From the NCBI RefSeq assembly GCF_017834145.1, contig NZ_JAFIDA010000001.1, positions 620,001-684,000 of the forward strand: DNA of 64,000 bases, read 5' to 3'. The position numbers were made by a program, and so were the translations under genes. The notes under the pieces are model-generated. The model saw only the letters and a program-made list of their open reading frames with translations, had not been told where the DNA came from and ran no database searches. The stretch comes from Leucobacter exalbidus. Its GTDB lineage: Bacteria > Actinomycetota > Actinomycetes > Actinomycetales > Microbacteriaceae. Shown piece by piece: positions 1 to 64,000 of the stretch; within the stretch, counting starts at the first letter, position 1, and every line of letters starts with the position of its first letter.

Positions 1-714
1 GCGCTTGACGTGGTGTTGCTGCCCGATCTGCGCGATCTTGTACAGCTGGAGCTTGAGCGTCAGGGCAAAACGGAGATTGCCGCGCAGGAGTTTCAGGCTG
101 TGCTCGAGCAGCAGCCAAAGCCCGCGCTGCCTGAGCCGTGGCGCAAGCTCTCGGGCACGCAGTCACTGCGCACCCCGCGCGCCCTCGCACTCGCTCGCGA
201 GCTGTGGCTCGCCCGCGAGGCACTGGCGCGCGAGCGCGATATTGCCCCGGGCCGCTTGATTCCGGATCGTTCGATTATCGCCGCTGCCGCCGCGAACCCG
301 CGCTCGCCCGAAGACCTGAGCCGTCTCTCCACCTTCAAGGGGCGCGAGAGTCGCAGTGAGCTGATGCGCTGGTGGAAGGCGATTCTGCGCGCCAAGACCA
401 CCACCGATCTGCCCGGCCCCAAGCCCCGCGACCCGGGTGGCATTCCCCACCACCGTAACTGGGCGCTGCGGCACCCCGACGCCGCCGATCGGCTGACCGT
501 CGCGCGCGCCGCCATTGAGGCCGAGGCCGAGCAGCAGGGCATGCCCACCGAGAACCTGCTGAAGCCGAGCCTGCTGCGCACACTTGCGTGGGAAGCCCCC
601 TACGACGGATCAACCGAAACGGTCGAACGCCGTCTCAGGGAGCTCGGCGCACGCGAATGGCAAGTTGGCATTACTGCACCAATACTTGCGGCCTCCTTTG
701 TAGCACCCCTCTAA
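1..714 (+). CDS. rnd: Ribonuclease D, C-terminal part (HRDC domain)
   Basis: The reading frame is open from the first base, so the gene starts outside the window and only the last 237 residues are visible. The segment LARERDIAPGRLIPD followed by a short helix and LSRLSTFKG is the HRDC fold that follows the DEDD exonuclease domain in RNase D. The family trims 3' ends of tRNA and other structured RNAs; the catalytic domain itself lies upstream and cannot be checked here. It ends in TAA. About 110 bp of non-coding DNA separates it from fadA on the same strand. Confidence 0.85.
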   Translation, partial: ALDVVLLPDLRDLVQLELERQGKTEIAAQEFQAVLEQQPKPALPEPWRKLSGTQSLRTPRALALARELWLAREALARERDIAPGRLIPDRSIIAAAAANPRSPEDLSRLSTFKGRESRSELMRWWKAILRAKTTTDLPGPKPRDPGGIPHHRNWALRHPDAADRLTVARAAIEAEAEQQGMPTENLLKPSLLRTLAWEAPYDGSTETVERRLRELGAREWQVGITAPILAASFVAPL

Positions 715-826
715 TGACTGTCGCGGTCACCCGCGATATTCTGCGATTCTCCGTTCAGCGTTACCTCAGGTAGGACTCCGTCTCATAGGATGGATTCACT
801 CAGATCACATACCTGATGGAGGCGAA

Positions 827-2029
827 GTGGCCGCAATGAGAGATGTTGTATTCGTAGATGGGGTACGTACCCCATTCGGGCGTGCGGGCGAGAAGGGCAT
901 GTACGCCTCGACTCGTTCCGACGACCTTGCAGTGAAGGCACTGCAAGGTTTGCTCGAGCGCAACCCCGGGCTTGATCCGGCGCGCATAGACGACGTAGGT
1001 ATTGCAGCAACGACCCAGCAGGGCGACCAGGGGCTCACCCTGGGGCGCACGGTATCGATGCTCGCGGGCATCCCCAACACGGTGCCGGGCTTCGCGCTCG
1101 ACCGCATGTGCGCGGGCGCGCTCACCGTCGCCTCGTTCATGGGCGCCGCGATTGGCTCGGGTCAGTACGACGTGGCGATCGCCGGCGGCGTTGAGCACAT
1201 GGGACGCCACCCGCTCGGGCTCGATGCCGACCCGAACCCTCGCTTCGTTGCCGAGAAGCTGGTGAGCCCCGAGGCCCTCAACATGGGCCTCACTGCCGAG
1301 CGCCTGCATGACCGGTTCCCGCAGCTCACCAAGGAGCGCGCGGATCGTTTTGGCATGCTCAGCCAGCAGAAGGTTCAGGCCGCGTATGACCGCGGCGACA
1401 TTCAGCACGACCTCGTGCCGGTGGCGCTGCGTTCGCCCCAGGGTTGGGGCCTCGCGACCGAAGATGAGGGCCGTCGCCCCACCACCACCATGGAGGGGCT
1501 CGCAAGCCTGAAGACTCCGTTCCGCCCGCACGGTCGCGTGACCGCGGGCACCTCTTCTCCCCTCACCGATGGCGCGACGATGTCGCTGCTCGCCGGCGCC
1601 GACACCGCGAAGGAGATGGGGCTGTCTGCAAAGATGCGCCTCGTCGGCTTCGCGTTCGCGGGCGTCGCCCCCGAGGTGATGGGCCTGGGCCCCGTGCCCT
1701 CCACCGAGAAGGCGCTCAAGCGCGCCGGGCTCACGATCGACGACATTGGGCTCTTTGAGCTCAATGAGGCGTTCGCGGTGCAGGTGCTCTCGTTCACCGA
1801 TCACTTCGGCATCGCCGATGATGATCCCCGCGTCAACCCCTGGGGCGGTGCCATCGCTCTGGGCCACCCGCTCGCAGCAACCGGTGTGCGTCTCATGATT
1901 CAGCTCGCACGCCAGTTCGCTGAGCGCCCCGACGTGCGTTACGGCGTCACCGCGATGTGCGTCGGCCTCGGTCAGGGCGGCACGGCCATCTGGGAAAACC
2001 CTCACTTCGACGGCAAGAAGAGGAAGTAA
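827..2029 (+). CDS. fadA: Acetyl-CoA C-acyltransferase (thiolase), beta-oxidation
   Basis: A 400-residue thiolase that cleaves 3-ketoacyl-CoA with CoA to give acetyl-CoA and a shortened acyl-CoA. The nucleophilic cysteine is C95 in DRMCAGAL, the NEAF motif is at 313-316, the catalytic histidine is H347 in GHPLA, and the proton-relay cysteine is C378 in MCVGLGQGG. Length is normal for the family. The start chosen is GTG at 827, four bases after GGAGG; an ATG at 836 is a possible alternative. The stop lies 6 bp before fadB, so the two form the classic trifunctional beta-oxidation pair in one operon. Confidence 0.93.
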   Translation: MAAMRDVVFVDGVRTPFGRAGEKGMYASTRSDDLAVKALQGLLERNPGLDPARIDDVGIAATTQQGDQGLTLGRTVSMLAGIPNTVPGFALDRMCAGALTVASFMGAAIGSGQYDVAIAGGVEHMGRHPLGLDADPNPRFVAEKLVSPEALNMGLTAERLHDRFPQLTKERADRFGMLSQQKVQAAYDRGDIQHDLVPVALRSPQGWGLATEDEGRRPTTTMEGLASLKTPFRPHGRVTAGTSSPLTDGATMSLLAGADTAKEMGLSAKMRLVGFAFAGVAPEVMGLGPVPSTEKALKRAGLTIDDIGLFELNEAFAVQVLSFTDHFGIADDDPRVNPWGGAIALGHPLAATGVRLMIQLARQFAERPDVRYGVTAMCVGLGQGGTAIWENPHFDGKKRK

Positions 2030-2035
2030 GACGCC

Positions 2036-4171
2036 ATGACTGACTACAGCAAAATCGATTTCTCGCCGCTGATCGCGGCCTCGGCCGATGAGGTCATCAC
2101 CGAGTCGTTCGTGCGCGATGTTGCGCTGCCCTCTGGTGGCACCCTCGCCCTCATCACGATCGACAATGGGCGCGATCACACGCGCCCGTCGACGCTCGGC
2201 CCGCGCACGCTCGAGGCTCTCTCGACCGTACTCGATGCACTCACCCAGCGCGCCGCCGCCGGCGAGATTACCGCGGTGGCCATTACCGGCAAGCCGTTCA
2301 TCTTTGCCGCTGGCGCAGATCTCTCGAAGGTGTCGACGCTCGCCACCCCCGAGAACGCTCGGTTGATGGCACAGTACGGGCACTTTGTACTCGGCAAGTT
2401 CAAGACGGTCGGCGTGCCCTCGTTCGCCTTCGTCAACGGGCTTGCGCTGGGCGGCGCCATGGAAATTGCGCTGCACTGCGACTACCGCACCCTTGATTCT
2501 TCGGCCGCGGCACTCGCCTTCCCCGAGGTCTTCCTCGGCATCATTCCGGGCTGGGGTGGCGCGACTCTCGTGCCCAACCTCATTGGCATCGAGAACGCTC
2601 TCGAAGTGGTCGTTTCAAACCCGCTGAAGAACAACCGTATGCTGAAGCCCGCACAGGCGCTTGAGCTGGGGCTCTTCGACAAGATGTTTGGCGCGGCAAG
2701 CTTCATCGAGCAGTCGGTGGCTTGGTCCGATCAGGTTGTTTCGGGTGGCCTCAAGGTCAACCGACCCAACGTGCCGGGCAAGCTCGAACGCCTGACCAAG
2801 TGGCCGGCCGCCATCAAGATCGCTCGCGATACGTTGAAGGCACGCATCGGCACCGCCGCCATCGCTCCCTACGTTGCGCTCGACCTGCTGTCGGCAGCGA
2901 AAGACGGCGACATTGAGCGCGGTTTCGAACGCGAAGACGATGCACTCGCCGCCCTCATCTCGGGTGACCAGTTCGCGGCGTCAATCTACGCCTTCGATCT
3001 CGTGCAGAAGCGCGCCAAGCGGCCAGCCGGTGCTCCCGACAAGGCGCTTGCGAAGCCCGTGAAGAAGGTCGGCGTCATCGGCGCTGGCCTGATGGCGAGC
3101 CAGTTTGCGCTGCTGTTCGCACGCAAGCTGCGCGTGCCCGTGCTTATTACCGACCTTGATCAGTCGCGCGTGGATAAGGGCATCTCGTACATTCGCGGTG
3201 AGATCGACAAGCTCGAGCAGAAGGGTCGCCTCTCCCCCGACGACGCCAACCAGGTGCGCGCGCTCATTCACGGCACGACCGATAAAACCGAATACGCAGA
3301 CTGCGATTGGGTGATCGAGGCCGTCTTTGAGGAGCTTGGCGTCAAGCAGCAGGTATTCGCAGAGATCGAACCGATCATCTCTGAGACCGCGATCCTTGCC
3401 ACCAACACCTCTTCACTGTCGGTGCATGAGATTGGCGCGAACCTCGCTCACCCCGAGCGCCTCGTCGGCTTCCACTTCTTCAACCCGGTGGCGGTGATGC
3501 CGCTGATTGAAGTGGTGAAGACGCCCGACACTGACGACGCGACCCTGTCGACCGCGATGCAGACTGCCCGCAAGCTCGGTAAGAGCGCCGTCATCACGGC
3601 CGACCGCCCGGGCTTTGTGGTCAACCGCCTGCTCGCAAAGGTGATGGGTGAAGCGGCACGTGCGCTCGATGAGGGCACACCGATGCCCGTTGTTGAGCGC
3701 GCGCTCGCTCCCATCGGTCTGCCGATGGGTCCGTTCGAGCTGATCGACCTCGTGGGTTGGAAGGTCGCGGCGCACGTGCAGGACACCATGGTGCACGCAT
3801 TCCCCGAGCGGTTCTACGCATCGGAGAATCTGCACAAGCTGGCCGAGATTGAATCGCCCCTCTCCAAGACCAAGATGGGCAAGGTCGAGGATCTCTCGAA
3901 GGCCGCGAAGAAGGCCCTCACGTTGGGCAAGGTCGCCGTCACCGAGACCGAAATTCTCACTCGCGTGGAGAACGAGCTCGCCGGCGAGATCAAGCTGATG
4001 CTTGATGAGGGCGTTGTTGCAGCCGCAGAAGATATCGATCTGTGCCTGATCTTTGGCGCTGGCTGGCCCTTCCAGGCCGGTGGCACCACGCCTTACCTCG
4101 ACCGTGTGGGTGCGAGCGAGCGTGTCTTTGGCGGCACGTTCCACGACCCGCGCATCGCTGGCCACAACTAA
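2036..4171 (+). CDS. fadB: Enoyl-CoA hydratase / 3-hydroxyacyl-CoA dehydrogenase fusion
   Basis: A 711-residue two-enzyme protein. The first ~300 residues are a crotonase domain with the oxyanion-hole segments FAAGADLS and GLALGGAMEIAL. From about residue 345 there is a Rossmann NAD-binding domain with GAGLMA, then the conserved ATNTSSLS and GFHFFNPV segments and a C-terminal dehydrogenase dimerisation domain. It hydrates enoyl-CoA and oxidises 3-hydroxyacyl-CoA, feeding FadA. It follows fadA by 6 bp and is closed by a strong hairpin terminator. No acyl-CoA dehydrogenase or ligase is adjacent. Confidence 0.93.
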   Translation: MTDYSKIDFSPLIAASADEVITESFVRDVALPSGGTLALITIDNGRDHTRPSTLGPRTLEALSTVLDALTQRAAAGEITAVAITGKPFIFAAGADLSKVSTLATPENARLMAQYGHFVLGKFKTVGVPSFAFVNGLALGGAMEIALHCDYRTLDSSAAALAFPEVFLGIIPGWGGATLVPNLIGIENALEVVVSNPLKNNRMLKPAQALELGLFDKMFGAASFIEQSVAWSDQVVSGGLKVNRPNVPGKLERLTKWPAAIKIARDTLKARIGTAAIAPYVALDLLSAAKDGDIERGFEREDDALAALISGDQFAASIYAFDLVQKRAKRPAGAPDKALAKPVKKVGVIGAGLMASQFALLFARKLRVPVLITDLDQSRVDKGISYIRGEIDKLEQKGRLSPDDANQVRALIHGTTDKTEYADCDWVIEAVFEELGVKQQVFAEIEPIISETAILATNTSSLSVHEIGANLAHPERLVGFHFFNPVAVMPLIEVVKTPDTDDATLSTAMQTARKLGKSAVITADRPGFVVNRLLAKVMGEAARALDEGTPMPVVERALAPIGLPMGPFELIDLVGWKVAAHVQDTMVHAFPERFYASENLHKLAEIESPLSKTKMGKVEDLSKAAKKALTLGKVAVTETEILTRVENELAGEIKLMLDEGVVAAAEDIDLCLIFGAGWPFQAGGTTPYLDRVGASERVFGGTFHDPRIAGHN

Positions 4172-4197
4172 CCAGCGTTACGGGTCGTCCCCCGTAC

Positions 4198-4244
4198 ACA
4201 CGTCAGCCCGGCACCTCGCATGAGGTGCCGGGCTGACGTGTTTC
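4198..4244 (+). terminator. Rho-independent-type terminator after fadB
   Basis: A 20-bp perfect inverted repeat (arm includes GCCCGGCACCTC, loop GCAT) followed by TTT. It sits 27 bp after the fadB stop and closes the fadAB operon. Confidence 0.8.
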
Positions 4245-4332
4245 TGCCGCTCAACAGCAGCTCAATGTGATGACCTGCCGTCGGGTCTGCCCTGCCACAG
4301 GCAGGAAGCCCGACGCGACAAGCCCGGGCAAA

Positions 4333-4374
4333 GCGAAAGGCCCCACAAGACCGAAGTCTTGTGGGGCCTTTCGC
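4333..4374 (-). terminator. Terminator of the ctaE-qcrCAB operon
   Basis: A 19-bp perfect inverted repeat (AAAGGCCCCACAAGAC arm, loop CGAA) located just beyond the qcrB stop codon on the minus strand. It faces the fadB terminator, so the two convergent operons each have their own hairpin. Confidence 0.8.
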
Positions 4375-4385
4375 AGCGGGAGACC

Positions 4386-5990
4386 TTAGTGGTCGCCCTG
4401 CTCGATTTCACCCTTGGTGGGAGGAACAATGCGATCCTCGAAGAACCAGCGGCTGAAACCTGCGCGCAGACGCTGACCGAATGAGATTCGGCCGTTGTCA
4501 TCGGGGCGCAGCATGAGCGGTGCGTAGTCGTGGTAGCTCACGAGCTCCCACTGCTCGTACGACTCGAGAGGCTTGTGTACCTCAACGAACTCGCCACCGG
4601 GCAGCTGAACGATGCGGCCCGACTCGTAGCCGTGCAGCGCAATCGCGCGGTCCTTCTTCTGCAGACCGAGGCAGATGCGCTTCGCGAGGAAGTACGCAAT
4701 GATCGGGCCGAGGAAGAGCAGGGCCTGGAGCGCGTGGATGACGCCCTCCATGGACAGCTGGAAGTGCGTTGCCATGATGTCGGAGCTTGCGCCGGCCCAC
4801 ATCACTGCGTAGAACGTGACACCAGCTGCACCGATTGCGGTGCGGGTGGGGGCGTTACGCGGGCGGTCGAGCAGGTGGTGCTCACGCTTGTCGCCGGTGA
4901 CCCACGCTTCAATGAAGGGGTAGATCATGACGATGACGATGAAGATACCGATGATGATCAGCGGCAGCAGCATGTTCCAAGACCAGGTGTAGCCGAACCA
5001 CTCGGTCTCAAGCCCCGGCGGTACGAGGCGCAGCATGCCATCGGCAAAACCGATGTACCAGTCAGGCTGCGTACCTGCCGACACCGGTGAGGGGTCGTAG
5101 GGGCCGTATGCCCAAATGGCGTTAATTCCGAAGATCGACGCGATGAGCACGATCACACCGAAGACGATGAAGAAGAAGCCGCCAGCCTTCGCCGCGTACA
5201 CGGGAAGAACGGGGAAGCCTACAACGTTCTGCTGCGTCTTACCGGGGCCGGGGTACTGCGTGTGCTTGTGGATGACCACAAACGCGAGGTGCAGCGCCAC
5301 GAACAGAATCACGAGTGCGGGAAGCAACATGATGTGCAGCATGTAGAGGCGGCCGACAATGTCGGTGCCCGGGAACTCGCCACCGAAGAACAGGAACGAG
5401 AAGAACGTGCCGACAACCGGGATTGCCTTGACGATGCCGTCAATAATGCGCAGACCGTTACCCGACAGCACGTCATCGGGAAGTGAGTAGCCAGTGAAGC
5501 CCTCTGCCATTGCGAGGATGAACAGTACGAAACCGATCACCCAGTTGAGCTCACGGGGCTTGCGGAACGCACCCGTGAAGAAGATGCGCAGCATGTGCAG
5601 GCCGATCGAGGCCACGAACAGCAGTGCAGCCCAGTGGTGTACCTGACGCATCAGCAGACCGCCGCGCACCGAGAAGGAGATATCGAGCGTCGACGCCATA
5701 GCGGCCGACATCTCAATGCCCTTCATCGGAACGTAGGGGCCGGTGTAGACGGTCTCAACCATTGACGCCTGGAAGAACAGGGTCAGGAAGGTACCCGAGA
5801 GCAGGATGACGATGAAGCTGTACAGCGCCACCTCTCCCAGCAGGAATGACCAGTGGTCAGGAAAGACCTTGCGGCCAAATTCCTTGACGACGCCACCAAT
5901 CTTGGTGCGATCGTCGATATACGTAGCCGCGGCTGAAGTGAAACGGCTTGAGCCGTTCTTAGCCGGGGTCTCAGTTACGGTGCTGCTCAC
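4386..5990 (-). CDS. qcrB: Cytochrome bc1 complex cytochrome b subunit
   Basis: The 534-residue membrane core of the actinobacterial menaquinol:cytochrome c reductase, which oxidises menaquinol and passes electrons to the Rieske centre. The b-haem histidines are visible in QVHHWAALLF (118/119) with H132, and in LHIMLLP (H219) with H234. The quinol-site segment reads PDWYIGF, the form common in actinobacteria. The long C-terminal extension is typical of the group. It overlaps the end of qcrA by 4 bp and ends the operon. Confidence 0.95.
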   Translation of the reverse strand: MSSTVTETPAKNGSSRFTSAAATYIDDRTKIGGVVKEFGRKVFPDHWSFLLGEVALYSFIVILLSGTFLTLFFQASMVETVYTGPYVPMKGIEMSAAMASTLDISFSVRGGLLMRQVHHWAALLFVASIGLHMLRIFFTGAFRKPRELNWVIGFVLFILAMAEGFTGYSLPDDVLSGNGLRIIDGIVKAIPVVGTFFSFLFFGGEFPGTDIVGRLYMLHIMLLPALVILFVALHLAFVVIHKHTQYPGPGKTQQNVVGFPVLPVYAAKAGGFFFIVFGVIVLIASIFGINAIWAYGPYDPSPVSAGTQPDWYIGFADGMLRLVPPGLETEWFGYTWSWNMLLPLIIIGIFIVIVMIYPFIEAWVTGDKREHHLLDRPRNAPTRTAIGAAGVTFYAVMWAGASSDIMATHFQLSMEGVIHALQALLFLGPIIAYFLAKRICLGLQKKDRAIALHGYESGRIVQLPGGEFVEVHKPLESYEQWELVSYHDYAPLMLRPDDNGRISFGQRLRAGFSRWFFEDRIVPPTKGEIEQGDH

Positions 5991-7123
5991 TTGAGGCGCT
6001 CCCAGTAGCTCGGGCCGACAGGTTCATGGAAATCGCTCTGAGCGACGAGGTAGCCCTCTTCGTCGACCGTGATGGGCAGCTGAGGCAGCGGCCGCTTCGC
6101 GGGTCCAAAGATCACCTTCGCGTGCTCAGAAACATCGAACTGCGACTGGTGGCAGGGGCAAAGAAGGTGGTGCGTGTGCTGCTCGTAGAGAGCAACGGGG
6201 CAACCCACGTGCGTGCAGACCTTCGAGTACGCGACGATGCCGTCATACGACCAGCTCTCGCGCTCAGGAAGCTCGTTCAGCTCAGACTGATCCAGACGCA
6301 TCAGCAGCACGATGGCCTTAGCCTTCGCGTCGAGGAAGTTCTCGCTGCCGCCACGCTCTTCAGCGTTGAGGTGCTCAAAGTCGTGGTGGTTCAGCGTCTC
6401 GGGGATGACGTGGAACGCCGACCCGATCGTGACTTCACTTGCCTTGATGGGCACACCGGAGGGGTCGCGCGCCAGGCGCATACCCTTGGTCCACATCGTG
6501 TGCTTTGCCAGCTCTACGGGATCCTGATCCTGGGGGGCAAGACCACGCAGCAGCGTGATGCCAGGGAGCGGGAACGCGATGAGCGCACCGAGGAGGCTGT
6601 TACGCACGAGCGAGCGACGTGAGAAGCCCGACTCTTCGTTCGAGACGGTGAAGACGTCGGCCGCGGCCTGCATCGTTTCTTCATCGCTCGGCACCGGGTG
6701 ACGCATATCGATGGACTCGTGATCCGCCATCAGTGCCTTGCCCCAGTGGACCGCACCGATACCCACGGCGAGCAGCGCAAGCGCCATGCCGAGGCCCACG
6801 AAGAGCGTGTGGAGCCGGATCGCCATCATCTCGCCCGTTTCAATGGGGAAGAACATGTAGGCGAGTACGGCGCCGAGGCTGCCCGCGATCGAGATGTAGA
6901 AGAGCGAGTAGACGACGCGCTCTTGGCGCTTCGCCTTCTGCGGATCGAGATCCGTTACGCGCTTGCGGTGCGGGGGAAGGCCCGGATTCTGCACGGCGTC
7001 TGATGAAATAACGGCGGTACCCGCCGATGCCACATCAACGTCGTGGCTCTGGGCGGCGACAACGGCGTCGCCGCCGCTGTTCTTCGCTTCCTCTGCCATG
7101 TTGCTCCTTGACTCCTGACTCAT
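5987..7123 (-). CDS. qcrA: Cytochrome bc1 complex Rieske iron-sulfur subunit
   Basis: A 378-residue Rieske protein. The [2Fe-2S] ligands lie in CTHVGC (from about residue 303) and CPCHQS (about 321-326). As in other actinobacteria the N-terminal half carries several membrane helices (VVYSLFYISIAGSLG, LFVGLGMALALLAV and one near FPLPGITLLRG) rather than a single anchor. It moves electrons from menaquinol in QcrB to the c-haems of QcrC. It lies between qcrC and qcrB and shares the 4-bp stop/start overlap with qcrB, indicating translational coupling. Confidence 0.95.
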   Translation of the reverse strand: MSQESRSNMAEEAKNSGGDAVVAAQSHDVDVASAGTAVISSDAVQNPGLPPHRKRVTDLDPQKAKRQERVVYSLFYISIAGSLGAVLAYMFFPIETGEMMAIRLHTLFVGLGMALALLAVGIGAVHWGKALMADHESIDMRHPVPSDEETMQAAADVFTVSNEESGFSRRSLVRNSLLGALIAFPLPGITLLRGLAPQDQDPVELAKHTMWTKGMRLARDPSGVPIKASEVTIGSAFHVIPETLNHHDFEHLNAEERGGSENFLDAKAKAIVLLMRLDQSELNELPERESWSYDGIVAYSKVCTHVGCPVALYEQHTHHLLCPCHQSQFDVSEHAKVIFGPAKRPLPQLPITVDEEGYLVAQSDFHEPVGPSYWERLK

Positions 7124-7143
7124 GAATTCTTAGCGCGCTGTCG

Positions 7144-7953
7144 TTAGTTCGACTTCGCGGTCACCCAGACGGTGAGACCGACGACTGCACCCAGGCCGAT
7201 GACCCAGATGAACAGACCCTCGGCAACCGGGCCAATTGACCCGAGTGACATGCCGCCAACGGCGGGCTGGTTCTCGATGTACTTGAGGTACGAAATAATG
7301 TCGGCCTTGTTCTGCGGCGAGATGTTCGCATCGCTGAACACCGGCATGTTCTGCGGGCCGGTGACCATTGCCTCGTAGATGTGCGTGGGAGCAACACCGG
7401 TCAGAGCAGGTGCGAACTTGCCCTCGGTGAGTGCGCCGCCAACTGCAGCAACGTTGTGGCACATGGCGCAGTTGATCCGGAACAGATCGCCGCCATTTGC
7501 AATGCCCTCGTCGGAGCTATCAGCCTGCACGAACTGCGAATCAGGCAGCGAGGGGCCGGGGCCCAGCGAAGCCACGTACGCGGCCATCTGCAGGGTCTGC
7601 TCCTCGGTAAACTGCTGCGGCTTCACCATGCCCTGGGGGCCCTGGAAGGCGAGCGGCATACGGCCGGTGCCCACCTGGAAGTTCACCGACGCAGCGCCGG
7701 CGCCGATCAGCGACGGGCCGTCAGGGGTGCCCTCTGAGCCCATGCCGTGGCACGTAGCGCAGTTTGCACCGAAGAGCTTTTCTCCGGCCTCAATAGTCGC
7801 GGGCGACTCGAGGTCGATCTCAGCGGTTGCCGAGGTCTGGCTGAAGCCGGTGTATGCGGCGCCCGTTACAAGCAGGCCAACTCCGACGAGTGCTGCGGTT
7901 GCGAGCGGGTGCCGGCGACCTGACTTGCGAAGGTTCTTCTTAGCGCGAGCCAT
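7144..7953 (-). CDS. qcrC: Cytochrome bc1 complex dihaem cytochrome c subunit
   Basis: A 269-residue dihaem cytochrome c with CATCH at 65-69 and CAMCH at 162-166; methionine ligands are probable in GRMPLAF and QNMPVFS. An N-terminal membrane segment (LATAALVGVGLLVTGAAY) and a C-terminal one (FIWVIGLGAVVGLTVWV) fix it to the membrane with the haems outside. In actinobacteria this subunit replaces a soluble cytochrome c and hands electrons directly to CtaC in a bc1-aa3 supercomplex. It follows ctaE by 21 bp counted from the second (original) ctaE stop. Confidence 0.95.
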   Translation of the reverse strand: MARAKKNLRKSGRRHPLATAALVGVGLLVTGAAYTGFSQTSATAEIDLESPATIEAGEKLFGANCATCHGMGSEGTPDGPSLIGAGAASVNFQVGTGRMPLAFQGPQGMVKPQQFTEEQTLQMAAYVASLGPGPSLPDSQFVQADSSDEGIANGGDLFRINCAMCHNVAAVGGALTEGKFAPALTGVAPTHIYEAMVTGPQNMPVFSDANISPQNKADIISYLKYIENQPAVGGMSLGSIGPVAEGLFIWVIGLGAVVGLTVWVTAKSN

Positions 7954-7974
7954 GATGGCGATAACTCCTGACCC

Positions 7975-8061
7975 CTACTTGAGGACGTAAATGATGATGA
8001 ACAGGATGATCCACACAATGTCGACGAAGTGCCAGTAGTAGGACACGACGACAGCAGTGGT
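7975..8061 (-). pseudogene. ctaE: Stranded C-terminal tail of ctaE (last membrane helix)
   Basis: Directly after the TAG at 8062-8064 the same frame continues for 28 codons to a second TAG at 7975-7977, reading TTAVVVSYYWHFVDIVWI and then a hydrophobic run ending YVLK. The YYWHFVDIVW segment is the invariant C-terminal helix of cytochrome oxidase subunit III. This tail therefore belongs to ctaE; it has no start codon or ribosome site of its own and is lost if the TAG acts as a stop. Confidence 0.85.
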
Positions 8062-8604
8062 CTATTCCTTCTGCGTGAAGTTCTTAGCCGCGTAGAGGCG
8101 ACCAATCACCAGCAGGAAGGCCACGAGGCCCAGCGACACGTGAATGCCGTGGAAGCCCGTGGTCATGTAGAAGGCAGAACCGTACGGGTCACTTGCGAGT
8201 GTGATGCCTTCAGAAACGAAGGTTGCATACTCGAAAGACTGACCGGCGACGAAGACAGCTCCCATGAAGAACGTGAGGTAGAACCATTCGACGGTTCCCC
8301 AGTTCTTCGGGCCGCGGCCGATAGCACGTGGCTGGTGACGCTCTGCCGCGAACACGCCCGCCTGGGCAGTGAACGAGGAAGCAACCAGGATCAACGTGTT
8401 GATCAGTGCGAACGTGAAGTTGTGCTTAGCGGTCTGCTCAGCCCACAGCTCGGGATTCATGGCACGCAGCGTGAAGTAGATCGCGAAGAGCCCCGCGAAG
8501 AACATGACCTCGCTGCCGAGCCACACGATCGTGCCGACGGCGACGAGATTCGGTCGCTTCACCGTTGGCACGGCTGACTTGGTATTCATAGTGGTCGTAG
8601 TCAC
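8062..8604 (-). CDS. ctaE: Cytochrome c oxidase subunit III, cut short by in-frame TAG
   Basis: Subunit III of the aa3 oxidase; actinobacterial versions are about 205 residues. Here 180 residues run to KNFTQKE and then a TAG, although the frame carries on with the missing helix (see 7975-8061), so the intact gene would be 7975-8604 and 209 residues. Recognisable parts are the first helix (SEVMFFAGLFAIYFTLR), the middle helices and FHGIHVSLGLVAFLLV. It is the first gene of the ctaE-qcrCAB operon. The TAG may be a real nonsense mutation or a one-base sequence error; a single change restores the gene. Confidence 0.88.
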   Translation of the reverse strand: MTTTTMNTKSAVPTVKRPNLVAVGTIVWLGSEVMFFAGLFAIYFTLRAMNPELWAEQTAKHNFTFALINTLILVASSFTAQAGVFAAERHQPRAIGRGPKNWGTVEWFYLTFFMGAVFVAGQSFEYATFVSEGITLASDPYGSAFYMTTGFHGIHVSLGLVAFLLVIGRLYAAKNFTQKE

Positions 8605-8767
8605 CCCTCCATTATGGCTGAAAGTTTCGTGTGCGTTTTCACTTGAAGCGGGCGCGCCGAACTTTCTGCGAGTTTCCTCACAAGCCTATCGGCAAACACC
8701 CTCGTAACTGTATTCGTGTGGCGGGTGTCGTTTCGGATGCCGCGAAGAAACTTCGAAGATCGATAAG

Positions 8768-9832
8768 ATGAAGGTCATGATCGACGAGCAAACCTGGCCC
8801 ACCATCCTCACTAATCTGCTCGCGGGCGATGATCTCAGCGTCTCGCAGGCCGAGTGGGCAATGTCACGGTTTATGAAGGGTGACGCCTCGGGCGCACAGA
8901 TTGGCGCCTTCCTGGTGGCGCTGCAGTCGAAGGGCACGACCGTTGACGAGGTCATCGGCTTTCGTGACGCGATCTTGCAGGAGGCACTCCCCCTCGCGCT
9001 CCCCGCGATGTCACTCGACATTGTGGGCACGGGCGGTGACCGCTTCGGCACCGTCAACATTTCGACGATGGCCTCCATTATCTCGGCGGCCTCAGGCGTG
9101 CCCGTCGTAAAGCATGGCAACCGCGCGGCGAGCAGCCTCTCTGGCTCCTCCGATGTGCTCGGTGCCCTCGGTATTGACCTCACCCTCGATGCGGCTCATC
9201 TTGAGCGCACCTTCGAGCAGGCCGGCATTGCGTTTGTGCACGCCGCACACTTCCTCCCCGGCTTCCGCCACGTGGCCAGCGCCCGCAAGGACCTGGGCAT
9301 CCCCACCGTGTTCAACTTCCTCGGACCGCTCTGCAACCCGGTGCGCCCCGAGGCATCGGCCGTCGGCGTCGCCGACATCAATAAGATCCCGATCTTTGTG
9401 GGCGTCTTCCGCCTGCGCGGCGCCTCGGCGCTGGTCTTCCGCGGCGATGACGGCCTCGACGAGCTCACGACCACGGGTCACTCAAGGCTCTGGGAAGTCA
9501 CGCGCGGCGGTCTCACCGAGCACGACATCGATCCCCGCGATCTGGGCATCCCCCGCGCGCAGATGCAGGATCTCATTGGCGGCACCCCCGAAGAGAACGC
9601 GCTCGTGGTGCGCCGCGTACTCGGCGGCGAAAAGGGCCCCGTGCGCGACATCGTGCTACTCAATGCCGCAGCTGGCATGGTGGCATACGACCTCGCGGCT
9701 CGCCCCGAGAGCGCCGATACACCGCTGCTCGAGCGCCTCGCAGCGAAGCTCGTCGTCGCAGCCGACACCATCGACTCTGGAGCTGGCGAGCGCAAGCTTG
9801 CGGCGTGGGCCGAGGCGGCCAGCGCGGCATAA
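8768..9832 (+). CDS. trpD: Anthranilate phosphoribosyltransferase
   Basis: A 354-residue enzyme joining anthranilate to PRPP in the second step of tryptophan synthesis. The PRPP-binding glycine loop reads GTGGDRFGTVNIS, followed by the conserved KHGNRAASS and, further on, FNFLGPLCNP. The start could be ATG 8768 or ATG 8777; neither has a strong ribosome site. It stands alone, divergent from ctaE, with no other trp gene next to it, as is common in this group where trpD is unlinked. A strong hairpin follows. Confidence 0.93.
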   Translation: MKVMIDEQTWPTILTNLLAGDDLSVSQAEWAMSRFMKGDASGAQIGAFLVALQSKGTTVDEVIGFRDAILQEALPLALPAMSLDIVGTGGDRFGTVNISTMASIISAASGVPVVKHGNRAASSLSGSSDVLGALGIDLTLDAAHLERTFEQAGIAFVHAAHFLPGFRHVASARKDLGIPTVFNFLGPLCNPVRPEASAVGVADINKIPIFVGVFRLRGASALVFRGDDGLDELTTTGHSRLWEVTRGGLTEHDIDPRDLGIPRAQMQDLIGGTPEENALVVRRVLGGEKGPVRDIVLLNAAAGMVAYDLAARPESADTPLLERLAAKLVVAADTIDSGAGERKLAAWAEAASAA

Positions 9833-9849
9833 CCCGACACTCCCAGACC

Positions 9850-9893
9850 AAATAGTTCGGGCCGGGCGCATTAGCGCCCGGCCCGAACTATTT
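9850..9893. terminator. Bidirectional terminator between trpD and the tetR gene
   Basis: A 20-bp perfect inverted repeat (AAATAGTTCGGGCCGGGCGC, loop ATTA) with T-rich ends on both sides. It lies between two converging genes and can serve both; its last base touches the stop codon of the minus-strand TetR gene. Confidence 0.85.
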
Positions 9894-10297
9894 CATTCAC
9901 CGAGGAGTTCACCCCGGGCGAGTCGTGACGCGGCGGCGAGCACGATTTGGTCGCGATGCGCGGGTGTCAGCACGTCTGCAAGGCGGTGCCGGATCACTGC
10001 CCCGTGATCCGGATCCAAAGCGGTCGCAAGCGCTTGATAGATCAGCAGCTCAGCAGCGGCGAGGAGCGCGGTATCGCGCGTATGCACGCGGTCGAGCGCC
10101 TCGTCGAGGCAAGCCAAGAAGAGCTCAGGCTTGCCCGTAAAGTTTGTGTACACGTGGGGTTGTGGCACTTCAGCGCGCGCAGCGATGCGTGCGGTAGAGG
10201 CCCCCTGATAGCCGTACAGGCCGAACTCGTGGAGTCCGGCCTGTACAAGGCGTGCCCGGTTTTCACCGGGCTTACGGCGGGCGCGACGCTCGGTCAC
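9893..10297 (-). CDS. Short TetR-family regulator
   Basis: With GTG at 10297 as start the protein is only 134 residues, against about 190-200 for typical TetR proteins. The N-terminal DNA-binding part is intact: a helix LVQAGLHEFGLYGYQGAS, then TARIAARAEVPQPHVYTNF, the standard TetR helix-turn-helix with the YxxF end. The remaining ~80 residues make a reduced ligand domain. The longer open frame upstream overlaps the GNAT gene and is not used, because the GTG lies 4 bp after the GNAT stop. It is the last gene after ctaC-ctaD-ctaF-GNAT. Ligand and targets are unknown. Confidence 0.75.
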   Translation of the reverse strand: MTERRARRKPGENRARLVQAGLHEFGLYGYQGASTARIAARAEVPQPHVYTNFTGKPELFLACLDEALDRVHTRDTALLAAAELLIYQALATALDPDHGAVIRHRLADVLTPAHRDQIVLAAASRLARGELLGE

Positions 10298-10301
10298 GCC
10301 A

Positions 10302-10745
10302 CTAGCCGAGATCGAGGATCTTGCGGTAGTGCTCACCCACCGGTTCGAATCCACGGTGGTTGTAGAACGAGCCGATGCGACCGGTCGAGGCCGACAGCTG
10401 CCGCACACCCCGTCCCATGCAGTAGTGCTCGTTGGCCTGCATGAGGCGATCGCCGACGCCGTGCTCGCGCACGGCCTCGTCAACAACAATCTCTTGCAGG
10501 TGGGCGGTCAGCCCTGGCGCGTGAAGCAGTCGGGACACCGTCATCAGTGAGTAACCAACTACGCGGGAGTCGTGCTCAGCGACAAACAGAATGTTGGTCT
10601 CTTGGTCACGACGCCGCAAAACGTTATCGAATGCGACGAGAAACTCGTCGCGACCGATTGGCTCACGGCCTGTCTGATACTGGCGCGCCAGCGCGAAAAC
10701 GGATGAACCGTCTTCGCGCTGGCCGCGTCGGATGTTGATGCTCAA
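10302..10745 (-). CDS. GNAT-family N-acetyltransferase
   Basis: A 147-residue GNAT protein. The acetyl-CoA loop region appears as LQEIVVDEAVREHGVGDRLM, where REHGVG matches the Q/RxxGxG/A signature, and the C-terminal strand is STGRIGSFYNHRGFEPV. The substrate cannot be told from sequence. It begins 12 bp after the ctaF stop and ends 4 bp before the TetR start, so it is probably carried on the same transcript as the oxidase genes. Confidence 0.82.
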   Translation of the reverse strand: MSINIRRGQREDGSSVFALARQYQTGREPIGRDEFLVAFDNVLRRRDQETNILFVAEHDSRVVGYSLMTVSRLLHAPGLTAHLQEIVVDEAVREHGVGDRLMQANEHYCMGRGVRQLSASTGRIGSFYNHRGFEPVGEHYRKILDLG

Positions 10746-10757
10746 GGTGTGAATACC

Positions 10758-11183
10758 TTAGCGGGCGAAAACGCCGCGGTAGTACTCGTACACCCAGCCG
10801 ACCACACCGATTGCCACGAGGGGAATGGTGAGGAAGGAGAGCCAGAACTGGAACCCAACAGCCAAACCAAGCATCACGATTGAGCAACCGAATGCGAGGA
10901 ATACGGGCCACCAGCTCCACGGGCTGAACTCGCCGAGCTCAGGATCCGCGTCATTGATGTCAGCCTCAAGCTGATCCTGAGGGGTGTCGCCGCCACCCTG
11001 CTTCTTGATGACGAGCATCAAGTAGAAGGCAATGAAGCCCGTCAGGCCGCCACCGAGCACGAGGGCAGTAGTACCGGCCCACTCGACGTAGCCGTGAGTG
11101 ATGAAGTTCCAGATGACGTAAGTCGCTGCAACCACCACGAAGTACGCGGTGAGGATTGTGAAGATAACTGCGTTAGCCTTCAT
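10758..11183 (-). CDS. ctaF: Cytochrome c oxidase subunit IV (actinobacterial type)
   Basis: A 141-residue membrane protein with four hydrophobic helices: AVIFTILTAYFVVVAATYVIW, TALVLGGGLTGFIAFYLM, WWPVFLAFGCSIVMLGLAV and LSFLTIPLVAIGVVGWVYEY. Size, helix count and position after ctaD identify the small actinobacterial subunit IV, which stabilises the CtaC-CtaD core. The hydrophilic loop between helices 2 and 3 contains the usual acidic DADPELGEFSPWSWWP stretch. It lies 19 bp after ctaD. Confidence 0.93.
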   Translation of the reverse strand: MKANAVIFTILTAYFVVVAATYVIWNFITHGYVEWAGTTALVLGGGLTGFIAFYLMLVIKKQGGGDTPQDQLEADINDADPELGEFSPWSWWPVFLAFGCSIVMLGLAVGFQFWLSFLTIPLVAIGVVGWVYEYYRGVFAR

Positions 11184-11202
11184 TGTATTTTTCCTTCCGC
11201 TC

Positions 11203-12840
<1,638 letters not shown>

Positions 12841-12856
12841 TATTCTGCCTTACCCC

Positions 12857-13732
12857 TTAGTACTGGTTCTCGTTCTGGGCCTTGGCTTCGTCACCGTAGA
12901 AGTGCTCCTGGTTCGGGTTGTACTCCACGCTCACCTGCCCAGTGTTGCCTGCGTCACGCAGCGACTTCACATACGCGTCGTACTCGTCCTGCTCAACCAC
13001 GTGAACTTCAAAGAGCATCATTGAGTGGTATTCGCCACACAGCTCAGCACACTTACCCATGAACGTGCCAGTCTTCTCTGGCGTAATGCTCATGTAGTTG
13101 GTCTGGCCCGGGATCATGTCCTTCTTGTACAAGAACTCCACAACCCAGAACGAGTGGATTACGTCACGGGTCTCAAGGCGCAACTCGGTGGTCTTACCCA
13201 CCGGCAGGTAGAGAACAGGCATGGTATCTGCCGTGGCCTCTCCCTCGTTGTCGGTTTGCACCTGAACACCCTGGAAGTAGACGTCATCATTTACGTAGTT
13301 GAAGTCCCACGCCCAGCGCTTGCCCACTACCTCAACCACATTTTCAGGGTTGTCGTAGCGCGCTTCGATCGATGCCTGCTCCTGTGCGGTGAACGCAAAG
13401 AAGCCGAGGACCAAGAACACGGGGACAACCGTGAAGAAGGTCTCGATCGGCATGTTGTACCGCATCTGCACGGGCAGGCCGGTCTGGCCCTTCCGGCGAC
13501 GGTAGGCGATAGTCGCCCAGATGATCAAGCCCCAGGTGATTGCACCAATAATTAGCAGCACAATCCAGGAGGTCACCCAAAGACCGGTGATCCCGTCTGT
13601 GTGGTTGGTTGCACCCTCAGAGCCGGCGGGCAAAAAGCCGCGCTTCTGCTCAGGGGTGCAGCCCGCGAGCAGCAGGGCTGCCGAGAGCGCGACCGGAGCC
13701 GCGACCCATTTCATTCGACGATTGGAACGCAC
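12857..13732 (-). CDS. ctaC: Cytochrome c oxidase subunit II (CuA lipoprotein)
   Basis: Start chosen at GTG 13732, seven bases after AAAGG, giving 291 residues beginning MRSNRRMKWVAAP. A lipoprotein signal follows with lipobox LLAGC, then two membrane helices (VTSWIVLLIIGAITWGLIIW and FFTVVPVFLVLGFFAF). The CuA centre is in the exposed C-terminal domain: CAELCGEYHSMMLF. It receives electrons from QcrC and passes them to CtaD. It is the first gene of the ctaC-ctaD-ctaF run; the promoter must lie in 13733-13871. Confidence 0.94.
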   Translation of the reverse strand: MRSNRRMKWVAAPVALSAALLLAGCTPEQKRGFLPAGSEGATNHTDGITGLWVTSWIVLLIIGAITWGLIIWATIAYRRRKGQTGLPVQMRYNMPIETFFTVVPVFLVLGFFAFTAQEQASIEARYDNPENVVEVVGKRWAWDFNYVNDDVYFQGVQVQTDNEGEATADTMPVLYLPVGKTTELRLETRDVIHSFWVVEFLYKKDMIPGQTNYMSITPEKTGTFMGKCAELCGEYHSMMLFEVHVVEQDEYDAYVKSLRDAGNTGQVSVEYNPNQEHFYGDEAKAQNENQY

Positions 13733-13871
13733 CGCATACCTTTCGAAACATTTCTCGCCGCCCATTACCGGGCAGGCGAAGCTGATTACTCCCTGTTAGC
13801 TTAGCGGGAAGCTGAGCGTTCCCCGAACCACGCGCGAGTGTCGCGCTGAGATTTTCGGGGTAATTTGCGTG

Positions 13872-14249
13872 CTAGCTGAAGCTATCGCCGCATGCGCAGC
13901 TGCCCGCTGCGTTGGGATTGTCGATTGTGAAGCCCTGCTTCTGGATTGAATCTTCGAAATCAATCGAAGCGCCGCTCAGGTAGGGCACGCTCATTCCGTC
14001 CACAACGACCTCAACGCCATCAAAGTTCACCACGGCGTCGTCTTCGAGCTCACGCTCATCGAAAAACAGCTGGTAAATCAGGCCCGAGCAACCGCCGGGC
14101 TGTACGGCGATGCGCAGGCGCAGGTCATCTCGACCCTCCTGAGCGAGCAGGCTGCGAACTTTCTCGCGGGCCCCTTCGCTCAGCGTTACGCCGTGGGCGT
14201 TTTCAACCGCTGACTTCGAGCTGTCAGCGTCTAAAGTTTCCGTGCTCAT
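13872..14249 (-). CDS. erpA: Iron-sulfur cluster insertion protein (HesB/ErpA type)
   Basis: A 125-residue A-type carrier that hands Fe-S clusters to apoproteins. The three ligand cysteines are C54 in GGCSGL and the CxC in GSCACGDSFS at the C terminus. The start is ATG 14249, five bases after GAGGAG, rather than the GTG two codons upstream. It lies just upstream of ctaC on the same strand but about 140 bp away, with a structured GC-rich spacer, so it is probably transcribed separately. The exact subfamily name (erpA or iscA-like) is inferred from size and sequence. Confidence 0.88.
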   Translation of the reverse strand: MSTETLDADSSKSAVENAHGVTLSEGAREKVRSLLAQEGRDDLRLRIAVQPGGCSGLIYQLFFDERELEDDAVVNFDGVEVVVDGMSVPYLSGASIDFEDSIQKQGFTIDNPNAAGSCACGDSFS

Positions 14250-14404
14250 GGGCACTCCTCACCCTCAATGCAAGTATCTCCACTCACTCTACCCCCGACG
14301 TGGGATTTCAGCCCGGTCAGGCACGGTAGTCTGGGTCAAGTGTCGGCGTCAGTCGATAAAGCTATTTCGTGCGATTACGCACCCAATTGAGAGGACAGGC
14401 CTTG

Positions 14405-14971
14405 GTGAAGAAGGGCGCTGAAGACGCGAGCAACCCGGTTGAGGCCGAGGGCCCAGCAGCAGGTAAGGGCCGCCCGACCCCGTCGCGCAAGCAGGCGCAG
14501 GCCGCCAATGCCCGCCCGATCGTTGGTTCGAAAGACAAGACGATGCAGAAAGAGATGCGTCGTCAGCAGAACGAGGCGCGTGAGCGCGCACGCGTGGGCA
14601 TGATGCACGGCGAAGAGCGCTACCTGGGCCCGCGTGACCGCGGCCCGCAGCGCCGCTTCGTGCGTGACTATGTCGATGCGCGCTGGAGCCTGGGCGAGCT
14701 GCTCATTCCAATGATGCTCGTGGTGCTGTTGATGACGTTCATCCCCGGCATCATGCAGGTTATTAGCTTGTTCGTGATTTGGGCGTTCGTGGCGCTCGCG
14801 ATCATCGACGCGGTGACCCTCGGGTTCACGCTGCGCCGCAAGCTCGTGGCCAAGTTTGGCGAAGATCAGGTGCAGCCCGGTTTCCGCTGGTACGCCGCGA
14901 TGCGTGCGTTCCAGTTCCGCCCGCTGCGCATGCCCAAGCCGCAGGTGCGCCGCCGCCAGTTCCCCCAGTAG
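14405..14971 (+). CDS. DUF3043 membrane protein
   Basis: About 188 residues from GTG 14405; TTG 14402 would also fit the upstream GAGAGGA. The first ~75 residues are highly charged and basic, with KAGRPTPSRKQAQAAN-like composition and SKDKTMQKEMRRQQNEARER, then two close membrane helices (LLIPMMLVVLLMTFIPGIMQ and ISLFVIWAFVALAIIDAV) and a basic tail. This is the arrangement of the actinobacterial DUF3043 family, whose function is unknown. It is divergent from erpA and closed by a hairpin. Confidence 0.8.
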   Translation: MKKGAEDASNPVEAEGPAAGKGRPTPSRKQAQAANARPIVGSKDKTMQKEMRRQQNEARERARVGMMHGEERYLGPRDRGPQRRFVRDYVDARWSLGELLIPMMLVVLLMTFIPGIMQVISLFVIWAFVALAIIDAVTLGFTLRRKLVAKFGEDQVQPGFRWYAAMRAFQFRPLRMPKPQVRRRQFPQ

Positions 14972-14988
14972 GGCGATCTCGCTACCAA

Positions 14989-15025
14989 AAACTGCCGCTG
15001 GCCCGATTGGGGCCAGCGGCAGTTT
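14989..15025. terminator. Terminator between the DUF3043 gene and pyrD
   Basis: A 15-bp perfect inverted repeat (AAACTGCCGCTGGCC) with a 7-nt loop and T-rich ends on both strands, between two converging genes. Confidence 0.78.
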
Positions 15026-15089
15026 CTGTATCTGCGCGAATGTACACGCCACGCGGCTCCGGATCATGCCCGGTCAGCTACCGCTTGAG

Positions 15090-16142
15090 TTATGCGGTGA
15101 CTGCGTTGCCGCGAAAGCCGAGGCGTTTCAGTCCACGGTTGATGTTAGCCGCCCACAACGGCCCCTCGTAGATGAAGGCCGTATAGCCCTGCACGAGCGT
15201 GGCGCCCGCGGCGACCCGCTCGTAGACGTCGTGGGCGTCTGCCACGCCGCCCACAGAGATGACACAAAAATCAGGATCGGGCGCGACCTCTCGAATGCGG
15301 CGTAGCACCTCGAGCGAGCGCGTGCGCAGCGGCTCCCCCGACAACCCGCCGGCACCCATTTCGGCCACCCGGTCGTCGCTCTCAGAAAGACCCTCACGAG
15401 AAATCGTCGTGTTCGTGGCGATGATGCCGTCGAGCCCGAGGCGCACGGCCAGCTGCACAATGCCGTCGATTTGCGTGTCGTCCATGTCGGGCGCAATCTT
15501 CACGAGCAGCGGCGTTGTCGCGGCAGCACGTTTCACTTCGGCCAACAGTGGTTCGAGCAACTCGACTTCTTGCAGACCTCGCAGCCCGGGCGTGTTGGGT
15601 GACGAGACATTGACAGCGAGGTAGTCGGCGATCGGGGCGAGCCGCTCGGCGCTCCACACATAATCTGCGGTGGCGTCTTCGACGTTGGTGACGCGGCTCT
15701 TGCCGATGTTCACTCCGATGACGGGGCGGTGCCGGGCCATGCGTGCGCGCTCCACCTTGGGTACGGCCGCCGCCGATCCCCCGTTGTTGAACCCCATGCG
15801 GTTGATAATGCCACGATCCCCCACGAGCCGAAACATGCGCGGCTTCGGGTTACCGGGTTGGGCGTGCCGGGTGAGCGTGCCTACCTCGACGTGGCCGAAT
15901 CCAAGGGCTCCTAGGCCCAAAATACCGGAGGCGTTCTTATCAAAGCCGGCGGCTACCCCAAAGGGACTCGGAAATTCGAGGCCCAAAGCGCGCACCGCAA
16001 GTGAAGCGTGCGGTGCGCAATACTTAGCCAGCAGCGGCCGCGCCACCGGCGCGACCTGAATCACAGCGAACGCCAGGTGATGCGCGTACTCAGGGTTCAT
16101 ACGCCGCAGCACATACTGAAACAGGGCCGGATAAATTCGCAT
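15090..16142 (-). CDS. pyrD: Dihydroorotate dehydrogenase (quinone), class 2
   Basis: 350 residues from ATG 16142, preceded by AGGAG inside the end of nrdR; the much longer open frame upstream is a shadow of nrdR. It oxidises dihydroorotate to orotate at the membrane using menaquinone. Signatures are NRMGFNNGG, YLAVNVSSPNTPGLR (the serine-type active-site loop of class 2), LVKIAPDMDD, ATNTTIS, GGLSG and SVGGV for FMN phosphate binding. The amphipathic N terminus MRIYPALFQYVLRRMNPEYAH is the membrane-binding helix. It begins 4 bp after nrdR. Confidence 0.94.
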   Translation of the reverse strand: MRIYPALFQYVLRRMNPEYAHHLAFAVIQVAPVARPLLAKYCAPHASLAVRALGLEFPSPFGVAAGFDKNASGILGLGALGFGHVEVGTLTRHAQPGNPKPRMFRLVGDRGIINRMGFNNGGSAAAVPKVERARMARHRPVIGVNIGKSRVTNVEDATADYVWSAERLAPIADYLAVNVSSPNTPGLRGLQEVELLEPLLAEVKRAAATTPLLVKIAPDMDDTQIDGIVQLAVRLGLDGIIATNTTISREGLSESDDRVAEMGAGGLSGEPLRTRSLEVLRRIREVAPDPDFCVISVGGVADAHDVYERVAAGATLVQGYTAFIYEGPLWAANINRGLKRLGFRGNAVTA

Positions 16143-16146
16143 GACG

Positions 16147-16626
16147 CTAGGACTCCTGAGGGGTCGAGGTGGGCGCCGGGCTCGGGTGAGCGCGCAGCTC
16201 GGCAATCGCCGCATCAAAATCTGCGAGCGACTTAAAGGCTTGGTAGACGCTCGCGAAGCGCAAGTATGCGACCTCGTCGAGCTCACGCAGGTGAGGCAGC
16301 ACGGCGAGGCCGATCTCGTTCGCGTCGAACTGAGCAATGCCGCTAGAGCGCACCGACTCTTCGACCCGCTGGGCGAGCAACGCGAGGTCGGCGTCGGTGA
16401 CGGGGCGGCCCTGGCAGGCCTTACGCACACCGCTCATCACCTTCTCACGGCTGAACGGCTCGACCACACCCGAGCGCTTAATCACGGTGAGCGTCGCAGT
16501 TTCGGTCGTCGAGAAACGCCGACCGCACTCGGGACACTGGCGCCTGCGCCTGATGGACAAGCCATCGTCTGCGGTGCGTGAGTCAATCACACGACTGTCG
16601 GGGTGTCTGCAGAACGGACAGTGCAT
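16147..16626 (-). CDS. nrdR: Ribonucleotide reductase regulator NrdR
   Basis: A 159-residue repressor of ribonucleotide reductase genes. The N-terminal zinc ribbon has C3, C6, C31 and C34 ([18 protein letters not shown], then [11 protein letters not shown]), followed by an ATP-cone domain ([19 protein letters not shown]). Length and motifs match the family exactly. It lies 3 bp after hisD and 4 bp before pyrD, so the three are co-transcribed; no nrd genes are in the window. Confidence 0.95.
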
Positions 16627-16629
16627 GAC

Positions 16630-17940
16630 CTACGCCTCACTCTCGAAGCGGGCGCTCACGGCTTCGCCATGCGCCGGTAGCCCCTCCGCGCCAGCGAGCG
16701 CCAACAGCGGCGCCTCGAGCGTCTTCAGGGTGTCGCGGTCGTAACGCACAATCTGCTGCGGGCGCAGGAACGTGTGCGCTCCCAGGCCCGAGGCAAAGCG
16801 AGCCGTGCCCCCAGTGGGGAGCACGTGGTTTGATCCGGCGAGATAATCACCGAGGCTCACGGGCGTGTAGCTGCCCACAAAGATCGCACCCGCGTCGGTG
16901 ATCTGCGCGAGCACCTCGTCGTCGATCGCGGTCTGAATCTCGAGGTGTTCGGGGCCGTAGGCGTTGCTCAGCGTCGCTGCGACGGCCAGGCTGTCCACCA
17001 AAATCACGGCCGACTGCGGGCCGGCAAGCGCAGTCTGGGCGCGCTCTGCGTGGCGCGTGCGCGACACTCTGCCGGTGACCTCAGCTGACACGCGCTCAGC
17101 GAGCTCTACCGAGGTGGTGACGAGCACCGAGGCCGCGGCCTCGTCGTGCTCGGCCTGGCTAATGAGGTCGGCGGCGACGAACCTGGCGTCGGCCGACGCA
17201 TCAGCAATGATCATGATCTCGGTCGTGCCGGCCTCAGAATCGATGCCGCACAGGCCACTCACCACGCGCTTGGCCGCGGCAACAAACACGTTGCCCGGGC
17301 CGGTCACCACGTCAACCGGATCGAGCCCGATCTCGGGCACACCGTGTGCGAAGGCGGCGATCGCGCCGGCGCCGCCGATGGCGTACACCTCTTCGATGCC
17401 GCACAGCGCAGCGGCCCACAATACGGCGGGGTGCGGCAGGCCCGCGTTATCGCGCTGCGCGGGCGAGGCGAGTGCCAGCCCGGGCACGCCCGCGACCTGC
17501 GCCGACACGGCGTTCATGATCACCGATGAGGGGTAGGCGGCCTTGCCACCCGGGGCGTACAACCCCACGCGGGTGACCGGCTGCCAGCGCTGCGTAATCG
17601 TCGCGCCGTCACTCATACGGGTCACCTGCTCGGCGGGTACCTGCGCAGCGGCGCCGCGGCGCAATCGAGCAATGAGCTCGGTGAGCGCCTGCTCCACCTC
17701 GGGCGGGCAGTCGGCAAGCGAGTCACGAATCGCGTCTACGGGTACCCGCAGCGCATGGCCCGTGACCCCGTCGAACGATTCAGCCTGTTCACGGAGGGCA
17801 GCCTCGCCCCGCGCAGCAACATCAGCGACGAGCGGGCGCACGCGCGCCACAGCATCGTCGGCGCTGAGCGCCGCTCGGGGAACGAGTTTCAGCAGGTCTC
17901 CGCGCGTGAGCTCGCGGCCCCGCAAATCAATCGTTCGCAT
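16630..17940 (-). CDS. hisD: Histidinol dehydrogenase
   Basis: About 436 residues from ATG 17940 (GTG one codon upstream is possible). It oxidises histidinol to histidine, the last step of the pathway, using NAD and zinc. Seen are YAPGGKAAYPSSV, the substrate loop, VDVVTGPGN, SEAGTTEIMI, DLISQAEHDEAA carrying catalytic residues, and GDYLAGSNHVLPTGGTAR near the C terminus. It is the only his gene here; it follows a methyltransferase gene by about 50 bp and precedes nrdR by 3 bp. Confidence 0.94.
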   Translation of the reverse strand: MRTIDLRGRELTRGDLLKLVPRAALSADDAVARVRPLVADVAARGEAALREQAESFDGVTGHALRVPVDAIRDSLADCPPEVEQALTELIARLRRGAAAQVPAEQVTRMSDGATITQRWQPVTRVGLYAPGGKAAYPSSVIMNAVSAQVAGVPGLALASPAQRDNAGLPHPAVLWAAALCGIEEVYAIGGAGAIAAFAHGVPEIGLDPVDVVTGPGNVFVAAAKRVVSGLCGIDSEAGTTEIMIIADASADARFVAADLISQAEHDEAAASVLVTTSVELAERVSAEVTGRVSRTRHAERAQTALAGPQSAVILVDSLAVAATLSNAYGPEHLEIQTAIDDEVLAQITDAGAIFVGSYTPVSLGDYLAGSNHVLPTGGTARFASGLGAHTFLRPQQIVRYDRDTLKTLEAPLLALAGAEGLPAHGEAVSARFESEA

Positions 17941-17990
17941 CACATTTCCACTCTACCGGCCTGAGCGGGGCTTCGACGCCGCGCAGGCCG

Positions 17991-19526
17991 TCAATTCGCT
18001 GGGGTGAGCATCCCCAACCACGACAGTTCGCGGGCGCTCGCGATCAGCGCCTGTCGCGAAGCGGCGGCGTCGATCTCCAGCAGGGTCGCCAGCGCGTCGG
18101 CAATCTGCCCCATCGTGAGCTCGCCATCGCAGGCCCCCAGGGCCGCCGCGAGCAGCGGATCCGCGGCCACACGGCGCGAAATCGGCTGTGAGGTTTCGAG
18201 GGTGATCGCGCGCGGCGCTTCAACGCCCGGCTCGTGCTCGCGGTGTTCAACGACGGCGTCGTCACGCAGCCATTGGGTGTCGAGTACTTCGGCGTCGGTC
18301 ATCAGCGCGGCCCGCACACCCGCATCGAATGCGGCAGCGAGCGTCGCGCCAGCCTGCTCAGACGCAAACGCCCCGGTGGCCTGCTCAAGATGCACGAGCG
18401 GATCGCGCGTGGCCTGCGCGGTCTCCCCTGCGATGCGCTGCACTCGAATTGAGCCGAGCCCCACGCTCACCACGCGCCGGTCGTCGAAGTCGTTCAGCCA
18501 TGCCGCCAATCGGCGGTTATAGCTGTCGCTCCCCGGGCGTTCCCCGCCGTCTCGCGCCCACATCTGCGCGTATCCGAGCGGGTCGAGGCGGTCGCGCTCG
18601 ATCACCCATGCGGCAAGACCGGGCACTTCGGCCGCCGCGATCCAGCCGCGAACCCGTTCGAGGCCGTTTCCGCCCCACGGGCTCTCCCAGTTTGCGAGGC
18701 ACACGAGGGTGCCACCCGGGGCGAGATAGCGCGGCCCCTGGCCCACGACGTCAGCAGCCAGGGCATCGCCTGCGCGACCACCATCGCGGTATTCGTAGAC
18801 GGGCTCATCGGCGTTGCGCGGGGTGATCACGAACGGCGGATTGGAGGCGATGAGCGCGAACTGCTCGCCTTCGACCGGCGCGAAGAGATCACCGAGGCGA
18901 AACTCGATGCGATCGGCGTACCCGTTGAGGCGGGCGTTTGCCCGGCCCAGCATCAGGGCGCGCTCTGAAATATCGGTGGCGACCACGCGCTCACTGCGCA
19001 GGGCAAGGTGCAGCGCGACAATGCCGCAGCCCGTGCCGAGGTCGAGGGCCGTGGGTACCTGTGCGGGTGACAGCTGGGCGATGAGCGAGCGGGTTGCTCC
19101 GCCCACCCCCATGACGTGATCGGTGCGGGCCGGGCCGCCGCGCAGGTGGTCGTCAAGGTCAGAGATGATCCACCAGTGCTGGTCGTCTGCCGAGTCGGCC
19201 ACCAACACCGGGTTGAGTGAGAGGGCGGCGCGCAGCGCGTCGCCCGTGCTCGTCGCGATGCCCAGCGTTACCAGCCCTGCGGCCCGCAGCTGCGGCAGCG
19301 CGGCGTCTACCTGTGTGGCGGGCACCTCGTCGCCGAGCAGCAGCAGGCTCGTCAGCGTCGCGAGCGGCGAGCTCGGGCGCTGCGCCAGTGCGCGGCGGGC
19401 GGCGAACACCACGCCGCTTTCGCGTGCGCGGTTCGCGGGCTCACCCAGCAGCGTTTCGATGGCGTCGGGCAAAAAGCCGGCGGCCGACAGGTCGGCGGCG
19501 AGCAGGTCAATGAGGTCGTCAGTCAC
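17991..19526 (-). CDS. Class I SAM-dependent methyltransferase with NPPF motif
   Basis: 511 residues from GTG 19526, which follows ACAGAGG. The N-terminal ~150 residues form a helical domain without a recognised name here; the middle holds the SAM-binding loop DLGTGCGIVALHLAL and the catalytic NPPFVI motif, as in enzymes that methylate exocyclic or glutamine nitrogens (RsmC/HemK-like). The C-terminal ~180 residues look like an additional actinobacterial domain. The substrate, RNA base or protein glutamine, cannot be assigned. It leads the run ending in pyrD. Confidence 0.8.
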   Translation of the reverse strand: MTDDLIDLLAADLSAAGFLPDAIETLLGEPANRARESGVVFAARRALAQRPSSPLATLTSLLLLGDEVPATQVDAALPQLRAAGLVTLGIATSTGDALRAALSLNPVLVADSADDQHWWIISDLDDHLRGGPARTDHVMGVGGATRSLIAQLSPAQVPTALDLGTGCGIVALHLALRSERVVATDISERALMLGRANARLNGYADRIEFRLGDLFAPVEGEQFALIASNPPFVITPRNADEPVYEYRDGGRAGDALAADVVGQGPRYLAPGGTLVCLANWESPWGGNGLERVRGWIAAAEVPGLAAWVIERDRLDPLGYAQMWARDGGERPGSDSYNRRLAAWLNDFDDRRVVSVGLGSIRVQRIAGETAQATRDPLVHLEQATGAFASEQAGATLAAAFDAGVRAALMTDAEVLDTQWLRDDAVVEHREHEPGVEAPRAITLETSQPISRRVAADPLLAAALGACDGELTMGQIADALATLLEIDAAASRQALIASARELSWLGMLTPAN

Positions 19527-19695
19527 CTCTGTAGGATACCGCCGCGCACAGGTGCCCGGTCGACGTCTCACCGCATGAAATATCGTACGGTGATGTATTT
19601 ATTACACAGGGTAATGATTGTTGATCGGCGGTTTGGCGCGGGCTCAGGCACTCACCCGTAGGTTCAGCCCTGCCCGCACCACTCACGCTGCTGGC

Positions 19696-21144
19696 TTACG
19701 CGAAGCCGCGATCTGACGCCTTCACCGGCGAGGGCAGCCGTGATTCGCCGTGCAAAAAGCGGTCGACCGAGGCCGCGGCTGAGCGCCCCTCAGCGATCGC
19801 CCACACGATCAGCGACTGGCCACGGCCCGCATCGCCGGCCACGAATACGCCCTGGTCACCAGTCGCGAAATCGTCGCTGCGCGCAAACGCGCCGCGGCTC
19901 GTGCGCTCGAGGCGCACCTCGGGGTCAACCACCGGCTCTGCCCCGGTGAACCCCATGGCGATGAGCACGAGGTCGGCCTCGATCAGCTGTTCGGTGCCGG
20001 CGATGGGCTCGCGCCCGCGCTCGGTGAACCCGGTTTCGGCGACCTTCAGCCCGGTGACGGCGCCCGCCTCCCCCACAAACTCGACGGTTGAGGCCAGGTA
20101 GCTGCGTTCGCCCCCCTCTTCGTGTGAGCTCGACACTTCAAACAGCTGCGGGTGTGTCGGCCAGGGCTGGCCGACGGGCCGCGTAACCCCGGGCTGACGG
20201 CCAATGGCCAGACTGGTGACGCTCACGGCGCCCTGGCGCAGGGCGGTGCCGACGCAGTCTGATCCGGTGTCGCCGCCGCCAATCACAATGACGCGCTTGC
20301 CGCGTGCGTCGAATTCTGCTGGCAGCGCGCTGCCCTGTACAACACGGTTCGCGGCCGTGAGGTATGACATCGCCTCATGAATGCCCGTCAGCTCGCGCCC
20401 CGGCAGGGTGAGCTCGCGCGCAATCCCGGCCCCGGTGGCGACCACCACGGCGTCAAAGCGGCGCTTCAGCTCGCCCCACTGCATGTCTTCGCCAATGGTG
20501 ACACCGCAGCGAAAGCGCGTGCCCTCGGCACGCAGCTGCTCGATCCGGCGCTCTACAAGGCCCTTTTCGAGCTTGAAATCGGGGATGCCGAAGCGCAGCA
20601 GGCCCCCGGGCTGTTCGTCACGCTCGTAGACGACGACGGTGTGACCGGCGCGGGTGAGCTGTTGGGCGGCGGCGAGGCCCGCCGGGCCCGAGCCCACCAC
20701 GGCCACGCGCTTGCCCGTGAGCCGCTCGGGCGGGTGCGGGGTGACCCAACCGTGCGCGAACGCCTCATCGATGATGCTGTTCTCGATCTGCTTAATCGTG
20801 ACCGCGGGCTGGTTGATGCCGAGCACGCACGCTGATTCACACGGCGCGGGGCAAGCCCGGCCGGTGAACTCGGGGAAGTTGTTCGTCTCGTGCAGCCGCT
20901 CGATCGCGTCTTTGCCGCGCCCCCGATGCGTCAGGTCGTTCCACTCGGGAATCAGGTTGCCCAGCGGGCAACCCTGATGGCAGAACGCAACACCGCAGTC
21001 CATACACCGCGAAGCCTGCTTGGCGACGACGAGCGGGTTTGCCGGGTCGACGACCTCGCGCCAGTCTTGCAGCCGCAGCGCGACGGGGCGTTTGGGCGCA
21101 AGCTCACGCTCACGCAGCGTCATGAATCCCTGTGGGTCAGCCAC
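19696..21144 (-). CDS. gltD: Glutamate synthase small subunit
   Basis: 482 residues from GTG 21144, within the end of gltB and preceded by GGAGG; the longer upstream frame is a gltB shadow. The N-terminal cysteine-rich region CMDCGVAFCHQGCPLGN and CPAPCESACVLG binds two [4Fe-4S] clusters. It is followed by an FAD site (VVGSGPAGLAAAQQL, VYERDEQPGGLLRFGIP) and an NADPH site (VIVIGGGDTGSDC). It feeds NADPH electrons to GltB. The 8-bp overlap with gltB implies coupled translation. Confidence 0.95.
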   Translation of the reverse strand: MADPQGFMTLRERELAPKRPVALRLQDWREVVDPANPLVVAKQASRCMDCGVAFCHQGCPLGNLIPEWNDLTHRGRGKDAIERLHETNNFPEFTGRACPAPCESACVLGINQPAVTIKQIENSIIDEAFAHGWVTPHPPERLTGKRVAVVGSGPAGLAAAQQLTRAGHTVVVYERDEQPGGLLRFGIPDFKLEKGLVERRIEQLRAEGTRFRCGVTIGEDMQWGELKRRFDAVVVATGAGIARELTLPGRELTGIHEAMSYLTAANRVVQGSALPAEFDARGKRVIVIGGGDTGSDCVGTALRQGAVSVTSLAIGRQPGVTRPVGQPWPTHPQLFEVSSSHEEGGERSYLASTVEFVGEAGAVTGLKVAETGFTERGREPIAGTEQLIEADLVLIAMGFTGAEPVVDPEVRLERTSRGAFARSDDFATGDQGVFVAGDAGRGQSLIVWAIAEGRSAAASVDRFLHGESRLPSPVKASDRGFA

Positions 21145-24100
21145 GGGTTGCCTCCAAAATTTCGGTCCATACCTGCGTGCCATCGGGGTCGGTGCCCGCG
21201 GCCTGAGCGCGCACGCGCACCTCAAGCACGCGTGCGTAGTCGCGCGGCAGCACATGGGTGAAACGTGCCAGCGTGCGCTCGCGGTCAGTCGCGAGCTCAT
21301 CGATCAGCTGCCTTGCGACATCTGACCCGGTCTGTTCGAGGTGCTGGGTGAGCAGATCTTCGATCCGGATCTCCAGTGCCTCGCGTGCCGCGCCCGTCAT
21401 CTCGCCCAGGGGCCACAGGCCGAGTGCGCCCGAGCCCAGCTCAGACGCGTTGACGTGGGCGGGGTTGAGGTCGAGCACGACCGCTTCGCCGCCCGACATG
21501 CCGGCGCCCAGGTTGCGGCCCGTGGGGCCGAGAATCAGCGCGAAGCCGCCCGTGAAGTATTCGAGCGCGTGGTCGCCCACGCCCTCGACGACCGCGGTGG
21601 CGCCCGAGCCGCGCACCAAGAAGCGTTCGCCCACGGCGCCCGCAATCCACAGTGAACCGCTCGTGGCGCCGTAGCCAATAACGTTGCCCGCGATCACGCG
21701 GCCCTGGTCACCGAAGCCAATCGTGGCCTCAGCGGGGTGCGGCCGCAGCGCGATTTCACCGCCCGAGAGCCCCTTGCCGACGTAGTCATTGGCGTCGCCC
21801 ACGAGGCGCAGCGTGATGCCCGCGGGCAAAAACGCGCCAAGCGACTGGCCAGCAGAGCCCGTCAGCGTGATGTCGATCGTGCCCTGGGGCAGCCCCGCCG
21901 CACCGCGCACGCGGGTAACCTCGGCGCCCAGCAGGGTGCCGACCGCGCGGTCAATGTTGTGGATGGGCAGGTCGAACACGGCCGGTTCGGCCCGCTCAAT
22001 GCCGGCGCCGCACGCTTCAAGCAGCGCAATGTCGAAGTGGTCCTCGACGCCGTGCTCTTGCGCGACGCCGTGGCGCCGGGGAGCGCCCTCGGCGAAGCTG
22101 GGCCCACGCAAAATGGGGGTGAGATCGAGCCCGTCGGCCTTCCAGTGCCGCACCGCGGCATCGATATCGAGCGCGTCGGTGTCGCCCACGGCCTCGTCGA
22201 GGCTGCGGTAGCCCAGGCTCGCGAGAATCTCGCGCACCTCTTCGGCCAGGAACATGAAGAAGTTGACGATGTGCACGGCCTGACCGGTGAACCGCGAGCG
22301 CAGCTCGGGGTTTTGGGTGGCGACGCCCACGGGGCAGGTGTCGAGGTGGCAGGCGCGCATCATGATGCAGCCCGACACCACCAGCGGCGCGGTCGCGAAA
22401 CCAAACTCCTCGGCGCCCAGCAGCGCGGCGATCACGATATCGCGGCCCGTCTTGAGCTGGCCATCGGCCTGCAACACGACGCGGTCGCGCAGCCCGTTGA
22501 GCATCAGCGTCTGCTGTGCCTCGGCGAGACCGAGCTCCCACGGCGACCCCGCGTGCTTCAGCGAGTTCATGGGGCTCGCGCCCGTGCCGCCGTCGTGGCC
22601 CGAGATCAAGATCACGTCAGAGAGCGCTTTGGCGACGCCCGCGGCAACCGGGCCAATGCCCGACTGCGACACGAGCTTCGTCGAGATGCGCGCGGCGGGG
22701 TTAGCCCGCTTCAAGTCATAGATCAGCTGCTTCAGGTCTTCGATCGAGTAGATGTCGTGGTGCGGGGGCGGCGAAATGAGGCCAACGCCCGGCGTCGCGT
22801 GGCGGGTGCGTGCGATCCACGGGTACATCTTGGCCGGGGGCAGCTGGCCACCCTCACCCGGCTTCGCGCCCTGTGCCAGCTTGATCTGAATCTCTTCAGC
22901 GCTCACCAGATAGGCGCTCGTCACACCGAAGCGACCCGAGGCGACCTGCTTGATCTTGCTGCGGCGTGTGGGGTCGGCGAGCCGCTCATCGGTCTCGCCG
23001 CCCTCGCCCGTGTTCGACTTGCCGCCGATCATGTTCATCGCGATGGCGAGCGTCTCGTGCGCCTCGGGTGAGATGGAGCCGTAGCTCATCGCGCCCGTTG
23101 CAAACCGCTTCACGATATCGCTGGCGGGTTCGACCTCATCGATCGACACCGCGGGGCGCTGCGGCGCAAACTTCATCAGCCCGCGCAGCGTCATCAGGCG
23201 CTCGGCCTGATCGTTCACGCGTGCCGTGTACTCGGCGAACAGATCGCGGCGACCCGTGCTGGTGGCGTGCTGCAGCTTGTAGATCGTTTCGGGGTCGAAG
23301 AGGTGGGGCGCTTCGCCGCGGCGAAAACGGTACTCGCCGCCGGTTTCGAGGCGCTCGTGAGCGAGCGGTGCCGTGTCATCGGGGTAGGCCGCGCGGTGAC
23401 GTGACGCGACCTCGGCCGCGAGCACATCAAGGTCGACGCCGCCGAGCTTTGACGTGGTGCCCGAGAAGTACCGGTCGACCACGTTGTGTGACAGGCCGAT
23501 GGCTTCGAAGGCCTGTGCACCGCAGTATGAGGCGACCGTTGAGATGCCCATCTTGCTCATGATCTTGAGCATGCCCTTGCCCAGCGCCTTGATCAGGCGG
23601 GCGACGGCTTCGGCCTCGGTGATGCCCGTGAGCACGCCCTCGCGCACCGACAGACCCACCGTTTCCATGGCGAGGTAGGGGTTCACCGCGGCGGCACCGT
23701 AGCCGATGAGCGAGGCGACGTGGTGCACCTCGCGCACGTCGCCCGCTTCGGCGATCAGGGCCACGCTCATGCGCTGCCCCGTGCGAATCAGGTGGTGGTG
23801 CACGGCCGACACCGCCAGCAGCGACGGCACCGGCGAGAGATCCTTGTTCGAATCGCGGTCAGAGATGATCACGAACTCGGCGCCGGCCTCGGCCGCAGCG
23901 CTCGCTTCGCGGCACATCTCATCGATGCGGTCGGCGAGGCCGCGGGCCCCAAAGTCGACCGGGTAGAGGCCACGAATGGTGACGGTGCGCTCGATGCGGG
24001 TGTCCTCACCGAAGTGCTGAATGCGCGCGAGCAGGTCGCCGTCGATCACGGGAAAGTCGAGGACGACCTGGCGTGCGTGCGCCGCCGACTGGCTCAGCAG

Positions 24101-25762
24101 GTTCTCCTGCGGGCCCATGCCAGCGCGCAGGCTCGTGACGAGCTCCTCACGCAGGGCGTCGAGCGGCGGGTTCGTCACCTGCGCAAACTGCTGCACAAAG
24201 TAGTCGAAGACGAGCCGGGGCCGGTCGGCGAGCACCGCGATGGGGGTGTCGGTGCCCATGGCGGCGAGGGGCTCGGCGCCGGTGCGCGCCATCGGCTCAA
24301 TGAGCAGCCGCACCTCCTCTTCGGTGTAGCCGAAGGTGCGCTGGCGGCGCAGAATCGAGGCCTGCGGGTGCACGAGCGGCTCGCGCTCGGGCTCGTCAGA
24401 GAGTCTGATGCGGCCCTCGTCGAGCCACTGACCCCAGGGAGCGATCTCGGCGAGCGAGGCCTTCACTTCGGCGTCGGTGCGCACCTCACCCGAGTCGAGG
24501 TTGACGGCGAGCATGCGGCCGGGGCGCAACCGGCCGCGGCGTGCCACCCGCTCGGGAGCGATGTCGAGCACGCCGGTCTCGCTCGCGATCACAAGCAGGC
24601 CGTCGTTGGTTTCGAGGGTGCGGCCCGGGCGCAGGCCGTTGCGGTCGGTGAGCGCGACGAGCTCGTTACCGTCAGTCGCAATCATTGCCGCTGGGCCATC
24701 CCACGGCTCCATCACGAGCGAGTGGTACTCGAGGAAGTCGACGAGTTCAGGCGCGAGGCTGGCCTCGTTCTCCCAGGCCTCGGGCACCATCATGGCGAGT
24801 GCGTGGGGCAGCGAACGACCCGCGCGCACGAGCAGTTCGAGCACCTCGTCGAAGCTGGCCGAGTCACTGCCGCCCTCGCTGCAGATGGGCAGCAGCTGCC
24901 GCACATCGCCGAGCGCGTCAGAGGCGAGCTGCGCTTCGCGGGCGCGCATCCAGTTGCGGTTGCCGCGCACCGTGTTGATTTCGCCGTTGTGGGCGACGAG
25001 GCGCAGCGGCTGGGCCAGGTGCCACGACGGGAAGGTGTTGGTGGAGTAGCGCGAGTGCACGATCGCGAAGCGGCTGGCGAAGCGGTCGTCGTGCAGTTCG
25101 GGGTAGAACGCGGGCAGCTGCAGCGTCGTCACCATGCCCTTGTAGACGATGGTGCGCGAGCTCAGCGACGGCAGGTAGCAGCCGGTCTCGTGGCCAATAC
25201 GCTTGCGGGTGCGAAATGCCTGCCGCTCAAGCGACTCCGGATCAGGTGCCCGCTTTGCCCCCGAGGGTGCCAGAATGAGCTGCTCAATGTGCGGGGCCGC
25301 GGCGACCGCGGCCTCCCCCAGAGTGGCGAGCTCGGTGGGCACGGGGCGCCACGCGATCACGTCGAGGCCCTCGTCTGCAGCGATCGAGGCGATGCGGTAC
25401 TGCACCGAGCGGCGCTCTGCTGCGCCCACGGGCAGGAACGCGAGGCCCGCGATGTAGCGGCCCACTGCTGGCAGCTCGACGCCGGGCAGCGTGGCCGCCA
25501 GCTCTGCGCGAATCAGTGCGTCGGGGATGTCGGTGAGAATGCCCGCGCCGTCGCCGGTGCCGGCGTCTGAGCCGACCGCGCCGCGGTGTTCGAGGTGCTC
25601 GAGCGCCGTCAACGCGAGCGTGACGGTTTCGTGCCGGGCATCACCCGTGAGCGAGACCACTGCCGCGAGCCCGCAGGCATCACGTTCTTCAGCGGGGTCG
25701 TAGAGCCCTACAGGTGTAATGGGTTGGCTCAAAATCGACTTCTGAGCTGTGTGCGAGACCAT
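21137..25762 (-). CDS. gltB: Glutamate synthase large subunit
   Basis: 1541 residues. C30 in ERDACGLAAV is the glutaminase nucleophile, exposed after removal of a 29-residue propeptide. The GATase domain (HSRYSTNTFPSW, AHNGEINTVRGN) is followed by the central domain, the FMN-binding synthase domain (LVSQSGIGPVAAGVAKAL, SGHDGGTGASP), the [3Fe-4S] ligands in CHLDTCPVGVATQNP and a C-terminal GXGXG beta-helix. It makes two glutamates from glutamine and 2-oxoglutarate. The AT-rich DNA upstream probably carries its promoter. Confidence 0.96.
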   Translation of the reverse strand: MVSHTAQKSILSQPITPVGLYDPAEERDACGLAAVVSLTGDARHETVTLALTALEHLEHRGAVGSDAGTGDGAGILTDIPDALIRAELAATLPGVELPAVGRYIAGLAFLPVGAAERRSVQYRIASIAADEGLDVIAWRPVPTELATLGEAAVAAAPHIEQLILAPSGAKRAPDPESLERQAFRTRKRIGHETGCYLPSLSSRTIVYKGMVTTLQLPAFYPELHDDRFASRFAIVHSRYSTNTFPSWHLAQPLRLVAHNGEINTVRGNRNWMRAREAQLASDALGDVRQLLPICSEGGSDSASFDEVLELLVRAGRSLPHALAMMVPEAWENEASLAPELVDFLEYHSLVMEPWDGPAAMIATDGNELVALTDRNGLRPGRTLETNDGLLVIASETGVLDIAPERVARRGRLRPGRMLAVNLDSGEVRTDAEVKASLAEIAPWGQWLDEGRIRLSDEPEREPLVHPQASILRRQRTFGYTEEEVRLLIEPMARTGAEPLAAMGTDTPIAVLADRPRLVFDYFVQQFAQVTNPPLDALREELVTSLRAGMGPQENLLSQSAAHARQVVLDFPVIDGDLLARIQHFGEDTRIERTVTIRGLYPVDFGARGLADRIDEMCREASAAAEAGAEFVIISDRDSNKDLSPVPSLLAVSAVHHHLIRTGQRMSVALIAEAGDVREVHHVASLIGYGAAAVNPYLAMETVGLSVREGVLTGITEAEAVARLIKALGKGMLKIMSKMGISTVASYCGAQAFEAIGLSHNVVDRYFSGTTSKLGGVDLDVLAAEVASRHRAAYPDDTAPLAHERLETGGEYRFRRGEAPHLFDPETIYKLQHATSTGRRDLFAEYTARVNDQAERLMTLRGLMKFAPQRPAVSIDEVEPASDIVKRFATGAMSYGSISPEAHETLAIAMNMIGGKSNTGEGGETDERLADPTRRSKIKQVASGRFGVTSAYLVSAEEIQIKLAQGAKPGEGGQLPPAKMYPWIARTRHATPGVGLISPPPHHDIYSIEDLKQLIYDLKRANPAARISTKLVSQSGIGPVAAGVAKALSDVILISGHDGGTGASPMNSLKHAGSPWELGLAEAQQTLMLNGLRDRVVLQADGQLKTGRDIVIAALLGAEEFGFATAPLVVSGCIMMRACHLDTCPVGVATQNPELRSRFTGQAVHIVNFFMFLAEEVREILASLGYRSLDEAVGDTDALDIDAAVRHWKADGLDLTPILRGPSFAEGAPRRHGVAQEHGVEDHFDIALLEACGAGIERAEPAVFDLPIHNIDRAVGTLLGAEVTRVRGAAGLPQGTIDITLTGSAGQSLGAFLPAGITLRLVGDANDYVGKGLSGGEIALRPHPAEATIGFGDQGRVIAGNVIGYGATSGSLWIAGAVGERFLVRGSGATAVVEGVGDHALEYFTGGFALILGPTGRNLGAGMSGGEAVVLDLNPAHVNASELGSGALGLWPLGEMTGAAREALEIRIEDLLTQHLEQTGSDVARQLIDELATDRERTLARFTHVLPRDYARVLEVRVRAQAAGTDPDGTQVWTEILEATRG

Positions 25763-25950
25763 AGTCGTCCCCTTTCTGCTGGCGGGACAACGGTGGCCCA
25801 GGTGGGCTGGCGCGACGCTCAGGACGTCGGTGTCGCGGTGATGTGCGTCAGCGGGCTTGCCACACTATCACTAGAAAATTCGGTGTTTTCACCACTTTTA
25901 CCAAGCTCCAGCGAATTACGAGGGCAAAATACCTAAATAACTGCACAATC

Positions 25951-25976
25951 TGCGGCGATATGGCTATATCGCCGCA
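25951..25976. repeat. 11-bp palindrome upstream of gltB
   Basis: TGCGGCGATAT, four bases, ATATCGCCGCA: a perfect inverted repeat about 190 bp upstream of the gltB start. It could be an operator for a nitrogen regulator or a second terminator for the SDR gene; no U-rich tail follows on the minus strand, which slightly favours the operator reading. Confidence 0.45.
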
Positions 25977-26027
25977 GCCGCTCAAAAACTGTAACACTCG
26001 CGAAACATCAGGGGCGCAAAACGGAAA

Positions 26028-26059
26028 CGGGCACGCACCCCGTGAAGAGTGCGTGCCCG
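26028..26059 (-). terminator. Terminator after the SDR gene
   Basis: An 11-bp perfect stem (CGGGCACGCAC) with a 10-nt loop, followed on the minus strand by a T-rich stretch. It lies about 30 bp beyond the SDR stop codon. Confidence 0.75.
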
Positions 26060-26086
26060 CTGCGGTGTTGCGTGAAATCGGTGGCG

Positions 26087-26854
26087 TTATGCTTCCACGC
26101 CAAAGCTCGAAACGTCGCCCACGAGGCGCGTGTTATCGCTCGGTACGGGCTCGACCGCGGCGAGGGCAACCTCGGCCGCAAATTCGGCCACGTTGTACAG
26201 CTTGCCCGCCTGCGCGCGGCGGTCTTCGAGGGCGCCCGGATTCATGCGGTTGAGCAGGGTCGCGGTGACCGTGCCCTCGATCATGTCGCCCGACACCACG
26301 ATGAGATCGATGCCGCGTGCTTTGAGGTCGGCAATGCGCTCGCGCAGTGCATCCTCACCGGCGCGCTTTGAGCGCGCCACGGGCTCGTACTCGGGCATCG
26401 TGGGGGTGGTGTGGATGAAGTGGGCCTGGTGGCTCGTCACGAATACCACGCGTGATCCCTCACCCATCAACGGCAGGGCGGCGTCAAGCACGGCCAGCTG
26501 CGCGTCGCGGTTGAGCTTCAGCGCGTAATCTTCGGCCATGCCGCTTTCCATGCCACCCGAGGCGTTCAGCACGAGGATGTCGAGGCCACCAAAGGCCTCC
26601 TTCACCGCGTCCATCATGCCAGCAAGCGATGCCGGATCGGTGAGATCTGCGCCCTGCACCAGGGCCTCCACACCGAGTTCACGCAGCTGCGCCGCGAGCT
26701 TCTCAGCACGGGGTGCCTTGTTGCGGAAGTTCACGACCACGTTTGCGCCAGCCTCAGCGAAATAGCGCACGGTGTCGGCACCCACGCCGCGGGATGATCC
26801 CGTCACGAGGGCACGCTGACCGGCAAGACTGCCGGCTTCAAGAATCTGCGTCAC
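26087..26854 (-). CDS. Short-chain dehydrogenase/reductase
   Basis: 255 residues from GTG 26854, four bases after GAGGAG. The Rossmann glycine motif is TGSSRGVG near residue 18, with the LNASGG strand and a catalytic-type serine in VTSHQAHF. The usual YxxxK is not present in standard form: the region reads PEYEPVARSKRAGED, with tyrosine and lysine seven residues apart. The fold is certain; substrate and direction of the reaction are not. It is monocistronic and divergent from rbpA. Confidence 0.82.
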   Translation of the reverse strand: MTQILEAGSLAGQRALVTGSSRGVGADTVRYFAEAGANVVVNFRNKAPRAEKLAAQLRELGVEALVQGADLTDPASLAGMMDAVKEAFGGLDILVLNASGGMESGMAEDYALKLNRDAQLAVLDAALPLMGEGSRVVFVTSHQAHFIHTTPTMPEYEPVARSKRAGEDALRERIADLKARGIDLIVVSGDMIEGTVTATLLNRMNPGALEDRRAQAGKLYNVAEFAAEVALAAVEPVPSDNTRLVGDVSSFGVEA

Positions 26855-27013
26855 CAGAACTCCTCAATTCTTTCGGTTTACGTCAGGTTAACCCTACTGG
26901 ACTGTGCATGCCATGGGCCGCGAGGGCGGGGGTCTACCGCTCGCCCCTCGTTACTAGTACGCTGCAACAAATGGCTAGGACGCACCGCGCGTCTGAGGCG
27001 AGGAGGTCTCGAA

Positions 27014-27373
27014 ATGGCTGATCGTACGCTTCGCGGGTCACGTATTGGCGCGACAAGTTTGCAGGGAGAGACGGGCGTAGAGCTCTCCCCCAGACACGGC
27101 GTGGAATACCTGACCGAAAAGGGAGCTCGGTTCGCGGTCTTGTTTGACGCTGACGCTGAGCCCCCGGCCGAGTGGTTCGACCAGAAAACTGGCGAGCTGG
27201 GCTTTCTTGACGATGAGGCGGGCCGCACCGCGCGCACCGAACTCGAGGAGAAGGTCGCGTCGGCGCGCACCCCGTGGGACATGCTCGCCGAGCGGCGCAG
27301 CATTGAAGAGCTCGAGGAGTTGCTCGAGGAACGGCTGAAGCTGCTGCGCGCCCGCCGCGGCTCGAAGAAGTAA
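27014..27373 (+). CDS. rbpA: RNA polymerase-binding protein RbpA
   Basis: A 119-residue actinobacterial transcription factor that binds RNA polymerase and the housekeeping sigma factor and stabilises open complexes. The N terminus MADRTLRGSRIGATSLQ is the conserved tail, followed by the RbpA core (VEYLTEKGARFAVLFD, then a loop without the zinc cysteines found in some homologues) and the C-terminal sigma-interaction helix with TPWDMLAERRSIEELEELL. It is a single gene, divergent from the SDR gene; its promoter should lie in 26855-27013. Confidence 0.95.
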   Translation: MADRTLRGSRIGATSLQGETGVELSPRHGVEYLTEKGARFAVLFDADAEPPAEWFDQKTGELGFLDDEAGRTARTELEEKVASARTPWDMLAERRSIEELEELLEERLKLLRARRGSKK

Positions 27374-27388
27374 TACCGGGCCGGCAGC

Positions 27389-27430
27389 GGGTCGGCAGCA
27401 AGGTGCCGCGGGTCGGCAGCAGGGTGTGAC
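27389..27430. repeat. Two tandem 21-bp repeats
   Basis: GGGTCGGCAGCAAGGTGCCG and one more base is repeated with few changes immediately after, and a partial unit precedes it (from 27377). It fills the space between the convergent rbpA and lnt stops. Confidence 0.6.
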
Positions 27431-27445
27431 AGCGGGGTGCCGCGG

Positions 27446-29017
27446 TTACCGCGTGCCGCCCCGCTTCTGGCGCCCGTTCATAACTGCCGTGATCATGCCA
27501 GCTGCGGCGGCCGCGCACCACAGCCCGGCGATCCAGGCACCCAGTGTGGTTGCCGGGGTCTGGCCCTGCGTGAGCGGCACGGTCGCGACCATAGCGTCTG
27601 CCGTGAACGGGGTGAGGGCGTCAGCGTCGCTGCCATCTGGCAGCACAATGGCGCTCGTGCCCACCGTTGAGATGTTGACGAGCGCACGGCCCGTTTCGAC
27701 CGCGCGCAGTCGCGCGATGGCGAGCTGCTGGGCGCTCTCATCGGTGCGCCCGAAGTCGGCGTTATTGGTCTGCGCAAAGATCACCTCGGCGTCGTCTGCC
27801 ATCATGGCGACCGCCTGCTGGTCAAAGATGATGTCGAAGCAGATGGCGAGGCCCGCGCGCACCACACCTGCCGCGGTATCTACGTCGAATGCTGCGGGCG
27901 TCGTGCCGGCTGCGTAATCGAGCTGCACGAGGTCGACGAGGTCGGGTACGAGCGCGCGAAAGAATGCCCGGTTAGGCATGTACTCGGCAAACGGCACTGG
28001 GAATCGCTTGTCGTAGCGGGTCTCGCTTGGGCCGTCTGCCTGCCACACGAGTGAACTGTTGGTGTACGTCTCGTCGGGGTTGCGCAAAATGGAGCCCAGC
28101 ACGATGGGGGCGTCGGCGCGCGCCGCGAGCTTGGCGACCCGCTGGCTGCCCAGTGGATTATCGGCGAGCGCGAACTCGGCGCTGTTTTCGGGCCACACGA
28201 TGACATCGACCTGCTCACCGCTGGCTTCAAGTTCATCAAGCAGCGCTTCAGTGCCGAGCACGTGGTCGCGCAGCACTGATCCGGATTCGCGATCATCGAA
28301 AATTGCGGCCTGCGAGTTGCCCTGCACCGCGGCCACCCGCAGCGTGCCCTCGCGCGCCACGGGCGCGCTGGGGACGAGGCCAGCGAGGATCGTCAGGGCC
28401 ACCGCTGCTGCGCACCAGCGCACCGCGCGGCGGCGGTCGGGCGCGGCTCCCCCGCGCGCACGCAGCGAGAACAGCGCCGCGACCACCACGGCGCTCACGA
28501 GCGCGACGAGGCCGGTCAGGCCAGCAAATCCCAGCCACGACACCGATTGCACAAGCGGCCCTTCGGCCTGCGTGTGTGCGAGGCGTCCCCAGGCAAATCC
28601 ACCGTAGGGCACGCGGCCCTGCAGCTGTTCGCGCGCGACCCATAGGCCAGCGGCGGTGAAAGCCGGCAGTGCAATGCCGGTGAGCCTGCGGGTTGCGAAC
28701 GCGACTGCGGCGCCGAAGAGGGCGTACCAGGCGATCATCAGGGCGCTCAGGGCGAGCCAGGGCACGGGGCCGAGGTAAAGCGTCAGCCACGAAATATGCA
28801 CAAGCCAGAACGCTGCGCCGGCTGCGGCCCCGAGGCCGACGCCCGCCCACACCCGCTGGCCCCACAGCGCCGCAAGGATCAGTGCGGCGGCGGGAAACGC
28901 GGCCCACCACCAGGCCAGGCCCGGGGTGGCAACGTCAAGCAGCAGCCCGCCCGCGATGGCCGCGGGCGCCGCAAGCCACCAGGGCAGCGGGCTCACGGCG
29001 AAGAGCTTGCGGGTCAC
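27446..29017 (-). CDS. lnt: Apolipoprotein N-acyltransferase
   Basis: 523 residues. Six or more N-terminal membrane helices precede a nitrilase-like catalytic domain facing outward. The catalytic glutamate is in VIVWPENSAEF, the lysine in RYDKRFPVPFAEYMP, and the cysteine in GLAICFDIIFDQQ. It adds a third acyl chain to lipoproteins such as CtaC and the FKBP protein in this window. It overlaps the helicase gene by 4 bp at its start, so it is the last member of the pafB-pafC-tatC-helY-lnt run. Confidence 0.92.
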   Translation of the reverse strand: MTRKLFAVSPLPWWLAAPAAIAGGLLLDVATPGLAWWWAAFPAAALILAALWGQRVWAGVGLGAAAGAAFWLVHISWLTLYLGPVPWLALSALMIAWYALFGAAVAFATRRLTGIALPAFTAAGLWVAREQLQGRVPYGGFAWGRLAHTQAEGPLVQSVSWLGFAGLTGLVALVSAVVVAALFSLRARGGAAPDRRRAVRWCAAAVALTILAGLVPSAPVAREGTLRVAAVQGNSQAAIFDDRESGSVLRDHVLGTEALLDELEASGEQVDVIVWPENSAEFALADNPLGSQRVAKLAARADAPIVLGSILRNPDETYTNSSLVWQADGPSETRYDKRFPVPFAEYMPNRAFFRALVPDLVDLVQLDYAAGTTPAAFDVDTAAGVVRAGLAICFDIIFDQQAVAMMADDAEVIFAQTNNADFGRTDESAQQLAIARLRAVETGRALVNISTVGTSAIVLPDGSDADALTPFTADAMVATVPLTQGQTPATTLGAWIAGLWCAAAAAGMITAVMNGRQKRGGTR

Positions 29018-31332
29018 GCGCCGCTCGACGTTTCGACGATGCCGCGCCTGATCGACCGCTTCGCGGCCCGCGCGGTGGTACCGAGGGCCGTGAGGCGCGC
29101 GTAATCGGGGCCCGTGGCGTTCTCACACGCCTGCGCGACCTGGTCAAGCAGGTCGATCGTCTGCTTCGCCCAGCGCACAAAGTCGCCGGCGCCGATGCCT
29201 GCTGCCTCGAGCAGGTGTTCGATGGGCTGGCCGTTGGCCCAGCCGTGCATCGTGGCGGCGAGACCCGCGTGGGGCATATCGGCGCGGGGCAGCTTGTGCC
29301 GGTCGGCGAGATCGTCGAGTCGCTCCCAAATGTCGAGCACCTGGTCGAATGATTGCGCGAACTCGGTGCCGCCGGGCAGTCGCCCTTCGCCCTCGTCATC
29401 ACGGCGGGGTTCGTAGCTGAGCACGCAGCACATTGCGGCGAGCCCCGGGGCGTCTAGTTCTTCAAATGCACCCTCGCGCAGTGATTCGGCGACGAGCAGA
29501 TCGCGGTCGCCGTAGATGCGCCGCAGCAGCTGACCCCAGTCGGTGACGACCGGATCCTGCAGCGTGCCGCCCAGGTAGTCGAGCTCGGTGAGCAGCGCGA
29601 CCACGCGATCAAACGTGCGCGAAATGGTGCCCGTGCGGGCCGCGATCTGGCGACGACCACGTTCAAGCTTGCGGCGCAGCTTGCGCGCCCGGTCTTCCCA
29701 CCGCTTCTGGTCGACGCCGCGGGCTCGCTTCACGGCGTCGTCGTAGCCGCTCAGCGAATCTTGCATGGCGCGCAGCTCGCGGGCTTCGCCCACCACTGCG
29801 CGGTCGGTTTGGAACTGCGCGAATGACAGCTCGAGCGTTTCGCGCACGCGGTCGGCGCTCATGCGCTCGAGCAGGTTGACGGCCATGTTGGGGGTGGGGC
29901 GGAAGCTGGAGTTCACGGGGAACGAGCGCGCACCGGCGAGGTGGGCGAGCGCTTCAAGGTCAACGTTGTCATGCCACACGACCACGGCGTGGCCCTCAAC
30001 GTCGATGCCACGGCGGCCGGCGCGACCCGTGAGCTGGGTGTACTCCCCCGAGCTCAGCGGCACGCGATCCACGCCGTTGAACTTATCGAGGCGCTCGATC
30101 ACCACCGCGCGCGCCGGCATATTAATGCCGAGGGCGAGCGTCTCGGTCGCAAACACGATCTTCACGAGGCGGCGCTGAAACAGCTCTTCCACCACGCTCT
30201 TGAACACGGGCAGCAGCCCGGCATGGTGAGCCGCGACGCCGCGCTCGAGGCCAGCCAGCCACTCGCGCACGCCCAGCACCCGGCGCTCTTCGTCGCTCAT
30301 GTCTTTGATGGCTTCTTGTGCGCGGGCGCGAATCTGCTCGCGCTCTTCACGGGTCGTCAGCGCGATGCCCTCAAAGAGGCACTGCCGCACGGCCTGGTCG
30401 CAGCCGTTGCGGCTGAACACAAACACGATGGCGGGCAGCAGCCGCGTCTCATCGAGCGCCCGGGCGATGTCGGAGCGCGAGATGCGACGCGACCTGCGCT
30501 CGGGGGCCCGGCCGCGTGACCGCGCCCCGCGCCCGCCGCGATTACCGCGGCTGCCACCTGCTTCGAGCATGCGCAGCTCGGGGTTGATGCGCCCCTTGGC
30601 CGCCATCTCACCGTCGCGTCCCACAAACAGGGGCGCCAGGTCTTTGCTCGTGAGCACGTGCTGGTAGAGCGGCACCGGCCGGTGCTCTGACAAAATCACA
30701 TCGGTGCCGCCGCGCACGGCGTGCATCCAATCGCCAAATTCTTCGGCGTTTGACACCGTCGCCGACAGCGCCACGATACGCACGTGACGCGGCAGGTGCA
30801 GAATGATCTCTTCCCACACGGCACCGCGAAACTTGTCACCGAGAAAGTGCACTTCGTCGAGCACCACAAAGTCGAGGTCAGACAGGCGGCCCTGTCGCCC
30901 ACCGGCGGCGGACTCCCCCGCTGGCGGCGTATCGACGCCCTCGGCGTAGATCATGTTGCGCAGCACCTCGGTGGTCATCACCACAATGGGGGCATCACCG
31001 CGCAGGTTCACGTCACCCGTGAGCAGCCCCACCTCGTCTTCGCCGTACTGTTCGCACAGTTCGTGAAACTTCTGGTTCGAGAGGGCCTTGATGGGCGCCG
31101 TGTAAATGATGCGGGCGTCGCGCTCGCGGCGGGCCAAAAAGACGGCGAACTCGGCGATCGTCGTTTTGCCTGAGCCGGTGGGAGCGGCCACGAGCACGCT
31201 GCGCCCCTCTTCGAGTCGCGCGCAGGCCTCACGCTGAAACGCGTCGAGGCCGTAGGGCAGGCGCCGGGAGAACTGTTCGAGCGCAGATTGCGCGGGTGGG
31301 CGTTCTTCGGTTACTGCCGCGGTTTCGGTCAC
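29014..31332 (-). CDS. helY: HelY-type DEAD/DEAH-box (Ski2-like) RNA helicase
   Basis: A 772-residue superfamily 2 helicase. Walker A is APTGSGKTTIAEF, motif II is VLDEVHFLGD, motif III is ALSATVSNA and motif VI is QLTGRAGRRGID. A low-complexity Gly/Arg-rich insert (GGSRGNRGGRGARSRGR) lies between the two RecA domains. The C-terminal rRNA-processing/arch-like domain is as in actinobacterial HelY. It overlaps tatC and lnt by 4 bp on each side. Presumed role in RNA processing is from family knowledge only. Confidence 0.9.
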   Translation of the reverse strand: MTETAAVTEERPPAQSALEQFSRRLPYGLDAFQREACARLEEGRSVLVAAPTGSGKTTIAEFAVFLARRERDARIIYTAPIKALSNQKFHELCEQYGEDEVGLLTGDVNLRGDAPIVVMTTEVLRNMIYAEGVDTPPAGESAAGGRQGRLSDLDFVVLDEVHFLGDKFRGAVWEEIILHLPRHVRIVALSATVSNAEEFGDWMHAVRGGTDVILSEHRPVPLYQHVLTSKDLAPLFVGRDGEMAAKGRINPELRMLEAGGSRGNRGGRGARSRGRAPERRSRRISRSDIARALDETRLLPAIVFVFSRNGCDQAVRQCLFEGIALTTREEREQIRARAQEAIKDMSDEERRVLGVREWLAGLERGVAAHHAGLLPVFKSVVEELFQRRLVKIVFATETLALGINMPARAVVIERLDKFNGVDRVPLSSGEYTQLTGRAGRRGIDVEGHAVVVWHDNVDLEALAHLAGARSFPVNSSFRPTPNMAVNLLERMSADRVRETLELSFAQFQTDRAVVGEARELRAMQDSLSGYDDAVKRARGVDQKRWEDRARKLRRKLERGRRQIAARTGTISRTFDRVVALLTELDYLGGTLQDPVVTDWGQLLRRIYGDRDLLVAESLREGAFEELDAPGLAAMCCVLSYEPRRDDEGEGRLPGGTEFAQSFDQVLDIWERLDDLADRHKLPRADMPHAGLAATMHGWANGQPIEHLLEAAGIGAGDFVRWAKQTIDLLDQVAQACENATGPDYARLTALGTTARAAKRSIRRGIVETSSGA

Positions 31333-32147
31333 GCCTCATCCTTCGCTGGTACATCGTCGATGCCGTATTCGGCGAGTTCTTTCGCCCGGCGTTTATCAGC
31401 CCTGCGGTCGTGCAAAATGGCCACCCCGGCTGCCGCGAAGTAGAGCACCACAATGGGTGCGGCGAGCAAGAACATGCTCATCAGGTCGGCAGCAGGCGTG
31501 GCAATACCGGCAAACAAAATAATCGCGAGGATCGCGATGCGCCAGCTCTTCAGAATTGATGTACCGCGCAGCACGCCGATGAAGTTCAGCATCACGAGCA
31601 GCACGGGCATCACAAAGCCGATACCCACGGCAAGCAGCAGCTTGATCGCGAAATCAAGGTAGCTGCGTGCATCGAGGAAGAACGCGTCTTTCTCGGGCTG
31701 GAAGCTCGCCATCAGCCGCACGATGTTTGGCATCACCGTCCAGCCAGCGTAGGCACCGCCCAAGAAAAGCGGCACGGCCGCGGCCAGAAAGCCGACGCCG
31801 TAGAGCTTCTCGCGGCGCGTCAGGCCGGGCGCGAGAAACGCCCAGATCTGGTAGAGCCACACCGGCGAGGCAATCAGCACCGCGATAAACAGTGAGATCT
31901 GAATCTTGGTGTCGAAGCCACTTGTGATGTCACCGTAGGTGATCGTGGCGTCGCGCCCGGCCACCACGAGGTCTTCGACCGGCTTGCGCAGCATGTTCCA
32001 CACCCAGGTCGACAGCAGCCAACCAGCCACGAGCGCCACAACGATCGCGATCGCCGAAATCATCAGGCGTTTGCGAAATTCTACGAGGTGTTGACCGAGA
32101 CTCATGCGACCCTCTGAGGTGCGCTCGGCGCTCGCCTGTTTTGCCAT
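31329..32147 (-). CDS. tatC: Sec-independent protein translocase TatC
   Basis: A 272-residue polytopic protein with six membrane helices. The N terminus carries SLGQHLVEFRKRLMIS, the conserved cytosolic segment that binds twin-arginine signals, and the first loop has FLAPGLTRREKLY with the key glutamate region. It forms the receptor of the Tat pathway that exports folded proteins such as Rieske proteins. In many actinobacteria tatA lies between pafC and tatC; here that gap is only 45 bp and contains no gene. Confidence 0.94.
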   Translation of the reverse strand: MAKQASAERTSEGRMSLGQHLVEFRKRLMISAIAIVVALVAGWLLSTWVWNMLRKPVEDLVVAGRDATITYGDITSGFDTKIQISLFIAVLIASPVWLYQIWAFLAPGLTRREKLYGVGFLAAAVPLFLGGAYAGWTVMPNIVRLMASFQPEKDAFFLDARSYLDFAIKLLLAVGIGFVMPVLLVMLNFIGVLRGTSILKSWRIAILAIILFAGIATPAADLMSMFLLAAPIVVLYFAAAGVAILHDRRADKRRAKELAEYGIDDVPAKDEA

Positions 32148-32192
32148 TGTTTCAGTCTATCCCAGCGGGCCGAACGCTGATCTCAGGCGCGC

Positions 32193-33176
32193 TTAGGCGT
32201 CGTAGGCGGCGAGGGCGCGGCTGGCCCACTCGTGCACCGCAGTGCGGGCGGCCTCGGGTGACTCGATGACGACGCGGCCCGGGGCAATGCGCATCAACTG
32301 CAGTGCGAGCGAGCGATGCCAGGCGTGAATGGCAACGCGCAGCACGCCCGGGGCACTCTCCTCGATCACCCGCGGGGCAAACCCCGCGAGGGCGCCCAGG
32401 CTCTCGGCCGGCACCCGCGCGATCAGCTCGTAGCTGGCGTAGCTTTCGCCGCCCTCGGCTTCGGCCAATGGCGCGGCTGACTCCCCTGACTCAACGATTC
32501 CCGCGTCAACCGGGTCGCCGAGCCGCAGCTCAGACATTTGCGCGACCCTGAAGCTGCGCTCGGCCTGCCGCGTGAGGCAGAAGGATCGCAGATACCAGGC
32601 GTCGCCGTCTTGGTTCAGCGCAAGCGGCTCTACGGTGCGCTCGGTGGCGGTGCCGTGGGCGTCACGGTACCCAAAGGTCACCACGCGCCCATCGTGCAGC
32701 GCTTCGATCAGCAGCGGCACCCGCGCATCGGCGTCGTCTTGCTGCAGCGACAGCGCGTGTGCTGAAGCGCCGAGCGCGCGGGCGAGCTTCGCCGAGAGCG
32801 CCTGGGCGCGTGCGGCGCCCGGCTCGGGCAGCATCGGGGTGAGCGCGTGCAGCCCAGCCACCAACGCCGCCGTTTCTGCTGGCGAAAATCTGGGGGCGGC
32901 GTCAACCGCGATGACCTGGGTGAGCCACACCTCGTCAAGCGTTTCGAGGGCATCCCAGTCGATGTCGAAGAGATCCTCGTGCTGGTAGCTGAGGGTGTCA
33001 CCGGGCACGCCCGCGGTGCCCAAGAACGAGATCAGCGAACGCACCTCGGCCGCGGTCACCTCGAAGCGTTTGGCGATCTCCCCCACAGTGGCGCCGTTGC
33101 GCTCACGCAGAAAGCCGATCATTGACAGCAGCATGACCACGCGCTCGGCCGACTTTTTGTGCACGGGTTTCGTCAT
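32193..33176 (-). CDS. pafC: WYL-domain transcriptional activator PafC
   Basis: 327 residues: an N-terminal winged helix (ATVGEIAKRFEVTAAEVRSLISFLGTAG) and a C-terminal WYL domain with WYLRSFCLTRQAERSFRVAQM. Together with PafB it forms the PafBC activator that drives the LexA-independent DNA damage response in mycobacteria. It overlaps pafB by 4 bp (ATGA), which fits an equimolar heterodimer. The WYL domain may bind single-stranded DNA as the damage signal; that is family knowledge, not visible here. Confidence 0.9.
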   Translation of the reverse strand: MTKPVHKKSAERVVMLLSMIGFLRERNGATVGEIAKRFEVTAAEVRSLISFLGTAGVPGDTLSYQHEDLFDIDWDALETLDEVWLTQVIAVDAAPRFSPAETAALVAGLHALTPMLPEPGAARAQALSAKLARALGASAHALSLQQDDADARVPLLIEALHDGRVVTFGYRDAHGTATERTVEPLALNQDGDAWYLRSFCLTRQAERSFRVAQMSELRLGDPVDAGIVESGESAAPLAEAEGGESYASYELIARVPAESLGALAGFAPRVIEESAPGVLRVAIHAWHRSLALQLMRIAPGRVVIESPEAARTAVHEWASRALAAYDA

Positions 33177-34201
33177 CGCACATCCTCCGCATCATCTGGG
33201 TGCTGCGGGGCGTGCAGCGCGTGGATGTCTCGCAGCGCAGCGACCACGAGGTCGCTCAATGCAGCAGGCGAGACCACGGCAACATCGGGGCCGTATTCCA
33301 CGAGCTGGGCCGCCAACACGTGCGCGTCGAGATACGGCACCTCGACATCGCGGTCAACCCCCGCGGCTGCGGCTGCGCGGTGGGCGTACGGGGTGAAGCG
33401 GGCTTCGGCCACTGATCCGGATCGCACCCGCAGCACCGCACGCTGATGATCAGCAAGCTTCGTGAGCTCAGCAATCACCGCGGGCGCGCGATTGCGCAGC
33501 GTCTCATCGAACGGGGTGCGTTCGATGCGCACCGCGCTCGTGATGCGCGCGAGCAGAAAGACTCGGCCGGCATCGCGCTCGAGATCCCAGCCGATGAGGT
33601 GCCAGCGGCCCTGCGCACGGTGCAGCGCGAGCGGCGCAATGCGGCGCGGCAGGGGGGCGTCGCGATCGGGGTTCGTATATTCGAAGCCCACGATGCGGCC
33701 AGCATCGATGGCGCGCTGCAGCTGAGTGGCGCCCGCCTCGACCGGCCCCAGTTTGGGGGCCACACCAAGATGGCGCACATCGAGGCCTGAGCCGAGAGCC
33801 TCAAGTTTGAGCACCGCGTGCCGAGAATCCTCACTCATGCTGCCGTCGCTCCACGCGATTGCGGCGAGCCGCAGCAGCGTGAGCTCTTGCTCATCAAAAC
33901 GCAGATCTGCCGGGAACTGCAGCAGATCCTTTGAAATGCGGTAGCGGGTGAGCTGGTTATTGCCCGGTTCGAGCGGTGAATCTCGCGTCTCGACCTGAAT
34001 GCCCAGCGCCCGCAGCTGCTCTTTATCGCGTTCAAACTGACGATCGAGGGCAGCGTTCTCACCGCCGACCTCGTAGCGGTCGGCGTAACCAAACACCGAC
34101 CGCAACAGGTCACGCTTCGTTGCCCCCTTTGAGCTCACCACGAGTGCGAGCACCAGGCTGAATAGCCGCTGCTCGCTGGGCACCCGCGAACGTGCCTCCA
34201 C
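33173..34201 (-). CDS. pafB: WYL-domain transcriptional activator PafB
   Basis: 342 residues with an N-terminal helix-turn-helix (SKGATKRDLLRSVFGYAD) and a WYL domain with GRWHLIGWDLERDAGRVFLL. It is the partner of PafC directly downstream and overlaps it by 4 bp. In most relatives the Pup ligase gene pafA lies just upstream; here the upstream gene on the same strand is an FKBP lipoprotein, whose stop at 34211 is 9 bp away, so the pair probably shares that transcript. Confidence 0.9.
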   Translation of the reverse strand: MEARSRVPSEQRLFSLVLALVVSSKGATKRDLLRSVFGYADRYEVGGENAALDRQFERDKEQLRALGIQVETRDSPLEPGNNQLTRYRISKDLLQFPADLRFDEQELTLLRLAAIAWSDGSMSEDSRHAVLKLEALGSGLDVRHLGVAPKLGPVEAGATQLQRAIDAGRIVGFEYTNPDRDAPLPRRIAPLALHRAQGRWHLIGWDLERDAGRVFLLARITSAVRIERTPFDETLRNRAPAVIAELTKLADHQRAVLRVRSGSVAEARFTPYAHRAAAAAGVDRDVEVPYLDAHVLAAQLVEYGPDVAVVSPAALSDLVVAALRDIHALHAPQHPDDAEDVR

Positions 34202-34210
34202 TGATGAAAC

Positions 34211-35131
34211 TTAGTTCACGCCGAGAATGTCGATGACGAGCACGCGGGGCGTACCGCCTTCTTCGTTCTCAACGACCACGACCTGCGATCCCACCTGCTG
34301 GCCAGTGAGGGCTGCACGGTAGGTGTAGCCCGACTGGGCGATCGCTTCTTCGTTGCCGAGGCCCATCAGCCCGGTGTCCCAGGTGTTGGTGCGCTGCGTG
34401 CCGTCCCAGCTCACTTCGAGCAGCTGCACGATGACGTTGTTCGTAGAGCTCACTTCAGCGCCGTCGCCTGCGATGCGCACCGCAGTCGTGGTGCCTGCCG
34501 GAGCGCTGCGCGGGGGCAGCACGACGCCCGGGCGGCCGTCATCGTTGGTGACGACGGCTGGGAACCCGTTCGGCAGGCCCTTCACGGCACCGTGTGAAGA
34601 AAGTTCGCTCACGCTGGTGACGTCAAGCACGCCCACGACACCGCCGGTGCCCGCGCCGCCCAGCTGCGAAGCCAGCTGCACACTCTCGTTGGGACCCAAG
34701 GCCAGCACCGCACGGTCGCCCGCGGCGAGGCAGCGCACGGCCTCGCTCAACGGGTTGGCCTGCGCCTCGTCGACCATCAAGAACTCAGGTGACTGGGTGC
34801 TGCCAAACGCGGGGCTCTGGTACAGCTGCTGGCCGGTGGCCACGTCAAAGAACGCCATGTTGACGCCCACGAGGGTCTTCTCGCCCGCAACGGCCGTGCG
34901 GTCGCTCGCCTCGTCGACGACGGTGCGCTGTGAGGTCTTGATCGTGATGTCTTCGGGGACGGTCACGGCGGGCGCCGCACCAAATCCACCGGCGACCTCG
35001 ATGCTGTTACTCAGCGCGCCCGGCTGCATAATCGGCGCGCAGTCGGCCGCAGCCTGCTGTGCGCTGCAACCGGTGATCCCGGCAATGAGCAGTGCTGAAA
35101 CTGCTGTGGCGGGAATGACTCGACGAAGCAT
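34211..35131 (-). CDS. FKBP-type peptidyl-prolyl isomerase lipoprotein
   Basis: 306 residues from ATG 35131, five bases after GAGAGG; the longer open frame upstream is rejected. The signal peptide MLRRVIPATAVSALLIAGITG ends in a lipobox ITGC, so the protein is anchored outside the membrane. The C-terminal half is a degenerate FKBP domain (DGRPGVVLPP, TNTWDTGLMGL, GSQVVVVENEEG); the middle repeats the fold weakly. It probably helps fold exported proteins. It lies between trmI and pafB on the same strand. Confidence 0.78.
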   Translation of the reverse strand: MLRRVIPATAVSALLIAGITGCSAQQAAADCAPIMQPGALSNSIEVAGGFGAAPAVTVPEDITIKTSQRTVVDEASDRTAVAGEKTLVGVNMAFFDVATGQQLYQSPAFGSTQSPEFLMVDEAQANPLSEAVRCLAAGDRAVLALGPNESVQLASQLGGAGTGGVVGVLDVTSVSELSSHGAVKGLPNGFPAVVTNDDGRPGVVLPPRSAPAGTTTAVRIAGDGAEVSSTNNVIVQLLEVSWDGTQRTNTWDTGLMGLGNEEAIAQSGYTYRAALTGQQVGSQVVVVENEEGGTPRVLVIDILGVN

Positions 35132-35204
35132 GGGTACCTCTCGCAGAAACCTGGTTGGGAACTCGGCCATCATATCGAACCGAGCCTGGGGAAAATGACG
35201 CAAA

Positions 35205-36299
35205 CTAGCGCTGTGCGTCGTCAGTGTTTTCGGGCAGTGCGCCGCGCTCGGTCGCAATCTTGACGGCCTCGCGGGCCTTCTTGCGCAGAATCTTGTCGCT
35301 CTTCGACCACTGGCCAATAGCCTCGGGAGTCCACGTCGGCTCACCCTCGGCGTTGGTGGGGCCCTCAACCATGTCGGGCAGCCAGTTAGCCATGTCCTCG
35401 TTCGAGAACTCGGTCTTCGACGCGCGGCGCTTCAGCGCGGGCATCTGCGTGTTGGGAGCCAGGCGACGGGCCGTAATCAAGAAGCCCGTGTGACCGACCA
35501 TGCGGTGGTCGGGGCGCACGGCCAGTCCCTCAACGTGCCAGCCACGCACCATGGTCTCTGAAGACTGCGGGTGCGTGTACTGCCCGCTGCGGCGAATCTC
35601 TTCTGCCGTGCGTGAGAGCTGGGTCACGGTGGCGACGTAGCAAATCAGTACGCCACCGGGGGCGAGTACGTCAGCTGCTACGTCAACGCACTCCCACGGG
35701 GCCAGCATGTCGAGCACGACGCGGTCAATGCTGCCCTCGTCAACCGTGTTCGGCAGCGCCTCCTGCAGGTCACCCACGGTGACCGTCCAGTTCTCGGGTG
35801 CGTGACCGATGTAGGCGGCGGCGTTTGCGCGCGCCACCTCGGCGAACTCTTCGCGACGCTCGAAGGAGAACAGCTCACCTGATTCGCCGATACCGCGCAG
35901 CAGGTGCAGCGACAGCGCACCCGAGCCCACGCCAGCTTCAACAACGCGTGCGCCGGGGAAAATGTCGGCGAGCGACAAGATCTGCGCCGCATCCTTCGGG
36001 TAGACGATGGCCGCACCGCGCGGCATCGACATCACGAAGTCAGACAGCAGCGGGCGCATCGCCAGGTACTCTTCGTCCGAGCTGTTCGTGACCACCGAGG
36101 CATCGGGCAGGCCCACGATTTCTTCGTGCTTGATCATGCCCTTGTGGCTGTGGAACTCGCCACCTGGCACCAGGGTAATCGTGTTGAGGCGGCCTTTGGG
36201 GCCCGTCAGCTGTACGCGATCGCCAAATCCGAGCGGCCCGCGCAGCGCTGGCGTGTTCTCGGTCGTCGTGTCTGCAGCGTGGGGGGTCGAGTCGCTCAC
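35205..36299 (-). CDS. trmI: tRNA (adenine58-N1)-methyltransferase TrmI
   Basis: 364 residues. It makes m1A58 in the T loop of tRNA as a homotetramer. The N-terminal beta domain (GDRVQLTGPKGR, GGEFHSHKGMIKHEEIVG) is followed by the SAM site VVEAGVGSGALSLHLLR and the catalytic region VVLDMLAPWE, and the C-terminal extension rich in charged residues is typical of actinobacteria. It overlaps the HAD gene by 4 bp. In many actinobacteria this gene marks the border of the proteasome cluster. Confidence 0.93.
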   Translation of the reverse strand: MSDSTPHAADTTTENTPALRGPLGFGDRVQLTGPKGRLNTITLVPGGEFHSHKGMIKHEEIVGLPDASVVTNSSDEEYLAMRPLLSDFVMSMPRGAAIVYPKDAAQILSLADIFPGARVVEAGVGSGALSLHLLRGIGESGELFSFERREEFAEVARANAAAYIGHAPENWTVTVGDLQEALPNTVDEGSIDRVVLDMLAPWECVDVAADVLAPGGVLICYVATVTQLSRTAEEIRRSGQYTHPQSSETMVRGWHVEGLAVRPDHRMVGHTGFLITARRLAPNTQMPALKRRASKTEFSNEDMANWLPDMVEGPTNAEGEPTWTPEAIGQWSKSDKILRKKAREAVKIATERGALPENTDDAQR

Positions 36300-37024
36300 G
36301 CGGTTTCTCCAGTCCCGGCGGTGTCACCGGCGTTGTAGGGGTGGATGGTACGCAGTGCGGTGAAACGCGCTGCAAGAGTGTGGGCGGAGTGATCCGCAAG
36401 TGAGGCCCACACCTCGTGGGCCGGCGAGGTGTCAAGCGGCAACAGGTTGGGAATACCGATGGCTATGGCGCCCGAGGCGTGCCCCGCGGTGACGCCGGGC
36501 ATCGAGTCTTCGAGGGCCAGGCAGTCGGCGATCGAAACGCCCACGGCCGCCGCGCCACGCAGATACGCCTCGGGGTGCGGCTTTTCGTGGGTAACCTCGT
36601 CGCCTGCGACCACGGTCACGAAGCTGCCGGCCGGCAGCAGGGCGATGACCGCGTCTGCGATTTTGCGCACCGACATCGTGACGAGCGCGCTGGGGATGCC
36701 CTGCGCGCGCAGATCAGCGAGCAATTCGAGTGCGCCGGGGCGCCAATCGGGCGTGGTGGTGTTGAGCCCCGCGATCACGCCGTCGGTCCACTCAGCAATA
36801 ATGGCGTCGATTTCAAGCGGCACACCGAGGTCTTTGAAGACCTGGGCTGAGCTGCGCAGCCCAGCGCCGATGAGGTTGTCGCGCACTTCGTCGGTGAGTT
36901 CGATCCCGTAGCGGCCCAGCATGGTGACCTCAACATCAAGCCACAGTGGTTCTGAATCAATCAGCGTGCCATCCATGTCCCACAGCACCGCCGCGGGTGC
37001 ATTGTCCATACGTGTCTCAGTCAT
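36296..37024 (-). CDS. HAD-superfamily phosphatase (subfamily IA)
   Basis: 242 residues from ATG 37024 (MTETRMDNAPAAV). Motif I is LWDMDGTLIDSEPLW with the nucleophile and acid aspartates, motif II is ALVTMSVRK, motif III includes THEKPHPEAYL and motif IV ALEDSMPGVTAG. The cap domain after motif I is alpha-helical, as in beta-phosphoglucomutase-like phosphatases. Substrate unknown. The gene overlaps trmI by 4 bp. Confidence 0.87.
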   Translation of the reverse strand: MTETRMDNAPAAVLWDMDGTLIDSEPLWLDVEVTMLGRYGIELTDEVRDNLIGAGLRSSAQVFKDLGVPLEIDAIIAEWTDGVIAGLNTTTPDWRPGALELLADLRAQGIPSALVTMSVRKIADAVIALLPAGSFVTVVAGDEVTHEKPHPEAYLRGAAAVGVSIADCLALEDSMPGVTAGHASGAIAIGIPNLLPLDTSPAHEVWASLADHSAHTLAARFTALRTIHPYNAGDTAGTGETA

Positions 37025-37119
37025 CCGCAACAGTCTACCGATGACGAGCCGGTATCCTGGGTGTGGCGGCATCGGCGGTTTCAAGATGCGGCCGTCCTAA
37101 CTGCTATGAGGAGTCCCTG

Positions 37120-38232
37120 GTGTCAGAATCCCCCCGCCCCACCCCGCGCGTGCTGTTGGCCGCTTTTCAGGGCTGGGGTGACGCGGGCGAGGCCGCCACT
37201 GACACACTGCAGCACCTGTCGTTGCGGCTCGAGGCCGAGCCGCTGCACAGCATCGGCGCCTCTGGCTACATCGACTTCCAGGCGCATCGCCCCAAGCTCA
37301 CGCGCGATGCGCTGGGCAAGCGCTCGCTCGAGTGGCCAGAGACTCGGCTCTACGGCCCCGTGGTGCGCCCGGGGCTCATCGCGATGCCGGCTGCGGCTCC
37401 CGCTGCACCGCACACGCCCGGCCCCGTACCCGGGCCCGGGCCGGTATCGGTGCCCGCGGCTGAGCCGGCTCAGGCCGCAGACGCCGCTGCCCTAGCTGAC
37501 ACCGCAGATACTGACGAGAAGGACGCCCCCGAGCTGCCCGAGCGGGTCACCCGCATCGACGGCTCCCTCGTCACCGAGCTGTACCTGTTGGCCGGGTACG
37601 AACCCGCCTACAACTGGCAAGATTTCGCCGACGAGATCGTCGACCTCGCCGAGACGTGGGCGTTTGACACGGTGATTCTCATCGGTTCGATGTACGCCGA
37701 GGCCCCGCACTCGCGCCAGATCGCGACCACCATTTCGTCTGAAAACGAAACGCTGCGGGCCACCGCCGGCGCGGTGATCAGCACGTATGAGGGCCCGGTC
37801 GGCATTGCCTCGATCATTGAGCTCGCCCTCTGCGACGCCGATATTCCCACGCTGTCGCTGTGGGCTCAGGTGCCCCACTACGTACACTCGGCGCCGTCGC
37901 CCAAGGCCACGCTCGCGCTGCTGGACAAGCTCGAAGAGCTGCTCGATGTCGTGATTCCCCGCGGCGAGCTGCTCGATCAGTCCAACGAGTGGGAGCGCCA
38001 CATTAACCGCATCGCTGAGGGCGATGAGGAGATGTCGCAGTACATTCGCACGCTCGAACGCGCACGCGACGAGGCACTCGCGGCGGGCACGACGGGCGAT
38101 GCGATCGCACTGGAGTTCGAGAAACTGTTGGGTGGGGCCATCGAGGACCCGGATCAGTCATCGGCTCCCCGGTTCCCCCGCGGGCCCGAAGCTCAAGATC
38201 CTGAGCTGCCCCGGGATCCGGATCAGATGTAG
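37120..38232 (+). CDS. PAC2-family protein
   Basis: 370 residues from GTG 37120, six bases after AGGAG. The N terminus LLAAFQGWGDAGEAATDTLQHL is the conserved PAC2 opening, related to proteasome-assembly chaperones; actinobacterial members are widespread but have no assigned role. Between about residues 85 and 145 it carries a Pro/Ala-rich low-complexity insert that splits the domain. The C terminus is also low-complexity and acidic. It diverges from the HAD gene and is closed by a hairpin. Confidence 0.85.
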   Translation: MSESPRPTPRVLLAAFQGWGDAGEAATDTLQHLSLRLEAEPLHSIGASGYIDFQAHRPKLTRDALGKRSLEWPETRLYGPVVRPGLIAMPAAAPAAPHTPGPVPGPGPVSVPAAEPAQAADAAALADTADTDEKDAPELPERVTRIDGSLVTELYLLAGYEPAYNWQDFADEIVDLAETWAFDTVILIGSMYAEAPHSRQIATTISSENETLRATAGAVISTYEGPVGIASIIELALCDADIPTLSLWAQVPHYVHSAPSPKATLALLDKLEELLDVVIPRGELLDQSNEWERHINRIAEGDEEMSQYIRTLERARDEALAAGTTGDAIALEFEKLLGGAIEDPDQSSAPRFPRGPEAQDPELPRDPDQM

Positions 38233-38248
38233 CCCACCGCCCCCAATG

Positions 38249-38289
38249 CCAGCGAGCCCGGCACCCCACTGGGGTACCGGGCTCGCTGG
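38249..38289. terminator. Terminator between the PAC2 gene and mshC
   Basis: A 19-bp stem with one G-T pair (CCAGCGAGCCCGGCACCCC) and a 3-nt loop between two converging genes. Confidence 0.75.
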
Positions 38290-38319
38290 GTTTGGGGCGC
38301 GATCGGCCCCGGGCCGTCG

Positions 38320-39576
38320 CTAGGCCTTGGGGTTCAGCTCGACGCCCAGCAGTGCCTGCACCGCGGCATCGATCAGCGCGGGGTCATCGACGCCGCGATC
38401 GAGCGCAGCGTCGAGGGTCGCGAGCATCACCGGCGTGTCAAGATCGTTCGCGAGCGCGGCCCGCAGCTGCTGCACGACCGTGGCCGACGACACCGCATCA
38501 TCGCTGTGACGCGCGAGGCCCGCCTTCCACGCGTCGAGGCGGCGGGTGGCGGTGTCGAGATCGGCGTCGTTCCACTCCCACTCAGAGCGGTAGTGGTGCG
38601 CGAGCAGCCCGAGCCTGATCGCCGAGGGGCAGGCCCCGCCGTCGAGCAGCTTCGAGACAAACACGAGGTTGCCGCGCGACTTTGACATCTTGTGGCCCTG
38701 GTAACCCACCAGGCCGGCGTGGCAGTAGGCATGCGCGAGCGGGGTGCCCGACAGCGCGGTCGCGTGCGCGGCCGTGTACTCGTGGTGCGGGAAGATCAGG
38801 TCGCTGCCGCCGCCCTGCACCGTGAAGGCACCGCCGAGGGCACCCGTCGCGATGACTGAGCACTCGATGTGCCAGCCGGGGCGCCCCTGGCCCACCGGGC
38901 TCTCCCAGCTCGGTTCGCCGTCGCGGGCCGCGCGCCACAGCAGCGGATCGAGCGCGCCGCGCTTACCTGGCCGCTCGGGGTCGCCGCCGCGCTCAGCGCT
39001 CAGCTGCAGCATGGTGGCCTGGTCATAGGGGGCGACGTCGCCCAGCCGCCACTGCGAGTCGCGCTCTGCCGCGGCCGAGTCGAAGTAGATGTCTTCGCCC
39101 TCAGCGTCGGCCGTGGGCACGGCGTATGCGAAGCCGCGCTCACGCAGCTCAAGCACCGCCTGCGCGATCTCGTCGATGTGCTCGGTGACCGCGATGTAGT
39201 GCTCGGGCGGAATCATGCCCATGCGGTACATGTCGGAGCGAAAGAGCCCGATCTGGTCTTCGGCGAGGCTGCGCCAGTCCACGCCCGTGGCCTCGGCGCG
39301 CTCGAGCAGCGGGTCATCGATGTCGGTGATGTTTTGGGCATACACCGTCTCGATGCCGGCGTCGCGCCAGGCACGCTGCATGATGTCGAACGCGAGGTAG
39401 GTGAACGCGTGCCCGAGGTGGGTCGCGTCATACGGGGTGATGCCGCAGACGTACAGCAGCGCCTTGCCATCGGCGATGGCCGGGTGCTCGAGGCGACCCG
39501 TGGCCGTGTTGAACAGCTTGGGCACGATGCCCTCGCCGGGCACCGCGGGGATCTCGGGTGGGGTCCAGGTTCTCAC
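38320..39576 (-). CDS. mshC: Cysteine:glucosaminyl-inositol ligase (mycothiol synthesis)
   Basis: 418 residues. A cysteinyl-tRNA synthetase relative that joins cysteine to GlcN-Ins in mycothiol synthesis. The HIGH-like motif is THLGHAFTY, followed by [16 protein letters not shown], zinc ligands including GWHIECSV and the KMSKS loop [10 protein letters not shown]. Unlike cysS, it lacks the long tRNA-binding C-terminal domain and opens with [14 protein letters not shown], characteristic of MshC. It overlaps uppP by 4 bp, a common actinobacterial pairing. Confidence 0.93.
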
Positions 39577-40442
39577 TGTGCGCCTCCAGCGGTTTGAGCG
39601 ATAGCGGTACCACCGTCGGCGGTGAGCACACCGGTCGACAGCAGCACAATAATGACGATGCCGAGCAGCACTCGGTAGACCACGAAGGGCATGAAGCTGC
39701 GCTTCGAGATGTACTTCATGAACAGCCCGATGACCACGAGGGCGATCACGAAGGCGACAACGGTCGCGAGCATCGTGAGCCCCATGGGGGTGGTATCAGT
39801 GGGTGACTTAATGGCTTTGAAGAGCTGATAGAAACCCGAGCCAAAGACGGCGGGAATAGCCAGCAAGAATGAGTAACGTGCGGCCGCTTCGCGGGTGTAC
39901 CCCATCATCAAACCGGCGGTGATCGTTCCGCCAGAACGAGATACCCCGGGGATCAGGGCGAGGGCCTGGGCGCCGCCGTAGATCAGGCCACGCTTCCAGG
40001 TGAGGTCTTTAATGTCGCGCTGCTTGCGGCCAAACTTATCGGCGATGCCGAGCAGAATACCGAAGCCGATGAGCGTGAATGCCACGATCCACAGCGAGCG
40101 CAGCGTCGTCTCGATCTGGTCTTGGAACACGAGGCCCAGCACCACAATGGGAATGGTGCCCAGAATGATCCACCAGCCCATCATCGCGTCTGGATCCTTG
40201 CGCGGCACCGATCCGGTGAGCGACCTGAACCAGCGGCCAATGATGCGCGTGATGTCGCGCCAGAAGAACACAATCACCGCGGCTTCAGTGCCCAGTTGCG
40301 TGATCGCGGTAAACGCGGCCCCTGCGTCGCCAATTCCCATCAGCTCACTCGCGATGCGCAGGTGCGCGCTCGACGAGATCGGCAAGAACTCGGTGAGCCC
40401 CTGAATAATGCCCAGGAGGATCGCCTCGAAGATTCCCATCAT
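39573..40442 (-). CDS. uppP: Undecaprenyl-diphosphatase
   Basis: 289 residues, about eight membrane helices. It dephosphorylates undecaprenyl pyrophosphate to recycle the lipid carrier for cell-wall synthesis. Active-site segments are [14 protein letters not shown] near the N terminus and [11 protein letters not shown] in the middle. The start is ATG 40442 or 40439. It overlaps mshC by 4 bp. Confidence 0.94.
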
Positions 40443-40623
40443 TTCCTTTCAGGGCGCACCTCAATTGCCTACTCCGGCGCACCGCGCTCAAGAATAGCCC
40501 ACGCCCCGGCCACACAGGCTGAGGGTGTGCGAGCGCAGGCGCGCCCCGGCCCCTGCGCTGGCACGCGCCTTGGCTTGCGCCTTGGCCTGTGCCCCGGATC
40601 ATGTCCCGTGGGGATCTCGGTGT

Positions 40624-41937
40624 CTAGTAGGTGCGCAGCAGATCGACGAGCACACGGTGACCGAAGTCGAGCGCGTCAAGCGGCACCCGCTCATCGACGC
40701 CGTGGAACATGCCGGGGAAGTCGAGATCTGCCGGCAGCCTGAGCGGGGCGAAGCCATAGCCGGTGATGCCCAGGCGCGCGAGCGACTTATTGTCGGTGCC
40801 GCCAGACAGCAGGTAGGGCAGCACGCGTGCCTCGGGGTCGTGACGCTTCAGGCTAGCGGTCATCGCGTCAACGAGCTCGCCCTCGAAAGGAACCTCGAGC
40901 CCAATGTCTGAGTGCACCTTTTCGATCTCAATGTCGTCGCCCACGATGCGCTGCACCCGGTCGAGAATGTCGGCCTGTTCGCTGGGCAGGGCGCGCACGT
41001 CAACGAGCGCCTCGGCCGTGTCGGGAATGACGTTGTGCTTGTAGCCAGCGTTGAGCACGGTCGGGTTGCTCGTGTTGCGCAGGCTGGCCTGAATGAAACC
41101 GCCGGTTTTGCCCAGGCGCAGCACCAGCGTTTCGGGGTCGACCGTCTGCGGGTCCTCCCCCAAAATCTCAGAGAGCGCGTCGATCAGCTCGCTGGTGGTG
41201 TCGCACAGGGCGAGCGGCCACTCGTGACGGCCGAGCGCCGCAATCGCCTCGGCGAGGCGCGTCACCGCGTTGTCTTTCCACACGCGCGAGCCGTGTGCGG
41301 CGGTGCCGCGGGCACGCAGCCTGATCCAATCGAGCGACTTCTCACCCGTCTGAATCAGGTAGGCGCGCTGACCTTCAACGTCGATCGAGTAGCCGCCGAC
41401 CTCACTGATGGCAGTGCCGGCGCCGGCGAAGAGTTCAGGGTGCTCGTTGACGAGGAAGCTGGCGCCGTACTCGCCGCCGTTCTCCTCATCAGCAAAGAAC
41501 GCGAGGATCACCGTGCGGCGGGGCTTGCCGCCCGCGCGCAAAATCTCGGCGATCGCGGTAAGGATCATGGCGTCCATGTCCTTCATGTCTACGGCGCCAC
41601 GGCCCCACAGCATGCCGTCCTTAATGACGCCGGCGAACGGATCAACGCTCCAGCCCGCGGGGTCTGCGGGCACCACGTCGAGATGGCCGTGCAGCACGAG
41701 GGCGGGAAGCGTTAGGTCTTCGCCCTCCACGCGCGCTACGACGCTCGCTCGGCCCGGCGCCGACTCGAAGATCTCGGGGGCCAGCCCGAGCTCGGTGAGA
41801 TAGGCCGCAACGTAGTCGGCGGCCGGGCGCTCGGGGTTGGCATCTCCCCCGCCGCGGTTCGACGTGTCGATCCGGATCAAATCGCGCGCAATGCGTGCGG
41901 TCTCTGAAAGCTCCTGGGCGGTGGTGTTTTCGCTCAT
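40624..41937 (-). CDS. M20-family zinc metallopeptidase
   Basis: 437 residues. Metal-binding motifs are LHGHLDVVPAD, WGRGAVDMKD (bridging aspartate), FFADEENGGEYG with the catalytic glutamate, and a C-terminal SGGTDNKSLARLG. A dimerisation domain (GTAAHGSRVWKDNAV) is inserted as in DapE/ArgE/CPG2 relatives. It could be an N-acyl-amino-acid deacylase or dipeptidase; the pathway is not shown by its neighbours. Transcribed on its own, with 180 bp of non-coding DNA before uppP. Confidence 0.88.
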   Translation of the reverse strand: MSENTTAQELSETARIARDLIRIDTSNRGGGDANPERPAADYVAAYLTELGLAPEIFESAPGRASVVARVEGEDLTLPALVLHGHLDVVPADPAGWSVDPFAGVIKDGMLWGRGAVDMKDMDAMILTAIAEILRAGGKPRRTVILAFFADEENGGEYGASFLVNEHPELFAGAGTAISEVGGYSIDVEGQRAYLIQTGEKSLDWIRLRARGTAAHGSRVWKDNAVTRLAEAIAALGRHEWPLALCDTTSELIDALSEILGEDPQTVDPETLVLRLGKTGGFIQASLRNTSNPTVLNAGYKHNVIPDTAEALVDVRALPSEQADILDRVQRIVGDDIEIEKVHSDIGLEVPFEGELVDAMTASLKRHDPEARVLPYLLSGGTDNKSLARLGITGYGFAPLRLPADLDFPGMFHGVDERVPLDALDFGHRVLVDLLRTY

Positions 41938-42062
41938 ACCCCCAGCGTATCGGGCTCGGTGGGGTTGGGGGCTGCGGGTTGAGCATTGCTACGCGAGATT
42001 GCACGATACGCTCGCTTCGGTGGCGGGCATCGGGGCTCGCGCGCGAAAGGCGAACGATAACG

Positions 42063-43007
42063 ATGACAAGTGCGGCGAAACGTACCGCGGTAACCGGGTT
42101 CTTGCTTGCCGTGGGATCGGCGGCAAGCTTTGCGCTGTCGGGAATCTTCGCGAGCTCGCTGATGACGGCGGGGTGGTCTGCGGGAGCGGCGGCTACCGCC
42201 CGCATCTCGGTCGCCGCCGCGGTGCTGCTGGTGCCCACCCTGCTCGCGCTGCGTGGCCAGTGGCATCAGGTGCTGCGCGCGTGGAAACCTATTTTGTTGT
42301 TCGGTTTGCTCGCGATTGTTGCCTGCCAGCTCGCCTACTTTCTGGCGGTCGAGTTCATTGCCCCGAGCCTCGCGCTGCTCATTGAGTTCATGGGCCCGGT
42401 ACTGCTGATGCTGTGGATCTGGGCGCGCAGCCGTGTCTCGCCCCCGCCGCTCACCCTCGTGGGGGCCGCGATCGCAGTGGTGGGGCTCGTCACGCTCTCG
42501 GGCTTGGCCTCGGGCGGTGCGCTGCACCCGCTCGGCATCATCTTTGCGCTCGTCGCCGCGGTCGGTAACGCCGCTTATTATGCGGCCGGCGCGTCTTCCA
42601 ACCACGGTATTGCGCCGCTCCCCTTCGTGGGGCTCGGGCTGTTGGTTGCCGCCATTGGCCTTGGCATCGTGTGCGCGGTGGGCATTCTTCCCTTTACCAT
42701 CACGAACGTTGCCCCGGTGGTGGCGGGCGTCGAGCTGTCGCCCGCGCTGGTGGTTGCGGCGATGGCGCTGATCTCAACGGTGATCGCCTACGTGCTGGGT
42801 GTCTCAGCGTCACGCCGGCTGGGCGCGACGGTCGCAAGCTTCACCGGCTACTCAGAGCCCATGTTTGGCATTGTGTGGACCATCGTGCTGCTCGCCATCG
42901 TGCCCACCGGCACCCAGTGGTTGGGGGCCGCGCTGATTCTCGCCGGCGTGGTCACCGTCAAACTCGGTGAAATGCGTGCGGTGCAGCGCCGGGTCACTGT
43001 GCCGTGA
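42063..43007 (+). CDS. EamA-family (RhtA-like) transporter
   Basis: 314 residues from ATG 42063, preceded by GAAAGG; the upstream extension of the frame overlaps the M20 gene and is rejected. Ten hydrophobic helices in two EamA halves are visible, beginning TGFLLAVGSAASFALSGIFA, with the second half starting near LHPLGIIFALVAAVGNAAYY. It is an inner-membrane drug/metabolite-type exporter, possibly for amino acids, by similarity of RhtA. Divergent from the M20 gene. Confidence 0.87.
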   Translation: MTSAAKRTAVTGFLLAVGSAASFALSGIFASSLMTAGWSAGAAATARISVAAAVLLVPTLLALRGQWHQVLRAWKPILLFGLLAIVACQLAYFLAVEFIAPSLALLIEFMGPVLLMLWIWARSRVSPPPLTLVGAAIAVVGLVTLSGLASGGALHPLGIIFALVAAVGNAAYYAAGASSNHGIAPLPFVGLGLLVAAIGLGIVCAVGILPFTITNVAPVVAGVELSPALVVAAMALISTVIAYVLGVSASRRLGATVASFTGYSEPMFGIVWTIVLLAIVPTGTQWLGAALILAGVVTVKLGEMRAVQRRVTVP

Positions 43008-43059
43008 TTCACCTAGGCGCGAGGTAAGCCTCTAGTCACGGTGTCATCGAACCAAAGGG

Positions 43060-43407
43060 TCAGAAGTCGCGGAGCTCAAGCGGCACCTCCTGCTGTGCTG
43101 CAACACGCTTCGGAATCAAGGCGATTCGTTCCTCGCCACGATGACGAATACGGGCAAGTTCTTCTGGATCATCCAGCTGAAATAAGGGCACCCCGACTGA
43201 CACCGCAGCGTTTAGAACGTTGCCTATAGCTACGGAAGGGTGTCCCCTCTCGATCATGGAGATAGTGCGCTCTGATGCACCACACACACTGCCAAGGTGC
43301 TTTTGCGTCCAGCCTCGCTCAATCCGAGCAATCCTGATCTGCCCACCCAGCACTTCAAGAGCATCCCGGGCCACCCCGAGTACTCCAACTTTCTCTCGCC
43401 CCATCAT
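43060..43407 (-). CDS. Orphan HipB-like XRE regulator
   Basis: 115 residues from ATG 43407, five bases after AAAGG. A helix-turn-helix of the XRE/HipB class occupies about residues 20-75 (IRIARIERGWTQKHLGSVCGASERTISMIERG, then HPSVAIGNVLNAAVSVGVPLF), with a basic C-terminal tail. Such proteins are normally antitoxins and repressors encoded just upstream of a HipA kinase. Here the next DNA downstream is only 52 bp and then the converging EamA gene, so no hipA exists. Base use is less GC-biased than the core genes. Confidence 0.82.
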   Translation of the reverse strand: MMGREKVGVLGVARDALEVLGGQIRIARIERGWTQKHLGSVCGASERTISMIERGHPSVAIGNVLNAAVSVGVPLFQLDDPEELARIRHRGEERIALIPKRVAAQQEVPLELRDF

Positions 43408-43451
43408 CAATACCTTTCAGTTAAACCCTATTAAGGCTTAAAGTATTGATG
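43405..43451. promoter_or_regulatory. Probable operator of the HipB-like gene
   Basis: A 9-bp inverted repeat, CATCAATAC at 43405-43413 and GTATTGATG at 43443-43451, brackets the AT-rich DNA just upstream of the start codon, and an inner imperfect palindrome (TTAAACC / GGCTTAA) lies between. The position suits self-repression by an XRE protein. Confidence 0.5.
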
Positions 43452-43503
43452 TTTTAACCAGTGAAATCAATCTATGAGCAAAACGGCTCAAAGGAAGCTG
43501 CCG

Positions 43504-43965
43504 CTACTCAAAGCGCGGCCGCACCCGCTCTCGAACCTCCTCATGGTTCTCGGGCGTCACTGCCCACCGTTTGGAATCGGTGTCTTCGAATGTGACCTGA
43601 AACTTTCCCGTTGCGCGCTCGGGCTGCACCAGCATGTACACCGGGTACACGGCGGGCTCCTCGTATTTAGTCGCGAGATACGCAAGCGTCGCCTCGGCGA
43701 TCACAAACGGGCTCACCGTGGTGAGGGCCAACGGGCTGTCCCCTGTGTAGAGGTAGCCGTAGGTTCTCCCCAGAAAGTCGCCGTTGATGCCAACCACCAT
43801 GCTCATTGACTGCCAGTCAAGCTTGGCTCTATCCATGTTCTCGGTGATGACCTGCAGCATGTTCTCGAGAGCTTCAGTCACGGGATCTCCTTTGACGTGG
43901 GGCCGGTGCTCCCCCGCCCGTTGCAGGTAAATATACTCCCAACTCTCGCGGTTGCCAGCTGACAT
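43504..43965 (-). CDS. Possible YezG/DUF600-like immunity protein
   Basis: 153 residues, no signal peptide or membrane segment. The layout, an N-terminal WEYIYLQRAGE, a long helical middle and a C-terminal GKFQVTFEDTDSKRWAVTP with acidic residues, resembles the YezG/DUF600 group of polymorphic-toxin immunity proteins, but I cannot confirm this without a search. No toxin gene is adjacent. It follows the HipB-like gene upstream on the same strand by 93 bp (43411-43503). Confidence 0.55.
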   Translation of the reverse strand: MSAGNRESWEYIYLQRAGEHRPHVKGDPVTEALENMLQVITENMDRAKLDWQSMSMVVGINGDFLGRTYGYLYTGDSPLALTTVSPFVIAEATLAYLATKYEEPAVYPVYMLVQPERATGKFQVTFEDTDSKRWAVTPENHEEVRERVRPRFE

Positions 43966-44049
43966 GAAAGCCCTTGACCGCGCAGCTGCGTGCCGTCACG
44001 ATGGAACACAGTACGCCCGCCGTTTCATCAGCACTCATCGGAGCACCCC

Positions 44050-44940
44050 ATGGACGACCGATCAACGCAGCTGCCAAAGTTGCCAACCGCCGTTTCCACG
44101 CGTGACGTCAACGGGGTGCGGCTCGGTATCGAGTCGTTCGGCAATGCCACCGCACCGCTGATTCTGTGCGTGGGCGGCACCACGATGTTCTCGTGGCCCG
44201 ATGCCCTCTGCGAGAAGCTCGCCCGGGGCGGCCGGTACGTGGTGCGGTATGACCTGCGAGACGCCGGCGCCTCAACGACCGGGGATGCAGAGTCGCCCCA
44301 GTACACCCTGCGCGATCTCGCCGCCGATGCGGTTGCTCTCGCGGGCAACCTGAGCGACCGTCCAGCTCATCTCGCGGGGATTGGGGTGGGCGGGTTCGTG
44401 GCACAGGTTGCCGCGCTCGACCACCCGGCGTCGTTTTCAGCCCTCACGCTCATCGGCACCCGGCCGGTCGCTCCGGGCCCGACTGATCCAGACCTCCCCG
44501 ATCACGACCAGGCCACGATGAGCCAGTTATTTTCGCGGCCCGGGCCTGATTGGGAGGATCGGGCCTCGGTTGTCGAGTACGCGGCGCAGGGTGCCACGAT
44601 TCTGGGGAATGATCCGGATCCCGCCCGTGAGATTGCCGGGCGTATTTGGGACCGCACGCCAGCGGGAATAGCCGGTGCGCACCCGGCCAATCAGCTCGGC
44701 ACGGTCTTCGCGCGCCTCGATTGCAAGCCCCGGTGGCGCGAGCGGCTGGGTGAGATTGCCCTGCCGACGCTGGTGGCACACGGCCGCCGCGACCCGTTCT
44801 TTCCCGTGGGTAACGGTGAAGCTCTTGCGCGCGAGATCCCCGACGCGCGACTTTTAGTGCTTGAAGGTTCGTCGACGGTGATTTCTGAAACCGATGTGGC
44901 CCGGGTCGCAGCGGCGATGCTGGGGCTGCAAGAACACTGA
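44050..44940 (+). CDS. Alpha/beta-hydrolase-fold protein lacking catalytic residues
   Basis: 296 residues from ATG 44050. The fold is clear: GGTTMFSWPDALCEKLA oxyanion loop, YDLRDAGAST, and LPTLVAHGRRDPFFPV before the last strand, resembling RdmC-like esterases. At the nucleophile elbow the expected GxSxG reads GIGVG: residue 112 is glycine (codon GGG at 44383), two base changes away from serine. The usual histidine near the C terminus is replaced by LEGSSTVISETDV. It is therefore probably not a hydrolase; a binding or scaffold role is possible. Its 3' end is repeated at 48323. Confidence 0.85.
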   Translation: MDDRSTQLPKLPTAVSTRDVNGVRLGIESFGNATAPLILCVGGTTMFSWPDALCEKLARGGRYVVRYDLRDAGASTTGDAESPQYTLRDLAADAVALAGNLSDRPAHLAGIGVGGFVAQVAALDHPASFSALTLIGTRPVAPGPTDPDLPDHDQATMSQLFSRPGPDWEDRASVVEYAAQGATILGNDPDPAREIAGRIWDRTPAGIAGAHPANQLGTVFARLDCKPRWRERLGEIALPTLVAHGRRDPFFPVGNGEALAREIPDARLLVLEGSSTVISETDVARVAAAMLGLQEH

Positions 44941-44995
44941 TCAGGGTGCGGTCAAGTTGCGCGGGCCTCCAAGGTGTAATCGCTGGCGTGCGCTG
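44914..44995 (+). repeat. 82-bp direct repeat, copy 1 (end of hydrolase gene)
   Basis: Starts GCGATGCTGGGGCTGC inside the last codons of the hydrolase gene and runs 55 bp past its stop. An ungapped second copy lies at 48323-48404; by hand count about 64 of 82 positions match. Confidence 0.75.
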
Positions 44996-45033
44996 GTGGT
45001 CGGCTCACCGCTATGAGTACCTGAGCGAACCAA

Positions 45034-46023
45034 TTAGTCGCGATGCGGAGACGAACCCAACGCAGACCCATCGGCCTCTGTTCGGAGATGCGGCGCGAAG
45101 GACCCTTTGTTCCCGCCGCCTGCGGTATTACCGAGCCCCCGATCGCCGCGGCGGGACTGGCCTGAGACAGGGAGCTTCGGTGACCGTAGCGATAAATCCT
45201 GCTGTGCAGCTTGGGTCCAAGAGTTGTCAGTACCGGTGACGTCGAAGGCGCGGCTCATGTCCCCCAACACTTCACGAGCACGCAGTTGAACGTCACTCGG
45301 CAAGGTACGCCAGACACGGCGGTTCTCCGAGGTTTCCTTGAGTAAACTGCGGATGCGCTTGCGACTTCTTTTCGCAAGCCCCTCCCGAATCTCACTCACT
45401 TCCTGAATGCAGGAAAGCAGAACAATTCCGTCCTCTACATGGCGCATATGGTCCCGCTGGTCCACTAGAAACGCGGCACCTTTAAGCGCGAGAGCACCCT
45501 GCAAAGAGGGTAACGAGAAAGACGCAATTTCCACGCCTTCTCGCTGCATGATGACGTTCGAAGTTTGAGAAAGAGCGCGGGTCCCGGCCGGGACAGGAAA
45601 TAACGGCGACCTGCGGAATGTGGGAGCATGCCGCGCAGCGTGACGATCTGCAACCATCACATCAACTTTGTCATCCCCTCGCATAAAACGGTACGCAAAC
45701 CTTCCACTGTCAGCGAGCTCAAACCCGCTGGCGTACAGTGCGGCACTTGCCTCAGGGAACGTAATGGCGCGTGTCTCGAGGTGAAGTAATGCGTCCACGT
45801 CTGAGGTCGCTCGAATGACCCCCACCCCGGCGAGGTGAGCGTGCGCGCGGAACATAAGCCCAACTACCAGAGACCAGGAATGCCGTGGCAGAATGCTGGA
45901 TACCTCGGTGGCCAGCGGCCAAGGCGGCTCCTCCCAGGCACCATCGAATGGTTCATCCAGGATGAGCTCAGGTCGATGGCCCTTTAACGCCCCACTGTTT
46001 TTGAGAGGTGCTTCTCTAGCCAT
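45034..46023 (-). CDS. Nucleotidyltransferase-fold protein, probable toxin
   Basis: 329 residues. The segment WSLVVGLMFRAHAHLAGVG then IRATSDVDALL has the pattern of a minimal nucleotidyltransferase: a glycine turn followed by D75-x-D77, and a further acidic strand DKVDVMVAD. The first glycine of the usual GG/GS pair is valine. It resembles AbiEii/AbiGii-like toxins, which use NTP to modify tRNA or proteins. The C-terminal ~60 residues are Gly/Arg/Ser-rich. It overlaps the upstream HTH gene by 40 bp, an arrangement typical of toxin-antitoxin operons. Confidence 0.7.
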   Translation of the reverse strand: MAREAPLKNSGALKGHRPELILDEPFDGAWEEPPWPLATEVSSILPRHSWSLVVGLMFRAHAHLAGVGVIRATSDVDALLHLETRAITFPEASAALYASGFELADSGRFAYRFMRGDDKVDVMVADRHAARHAPTFRRSPLFPVPAGTRALSQTSNVIMQREGVEIASFSLPSLQGALALKGAAFLVDQRDHMRHVEDGIVLLSCIQEVSEIREGLAKRSRKRIRSLLKETSENRRVWRTLPSDVQLRAREVLGDMSRAFDVTGTDNSWTQAAQQDLSLRSPKLPVSGQSRRGDRGLGNTAGGGNKGSFAPHLRTEADGSALGSSPHRD

Positions 46024-46595
46024 TCACGGCCGGCGCTCTCCTCGCGAGTTGACCCATAAGCGATGTAGGCGAGGGCCTCAACTACTCCGTGGTGCGCGCG
46101 CGACGCGTTCACCGCCACAACGTTGCCTTCAGGGTCGTTCACCAACCCAAGAGACCTGGCCTGCGAAGCAGGGCTGGGGTCCGCAATCACAGCAGTGCCG
46201 TACCCGACCAGGTCTGTCTCGTGATTGATGACCGAGCCGAGCGAGTGTAACTGCTCATTAGTCGCACGGTACAGGGTCACTCGACCTGCAAGCACACGGC
46301 CGATAAGCTCAGCTTCACCCATCTCCCGGAGCCGCTTTTTTAGACGACTCCGCTGGCTTCCCCCCAGGTCTTTAGTCTTGCCAGTAGATAGCAAGTCGAG
46401 AGCAGCAGTCCACGTGCTGTCGTCCCACCGACGCCCGGAGACGTCCATGCGTTCAAGAGCGAACACCTGGTGCTCATACACGCCAAGTGTGCGCCCGAGC
46501 CGGACGGCAGTAAGCAAACCATTTTGGACAGCGAGCTGCACTTGCCGTTGAGTGACCCCCAGAATCTGGGAGGCATCTAGCGTGGTAGTGAGCAT
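45984..46595 (-). CDS. HTH protein, probable antitoxin/repressor of the NTase gene
   Basis: 203 residues from ATG 46595, eight bases after GAGAAG; ATG 46601 is possible. The first ~45 residues form an excisionase/MerR-like helix-turn-helix (DASQILGVTQRQVQLAVQNG, LLTAVRLGRTLGVYEHQVFA). The rest, with a basic patch SQRSRLKKRLREMGE, has no domain I recognise. It is encoded directly before, and overlapping, the nucleotidyltransferase, as AbiEi-type antitoxins are. Confidence 0.68.
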   Translation of the reverse strand: MLTTTLDASQILGVTQRQVQLAVQNGLLTAVRLGRTLGVYEHQVFALERMDVSGRRWDDSTWTAALDLLSTGKTKDLGGSQRSRLKKRLREMGEAELIGRVLAGRVTLYRATNEQLHSLGSVINHETDLVGYGTAVIADPSPASQARSLGLVNDPEGNVVAVNASRAHHGVVEALAYIAYGSTREESAGREWLEKHLSKTVGR

Positions 46596-46633
46596 GTACA
46601 TATCTTCTCTTGAGCGAATAGATATGTCAAACT

Positions 46634-46873
46634 TTAGATCATGGAGGCCCAGAAGCACTCCCTCGTCCCCGCTACCATTGATGTCGCGTTCACCGCCATC
46701 TTGTTGACCTTGATCCGCGCCGCGTACTTGAATTCGGCAGTCTCCTTTGCCGCTTCAAGTAGTGCTTTCTACTCATCATGTTTCTGCTCGCGTGCTGACT
46801 GGAATGCACCTTTTGTGACATCCTTCGCCACACCCATTGCCGCGGCACCGGCTGCCACCTCAATACCTGTCAT
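46634..46873 (-). pseudogene. Small gene broken by an in-frame TAG (uncertain)
   Basis: From ATG 46873 the frame reads MTGIEVAAGAAAMGVAKDVT up to KHDE, then TAG at 46769-46771, and continues without further stops as KALLEAAKETAEFKYAARIK to a TAA at 46634. Both halves are helical and Lys/Glu/Ala-rich and share one frame, which suggests a single ~78-residue protein interrupted by a nonsense codon. It lies between Fic and the HTH gene on the same strand. No ribosome site is obvious, so this could be chance. Confidence 0.35.
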
Positions 46874-46950
46874 ATCTCGACAGCGGTGGCTTTGTAGTAA
46901 ATCTCGAATGAGGTCCTGGCGGATCCGCGGCAATGGGGGCGAGAGCGATC

Positions 46951-48156
46951 TCAGGGTCGCTGTCGACGTGCGCGCGCACCGAACCTATCGAGTGCTGCCA
47001 GCACTTCAGGTGTGTGCCAAATGCGGTTGCGCTTGTAGTCGTTCGTCTGGACGAGGGCGCCAGCCGCCACCAGTCGCTCGATCGTGGCCGTTGCAGAGAC
47101 GAACGAGACACCAAGTTCGTCAGCCACAATCTGGGCCGTGATGACCGGCTGACGTAGGAGCAGCTCGCGAATGGCGACACCTGCGGAACCACGTCGAGCG
47201 GGAGCCGTGTTAGCCCAACCAGCGGCGATCGCCTGGAGCTCCTCGACAAGGGTGCGACCGTTGTTGATGCCCGCAAACACGGCATCTGCGAAAGCTAAGA
47301 TGATCGGGCTCGGGTCGCCATTTCGGTAGCTCGTGAGCGCACGGAAGTAACCGTCGGTATCGCTGAGGAGTCCTGCCGATACAGGTACGGTGACGTTCCT
47401 GGTCAGGCGGCCGTGACGGAGCATACTGTGCAACAGCGCACGACCTGTGCGACCATTGCCGTCAGAGAACGGGTGGATCGTCTCAAACTGGGCATGCGCC
47501 AGAGCCGCGTGAGCGAGCACGGGCAGATCAGTGCGGGCGCAGAACTGCACGAGGTCGGCCATCAGGCTAGGAACGCGATCGTTATGGGGCGGTACAAACG
47601 AAGCCGCGTGAGGTGAGATGCTTCCGCCACCGATCCATACTGGTTCCTCTCGGAACTTGCCCGTGTACTCCGGCGCGCTTTCATACAGCAGCGCGCGCTG
47701 CATCGCGATGATCGCATCTTCGTTGATGCTCTCGCTCAGTTCCAGCGCGGCTTGCATCGCACGCACGTTCCCAACAACCAGACGAGCGTTGCCAGACTTG
47801 GCAGCGTCCAGTTCAGCCAGGGCGACCTGCTTGGCGCTCGAGGTCAGTTTCTCCACCTCGGAGCTGGAGGCTGACTCGGTACGAAGTAACACCGAAGCGA
47901 ACGGTGCCGTGATGGAACCCACCTCGGAATCGAAACGCGCCAGTTCCGCGCTGGCATCGTCAGCAGCCGCCAGTGTTTCAGCGTCCAGGTGCACGTCTAG
48001 GTCTGCGATCAGCGGCAGGACGGCCGCCTGGTAGTCCCCGCGCGCACGCAGTGACTGACGCCGCGAGGTGACTACCGTGGGGTCTCGCGCCCATGGATGC
48101 GGCTCGGTGGTGATCGCCGGCCAGGCTGGGGGCTGAGCGGAGTTAACCTGTGACAT
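46951..48156 (-). CDS. Fic-domain AMPylase with N-terminal inhibitory helix
   Basis: 401 residues from ATG 48156. The catalytic motif HPFSDGNGRTGRA starts at H228. About 130 residues earlier lies TESASSSEVEKL, matching the (S/T)xxxE core of the autoinhibitory helix with S98 and E102, but the following position is lysine instead of Gly/Asn. A C-terminal winged helix (ITAQIVADELGVSFVSATATIERL) follows the Fic domain, as in Fic proteins that regulate their own gene. It would transfer AMP to hydroxyl groups of target proteins. It lies inside the repeat-bracketed block. Confidence 0.9.
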   Translation of the reverse strand: MSQVNSAQPPAWPAITTEPHPWARDPTVVTSRRQSLRARGDYQAAVLPLIADLDVHLDAETLAAADDASAELARFDSEVGSITAPFASVLLRTESASSSEVEKLTSSAKQVALAELDAAKSGNARLVVGNVRAMQAALELSESINEDAIIAMQRALLYESAPEYTGKFREEPVWIGGGSISPHAASFVPPHNDRVPSLMADLVQFCARTDLPVLAHAALAHAQFETIHPFSDGNGRTGRALLHSMLRHGRLTRNVTVPVSAGLLSDTDGYFRALTSYRNGDPSPIILAFADAVFAGINNGRTLVEELQAIAAGWANTAPARRGSAGVAIRELLLRQPVITAQIVADELGVSFVSATATIERLVAAGALVQTNDYKRNRIWHTPEVLAALDRFGARARRQRP

Positions 48157-48322
48157 GAAACAATCATACCCAAGCTTAGGCGCGTAACCTTTAATAAGAT
48201 GAGACTGCATTCAAGGAAAAACAAAAACCGCCGTGTCAGAAACCACTCTGAGTAACAGTGGGTCGAAACGAAATCTCCTGCACCTCATCTGAACTACTCC
48301 CCGGAAGTTGGACTGAGAAATG

Positions 48323-48404
48323 GCGATGCTGGGGCTGCGGGAGCACTGATCAGAGTTCGGTCATACTGATCATGCCTCCAGTATGTGATCACTAGCGTGC
48401 GCTG
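48323..48404 (+). repeat. 82-bp direct repeat, copy 2 (relic of a hydrolase 3' end)
   Basis: Related without gaps to 44914-44995. It even keeps the end of the coding frame: MAMLGLREH followed by TGA, matching AMLGLQEH and TGA of the intact hydrolase gene. Nothing upstream of 48323 resembles the rest of that gene. Confidence 0.75.
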
Positions 48405-48413
48405 CAGAGCGAC

Positions 48414-48803
48414 CTAGCGCCCGCTTGATGCGACGAGCTCGATCTCCACGCGTGCACCGAGCGGCAGACCCACCACTGCGACTGTCGTTCGGGCCGGATA
48501 GGGGGTGTTGAAGATCGTCCCGTAGACACTGTTCATCGCCGCGAAGTCATCCATATCAACCAGATAAACATTCACCTTGATCACATCATCGAGTGTTCGG
48601 CCAGCGGCGGTGAGAACGGATTCAAGATTTGCGAACACTTGGTGAGTTTGAGCCGCTACATCACCGTCAATCAGCTTCCCGGTTGCCGGGTCGATCGGTG
48701 TCTGCCCTGAGAGGAACAGCATTCCGCCACCACCGAGTGCCGCATGCGAGTACGGCCCAACAGGCTCAGGGGCACGCGGGTCGGAGACAGTCGTTCGAGT
48801 CAT
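48414..48803 (-). CDS. RidA-family protein
   Basis: 129 residues of the RidA/YjgF/UK114 family. The family trimer hydrolyses reactive enamine/imine intermediates to ketoacids and ammonia. Seen are the opening PEPVGPYSHAALGGGGMLFLSGQ, VFANLESVLTAAGRTLDDVIKVNVYL and the C-terminal YPARTTVAVVGLPLGARVEIE with the arginine that binds carboxylate. It stands alone beside the second direct repeat. Confidence 0.92.
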   Translation of the reverse strand: MTRTTVSDPRAPEPVGPYSHAALGGGGMLFLSGQTPIDPATGKLIDGDVAAQTHQVFANLESVLTAAGRTLDDVIKVNVYLVDMDDFAAMNSVYGTIFNTPYPARTTVAVVGLPLGARVEIELVASSGR

Positions 48804-48977
48804 GCCAGCAGCCTAGCGCCGGAGGCCGTCATCAAGTCTGCTGGCGAAAAGATCACCTATAAATCTAGTTAAGGGAGTACTAGCAGCTTGTCATGCGGCA
48901 GTACCCGATCACTTCCAGCCTTGCGATCACACGAGCCTGTGTGGGGAAGTGTGTCTGACCGACTAGACGAGCAGAGG

Positions 48978-49013
48978 TCACTTCATCGGCGAAGCGACCT
49001 CGAAGGTAGTCAT
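48978..49013 (-). pseudogene. Relic of hipA start codons
   Basis: The stop of the HipB-like gene overlaps ATG 49013 as ATGA, the normal hipB-hipA junction, and the frame reads MTTFEVASPMK before a TGA. MTT(F/L)EV is the way HipA proteins of this type begin. The rest of the kinase gene is gone. Confidence 0.5.
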
Positions 49014-49315
49014 CGCGCGCGCTTCTTCGTGAGGCTTCCGGCACACAACCTGACGATGTCGCTGCCGAGCAGGTCGATTGCTTCGACGGTTTGGTCGAGC
49101 ACGCCGAGCGCCCGAAGCACCTGAGTGACGTTGCGGAAGCTTACGCCCGGATCCCCGGTCTCGATTTTGCGCAGAGTGTCGCGCGTGATGCCGGCGCGCT
49201 CGGCTACCTGCTGCGCTGTCAAGCCGAGTATCATGTACCACCCCCGCATCCCCACCTCGACGAACCCCCGCTTCAGGCGCGAATCGATCGGCGCGAGGTT
49301 TCTGGCGTTGATCAC
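49010..49315 (-). CDS. Orphan HipB-type antitoxin/regulator
   Basis: Up to 101 residues from GTG 49315. The XRE helix-turn-helix is GLTAQQVAERAGITRDTLRK followed by IETGDPGVSFRNVTQVLRALGVLD, which closely follows HipB proteins of actinobacteria, with the usual basic end TKKRAR. The true N terminus is uncertain because no good ribosome site precedes the GTG; a stop lies in frame about 14 codons upstream. The downstream hipA is reduced to 12 codons, so this is an antitoxin without toxin. Confidence 0.78.
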   Translation of the reverse strand: MINARNLAPIDSRLKRGFVEVGMRGWYMILGLTAQQVAERAGITRDTLRKIETGDPGVSFRNVTQVLRALGVLDQTVEAIDLLGSDIVRLCAGSLTKKRAR

Positions 49316-49418
49316 GCTGAAGATCGATTCGTCGGGCGCCCTCCTCGAAGCGCCTCAGAACACCTGACTCAGCAACGAAATCGCTCACACGAACAGCTTC
49401 GGCGCGATCACCGCAACC

Positions 49419-49964
49419 TCATTCAGCAGCTCTCACTTCCACCTGCATTTTGGCAATCCGGCGCTTCGTGTATTCGATCATACTGACGAAGTATTGGCCG
49501 AAGCTATCGAAAGTATCGATGAGCTCACCCTCAGCAATCCAGAACACCTTGGGTGCGACGACGCCGTCCTCGATCAACATCACGAACACGTCACCCTGCT
49601 CGTTACTGGCAGCGATCGGCAGAAGTTCCTCGGTTGATCTCCCGAGTTCTTCCAAGAATTCTGGCGCGTATTCGAATGCCTCGAATGCTGTGTCGCGGAG
49701 GTCTCCTGCGACTAATCCGGTGGTACCGAGCAAAGTCACTTCCTGATGGAAACAATTCCAGCCGTCAGCGAAACCAAGAAAGCCGCGATGCTCTTTATCA
49801 AGGCGCACCGTCAGCGCTTGTTCCACCTGGTGGATCAGCTCCTCGGTCGCCGCCACCTCGGGCAGGTGGTTGGGGAATAATTCGTTCGGATCCCACGCGG
49901 CCAGGTTCTGTTTCGTCATCACCATCTCGACAATCGGCGGACGCCAGTCTTCGATCAGGATCAT
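49419..49964 (-). CDS. SMI1/KNR4 (SUKH) family protein, probable immunity protein
   Basis: 181 residues. SUKH features are an N-terminal helix, EELIHQVEQALTVRLDKEHRGFLGFADGWN and the following LGTTGLVAGDL strand, then LLPIAASNEQGDVFVML, which corresponds to the conserved lipid/peptide-binding strand pair. SUKH proteins often neutralise contact-dependent nuclease toxins. No toxin or secretion gene is nearby. GGAGGG lies 11 bases before ATG 49964; later ATG codons at MVMTK are alternatives. Confidence 0.72.
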   Translation of the reverse strand: MILIEDWRPPIVEMVMTKQNLAAWDPNELFPNHLPEVAATEELIHQVEQALTVRLDKEHRGFLGFADGWNCFHQEVTLLGTTGLVAGDLRDTAFEAFEYAPEFLEELGRSTEELLPIAASNEQGDVFVMLIEDGVVAPKVFWIAEGELIDTFDSFGQYFVSMIEYTKRRIAKMQVEVRAAE

Positions 49965-50501
49965 GTTAGATACAACCCTCCGGTAAGCATGCGCGGATCG
50001 CTCGATAAAATTACTATCTTCCTAAACGATACCGGCCTGATCCAACGGCTACGCTACCTACACTATGGAGCATCAGTCTCCGTAGGGCTGCCCGTGCTCC
50101 AACTGTCAGCCAGTTTCAACGTAGCGTTCGCGTCCCACAGGACACGAAAAGAACGACCCAAGGACACTCCCTTACGCTACCTATCACACTGGTATAAGTG
50201 GCTCACAGGAGCGAGCTGCGTACAGAAGGCAAGTGAGCTGCGAGGGCTAGGTCTCGTCACTTCTGCTAGCACGGATTGTGCCCACGAACCGGATAGCAGA
50301 TGCGCTACTGGCCGAGCTGGTGCGGTCCGTGCGGAAGGCCGTCGACCAGACTTGTTACAGCCGCAGAGGCGAGACATTAAACCGAAATTCCACGACGTCA
50401 CCGCACGTACCCACCCCCGAGAACCCGGTGAATCCCCCGAAATGTCGACCCTACTTTGGCCTTGCAATTGTCGAGCTCATCGAACGAGAAAGCAACCCAG
50501 G
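49965..50501. other. Non-coding stretch with gene debris
   Basis: No convincing gene on either strand: the open frames here (for example 49989-50528 on plus and 50177-50467 on minus) have no recognisable domain, poor codon use and no ribosome site. It contains one copy of a dispersed repeat (50373-50420). It looks like decayed mobile or accessory DNA. Confidence 0.55.
50373..50420 (-). repeat. Dispersed ~46-bp repeat, copy A
   Basis: On the minus strand it reads as codons for TCGDVVEFRFNVS; the plus strand carries ATTAAACCGAAATTCCAC. Related copies lie at 51873, 52862 and 53925. Confidence 0.55.
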
Positions 50502-50531
50502 TTGACAGCCCCTTACTTAGCAACGTAGGTT
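50502..50531 (+). promoter_or_regulatory. Promoter of the HTH/ClpN-SRPBCC pair, probably leaderless
   Basis: A perfect TTGACA at 50502-50507, an 18-bp spacer and TAGGTT at 50526-50531 fit a housekeeping-sigma promoter. The ATG of the next gene is 7 bases after the -10 box, so transcription should begin at or next to the start codon. Confidence 0.6.
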
Positions 50532-50537
50532 GACTGC

Positions 50538-50783
50538 ATGGAGTCGTCGCGGATCGCAGCAGTAGCAGCCAATACCAGCGACCCGAAAGCAGGACTGCGG
50601 GCCGTAGCGTCGTTGCGCGTTCTCGCCGACACTTTGGAGCTTCAGCAGGTCGAGGCTGGGTTGCGTTCGGGCATGAGTTGGCAGGAGATCGCCGATGCGC
50701 TCGGAGTGACGCGACAAGCCGCCCACAAAAAGCACTCCAAAAGAATTGACCCCGCGATCTCGACGCCCAGGAGGAACAAATGA
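50538..50783 (+). CDS. Small HTH regulator coupled to ClpN-SRPBCC gene
   Basis: 81 residues. Residues ~35-68 (LQQVEAGLRSGMSWQEIADALGVTRQAAHKKHSKRI) are a sigma-like helix-turn-helix; the N terminus is a simple helix. No ribosome site precedes it, and the promoter position implies a leaderless message. Its TGA overlaps the next ATG as ATGA. It probably regulates this two-gene operon; similar small HTH genes often precede ClpN-only genes in actinobacteria, by my recollection. Confidence 0.75.
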   Translation: MESSRIAAVAANTSDPKAGLRAVASLRVLADTLELQQVEAGLRSGMSWQEIADALGVTRQAAHKKHSKRIDPAISTPRRNK

Positions 50784-51769
50784 ACAAACTCGTCCGCGCC
50801 GCTCAAACCAGCCAATCGCTTTCCCTGGCCGCCATGGAGGAAGCATCCCGGCTCGGGCTCCGCGAAGCCGATATCGACCACCTGTTCCTCGCATTGGTCA
50901 TCAACGACCAGTCCGCCGGCCACGCACTGCGCGAGCTGGGTATCGACATTGATAGCGCCCGTCTCGCCGTCGAGGAACAACGCAATGCACAGCTGACCTC
51001 ACTCGGCATCGAGGCGTCATTCCCCGAGGCCGGGCGCATCGTGTTCCAGGAGACAGATGGGTATGAGTGGACTCTTCGTGCTCGGAACCTCATCGCGAAG
51101 TCCAGCAGCAAAGGCAAGCCAGGCGACGCTGCCAGCGTTCTCCGGGAACTCGTCGCAGAACCTAGCGGTCTGATCACAGATATCCTCGGCCGCCTCGGCA
51201 CGACTTCCGATGTGCTCATCGAATGCCTCGATCGGGTCGACTCGCCCTCGATGAAGTCCATGCCGGCCGCAGCGACAGCGAAGGGGCGGCTCACGGGAGC
51301 GACTGAGACTTTCGTATCCGCATCGCTGGACGAGGTGTGGGTATTCCTCACAGATCCCGCACGCATCCCCGAGTGGGAACCGAGCATCGGCGTCCTCGAT
51401 CAAACCAGTCAAGAAGTAACGCCAGGTACAACCTGGGAGGGCTTTGCACCCGCAACGTATCCAGACGGCAAGCCTGTGAAAATCAAGCCTCAGTTTCGTC
51501 GACGCAGTGTTGAGCTCATCGCAATTCACCAACCGGACAGGATCGCATGGAGCTTCGGATATCCCGACGTCGCACAAGGCAATTCGGTTCTGACTGAATT
51601 CGCCTTGGTGAACGCGGTCGGTGGCACACAGGTACGGATCAGTAGGTCCTGGTCGCGACGCCAAGGGTGGCGAGGACTTGTCGCTTGGCCGCTGCGTCCA
51701 ATCCAGAAGTTCCTGGTGTGGATCACCCTATTCCAGACCGGCAGCGCGATCAGCCGAGCATTTCGCTAA
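50780..51769 (+). CDS. ClpN-domain protein fused to an SRPBCC domain
   Basis: 329 residues. Residues 1-70 (MNKLVRAAQTSQSLSLAAME, EADIDHLFLALVINDQSAGHALRELG) and about 90-150 (YEWTLRARNLIAKSSSKGKP, SVLRELVAEPSGLITDILGRLG) are the two repeats of the Clp N-terminal substrate-binding domain, without any AAA+ module. From about residue 169 to the end is an SRPBCC/polyketide-cyclase-like domain (ATETFVSASLDEVWVFLTDP, ARIPEWEPSIGVLD), a fold that binds hydrophobic ligands. It may be a ligand-controlled adaptor or decoy for ClpC. Four-base overlap with the HTH gene. Confidence 0.8.
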   Translation: MNKLVRAAQTSQSLSLAAMEEASRLGLREADIDHLFLALVINDQSAGHALRELGIDIDSARLAVEEQRNAQLTSLGIEASFPEAGRIVFQETDGYEWTLRARNLIAKSSSKGKPGDAASVLRELVAEPSGLITDILGRLGTTSDVLIECLDRVDSPSMKSMPAAATAKGRLTGATETFVSASLDEVWVFLTDPARIPEWEPSIGVLDQTSQEVTPGTTWEGFAPATYPDGKPVKIKPQFRRRSVELIAIHQPDRIAWSFGYPDVAQGNSVLTEFALVNAVGGTQVRISRSWSRRQGWRGLVAWPLRPIQKFLVWITLFQTGSAISRAFR

Positions 51770-51812
51770 CCCCAGGCCGCGGTGATTCGTTTGCTGGCCG
51801 CACATAAATCGA

Positions 51813-51850
51813 GTGCCCGGATCTCCCACGGGCAGGTCCGGGCACTCGAA
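51813..51850 (+). terminator. Hairpin after the ClpN-SRPBCC gene
   Basis: CGAGTGCCCGGATCTCCCAC and then GGGCAGGTCCGGGCACTCG form a stem of about 12 bp (CGAGTGCCCGGA with TCCGGGCACTCG) with a longer loop. It follows the stop codon by about 45 bp. Confidence 0.6.
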
Positions 51851-51872
51851 CCAGATGCTGAAGCGAAACGCG

Positions 51873-51922
51873 ATTAAACGTTAAACCGAAACTCCACCGC
51901 GTGCCCACACATACCAACCTCA
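51873..51922 (-). repeat. Dispersed ~46-bp repeat, copy B
   Basis: On the minus strand it reads MCGHAVEFRFNV followed by a stop. By hand count 35 of 46 positions match copy C at 52862-52910. Confidence 0.6.
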
Positions 51923-52070
51923 GGCCGCAACGCATTTCATGTGACCCGCGACGGCGACAACGACTGTTCCCCTGCTCGGCAGGTTGAAGTGCCATACACA
52001 ATCACTCATCGTCAAGAGACCATCAGTGCTGACCGGAACAAACTAGAAGCTGTCCACGTTCAATCTGGAT

Positions 52071-52757
52071 ATGATCACCCTGGATTCTGACAGACCCTCG
52101 ATCGTATTTGACGTCTTGGGGACTCTCGTGGATCAGGCCGGCAGCCTGCGACGGCAGACAAGCGCCGTCACCGGCTGGGACGAGGCCGCCTCAGCTCGAG
52201 TCGTGCGCGCGTGGCTCACGTACGTCGCCAAGCGAGAACGCGAAATCATCGCCGGCGACACGGCTTTCGTCCCCAGCCACGTCCTGGATGCGCAGGCGCT
52301 GGAGAATTTGGTGGCGAACGGTATGTTGCCCGCTGAGGCGGTCCAACCGCTGACCACTGCCGCGCAACGCTTGGAGCCGTGGCCAGACACGGTCGAAGGC
52401 CTGACGCGGCTCGCCGCCGACGCGACTGTGGCCGGCCTGTCCAACGCCAGCCGTCGAGTACTTACCAGGCTGAGCGAAAGCTCCGGGATGCGTTGGCACC
52501 AGGTGTTTTCGGCAGAGGACGCCGATACTTATAAGCCCGACCCCGCGATCTATCGGCTCGCGCTGTCGGTCTCGCCCGCAGGCGCGCCACCGCCATATCT
52601 GGTCGCGGCGCACGCTTGGGATCTGCGCGCCGCAGCGAAAGCAGGGCTGCGCACTGCGTATGTGCCGCGGCCAGACGGCGATCCACCCGCGGCTGACGAC
52701 ACTTTCGACCTGTACGCCGAAGATCTCCTGCACTTGCACGCCATACTGCGCGCGTGA
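52071..52757 (+). CDS. Haloacid dehalogenase type II-like HAD hydrolase
   Basis: 228 residues. Motif I is FDVLGTLVD with nucleophile D14, in the DxxGT form typical of L-2-haloacid dehalogenases and relatives rather than DxDGT phosphatases; motif II is GLSNASRR, motif III includes TYKPDPAIYRLAL and the last motif VAAHAWDLRAAAKAGL. The substrate is unknown. No strong ribosome site is seen before ATG 52071. Single gene between two copies of the dispersed repeat. Confidence 0.83.
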   Translation: MITLDSDRPSIVFDVLGTLVDQAGSLRRQTSAVTGWDEAASARVVRAWLTYVAKREREIIAGDTAFVPSHVLDAQALENLVANGMLPAEAVQPLTTAAQRLEPWPDTVEGLTRLAADATVAGLSNASRRVLTRLSESSGMRWHQVFSAEDADTYKPDPAIYRLALSVSPAGAPPPYLVAAHAWDLRAAAKAGLRTAYVPRPDGDPPAADDTFDLYAEDLLHLHAILRA

Positions 52758-52861
52758 ATCGTCGCGGACCTCTCCTCCGAGACTGTCCGCGTGTGCAGAT
52801 GGGGTGCCCGTCTTTCATGATGTCGTCGATCCGACCCGGGTCACGCCGAATCGGAACGCCG

Positions 52862-52910
52862 CTAGACGTTGACCCCAAATTCGACCACGTCGCCGCAGAT
52901 ACCAACCTCT
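52862..52910 (-). repeat. Dispersed ~46-bp repeat, copy C
   Basis: On the minus strand it reads ICGDVVEFGVNV followed by a stop. It lies between the convergent HAD and esterase genes. Confidence 0.6.
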
Positions 52911-52925
52911 GACTGGGACCTGCAG

Positions 52926-53843
52926 TCAGCCAGTCATCGCAAGCCTGTCCCGAAGCCACTTGTCAATGTCGTTCAGCGCCGCTTGCGCCATGGAGGTTGC
53001 ATGACCGGTGAACGCATGAGGTGACGCTGGGTAAACATTCAGATCCACCTCGACGCCGGCCGCGAGCAGTCTTACGCTCATTGCGAGGTTGTCCCCGAAG
53101 AGGATGTCATCCTCGCCGATCACAATCAGAGTCGGCGGGAGGTGCTTTAACTCGGCAAAGACGGGCGAGATGTCCGGATTCGTGCGATCCGGTGCGCTTC
53201 CTGCATATGCGCCGAGGAAGTACTCATCCTCAATGAGGCGTCCTGCTGGTGTCTGTGCCGAGAGGTCGTACGTCCCGCATTGCAAAACCGCACCGCAAAA
53301 TGCATGATTCCCACGATCTCGGAGCCGAATCAGAGTTGCTGCCGCCAGGGTGGATCCCGCCGAGAATCCAGTTATCAATAGCCGAGACGTGCCGAACCGT
53401 GCTTCGGCGTGCTCCGCGAGCCATAGTGCGGCCGTCTCGCAATCGTCAGGGGCCGCTGGCCACGGATCTTCTGGCGCGAGCCGATAGTCCACGCTCACGA
53501 CAGCGACACCCAGCGCGTCCACAAGGCGACGATTCCGAACGTCGCTGCCCGCCGCGGACCCAAGATAAAAGCCGCCCGTGTGTATCTCCAAGATCACGCC
53601 CGTGGCGGGTCGCCCCATTGGCGTGTGGATTCGCACACGTACGCTACGGCCATCAGCGTTCACTGTCTCTACCGACGGAGTCGGCGTGCATTCGACGGGT
53701 GTAGGGGTCGCTTCACGGATCAGAATGAGCTCGCCGAGACTGCTGGGGCCCCGGCCAGGACGCCGGTGCGCATAGAACTCGCGAGACTCTGCAATGAGAG
53801 GCAAGACTGCCGGATCGATCAGAGAAGAAGTTGCAAGCTGCAT
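52926..53843 (-). CDS. HSL-family alpha/beta hydrolase (esterase)
   Basis: 305 residues. The nucleophile elbow is GFSAG with S161; the acid is in GEDDILFGDN and the histidine in YPASPHAFTGH. The oxyanion motif normally written HGGG is HTGG here (88-91, EIHTGGFYLG). VSVDYRLAPEDPWPAAPDD is the standard HSL segment. It has no signal peptide and probably hydrolyses small esters in the cytosol. Single gene. Confidence 0.88.
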   Translation of the reverse strand: MQLATSSLIDPAVLPLIAESREFYAHRRPGRGPSSLGELILIREATPTPVECTPTPSVETVNADGRSVRVRIHTPMGRPATGVILEIHTGGFYLGSAAGSDVRNRRLVDALGVAVVSVDYRLAPEDPWPAAPDDCETAALWLAEHAEARFGTSRLLITGFSAGSTLAAATLIRLRDRGNHAFCGAVLQCGTYDLSAQTPAGRLIEDEYFLGAYAGSAPDRTNPDISPVFAELKHLPPTLIVIGEDDILFGDNLAMSVRLLAAGVEVDLNVYPASPHAFTGHATSMAQAALNDIDKWLRDRLAMTG

Positions 53844-53924
53844 AGGTGAAATTCTACGAGACGCCCAGCGATCATGACCTTGTCAGTGGCTGACGAATCC
53901 GGGCGGTCAGCAACGCCAAAGATT

Positions 53925-53960
53925 AGTTCGAGAACCGGAACTCCACCGTGTTTCAACCCC
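53925..53960 (-). repeat. Dispersed repeat, copy D (degenerate)
   Basis: The minus strand reads NTVEFRFSN followed by a stop, matching the core of copies A-C over about 25 bp. It lies directly after the SNF2 helicase stop codon. Confidence 0.45.
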
Positions 53961-53963
53961 GCA

Positions 53964-56900
53964 TCAACCCAGCAGTTCACGCACGTCAGCCGCCGTCAGT
54001 CCCTGCGCGAAGAGTTCTTCGTCGTCGACCACGGCATCGAACAGAGCGCGTTTGCGACGCTGGAGTTCGAGCACTTTCTCCTCGATCGTGCCCAACGCAA
54101 TCATTCTGAGCACGTGCACCGGTTTTTGCTGCCCGATGCGGTGGGTCCGGTCAATCGCTTGGGCCTCACTCGCTGGGTTCCACCACGGATCAAGCAGGAA
54201 TACCGTGTCGGCCTCGGTGAGGTTCAGCCCGACTCCCCCGGCCTTCAGGCTGATGAGAAACACGTCAGCTTCTCCCGCTCGAAACTGCTCAATCACCGCG
54301 TCGCGGCCGCGGGTGCTGCCGTCGAGCGTCACCGTGCGCACACCGGCACGTTCCAAGCGCGTGCGTGCCCGGTCAAGGAAAGACGTGAACTGGCTAAAGA
54401 CGAGCGTGCGCCGCCCCTCTTGCGCAAGCTCGACCGCGTGCTCGGCGAGCGCCTCGAGCTTCGCCGAGGGCAGCTCGGCGTACTGGTCGTCGATGAGCGA
54501 GGCGTCGAGTGCGAGCATGCGCAGCAGGGTAAGCGAGCGAAAGACCGTAAACCTGTGGCGGTCGAGATCTGCGATCAGACCGTACAGTTTCTGCCGCTCG
54601 CGCTGCAAAAATGCATCATAGAGCTGCCGGTGCGCCGGGTCGAGCTCGATCTCAAGCACCTGTTCCTGCTTCTCGGGCAGCTCGGTGGCCACGAGGTCTT
54701 TACTGCGACGCAGCATGAACGGCTGAAGCTTACGCCGCAGCTCAGCAATGCGTGTGGCCCGCAACTCGCCCTGCGCCGCGGGCCCACTCCCCGCGCCACG
54801 GCCGACCGATACCCCGGCCACCGGCCGCTCGATCGCGCGCACATACACTTCCTCAAACTTCCGGGCCGAAGGAAACAGGCCCGGTGCCACGATCTTGGCG
54901 ATCGAGTGCAGCTCACGCAGCGAGTTCTCCATCGGGGTGCCCGTGACCGCGAGCTTCCACGCCACCGGCAACTGCTCGGCGAGTTCGTTGCCGACCGCAT
55001 GCCCGTTCTTCACAAACTGGGCCTCATCGAGAATGAGGCCGGCGATCCCCTGATCCGGATCTTCAGCAGCCGCGCGGTACTTCTCGTAATCGAGCCTGAA
55101 AAGCGCATAGCTCGTGACGATCAGGTCAGCTTCGGCCGCGTCTGCCCGCACGGAGCGACCCGAGGTCGCCTCGGTGGCCGTGCGCACCCGCACCCGCAAG
55201 CCGGGCGCGAACCGTTCAGCTTCGGCCGCCCAGTTGCTCATCACCGAGGTGGGGGCAACCACGAGAAACGGGCGGCGCTCGGGGGCAATAGTACTTGCGG
55301 AGTCGGGGCGGTGCGCCCCCTCCTTTGCCCAGGTGATCAGGGTGAGGCACTGCAGCGTTTTACCGAGCCCCATGTCGTCGGCCAGAATGCCTCCGAGCCG
55401 GTTGCGCCAGAGGAACGCGAGCCAGTGGAAGCCTGCGCGTTGATACGGGCGCAGCTCAGCCTTGATGCCGCCGGGCACCTCGACAGGCTCGGGATACTCG
55501 TTATGTAGACCGCGTACGAGCGCGCGCCACTGCGTGGCTGCGGCAGACTCCTCGGCAACGTCTTCGAAGCCGGCCAGAAAGGCCGCCTGGTGTCGACTGA
55601 GCCTGATTCCGGCGTCCCACTCGTCAAGATCTTGCCCCTCGGCGATGAGCTCGGCCAGCGGTGCGAACGCGGGATGGTTGAGGTACAGGTACGAGTGATC
55701 GATGAGCAGCAGCTTCTTCGCGCCCTTCGCCAGTGCGCGAAACAGCAGCGCAAAGGGAACCGTTTTGCCGTCGACCGTGATGAGCACGCCGAGGTCGAAC
55801 CAGTCCTCTTTCTCGCTGGGCACCGTGGTGACGGTGAGCTTGGGAGTTGCCGTTTCGCTGCGGTATGCCGGGGCGTTGCCCGTGACGCGCACCTCGATGC
55901 CTTCGATGTGTTCGAGCGCGGGCACGGCCCGGTGCAAAAACTCAGCGGCGTCGGCACCGCGCAGTTCGACGGGGCCGGGGAGCTCTGGGGAGTTAGGTGC
56001 TTCGGCGGCCCACTCCGCCGGAATGAGCTCGGCGTCAATGAGTTCGCTCGGTAACAGCCTTGCCAGCTGTGGGGCGGGCGCCCCGGCATCGCCGGTGAGG
56101 CTCCAGCTCAGGGTCAAGCGGTGACCGTTGCGCCACGCTGCGGTGAGGCGCGCGGTGCGGGGCAGCGGGGCCGGTAACGCCGCCGAGCTGTCTGCGCTGC
56201 CGATCTGAAAACGCTGCCGCAGCGCTGGGAGCCCGTCAGCGAGAAAGGCCTCGCGCTCGGCAGCGGGCACCACAAACTCCAGCGCTTCTCGCTTTGCTGT
56301 CCCTGCGGTGAGCAGCGAGATTTCGGCCGCGCTCAATCCCCCGGCCACCGGAGCGAGATGAATCTCGCGAGCGGCCTCTGAGCTTGCGGTGTACAGGCCG
56401 TGGTCGGCAATCGCGCCGCTTCCCCGTAGCGTCGCGGGTTCGCCGTCGAGACTCAGCCGGGGCTGCAGTGTGAGCGCCCCCTCAGGGCCAGTGGCTGCGT
56501 CGAGGGTCAGCTCGGCACTCGCATGCAGCTGCACGGGCGTGTGCGGCCCCGCAGCGACGAGCGCGATCCCCAGCTCATCAGCTTGGTGCAGCAGCGCCCA
56601 GAGGGCAGGGCTCACAAAGTCGTCGAGAAACATCCAATTGGCGTCTTGGCCGACAGTGATGACCGTGGCGGCACGGTGCAGCGCAAAGATCTGCCGAAAC
56701 CATCGCTGCTGCGCGTCGTCGAGGTTGAGCCGACTCCCCTGGTGCCCAATGTTTGACCAGGTCAGATTGCCGCGCGCCCACCCACGCGCTGTGCGCAGCG
56801 CGGGCCGCGTGGCGAGACGGTAGACATCACTGCCCGCTTCTTGCCCGGGCTTCACCGATCGCGAAGTGGGTCCGTTCCAGCGATCTGCCGTGCGCGGAAT

Positions 56901-57095
56901 CAGCTCGCGTCGTTCAAACTGCAATGCCAGCTGGGCCGTTGGCCCCGCCTCGGGGTTCAGGGCTTCTTGCTGCGAGCGGTCTTCGGGCTGCTGCGTCACG
57001 AGCCGTTCGAGTTGCGCCCGCCACCCCGCGCCAGCCTGCGGCTGTGCTGCTGGGCCCGCGGGCGAGGCTTCGGGGCGAGGCTGGGATGCGTTCAT
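53964..57095 (-). CDS. SNF2-family DEAD/DEAH helicase
   Basis: 1043 residues from ATG 57095, preceded by GAGGGAG. The first ~550 residues are an actinobacterial N-terminal region without clear motifs. The SNF2 motor follows: Walker A DDMGLGKT, motif II LDEAQFVKNG, VTGTPMENS, then the second RecA lobe with FSQFTSFLD, DGSTRGRDAVI, KAGGVGLNLTEAD and RTHRIGQQKPVHV. All ATPase residues look intact. It would translocate on double-stranded DNA; the partner is unknown. The gene is at the border of the accessory region but its base use resembles core genes. Confidence 0.9.
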   Translation of the reverse strand: MNASQPRPEASPAGPAAQPQAGAGWRAQLERLVTQQPEDRSQQEALNPEAGPTAQLALQFERRELIPRTADRWNGPTSRSVKPGQEAGSDVYRLATRPALRTARGWARGNLTWSNIGHQGSRLNLDDAQQRWFRQIFALHRAATVITVGQDANWMFLDDFVSPALWALLHQADELGIALVAAGPHTPVQLHASAELTLDAATGPEGALTLQPRLSLDGEPATLRGSGAIADHGLYTASSEAAREIHLAPVAGGLSAAEISLLTAGTAKREALEFVVPAAEREAFLADGLPALRQRFQIGSADSSAALPAPLPRTARLTAAWRNGHRLTLSWSLTGDAGAPAPQLARLLPSELIDAELIPAEWAAEAPNSPELPGPVELRGADAAEFLHRAVPALEHIEGIEVRVTGNAPAYRSETATPKLTVTTVPSEKEDWFDLGVLITVDGKTVPFALLFRALAKGAKKLLLIDHSYLYLNHPAFAPLAELIAEGQDLDEWDAGIRLSRHQAAFLAGFEDVAEESAAATQWRALVRGLHNEYPEPVEVPGGIKAELRPYQRAGFHWLAFLWRNRLGGILADDMGLGKTLQCLTLITWAKEGAHRPDSASTIAPERRPFLVVAPTSVMSNWAAEAERFAPGLRVRVRTATEATSGRSVRADAAEADLIVTSYALFRLDYEKYRAAAEDPDQGIAGLILDEAQFVKNGHAVGNELAEQLPVAWKLAVTGTPMENSLRELHSIAKIVAPGLFPSARKFEEVYVRAIERPVAGVSVGRGAGSGPAAQGELRATRIAELRRKLQPFMLRRSKDLVATELPEKQEQVLEIELDPAHRQLYDAFLQRERQKLYGLIADLDRHRFTVFRSLTLLRMLALDASLIDDQYAELPSAKLEALAEHAVELAQEGRRTLVFSQFTSFLDRARTRLERAGVRTVTLDGSTRGRDAVIEQFRAGEADVFLISLKAGGVGLNLTEADTVFLLDPWWNPASEAQAIDRTHRIGQQKPVHVLRMIALGTIEEKVLELQRRKRALFDAVVDDEELFAQGLTAADVRELLG

Positions 57096-57335
57096 GTCTC
57101 CCTCATCGTAGAAGACGCCACCGTCATCATGCGCCGAGAGACTCACATCTTGATTTGCGTACTGCGTGTGACCTGGCCTTCTCACCGCACCAAAACCGGA
57201 GCTTTCATTAATTCCGGATCAGGGAGCTCATATTTCTCCGAAGCACGTGAAAGCACCGGAGTTGCTGCCCAACGATCGGAATTACCGCCCAGCGGCCGGA
57301 GTTACTGCGCGAACGCACACCCTTGGCATAAGTAA
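57096..57335. other. Intergenic DNA upstream of the SNF2 gene
   Basis: No gene seen. It contains the SNF2 promoter region and three tandem 20-bp repeats at 57256-57315. Confidence 0.55.
57256..57315. repeat. Three tandem degenerate 20-bp repeats
   Basis: Units are CCGGAGTTGCTGCCCAACGA, TCGGAATTACCGCCCAGCGG and CCGGAGTTACTGCGCGAACG, head to tail. They lie between the tRNA-Leu terminator and the SNF2 gene. Confidence 0.6.
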
Positions 57336-57375
57336 AAAATCCCCCGGATGAGATTTCTCTCATCCGGGGGATTTT
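57336..57375 (-). terminator. Terminator of tRNA-Leu
   Basis: A 17-bp perfect stem (AAAATCCCCCGGATGAG) with a 6-nt loop; on the minus strand it runs into a T-rich tail. It starts 8 bp beyond the tRNA 3' end. Confidence 0.85.
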
Positions 57376-57382
57376 CGATCCG

Positions 57383-57465
57383 TGCGCGGAGGGGGACTTG
57401 AACCCCCACGTCCTTTCGGACACTAGCACCTCAAGCTAGCGCGTCTGCCATTCCGCCACCCGCGC
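57383..57465 (-). tRNA. tRNA-Leu (anticodon GAG)
   Basis: 83 nt, CCA not encoded. The acceptor stem GCGCGGG pairs with TCCGCGC (one G-T), the anticodon stem CTAGC/GCTAG carries loop TTGAGGT giving anticodon GAG, the long variable arm GTCC-GAAA-GGAC is that of a class II tRNA, and the T arm is GGGGG-TTCAAGT-CCCCC. Confidence 0.95.
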
Positions 57466-57595
57466 GAATCTTGCCTGTCCGTTTCCGTTGCCGGCCGAAC
57501 AAGTAATAATTTAGCACGGAACAAAAGCTGTGCTCGAATCGGCCCATACTCTCGCGTGTGTCGCGCATAATTCCGCGGTTTTTGGATTCCCCCGC

Positions 57596-58105
57596 CTATT
57601 CGCGCCCAATTTCGGCCCAGGTGGCCCCGCACGCTTTTGCGAGGTCTGCTGGCGTAATTTCGATGTCAAAGCCTCGTTTGCCACCTGAGACGAGCACGGT
57701 GGCATGCGCGCGCGCAGACTCATCGATCACTGTTGGGAGTCGAGTCTTCTGCCCCAGCGGACTGATGCCGCCCCGCACGTACCCCGTTTTGCGCTCAGCG
57801 AGCGCAGGATCGGCCATCACGGCCTTTTTGCCGGCCCGGGCAGCAGCGATAGCTTTCAAGTCGAGTTTGCCGCTTACAGGCACGACAGCGACCGCAAGCG
57901 CACCGTCGACGTCCACCAGCAGCGTCTTGAATACGCGGGCGGCATCAATACCGAGCTCGCGGGCGGCTTCCCCACCAAAATCGGTTTCGTCAGGATCGTG
58001 TGCGTAGCTGCGTGCGGTAAACGCAATGCCTGCGCGGGTCAGTTCAACGGTCGCGGGTGTTGATGCGCCAGCCTTGGCCGTCTTTGATGCTTTCTTCGCC
58101 ATCAT
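57596..58105 (-). CDS. ybaK: Cys-tRNA(Pro)/tRNA deacylase, YbaK type
   Basis: 169 residues of the YbaK/EbsC family, which hydrolyses cysteine from mischarged tRNA-Pro. Conserved segments are ARVFKTLLVDVDGALAVAVVP with the key lysine, KKAVMADPALAERKTGYVRGG and GQKTRLPTVIDESA. The start is ATG 58105 or 58102. The neighbour tRNA-Leu is on the same strand but has its own terminator. Confidence 0.9.
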   Translation of the reverse strand: MMAKKASKTAKAGASTPATVELTRAGIAFTARSYAHDPDETDFGGEAARELGIDAARVFKTLLVDVDGALAVAVVPVSGKLDLKAIAAARAGKKAVMADPALAERKTGYVRGGISPLGQKTRLPTVIDESARAHATVLVSGGKRGFDIEITPADLAKACGATWAEIGRE

Positions 58106-58135
58106 TTCACCCTAGCGCCAGCGCTGCAGGGGTGG

Positions 58136-58176
58136 CGGGCAGACAGCACACCCCGTCGGGCAGTCAGCGCACCCCG
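58136..58176. repeat. Two tandem 20-bp repeats
   Basis: CGGGCAGACAGCACACCCCG and CGGGCAGTCAGCGCACCCCG, separated by one base, in the short space between the helicase stop and the ybaK start. Confidence 0.6.
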
Positions 58177-58189
58177 CCGGGCCCGGTCG

Positions 58190-59998
58190 CTACGGGCGCA
58201 GGCGGCGGCGCAGCAGCTCAATGCGCTTCTGCAGCTGGGTCACCGAGGCCTGCGCCACGGCGGGCCCGCCACAGACGCGACGCAACTCGGTGTGTACGTC
58301 TTTGTGGGGCTCCCCCGAGACGCGTGAGTACATGCCCACGAGCTGCGAGAGAAGCTTGCGCTGCTCCCCCAGGGTGCGGTGCAGCGCCTCGGGCGCTTCG
58401 GCCTTGTCTGGCGCGTGCTCAAGGATGCCCTGCTTCGCGGCACTGCGCTTGGCCTGCCGCGACTGCCTGGCCTGCAACAGCGCTTTCACCTCTTGGGGTT
58501 CAAGCAGCCCCGGAAACCCGAGAAAATCGAGTTCTTCCTCGGTTTCCACCTCGGCGTACCCGCCGAACTCCACGCCGTCGAATACGGCCCGGTCGAAGTG
58601 CGCGTCTGAGCCGAGCGCTTGATACGTGAACTCTTGATCCAGCAGTTCAGATGAGGCTTTGTCTTCGCGTTCGGCCTCATTCATCATGGCGGCCTCGGCG
58701 TCCCACATGTCTTCAGCGCTCTTGGGGCCTTCGAGCACGTGGTTGCGCTCTTTTTCCAGCTCTTGTGCGAGCTGCATCAGGGCGGGCACGTTCGGAATGA
58801 ACACCGATGCCACCTCGCCGCGTCGCCGCGACCGCACGAACCGGCCGATGGCCTGTGCAAAGAACAGCGGCGTCGATGAGCTGGTCGCATACACGCCCAC
58901 GGCGAGCCTCGGCACGTCAACGCCCTCAGACACCATGCGCACGGCGACCATCCAGCGCGAGGTGTCCTGCGAGAAGTCGTCGATACGTTCAGACGCCCCG
59001 GTGTCGTCAGACAGAATCAGCGCCACTGGTTCGCCGGTAATCTCGCGCAGTTGGTAGGCGTAGGCCTTCGCCGAGGCGTGATCGGTGGCGATCACGAGCC
59101 CGCCGGCGTCAGGAATCTGCTGTCGCACCTCGGTGAGCCTGCGGTCGGCGGCGCTGAGCACCTTCGCGATCCAGTCACCCGAGGGGTCGAGCGCGGTGCG
59201 CCAGGCCTGACTCGTGACGTCTTTCGTGTTGCCCTCGCCGAGGGCCGCTTCCATTTCTTCGCCGGTTGACGTTTGCCACCGCATCTTGCCGGCGTAGACC
59301 ATAAAGATCACGGGGCGCACGATGCCGTCGGCCAGCGCCCTGCCATAGCCATAGTCGTAGTCGGTCAGCGAGACACGCGAGCCGTCGCCCTGCGGCGCGT
59401 ACTGCACGAACGGAATGGGCGCTTCGTCTGAGCGAAACGGGGTACCGGTAAGCGATAGCCTGCGCCTGGCCGACCCGTACGCCTCGCGAATTGCGTCACC
59501 CCAGCTGAGCGCGTCGCCGCCGTGGTGCACCTCGTCCATGATGACGAGCGTGTCGGCATTCTCGGTGAGCAACCGGTGCTGCACCGGCTTCATCGCGACC
59601 TGCGCATACGTCACGACCACGCCGTGATAGTGACGGCCGTAGCCGAGCCCATCGGCGTTCGAATAGTCGGGGTTCAACCGAATACCTGCGCGCGCCGCGG
59701 CATCGGCCCACTGGTTCTTGAGGTGCTCGGTGGGGGCCACCACGATGATTTGGGTCACCGTGTGGTTGGAGCGCAAGATTGCCGCGAGCCTGAGCGCGAA
59801 CGTGGTTTTACCTGCGCCGGGGGTCGCCGAAGCAAGAAAATCGCGTGGCGAAGCCTCGAGGTACCGCCGAATTGCTTCCTCCTGCCACGCGCGCAGAGTG
59901 CCTGCGGTACCGTGCGCGGCGCGCTCGGGATACGCGGGAGGGAGCTGTTCGGCGGCACTCGTACCTGGAAGATGCAAGCCTTGATCCGAATCTGTCAC
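58190..59998 (-). CDS. DEAD/DEAH-box (type III restriction-like) helicase
   Basis: 602 residues. Walker A is ATPGAGKTTFALRL, motif II MDEVHHGGDALSWG, motif III LTGTPFRSDE and motif VI AQAIGRFVRSRRRGE, as in superfamily 2 helicases of the ResIII group. The C-terminal ~180 residues are helical and charged (LQARQSRQAKRSAAK, TELRRVCGGPAVAQAS) with no named domain. Many actinobacteria carry this gene as a single unit without a nuclease or methylase partner, and none is present here, so a restriction role is unlikely. Confidence 0.87.
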   Translation of the reverse strand: MTDSDQGLHLPGTSAAEQLPPAYPERAAHGTAGTLRAWQEEAIRRYLEASPRDFLASATPGAGKTTFALRLAAILRSNHTVTQIIVVAPTEHLKNQWADAAARAGIRLNPDYSNADGLGYGRHYHGVVVTYAQVAMKPVQHRLLTENADTLVIMDEVHHGGDALSWGDAIREAYGSARRRLSLTGTPFRSDEAPIPFVQYAPQGDGSRVSLTDYDYGYGRALADGIVRPVIFMVYAGKMRWQTSTGEEMEAALGEGNTKDVTSQAWRTALDPSGDWIAKVLSAADRRLTEVRQQIPDAGGLVIATDHASAKAYAYQLREITGEPVALILSDDTGASERIDDFSQDTSRWMVAVRMVSEGVDVPRLAVGVYATSSSTPLFFAQAIGRFVRSRRRGEVASVFIPNVPALMQLAQELEKERNHVLEGPKSAEDMWDAEAAMMNEAEREDKASSELLDQEFTYQALGSDAHFDRAVFDGVEFGGYAEVETEEELDFLGFPGLLEPQEVKALLQARQSRQAKRSAAKQGILEHAPDKAEAPEALHRTLGEQRKLLSQLVGMYSRVSGEPHKDVHTELRRVCGGPAVAQASVTQLQKRIELLRRRLRP

Positions 59999-60073
59999 AA
60001 CGCTCTAGACTAGCCCGGAGAGCCAGAGCGCACATTCAGGTAGTGCCGCCGGCGTGACACGGGAGCATCACAG

Positions 60074-60901
60074 ATGACAACGATTGACGAGACGCCAAAC
60101 ACCGACGACGCACCGATCGAACTGCCGTGGTCGCGGTTTGTCGCATTGGGCGATTCGTTTACCGAGGGCGTTGGTGACCTCGACGCAGACAGCCCGGGCG
60201 GGTTGCGCGGCTGGGCTGACCGCTTCGCCGATGTGTTGGCCGGGTTCGGGGGCGATTTTTCGTACGCCAATCTCGCGGTGCGGGGCAAGCTGATTCAGCA
60301 GATCTCAGATGAGCAAATTGCGCAGGCGCTCGATCTGCGCCCTGATCTCATCAGCATCTGCGCGGGCGGCAACGATGTTATTCGCCCCGGATCAGACCCC
60401 GATGAGGTCGCCGCCAAGCTCGACGAAGTCGTTACCAGGCTGAAGGAGACCGGCGCCACCATTGTGATGTTCACCGGTGTCGACACAGCTTTCCAGCCGG
60501 TGTTTCGCACGATTCGCGGCAAGGTCGCGATCTTTAACGAGAACGTGCGCAAGGTGGCGTTGAAGCACGACTGCATCGTGGTGGATCAGTGGGCGATCGC
60601 CGAGCTGCAAGACAGCCGTTACTGGGCTGATGACCGCCTGCACTTGAACGCACTCGGGCATCACACCATCGCGCGCACCGCGCTGACCGCGCTCGGGGTG
60701 CCCCACGATCTTGAACCGCTCGACCCGCAGCCCCTCCCCGAGCACACTTGGCGTGCGGCGCGCAAGGAAGATGTGGTGTGGGCTCGCGAGCATCTCGTGC
60801 CATGGGTGATCAGGCGCATCAAGCATGTGTCGTCGGGCGACGGCATCACAGCGAAGCGGCCGGTGCCTGAGCATCTGTCGGGCGCGCGGCACTCAGAGTA
60901 G
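60074..60901 (+). CDS. SGNH/GDSL hydrolase
   Basis: 275 residues from ATG 60074, after GGGAGC. Block I is FVALGDSFTEGVGD with the catalytic serine, block II includes NLAVRGKL, block III is CAGGNDVIRPGSD and block V is DRLHLNALGHHTIA with the Asp-His pair. No signal peptide is present, so it acts in the cytosol, probably as an esterase or deacylase of unknown substrate. Divergent from the helicase gene. Confidence 0.9.
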   Translation: MTTIDETPNTDDAPIELPWSRFVALGDSFTEGVGDLDADSPGGLRGWADRFADVLAGFGGDFSYANLAVRGKLIQQISDEQIAQALDLRPDLISICAGGNDVIRPGSDPDEVAAKLDEVVTRLKETGATIVMFTGVDTAFQPVFRTIRGKVAIFNENVRKVALKHDCIVVDQWAIAELQDSRYWADDRLHLNALGHHTIARTALTALGVPHDLEPLDPQPLPEHTWRAARKEDVVWAREHLVPWVIRRIKHVSSGDGITAKRPVPEHLSGARHSE

Positions 60902-60953
60902 TCGCTGGTCTTTCTCAGCTGACAGGCGCGCTGCCAGCGGATAGGCTGAGCGC

Positions 60954-61295
60954 ATGGCACACCTCACGAAGCAGATTGCAGACACTGTCACCCAGGTCGG
61001 CGTACACGCAGCCTATGGCGACCCCGTAGAACTCGGTGGCGCGACCATCATGCCGGTGGCGTGCGCGTCATACGGTTTCGGCGCGGGCGAAGGCGATGCG
61101 GGTGCCGAGGGCGCCTCGGGCGAGGGCTCGGGCGGTGGCGGTGGCGGGTTCGCTATTCCCGTGGGGGCATACGTCTCACGCGATGGCGCGACCCGGTTCG
61201 AACCGAACCTGATCGCACTGATCGCGGTCGCCGTGCCCTTCGTATGCGTGGCCGGCCGCGCGCTCGCACGCATCATTAGGGCGCTCAAGAAGTAG
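60954..61295 (+). CDS. GerW/YtfJ-family protein
   Basis: 113 residues. The family is known from spore formers as GerW/YtfJ but is also common in non-sporulating actinobacteria with no clear role. Seen are HAAYGDPVELGGATIMPVA, a central low-complexity Gly/Ser stretch that replaces the usual loop, GFAIPVGAYVSRDG and a C-terminal hydrophobic segment LIALIAVAVPFVCVAGRAL likely to be a membrane anchor. It lies 52 bp after the SGNH gene. Confidence 0.78.
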   Translation: MAHLTKQIADTVTQVGVHAAYGDPVELGGATIMPVACASYGFGAGEGDAGAEGASGEGSGGGGGGFAIPVGAYVSRDGATRFEPNLIALIAVAVPFVCVAGRALARIIRALKK

Positions 61296-61321
61296 CAATA
61301 CTTACGCACCAGCAGCGTTCA

Positions 61322-61353
61322 AGCCCCGCGAGCCCCTTAGCTCGCGGGGCTTT
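61322..61353. terminator. Terminator between the GerW-like gene and gluQ
   Basis: A 13-bp stem (AAGCCCCGCGAGC / GCTCGCGGGGCTT) with a short loop. It overlaps the end of the gluQ coding region and can end transcription from both sides. Confidence 0.7.
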
Positions 61354-62338
61354 CGCCATTCCACGTCCAGGGCTCGGTAGAGAGCTCGGCGGGGTCAAAC
61401 CGGGCCACGAGCTGGGCGCAGGTGACGCTCTCGCCCGCTGCCGCAATGCCGATCGAGGCCGCAAGCTGCGACAGCACAGCGGCGGCCGAGGCCCCGCCCG
61501 CTTCGAGCTCGCGCAGCGTCACCGCGCCGTCGCGTTTAGCAAGCCGTGCCCCGGTGGGGCCGAGCACGAGCGGCACGTGGGCGTAGCTCACGCGGGGCGG
61601 CGACGGCAGGTCGAGCAGTCGCTGCAGCAGAATCTGCCGCGGCGTTGAGGGGGCAAGGTCTGCGCCGCGCACGATCTGGTCCACACCCATCGCGGCGTCA
61701 TCGACCACGACGGCGAGGTTATAGGCGACGGTGCCGTCGCCACGCTGCAGCACAAAATCATCGATATCGCCGCGGGTCTCCCCCAGCACGAGATCGGTGA
61801 ATGCTGGCGCGAGCGCGCCATCGGGCACGCGCAGCCGCAGCGCTGGCGTGCGCGGGGCGATCGCTGCCCGCGCTGCCTCGCGTTCGGCGGGTGTGCGGTC
61901 GCGGCAGGTGCCGGGGTATGCCCCGGGAGGCGCGTGCGGCGCCGTCGGAGCCGCCAGAATATCGCGCCGTGTGCAGGTGCACTCGTAGACGAGCCCCGCG
62001 GCAGCTAGCTGCGCAATCGCGGCGGTGTGTGCGGCCGCTTGCCCCGTCTGCAACACCGCCTCCCCATCCCAGTCCAACCCCAACCGGGCCAGGTCTGCGA
62101 GCTGATCGGCGGCCGATCCGGCATCGCGGGCACGATCGAGATCTTCGATACGCATCAGAAATTTGCGGCCGGTGGAGCGTGCGAACAACCATGCAATCAG
62201 CGCGGTGCGCAGGTTGCCCAGGTGCAAATCTCCTGAGGGGCTCGGGGCGTAGCGGCCAGCTCCGCATGCCTCGGGGGCGACTTCGTTGGCCAGGGGGCGG
62301 GGCAAAACGGGGGTGGCTTGTGGGCCCGGCAATGACAT
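61337..62338 (-). CDS. gluQ: Glutamyl-Q tRNA(Asp) synthetase
   Basis: 333 residues. A truncated glutamyl-tRNA synthetase that attaches glutamate to queuosine in tRNA-Asp. The N-terminal class I motif is YAPSPSGDLHLGNLRTALIAW, the zinc site begins CTCTRRDIL with a further cysteine in GTCRDRTP, and the KMSKS counterpart is LAKRDGAVTL. The anticodon-binding domain of GltX is missing, as expected. It diverges from the glycolate-oxidase-like gene. Confidence 0.9.
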   Translation of the reverse strand: MSLPGPQATPVLPRPLANEVAPEACGAGRYAPSPSGDLHLGNLRTALIAWLFARSTGRKFLMRIEDLDRARDAGSAADQLADLARLGLDWDGEAVLQTGQAAAHTAAIAQLAAAGLVYECTCTRRDILAAPTAPHAPPGAYPGTCRDRTPAEREAARAAIAPRTPALRLRVPDGALAPAFTDLVLGETRGDIDDFVLQRGDGTVAYNLAVVVDDAAMGVDQIVRGADLAPSTPRQILLQRLLDLPSPPRVSYAHVPLVLGPTGARLAKRDGAVTLRELEAGGASAAAVLSQLAASIGIAAAGESVTCAQLVARFDPAELSTEPWTWNGESPAS

Positions 62339-62419
62339 GGCTCAATTCTGGCACGTGCCGTGCCGCCGCGTGTTTCTGGCCGCGCTACGCTGGGAGCCAC
62401 GAAGCTGTGGGAGGACATC

Positions 62420-63760
62420 ATGGATGATTTGCAGACGCTGCGGCAGCAGCTGGGTGACCGGCTCGTGACTGAGCCTGGCCGGGTGGCGCAGCACGCGCAC
62501 GATTCTTCGCGGGCCGAGCCCGCGGGCACCCCGCTCGCGCTCGTCGAGGCTTCTTCGACCGCTGATGTCGCTGCCGCGCTTGCGTGGGCGCACGCGCACG
62601 CGGTGCCGGTCAGTGTGCGGGGCGCAGGCACGGGGCTCGCCGGCGGCGCGAATGCGTACGATGGCGGGCTGATTGTGTCGCTCGCGGGCATGAACCAGAT
62701 TCTTTCGATCGATCAGAACGAACGCGTCGCCGTGGTGCAGCCCGGCGTGATTACGGCTGAGCTTGACGCCGCGGCCAGGCTCGAGGGACTGTTTTATCCG
62801 CCCGATCCCGCGAGCGCCCGCAGCTGCACCATCGGCGGCAACATCGCGACCAACGCTGGCGGGCTGCGCTGCGTAGCCCACGGTGTTACGCGTGATGCGG
62901 TGGCCGCCCTCGAGGTCGTGCTTGCCGACGGGCGTGTGCTGCGCACCGGATCGCGCACCCGCAAAAACGTTGTCGGGTATGACCTCACCAGCCTGATGGT
63001 GGGGTCAGAGGGCACCCTCGGCATCGTCACCGAGGCCACCGTCAGGTTGAAGCCGGTGCCGCTGGGCACACCGTGCAGTTTTCGTGCCTCGTTCGACGAC
63101 CTTGACTCGGCGGGGCGGGCCGTGACCGCGATTGTGGGCGGCGCGGCCACCCCCGAGGTACTCGAACTCATGGATGCGGCGAGTGTCGAAATCATCGAGT
63201 CGTTTCAGCCCAGCGGGCTGACGGTGCCGCGCGGGGCGATGCTCGTGGGCCAGACGGTGGGGGTGACCGCGGCCGCGCAGGCCGCTGCGATCGCCGAGAC
63301 CTGTGTGGCGCACGGGGCGACCGAAACCGAGGTGTCTGACTCAGACGCCCTGATCGAGGCCCGCAGGCTGTCAAACCCGGCGCTCACGGCGCGAGGCCTG
63401 AAGATCTCGTGCGATGTCGGGGTGCCGGTGGCCCGGCTTGCCGAGATCTTTCACGGCATCACCGAGATTTCGCGCACCCATGACCGGCTCGTGTCAACGG
63501 TGGCGCACGCCGGCGACGGTAACCTGCACAGCACAGTCGACTGCGCCGATGACGATATCGCGGCGGCCGATGCGGTGCTTGATGACATCACCCGCCTCGC
63601 GCTCGCCCTCGGTGGCACGATCACCGGCGAGCACGGGGTGGGCTCGGTGAAACTGCACGAGCTGCCGTGGCAGCTCGATGAGGTATCGCGGGCGACGCAG
63701 GCGGCGATCAAGCAGGCGCTCGATCCGCGCGGCATTCTGACACCGGGGCGCGGCATCTAG
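62420..63760 (+). CDS. FAD-linked oxidase, GlcD/D-lactate dehydrogenase type
   Basis: 446 residues from ATG 62420, seven bases after GAGGAC. The FAD-binding PCMH domain shows [18 protein letters not shown] and [20 protein letters not shown], and the C-terminal domain ends [16 protein letters not shown] with [14 protein letters not shown]. The family oxidises 2-hydroxyacids such as glycolate or D-lactate. No glcE/glcF partner genes are adjacent, so substrate and electron acceptor are open. Confidence 0.9.
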
Positions 63761-63857
63761 CACTGCGCGACCGGGGTGGCCGCTCACGAGGCCGTGCTTG
63801 GTCCACTCGAACTTGCCATGTTTGGACCGTTCTTCGGGCCAGTGGCAGGATCGAGAC

Positions 63858-64000
63858 ATGCGTATTCTCTCCATCCAGTCTTCGGTCGCGTACGGGCACG
63901 TGGGTAACTCTGCCGCGGTGTTTCCGCTGCAGCGCATCGGCGTCGATGTGATGCCCGTGCACACCGTGTGCTTTTCGAACCACACCGGGTACGGTGCGTG
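63858..64000 (+). CDS. pdxY: Pyridoxal/pyridoxine kinase, N-terminal part
   Basis: The first 47 codons from ATG 63858; the gene runs off the window. [20 protein letters not shown] is the diagnostic opening of PdxY-type vitamin B6 kinases (the serine and GHVGN contact pyridoxal), followed by [20 protein letters not shown]. It phosphorylates pyridoxal to pyridoxal phosphate in the salvage pathway. Confidence 0.9.

Follow-up and report, generated by a model that had tools for sequence, protein, structure and literature searches.

Is the gene for subunit III of the cytochrome aa3 oxidase (ctaE) broken in Leucobacter exalbidus, is the stop codon inside it translated, or is one base of the assembly wrong? 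The question is raised by a window of 64,000 nucleotides (the whole stretch of DNA that was analysed), in which an internal TAG at 8064-8062 on the minus strand cuts ctaE, which starts with GTG at 8604, to 180 amino acids ending in ...NFTQKE, as read from the sequence and the list of open reading frames (ORFs). Past this TAG the read-through translation stays open for 28 further codons, TTAVVVSYYWHFVDIVWIILFIIIYVLK, until a second TAG at 7977-7975. An earlier note on this DNA had described an in-frame TAG at 8062-8064 after QKE, with the same frame running on to the TAG at 7975, and these coordinates are right. The features in question are the following.

8062..8604, minus strand: ctaE, cytochrome aa3 oxidase subunit III, shortened frame of 180 amino acids (NF050119, 235.8 bits, cut-off 190)
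8062..8064, minus strand: in-frame TAG, where relatives have GAG or GAA (Glu) and more distant loci GCN (Ala), from the codon comparison
7975..8061, minus strand: conserved 3' tail of ctaE, 28 codons with the last transmembrane helix (YYWHFVDIVW...), then an ordinary TAG, from the translation and the relatives

Against NF050119 (actinobacterial CtaE, 190 positions) the shortened product passes the curated cut-off and is matched to position 161, whereas an intact relative is matched to position 190 and scores 295.2 bits. The complete CtaE C-terminus with its last helix is absent from the 180-residue product, and the helix is encoded after the TAG. The predicted effect of the internal TAG is loss of the last helix of CtaE; the residue that it replaces is not itself essential, because relatives have Glu or Ala there. 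A second copy of the gene is ruled out: the whole genome (one contig of 3,181,803 bases, 99.93% complete) holds one match to PF00510 (COX3), with one TAG inside it, and therefore a single ctaE. A scan of 7900-8800 for promoter and terminator patterns gave nothing useful.

We compared the interrupted codon with its counterparts in 78 related loci (29 from genomes of the genus and 49 from a second search; the two sets share genomes, so that these are not 78 independent genomes). Apart from L082, which is cut short by the end of its contig, every locus is readable here, and the 77 carry GAG (57), GAA (2) or an alanine codon (18), with no stop among them. A single substitution from GAG, the commonest codon, would explain the TAG. 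The check on close relatives that the earlier note had proposed therefore returns a sense codon throughout (77 of 77 readable loci), and TAC, its example of what might be hidden under the TAG, is unlikely given the Glu and Ala codons found. The best solved relatives of CtaE, with an intact relative as query, are 6adq and 6hwh, with 7q21 and 7qhm further down; in three solved CtaE chains, judged by eye from the printed alignments, an alanine is aligned with the TAG position. The part of ctaE before the stop is matched in 51 of the 54 genus genomes (its own included, and with a query blind to stops after residue 180), at up to 93% identity among genus-mates. In the family as a whole, COX3 is matched in 388 of 398 genomes, and among the matches listed (the best-scoring ones) the only internal stop is that of this genome. 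Two family genomes, G384 (99% complete) and G331 (93% complete), have no COX3 match, and may be natural aa3-lacking genomes or reflect assembly gaps.

The tail beyond the stop bears on the age of the change. It is identical, residue for residue or nearly so, to the CtaE of 29 relatives, so that the conserved helix recognized in the earlier note is no chance similarity. Over its 28 codons, 20 relatives differ from this genome at 5-10 synonymous and 0-4 non-synonymous positions (by a rough counting method); the four nearest by identity show 5-8 synonymous differences against 1 non-synonymous, and the same four differ by 0.42-0.49 synonymous changes per site in the part of ctaE before the stop. 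The only features of ctaE unique to this genome are V173A and the stop itself, with none in the tail. The TAG would thus be recent, or else an error, because a tail left unconstrained since the species split would be expected to hold many amino-acid changes. As in a nonsense allele, there is a single stop, the frame after it is intact and conserved, and no second functional copy is present.

Our preferred reading, to which we give a probability of roughly 0.55, is a recent single-base nonsense mutation in the only ctaE of the sequenced clone (this figure and the grades that we attach to the alternatives are judgements and were not computed). The mutated gene would yield a subunit III of 180 residues that keeps four of CtaE's five helices; the aa3 branch would then be impaired in assembly, in its contact with the bc1 complex or in stability during turnover, and respiration would proceed through the intact cytochrome bd oxidase. 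Beyond what is observed (the stop, the single copy, the undecayed tail and cydABDC), we infer a real base, a non-functional or unstable CtaE and respiration carried by cytochrome bd. We favour a nonsense allele because none of the 77 related loci has a stop at this codon, the assembly looks accurate and cydABDC is intact.

The main competitor is a mistake of base calling or assembly at the TAG, or a minority variant of the stock, with a normal CtaE in the living strain, a serious possibility to which we give somewhat less than an even chance. One wrong base would also account for the fact that this genome stands alone with an internal stop among the family matches listed, where no other member has one; it would leave a tail with no unique residues and mostly synonymous differences, as observed; and errors strike core genes as easily as dispensable ones. 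It is likewise consistent with the remaining bc1-aa3 genes (listed below), all open frames that seem to be under constraint in so far as this was examined.

Against an error stands the apparent accuracy of the assembly, which we evaluated by aligning ORFs taken from parts of two related genomes with a 604 kb section of this one (240001-844000), covering 233,892 bases (110 and 182 gene comparisons, with 44,350 and 67,406 aligned residues, respectively). The scan detects stops flanked by similarity and breaks between adjacent frames, and large deletions would escape it. The comparisons were filtered by codon composition; a scan without this filter gave stops in 77 of 147 comparisons, which came from ORFs in shadow frames and from relatives' ORFs starting too far upstream. 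Ten rows with stops passed the filter, two of them being ctaE itself (one for each relative) and eight coming from five other queries, none of which is a broken gene: for q49 (three rows), q235 and q228 this genome has open coding-like frames of 1034, 307 and 238 codons, the stops lying before the open frame or at its very start (leader sequence), and q619 (two rows) and q520 are antisense to coding-like frames. In another scan with the codon-composition filter, reading the alignments of eight flagged rows (r61, r153, r170, r284, r454, r651, r411 and r525) revealed no broken real gene, and the remaining flagged rows, of partial coverage, are without a frameshift partner. By the criteria of the analysis, then, the bases compared contain no frameshift candidate, and across the 234 kb covered no real gene other than ctaE has a nonsense codon, a result that counts against a base error although it does not measure substitution errors directly. 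An error-ridden assembly is ruled out by the lack of frameshift candidates. Because neither frameshifts nor other stops in real genes were found, the assembly is free of widespread indels and the genome, over the part compared, is not in decay; an isolated wrong base is possible. Taking these observations together, we slightly favour a real nonsense allele over a base error.

On the minus strand of the window the genes of the pathway form two groups separated by other genes, ctaE-qcrC-qcrA-qcrB from 8604 to 4386 and ctaC-ctaD-ctaF from 13765 to 10758.

12857..13765, minus strand: ctaC, open frame (named from the ORF reading)
11203..12840, minus strand: ctaD, open frame, the only full COX1 match of the genome (ORF list and COX1 search)
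10758..11183, minus strand: ctaF, open frame (named from the ORF reading; 11 relatives aligned)
7144..7953, minus strand: qcrC, open frame, downstream in the ctaE-qcrCAB order (named from the ORF reading; relatives aligned)
5987..7123, minus strand: qcrA (Rieske), open frame (named from the ORF reading; relatives aligned)
4386..5990, minus strand: qcrB, open frame (named from the ORF reading; relatives aligned)

That the remaining oxidase and bc1 genes of the window look intact, as had been noted before, is borne out by these open frames. A second COX1 match is weak, below the cut-off, and falls in ctaC; the match to the CtaA family, whose enzyme makes heme A, is free of internal stops. Residues unique to this genome number 0 in qcrB, 3 in qcrA and 2 in qcrC (against 20 relatives), 1 in ctaF (11 relatives) and 0 in ctaD (4 relatives), all within the range of the relatives themselves; ctaC had 1 relative, and the small numbers for ctaD, ctaC and ctaF reflect the limits of the stretches compared. 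Besides the ctaE stop, the unique-residue counts of qcrB, qcrA, qcrC, ctaF and ctaD give no sign of a lost aa3 branch. Elsewhere in the window, positions 48001-52000 form the 4-kb bin of lowest G+C (0.585, against 0.607-0.683 in the others), perhaps acquired DNA.

Could a strain with this allele live? The search for cydAB elsewhere in the genome, which the earlier note had called for, found cydA, cydB, cydD and cydC as open frames at L116:5755-11840 (cydA named by family match, the other three by ORF reading and order), and cydABDC is intact. Across the genus cydA occurs in 50 of 54 genomes (43 of 45 among those of good quality). In Corynebacterium glutamicum, according to PMC7337898, the supercomplex genes are ctaD, ctaCF and ctaE-qcrCAB and the other branch is cytochrome bd; a mutant of that species with no functional bc1-aa3 supercomplex is described in PMC7026483 as growing on glucose, though defectively, and as unable to grow on acetate alone. 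The expected damage is suggested by the review PMC8361435, in which CtaE represents five helices of subunit III and takes part, with QcrB, in the III-IV contact, and according to which many oxidases become inactive during turnover once subunit III has been removed. Because cydABDC is intact, cydA is present in 50 of the 54 genomes and the C. glutamicum mutant grows on glucose, a strain with this allele should be alive, with its aa3 branch weakened or lost. The earlier expectation that a damaged oxidase would be remarkable in this group is weakened on the same grounds. Two genus genomes, G013 and G047 (both more than 90% complete), have ctaE and no cydA match; these should withstand the loss of aa3 only if they possess a further oxidase.

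The other readings survive far less well. Translation beyond the TAG, whether by read-through or by restart, is very unlikely when the two are taken jointly, and it is highly improbable that the stop is real and fixed while a CtaE of four helices, either by itself or together with a last-helix peptide translated from its own start, gives a working aa3 oxidase (in that case the last helix of subunit III would be dispensable or separable). Read-through by suppression or recoding, yielding full-length CtaE, would fit the open and conserved frame beyond the TAG, but that conservation is equally expected from a recent mutation, and of 53 tRNA hits ARAGORN called 52, none with a CUA anticodon. Furthermore, ctaE ordinarily ends in TAG, both here and in 58 of the 77 readable related loci (the other 19 use TAA; these loci overlap), and none of the 77 has an in-frame amber at this codon. 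Recoding or suppression of the TAG is accordingly unlikely, and we give full-length CtaE made in this way a very slight chance. Of the three outcomes proposed at the outset in the earlier note, damage and error thus stay candidates, and read-through is disfavoured by the lack of a CUA anticodon among the tRNA hits called and by the everyday use of TAG as terminator.

The one tRNA hit left uncalled by ARAGORN, a tRNA-like stretch of 55 bases (G000:C1:2703619-2703673), lies beside a tRNA-Glu/Asp/Phe cluster and is possibly a tRNA remnant. In addition, a single strand at G000:C1:60848-68312, outside the window, carries three genes for tRNA-Met (CAT) that score identically with Rfam; they lie about 3.5 and 3.9 kb apart and could reflect tandem duplication or repeated insertions.

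The restart would use the following codon.

8044..8046, minus strand: GTG, speculative restart of a short helix peptide, 15 nt after the TAG; the Val GTG is also in 29 relatives

A restart at this GTG (8046) is conceivable from the presence of the codon in frame and an AAGGA about 19 nt ahead of it, and PMC8361435 offers a precedent for a subunit in two pieces, the mycobacterial counterparts of helices 1-2 being a separate protein, CtaF; but the AAGGA is in our judgement too distant to serve well as a ribosome-binding site, relatives use the same GTG simply as a Val codon and there is no sign of adaptation to splitting, so that a separate last-helix peptide joining the complex is the least credible of all.

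Should the preferred reading, a recent nonsense mutation, be right, the strain is possibly without a proton-pumping oxidase and would be useful for the study of cytochrome bd dependence in an aerobic actinobacterium; should the base be an error, the case shows why reads need checking before a core gene is annotated as a pseudogene. In comparison with known systems, the locus resembles other actinobacterial CtaE genes (NF050119) in its sequence before the stop, its tail sequence and the gene order ctaE-qcrCAB, and differs from them in the in-frame TAG that removes the last helix (28 residues). With an ordinary nonsense allele or pseudogene it shares one substitution, a single copy and an undecayed tail, but here the gene is a core respiratory one and the allele a putative one. 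As in the delta-qcr mutants of C. glutamicum, which have no functional bc1-aa3 supercomplex (PMC7026483), the cell would be left with cytochrome bd as its oxidase; those mutants are engineered deletions, whereas here a single subunit is truncated, naturally or as an artefact. Real loss or sequencing error, the event is in either case an ordinary one of a known kind, and it leaves current understanding unchanged.
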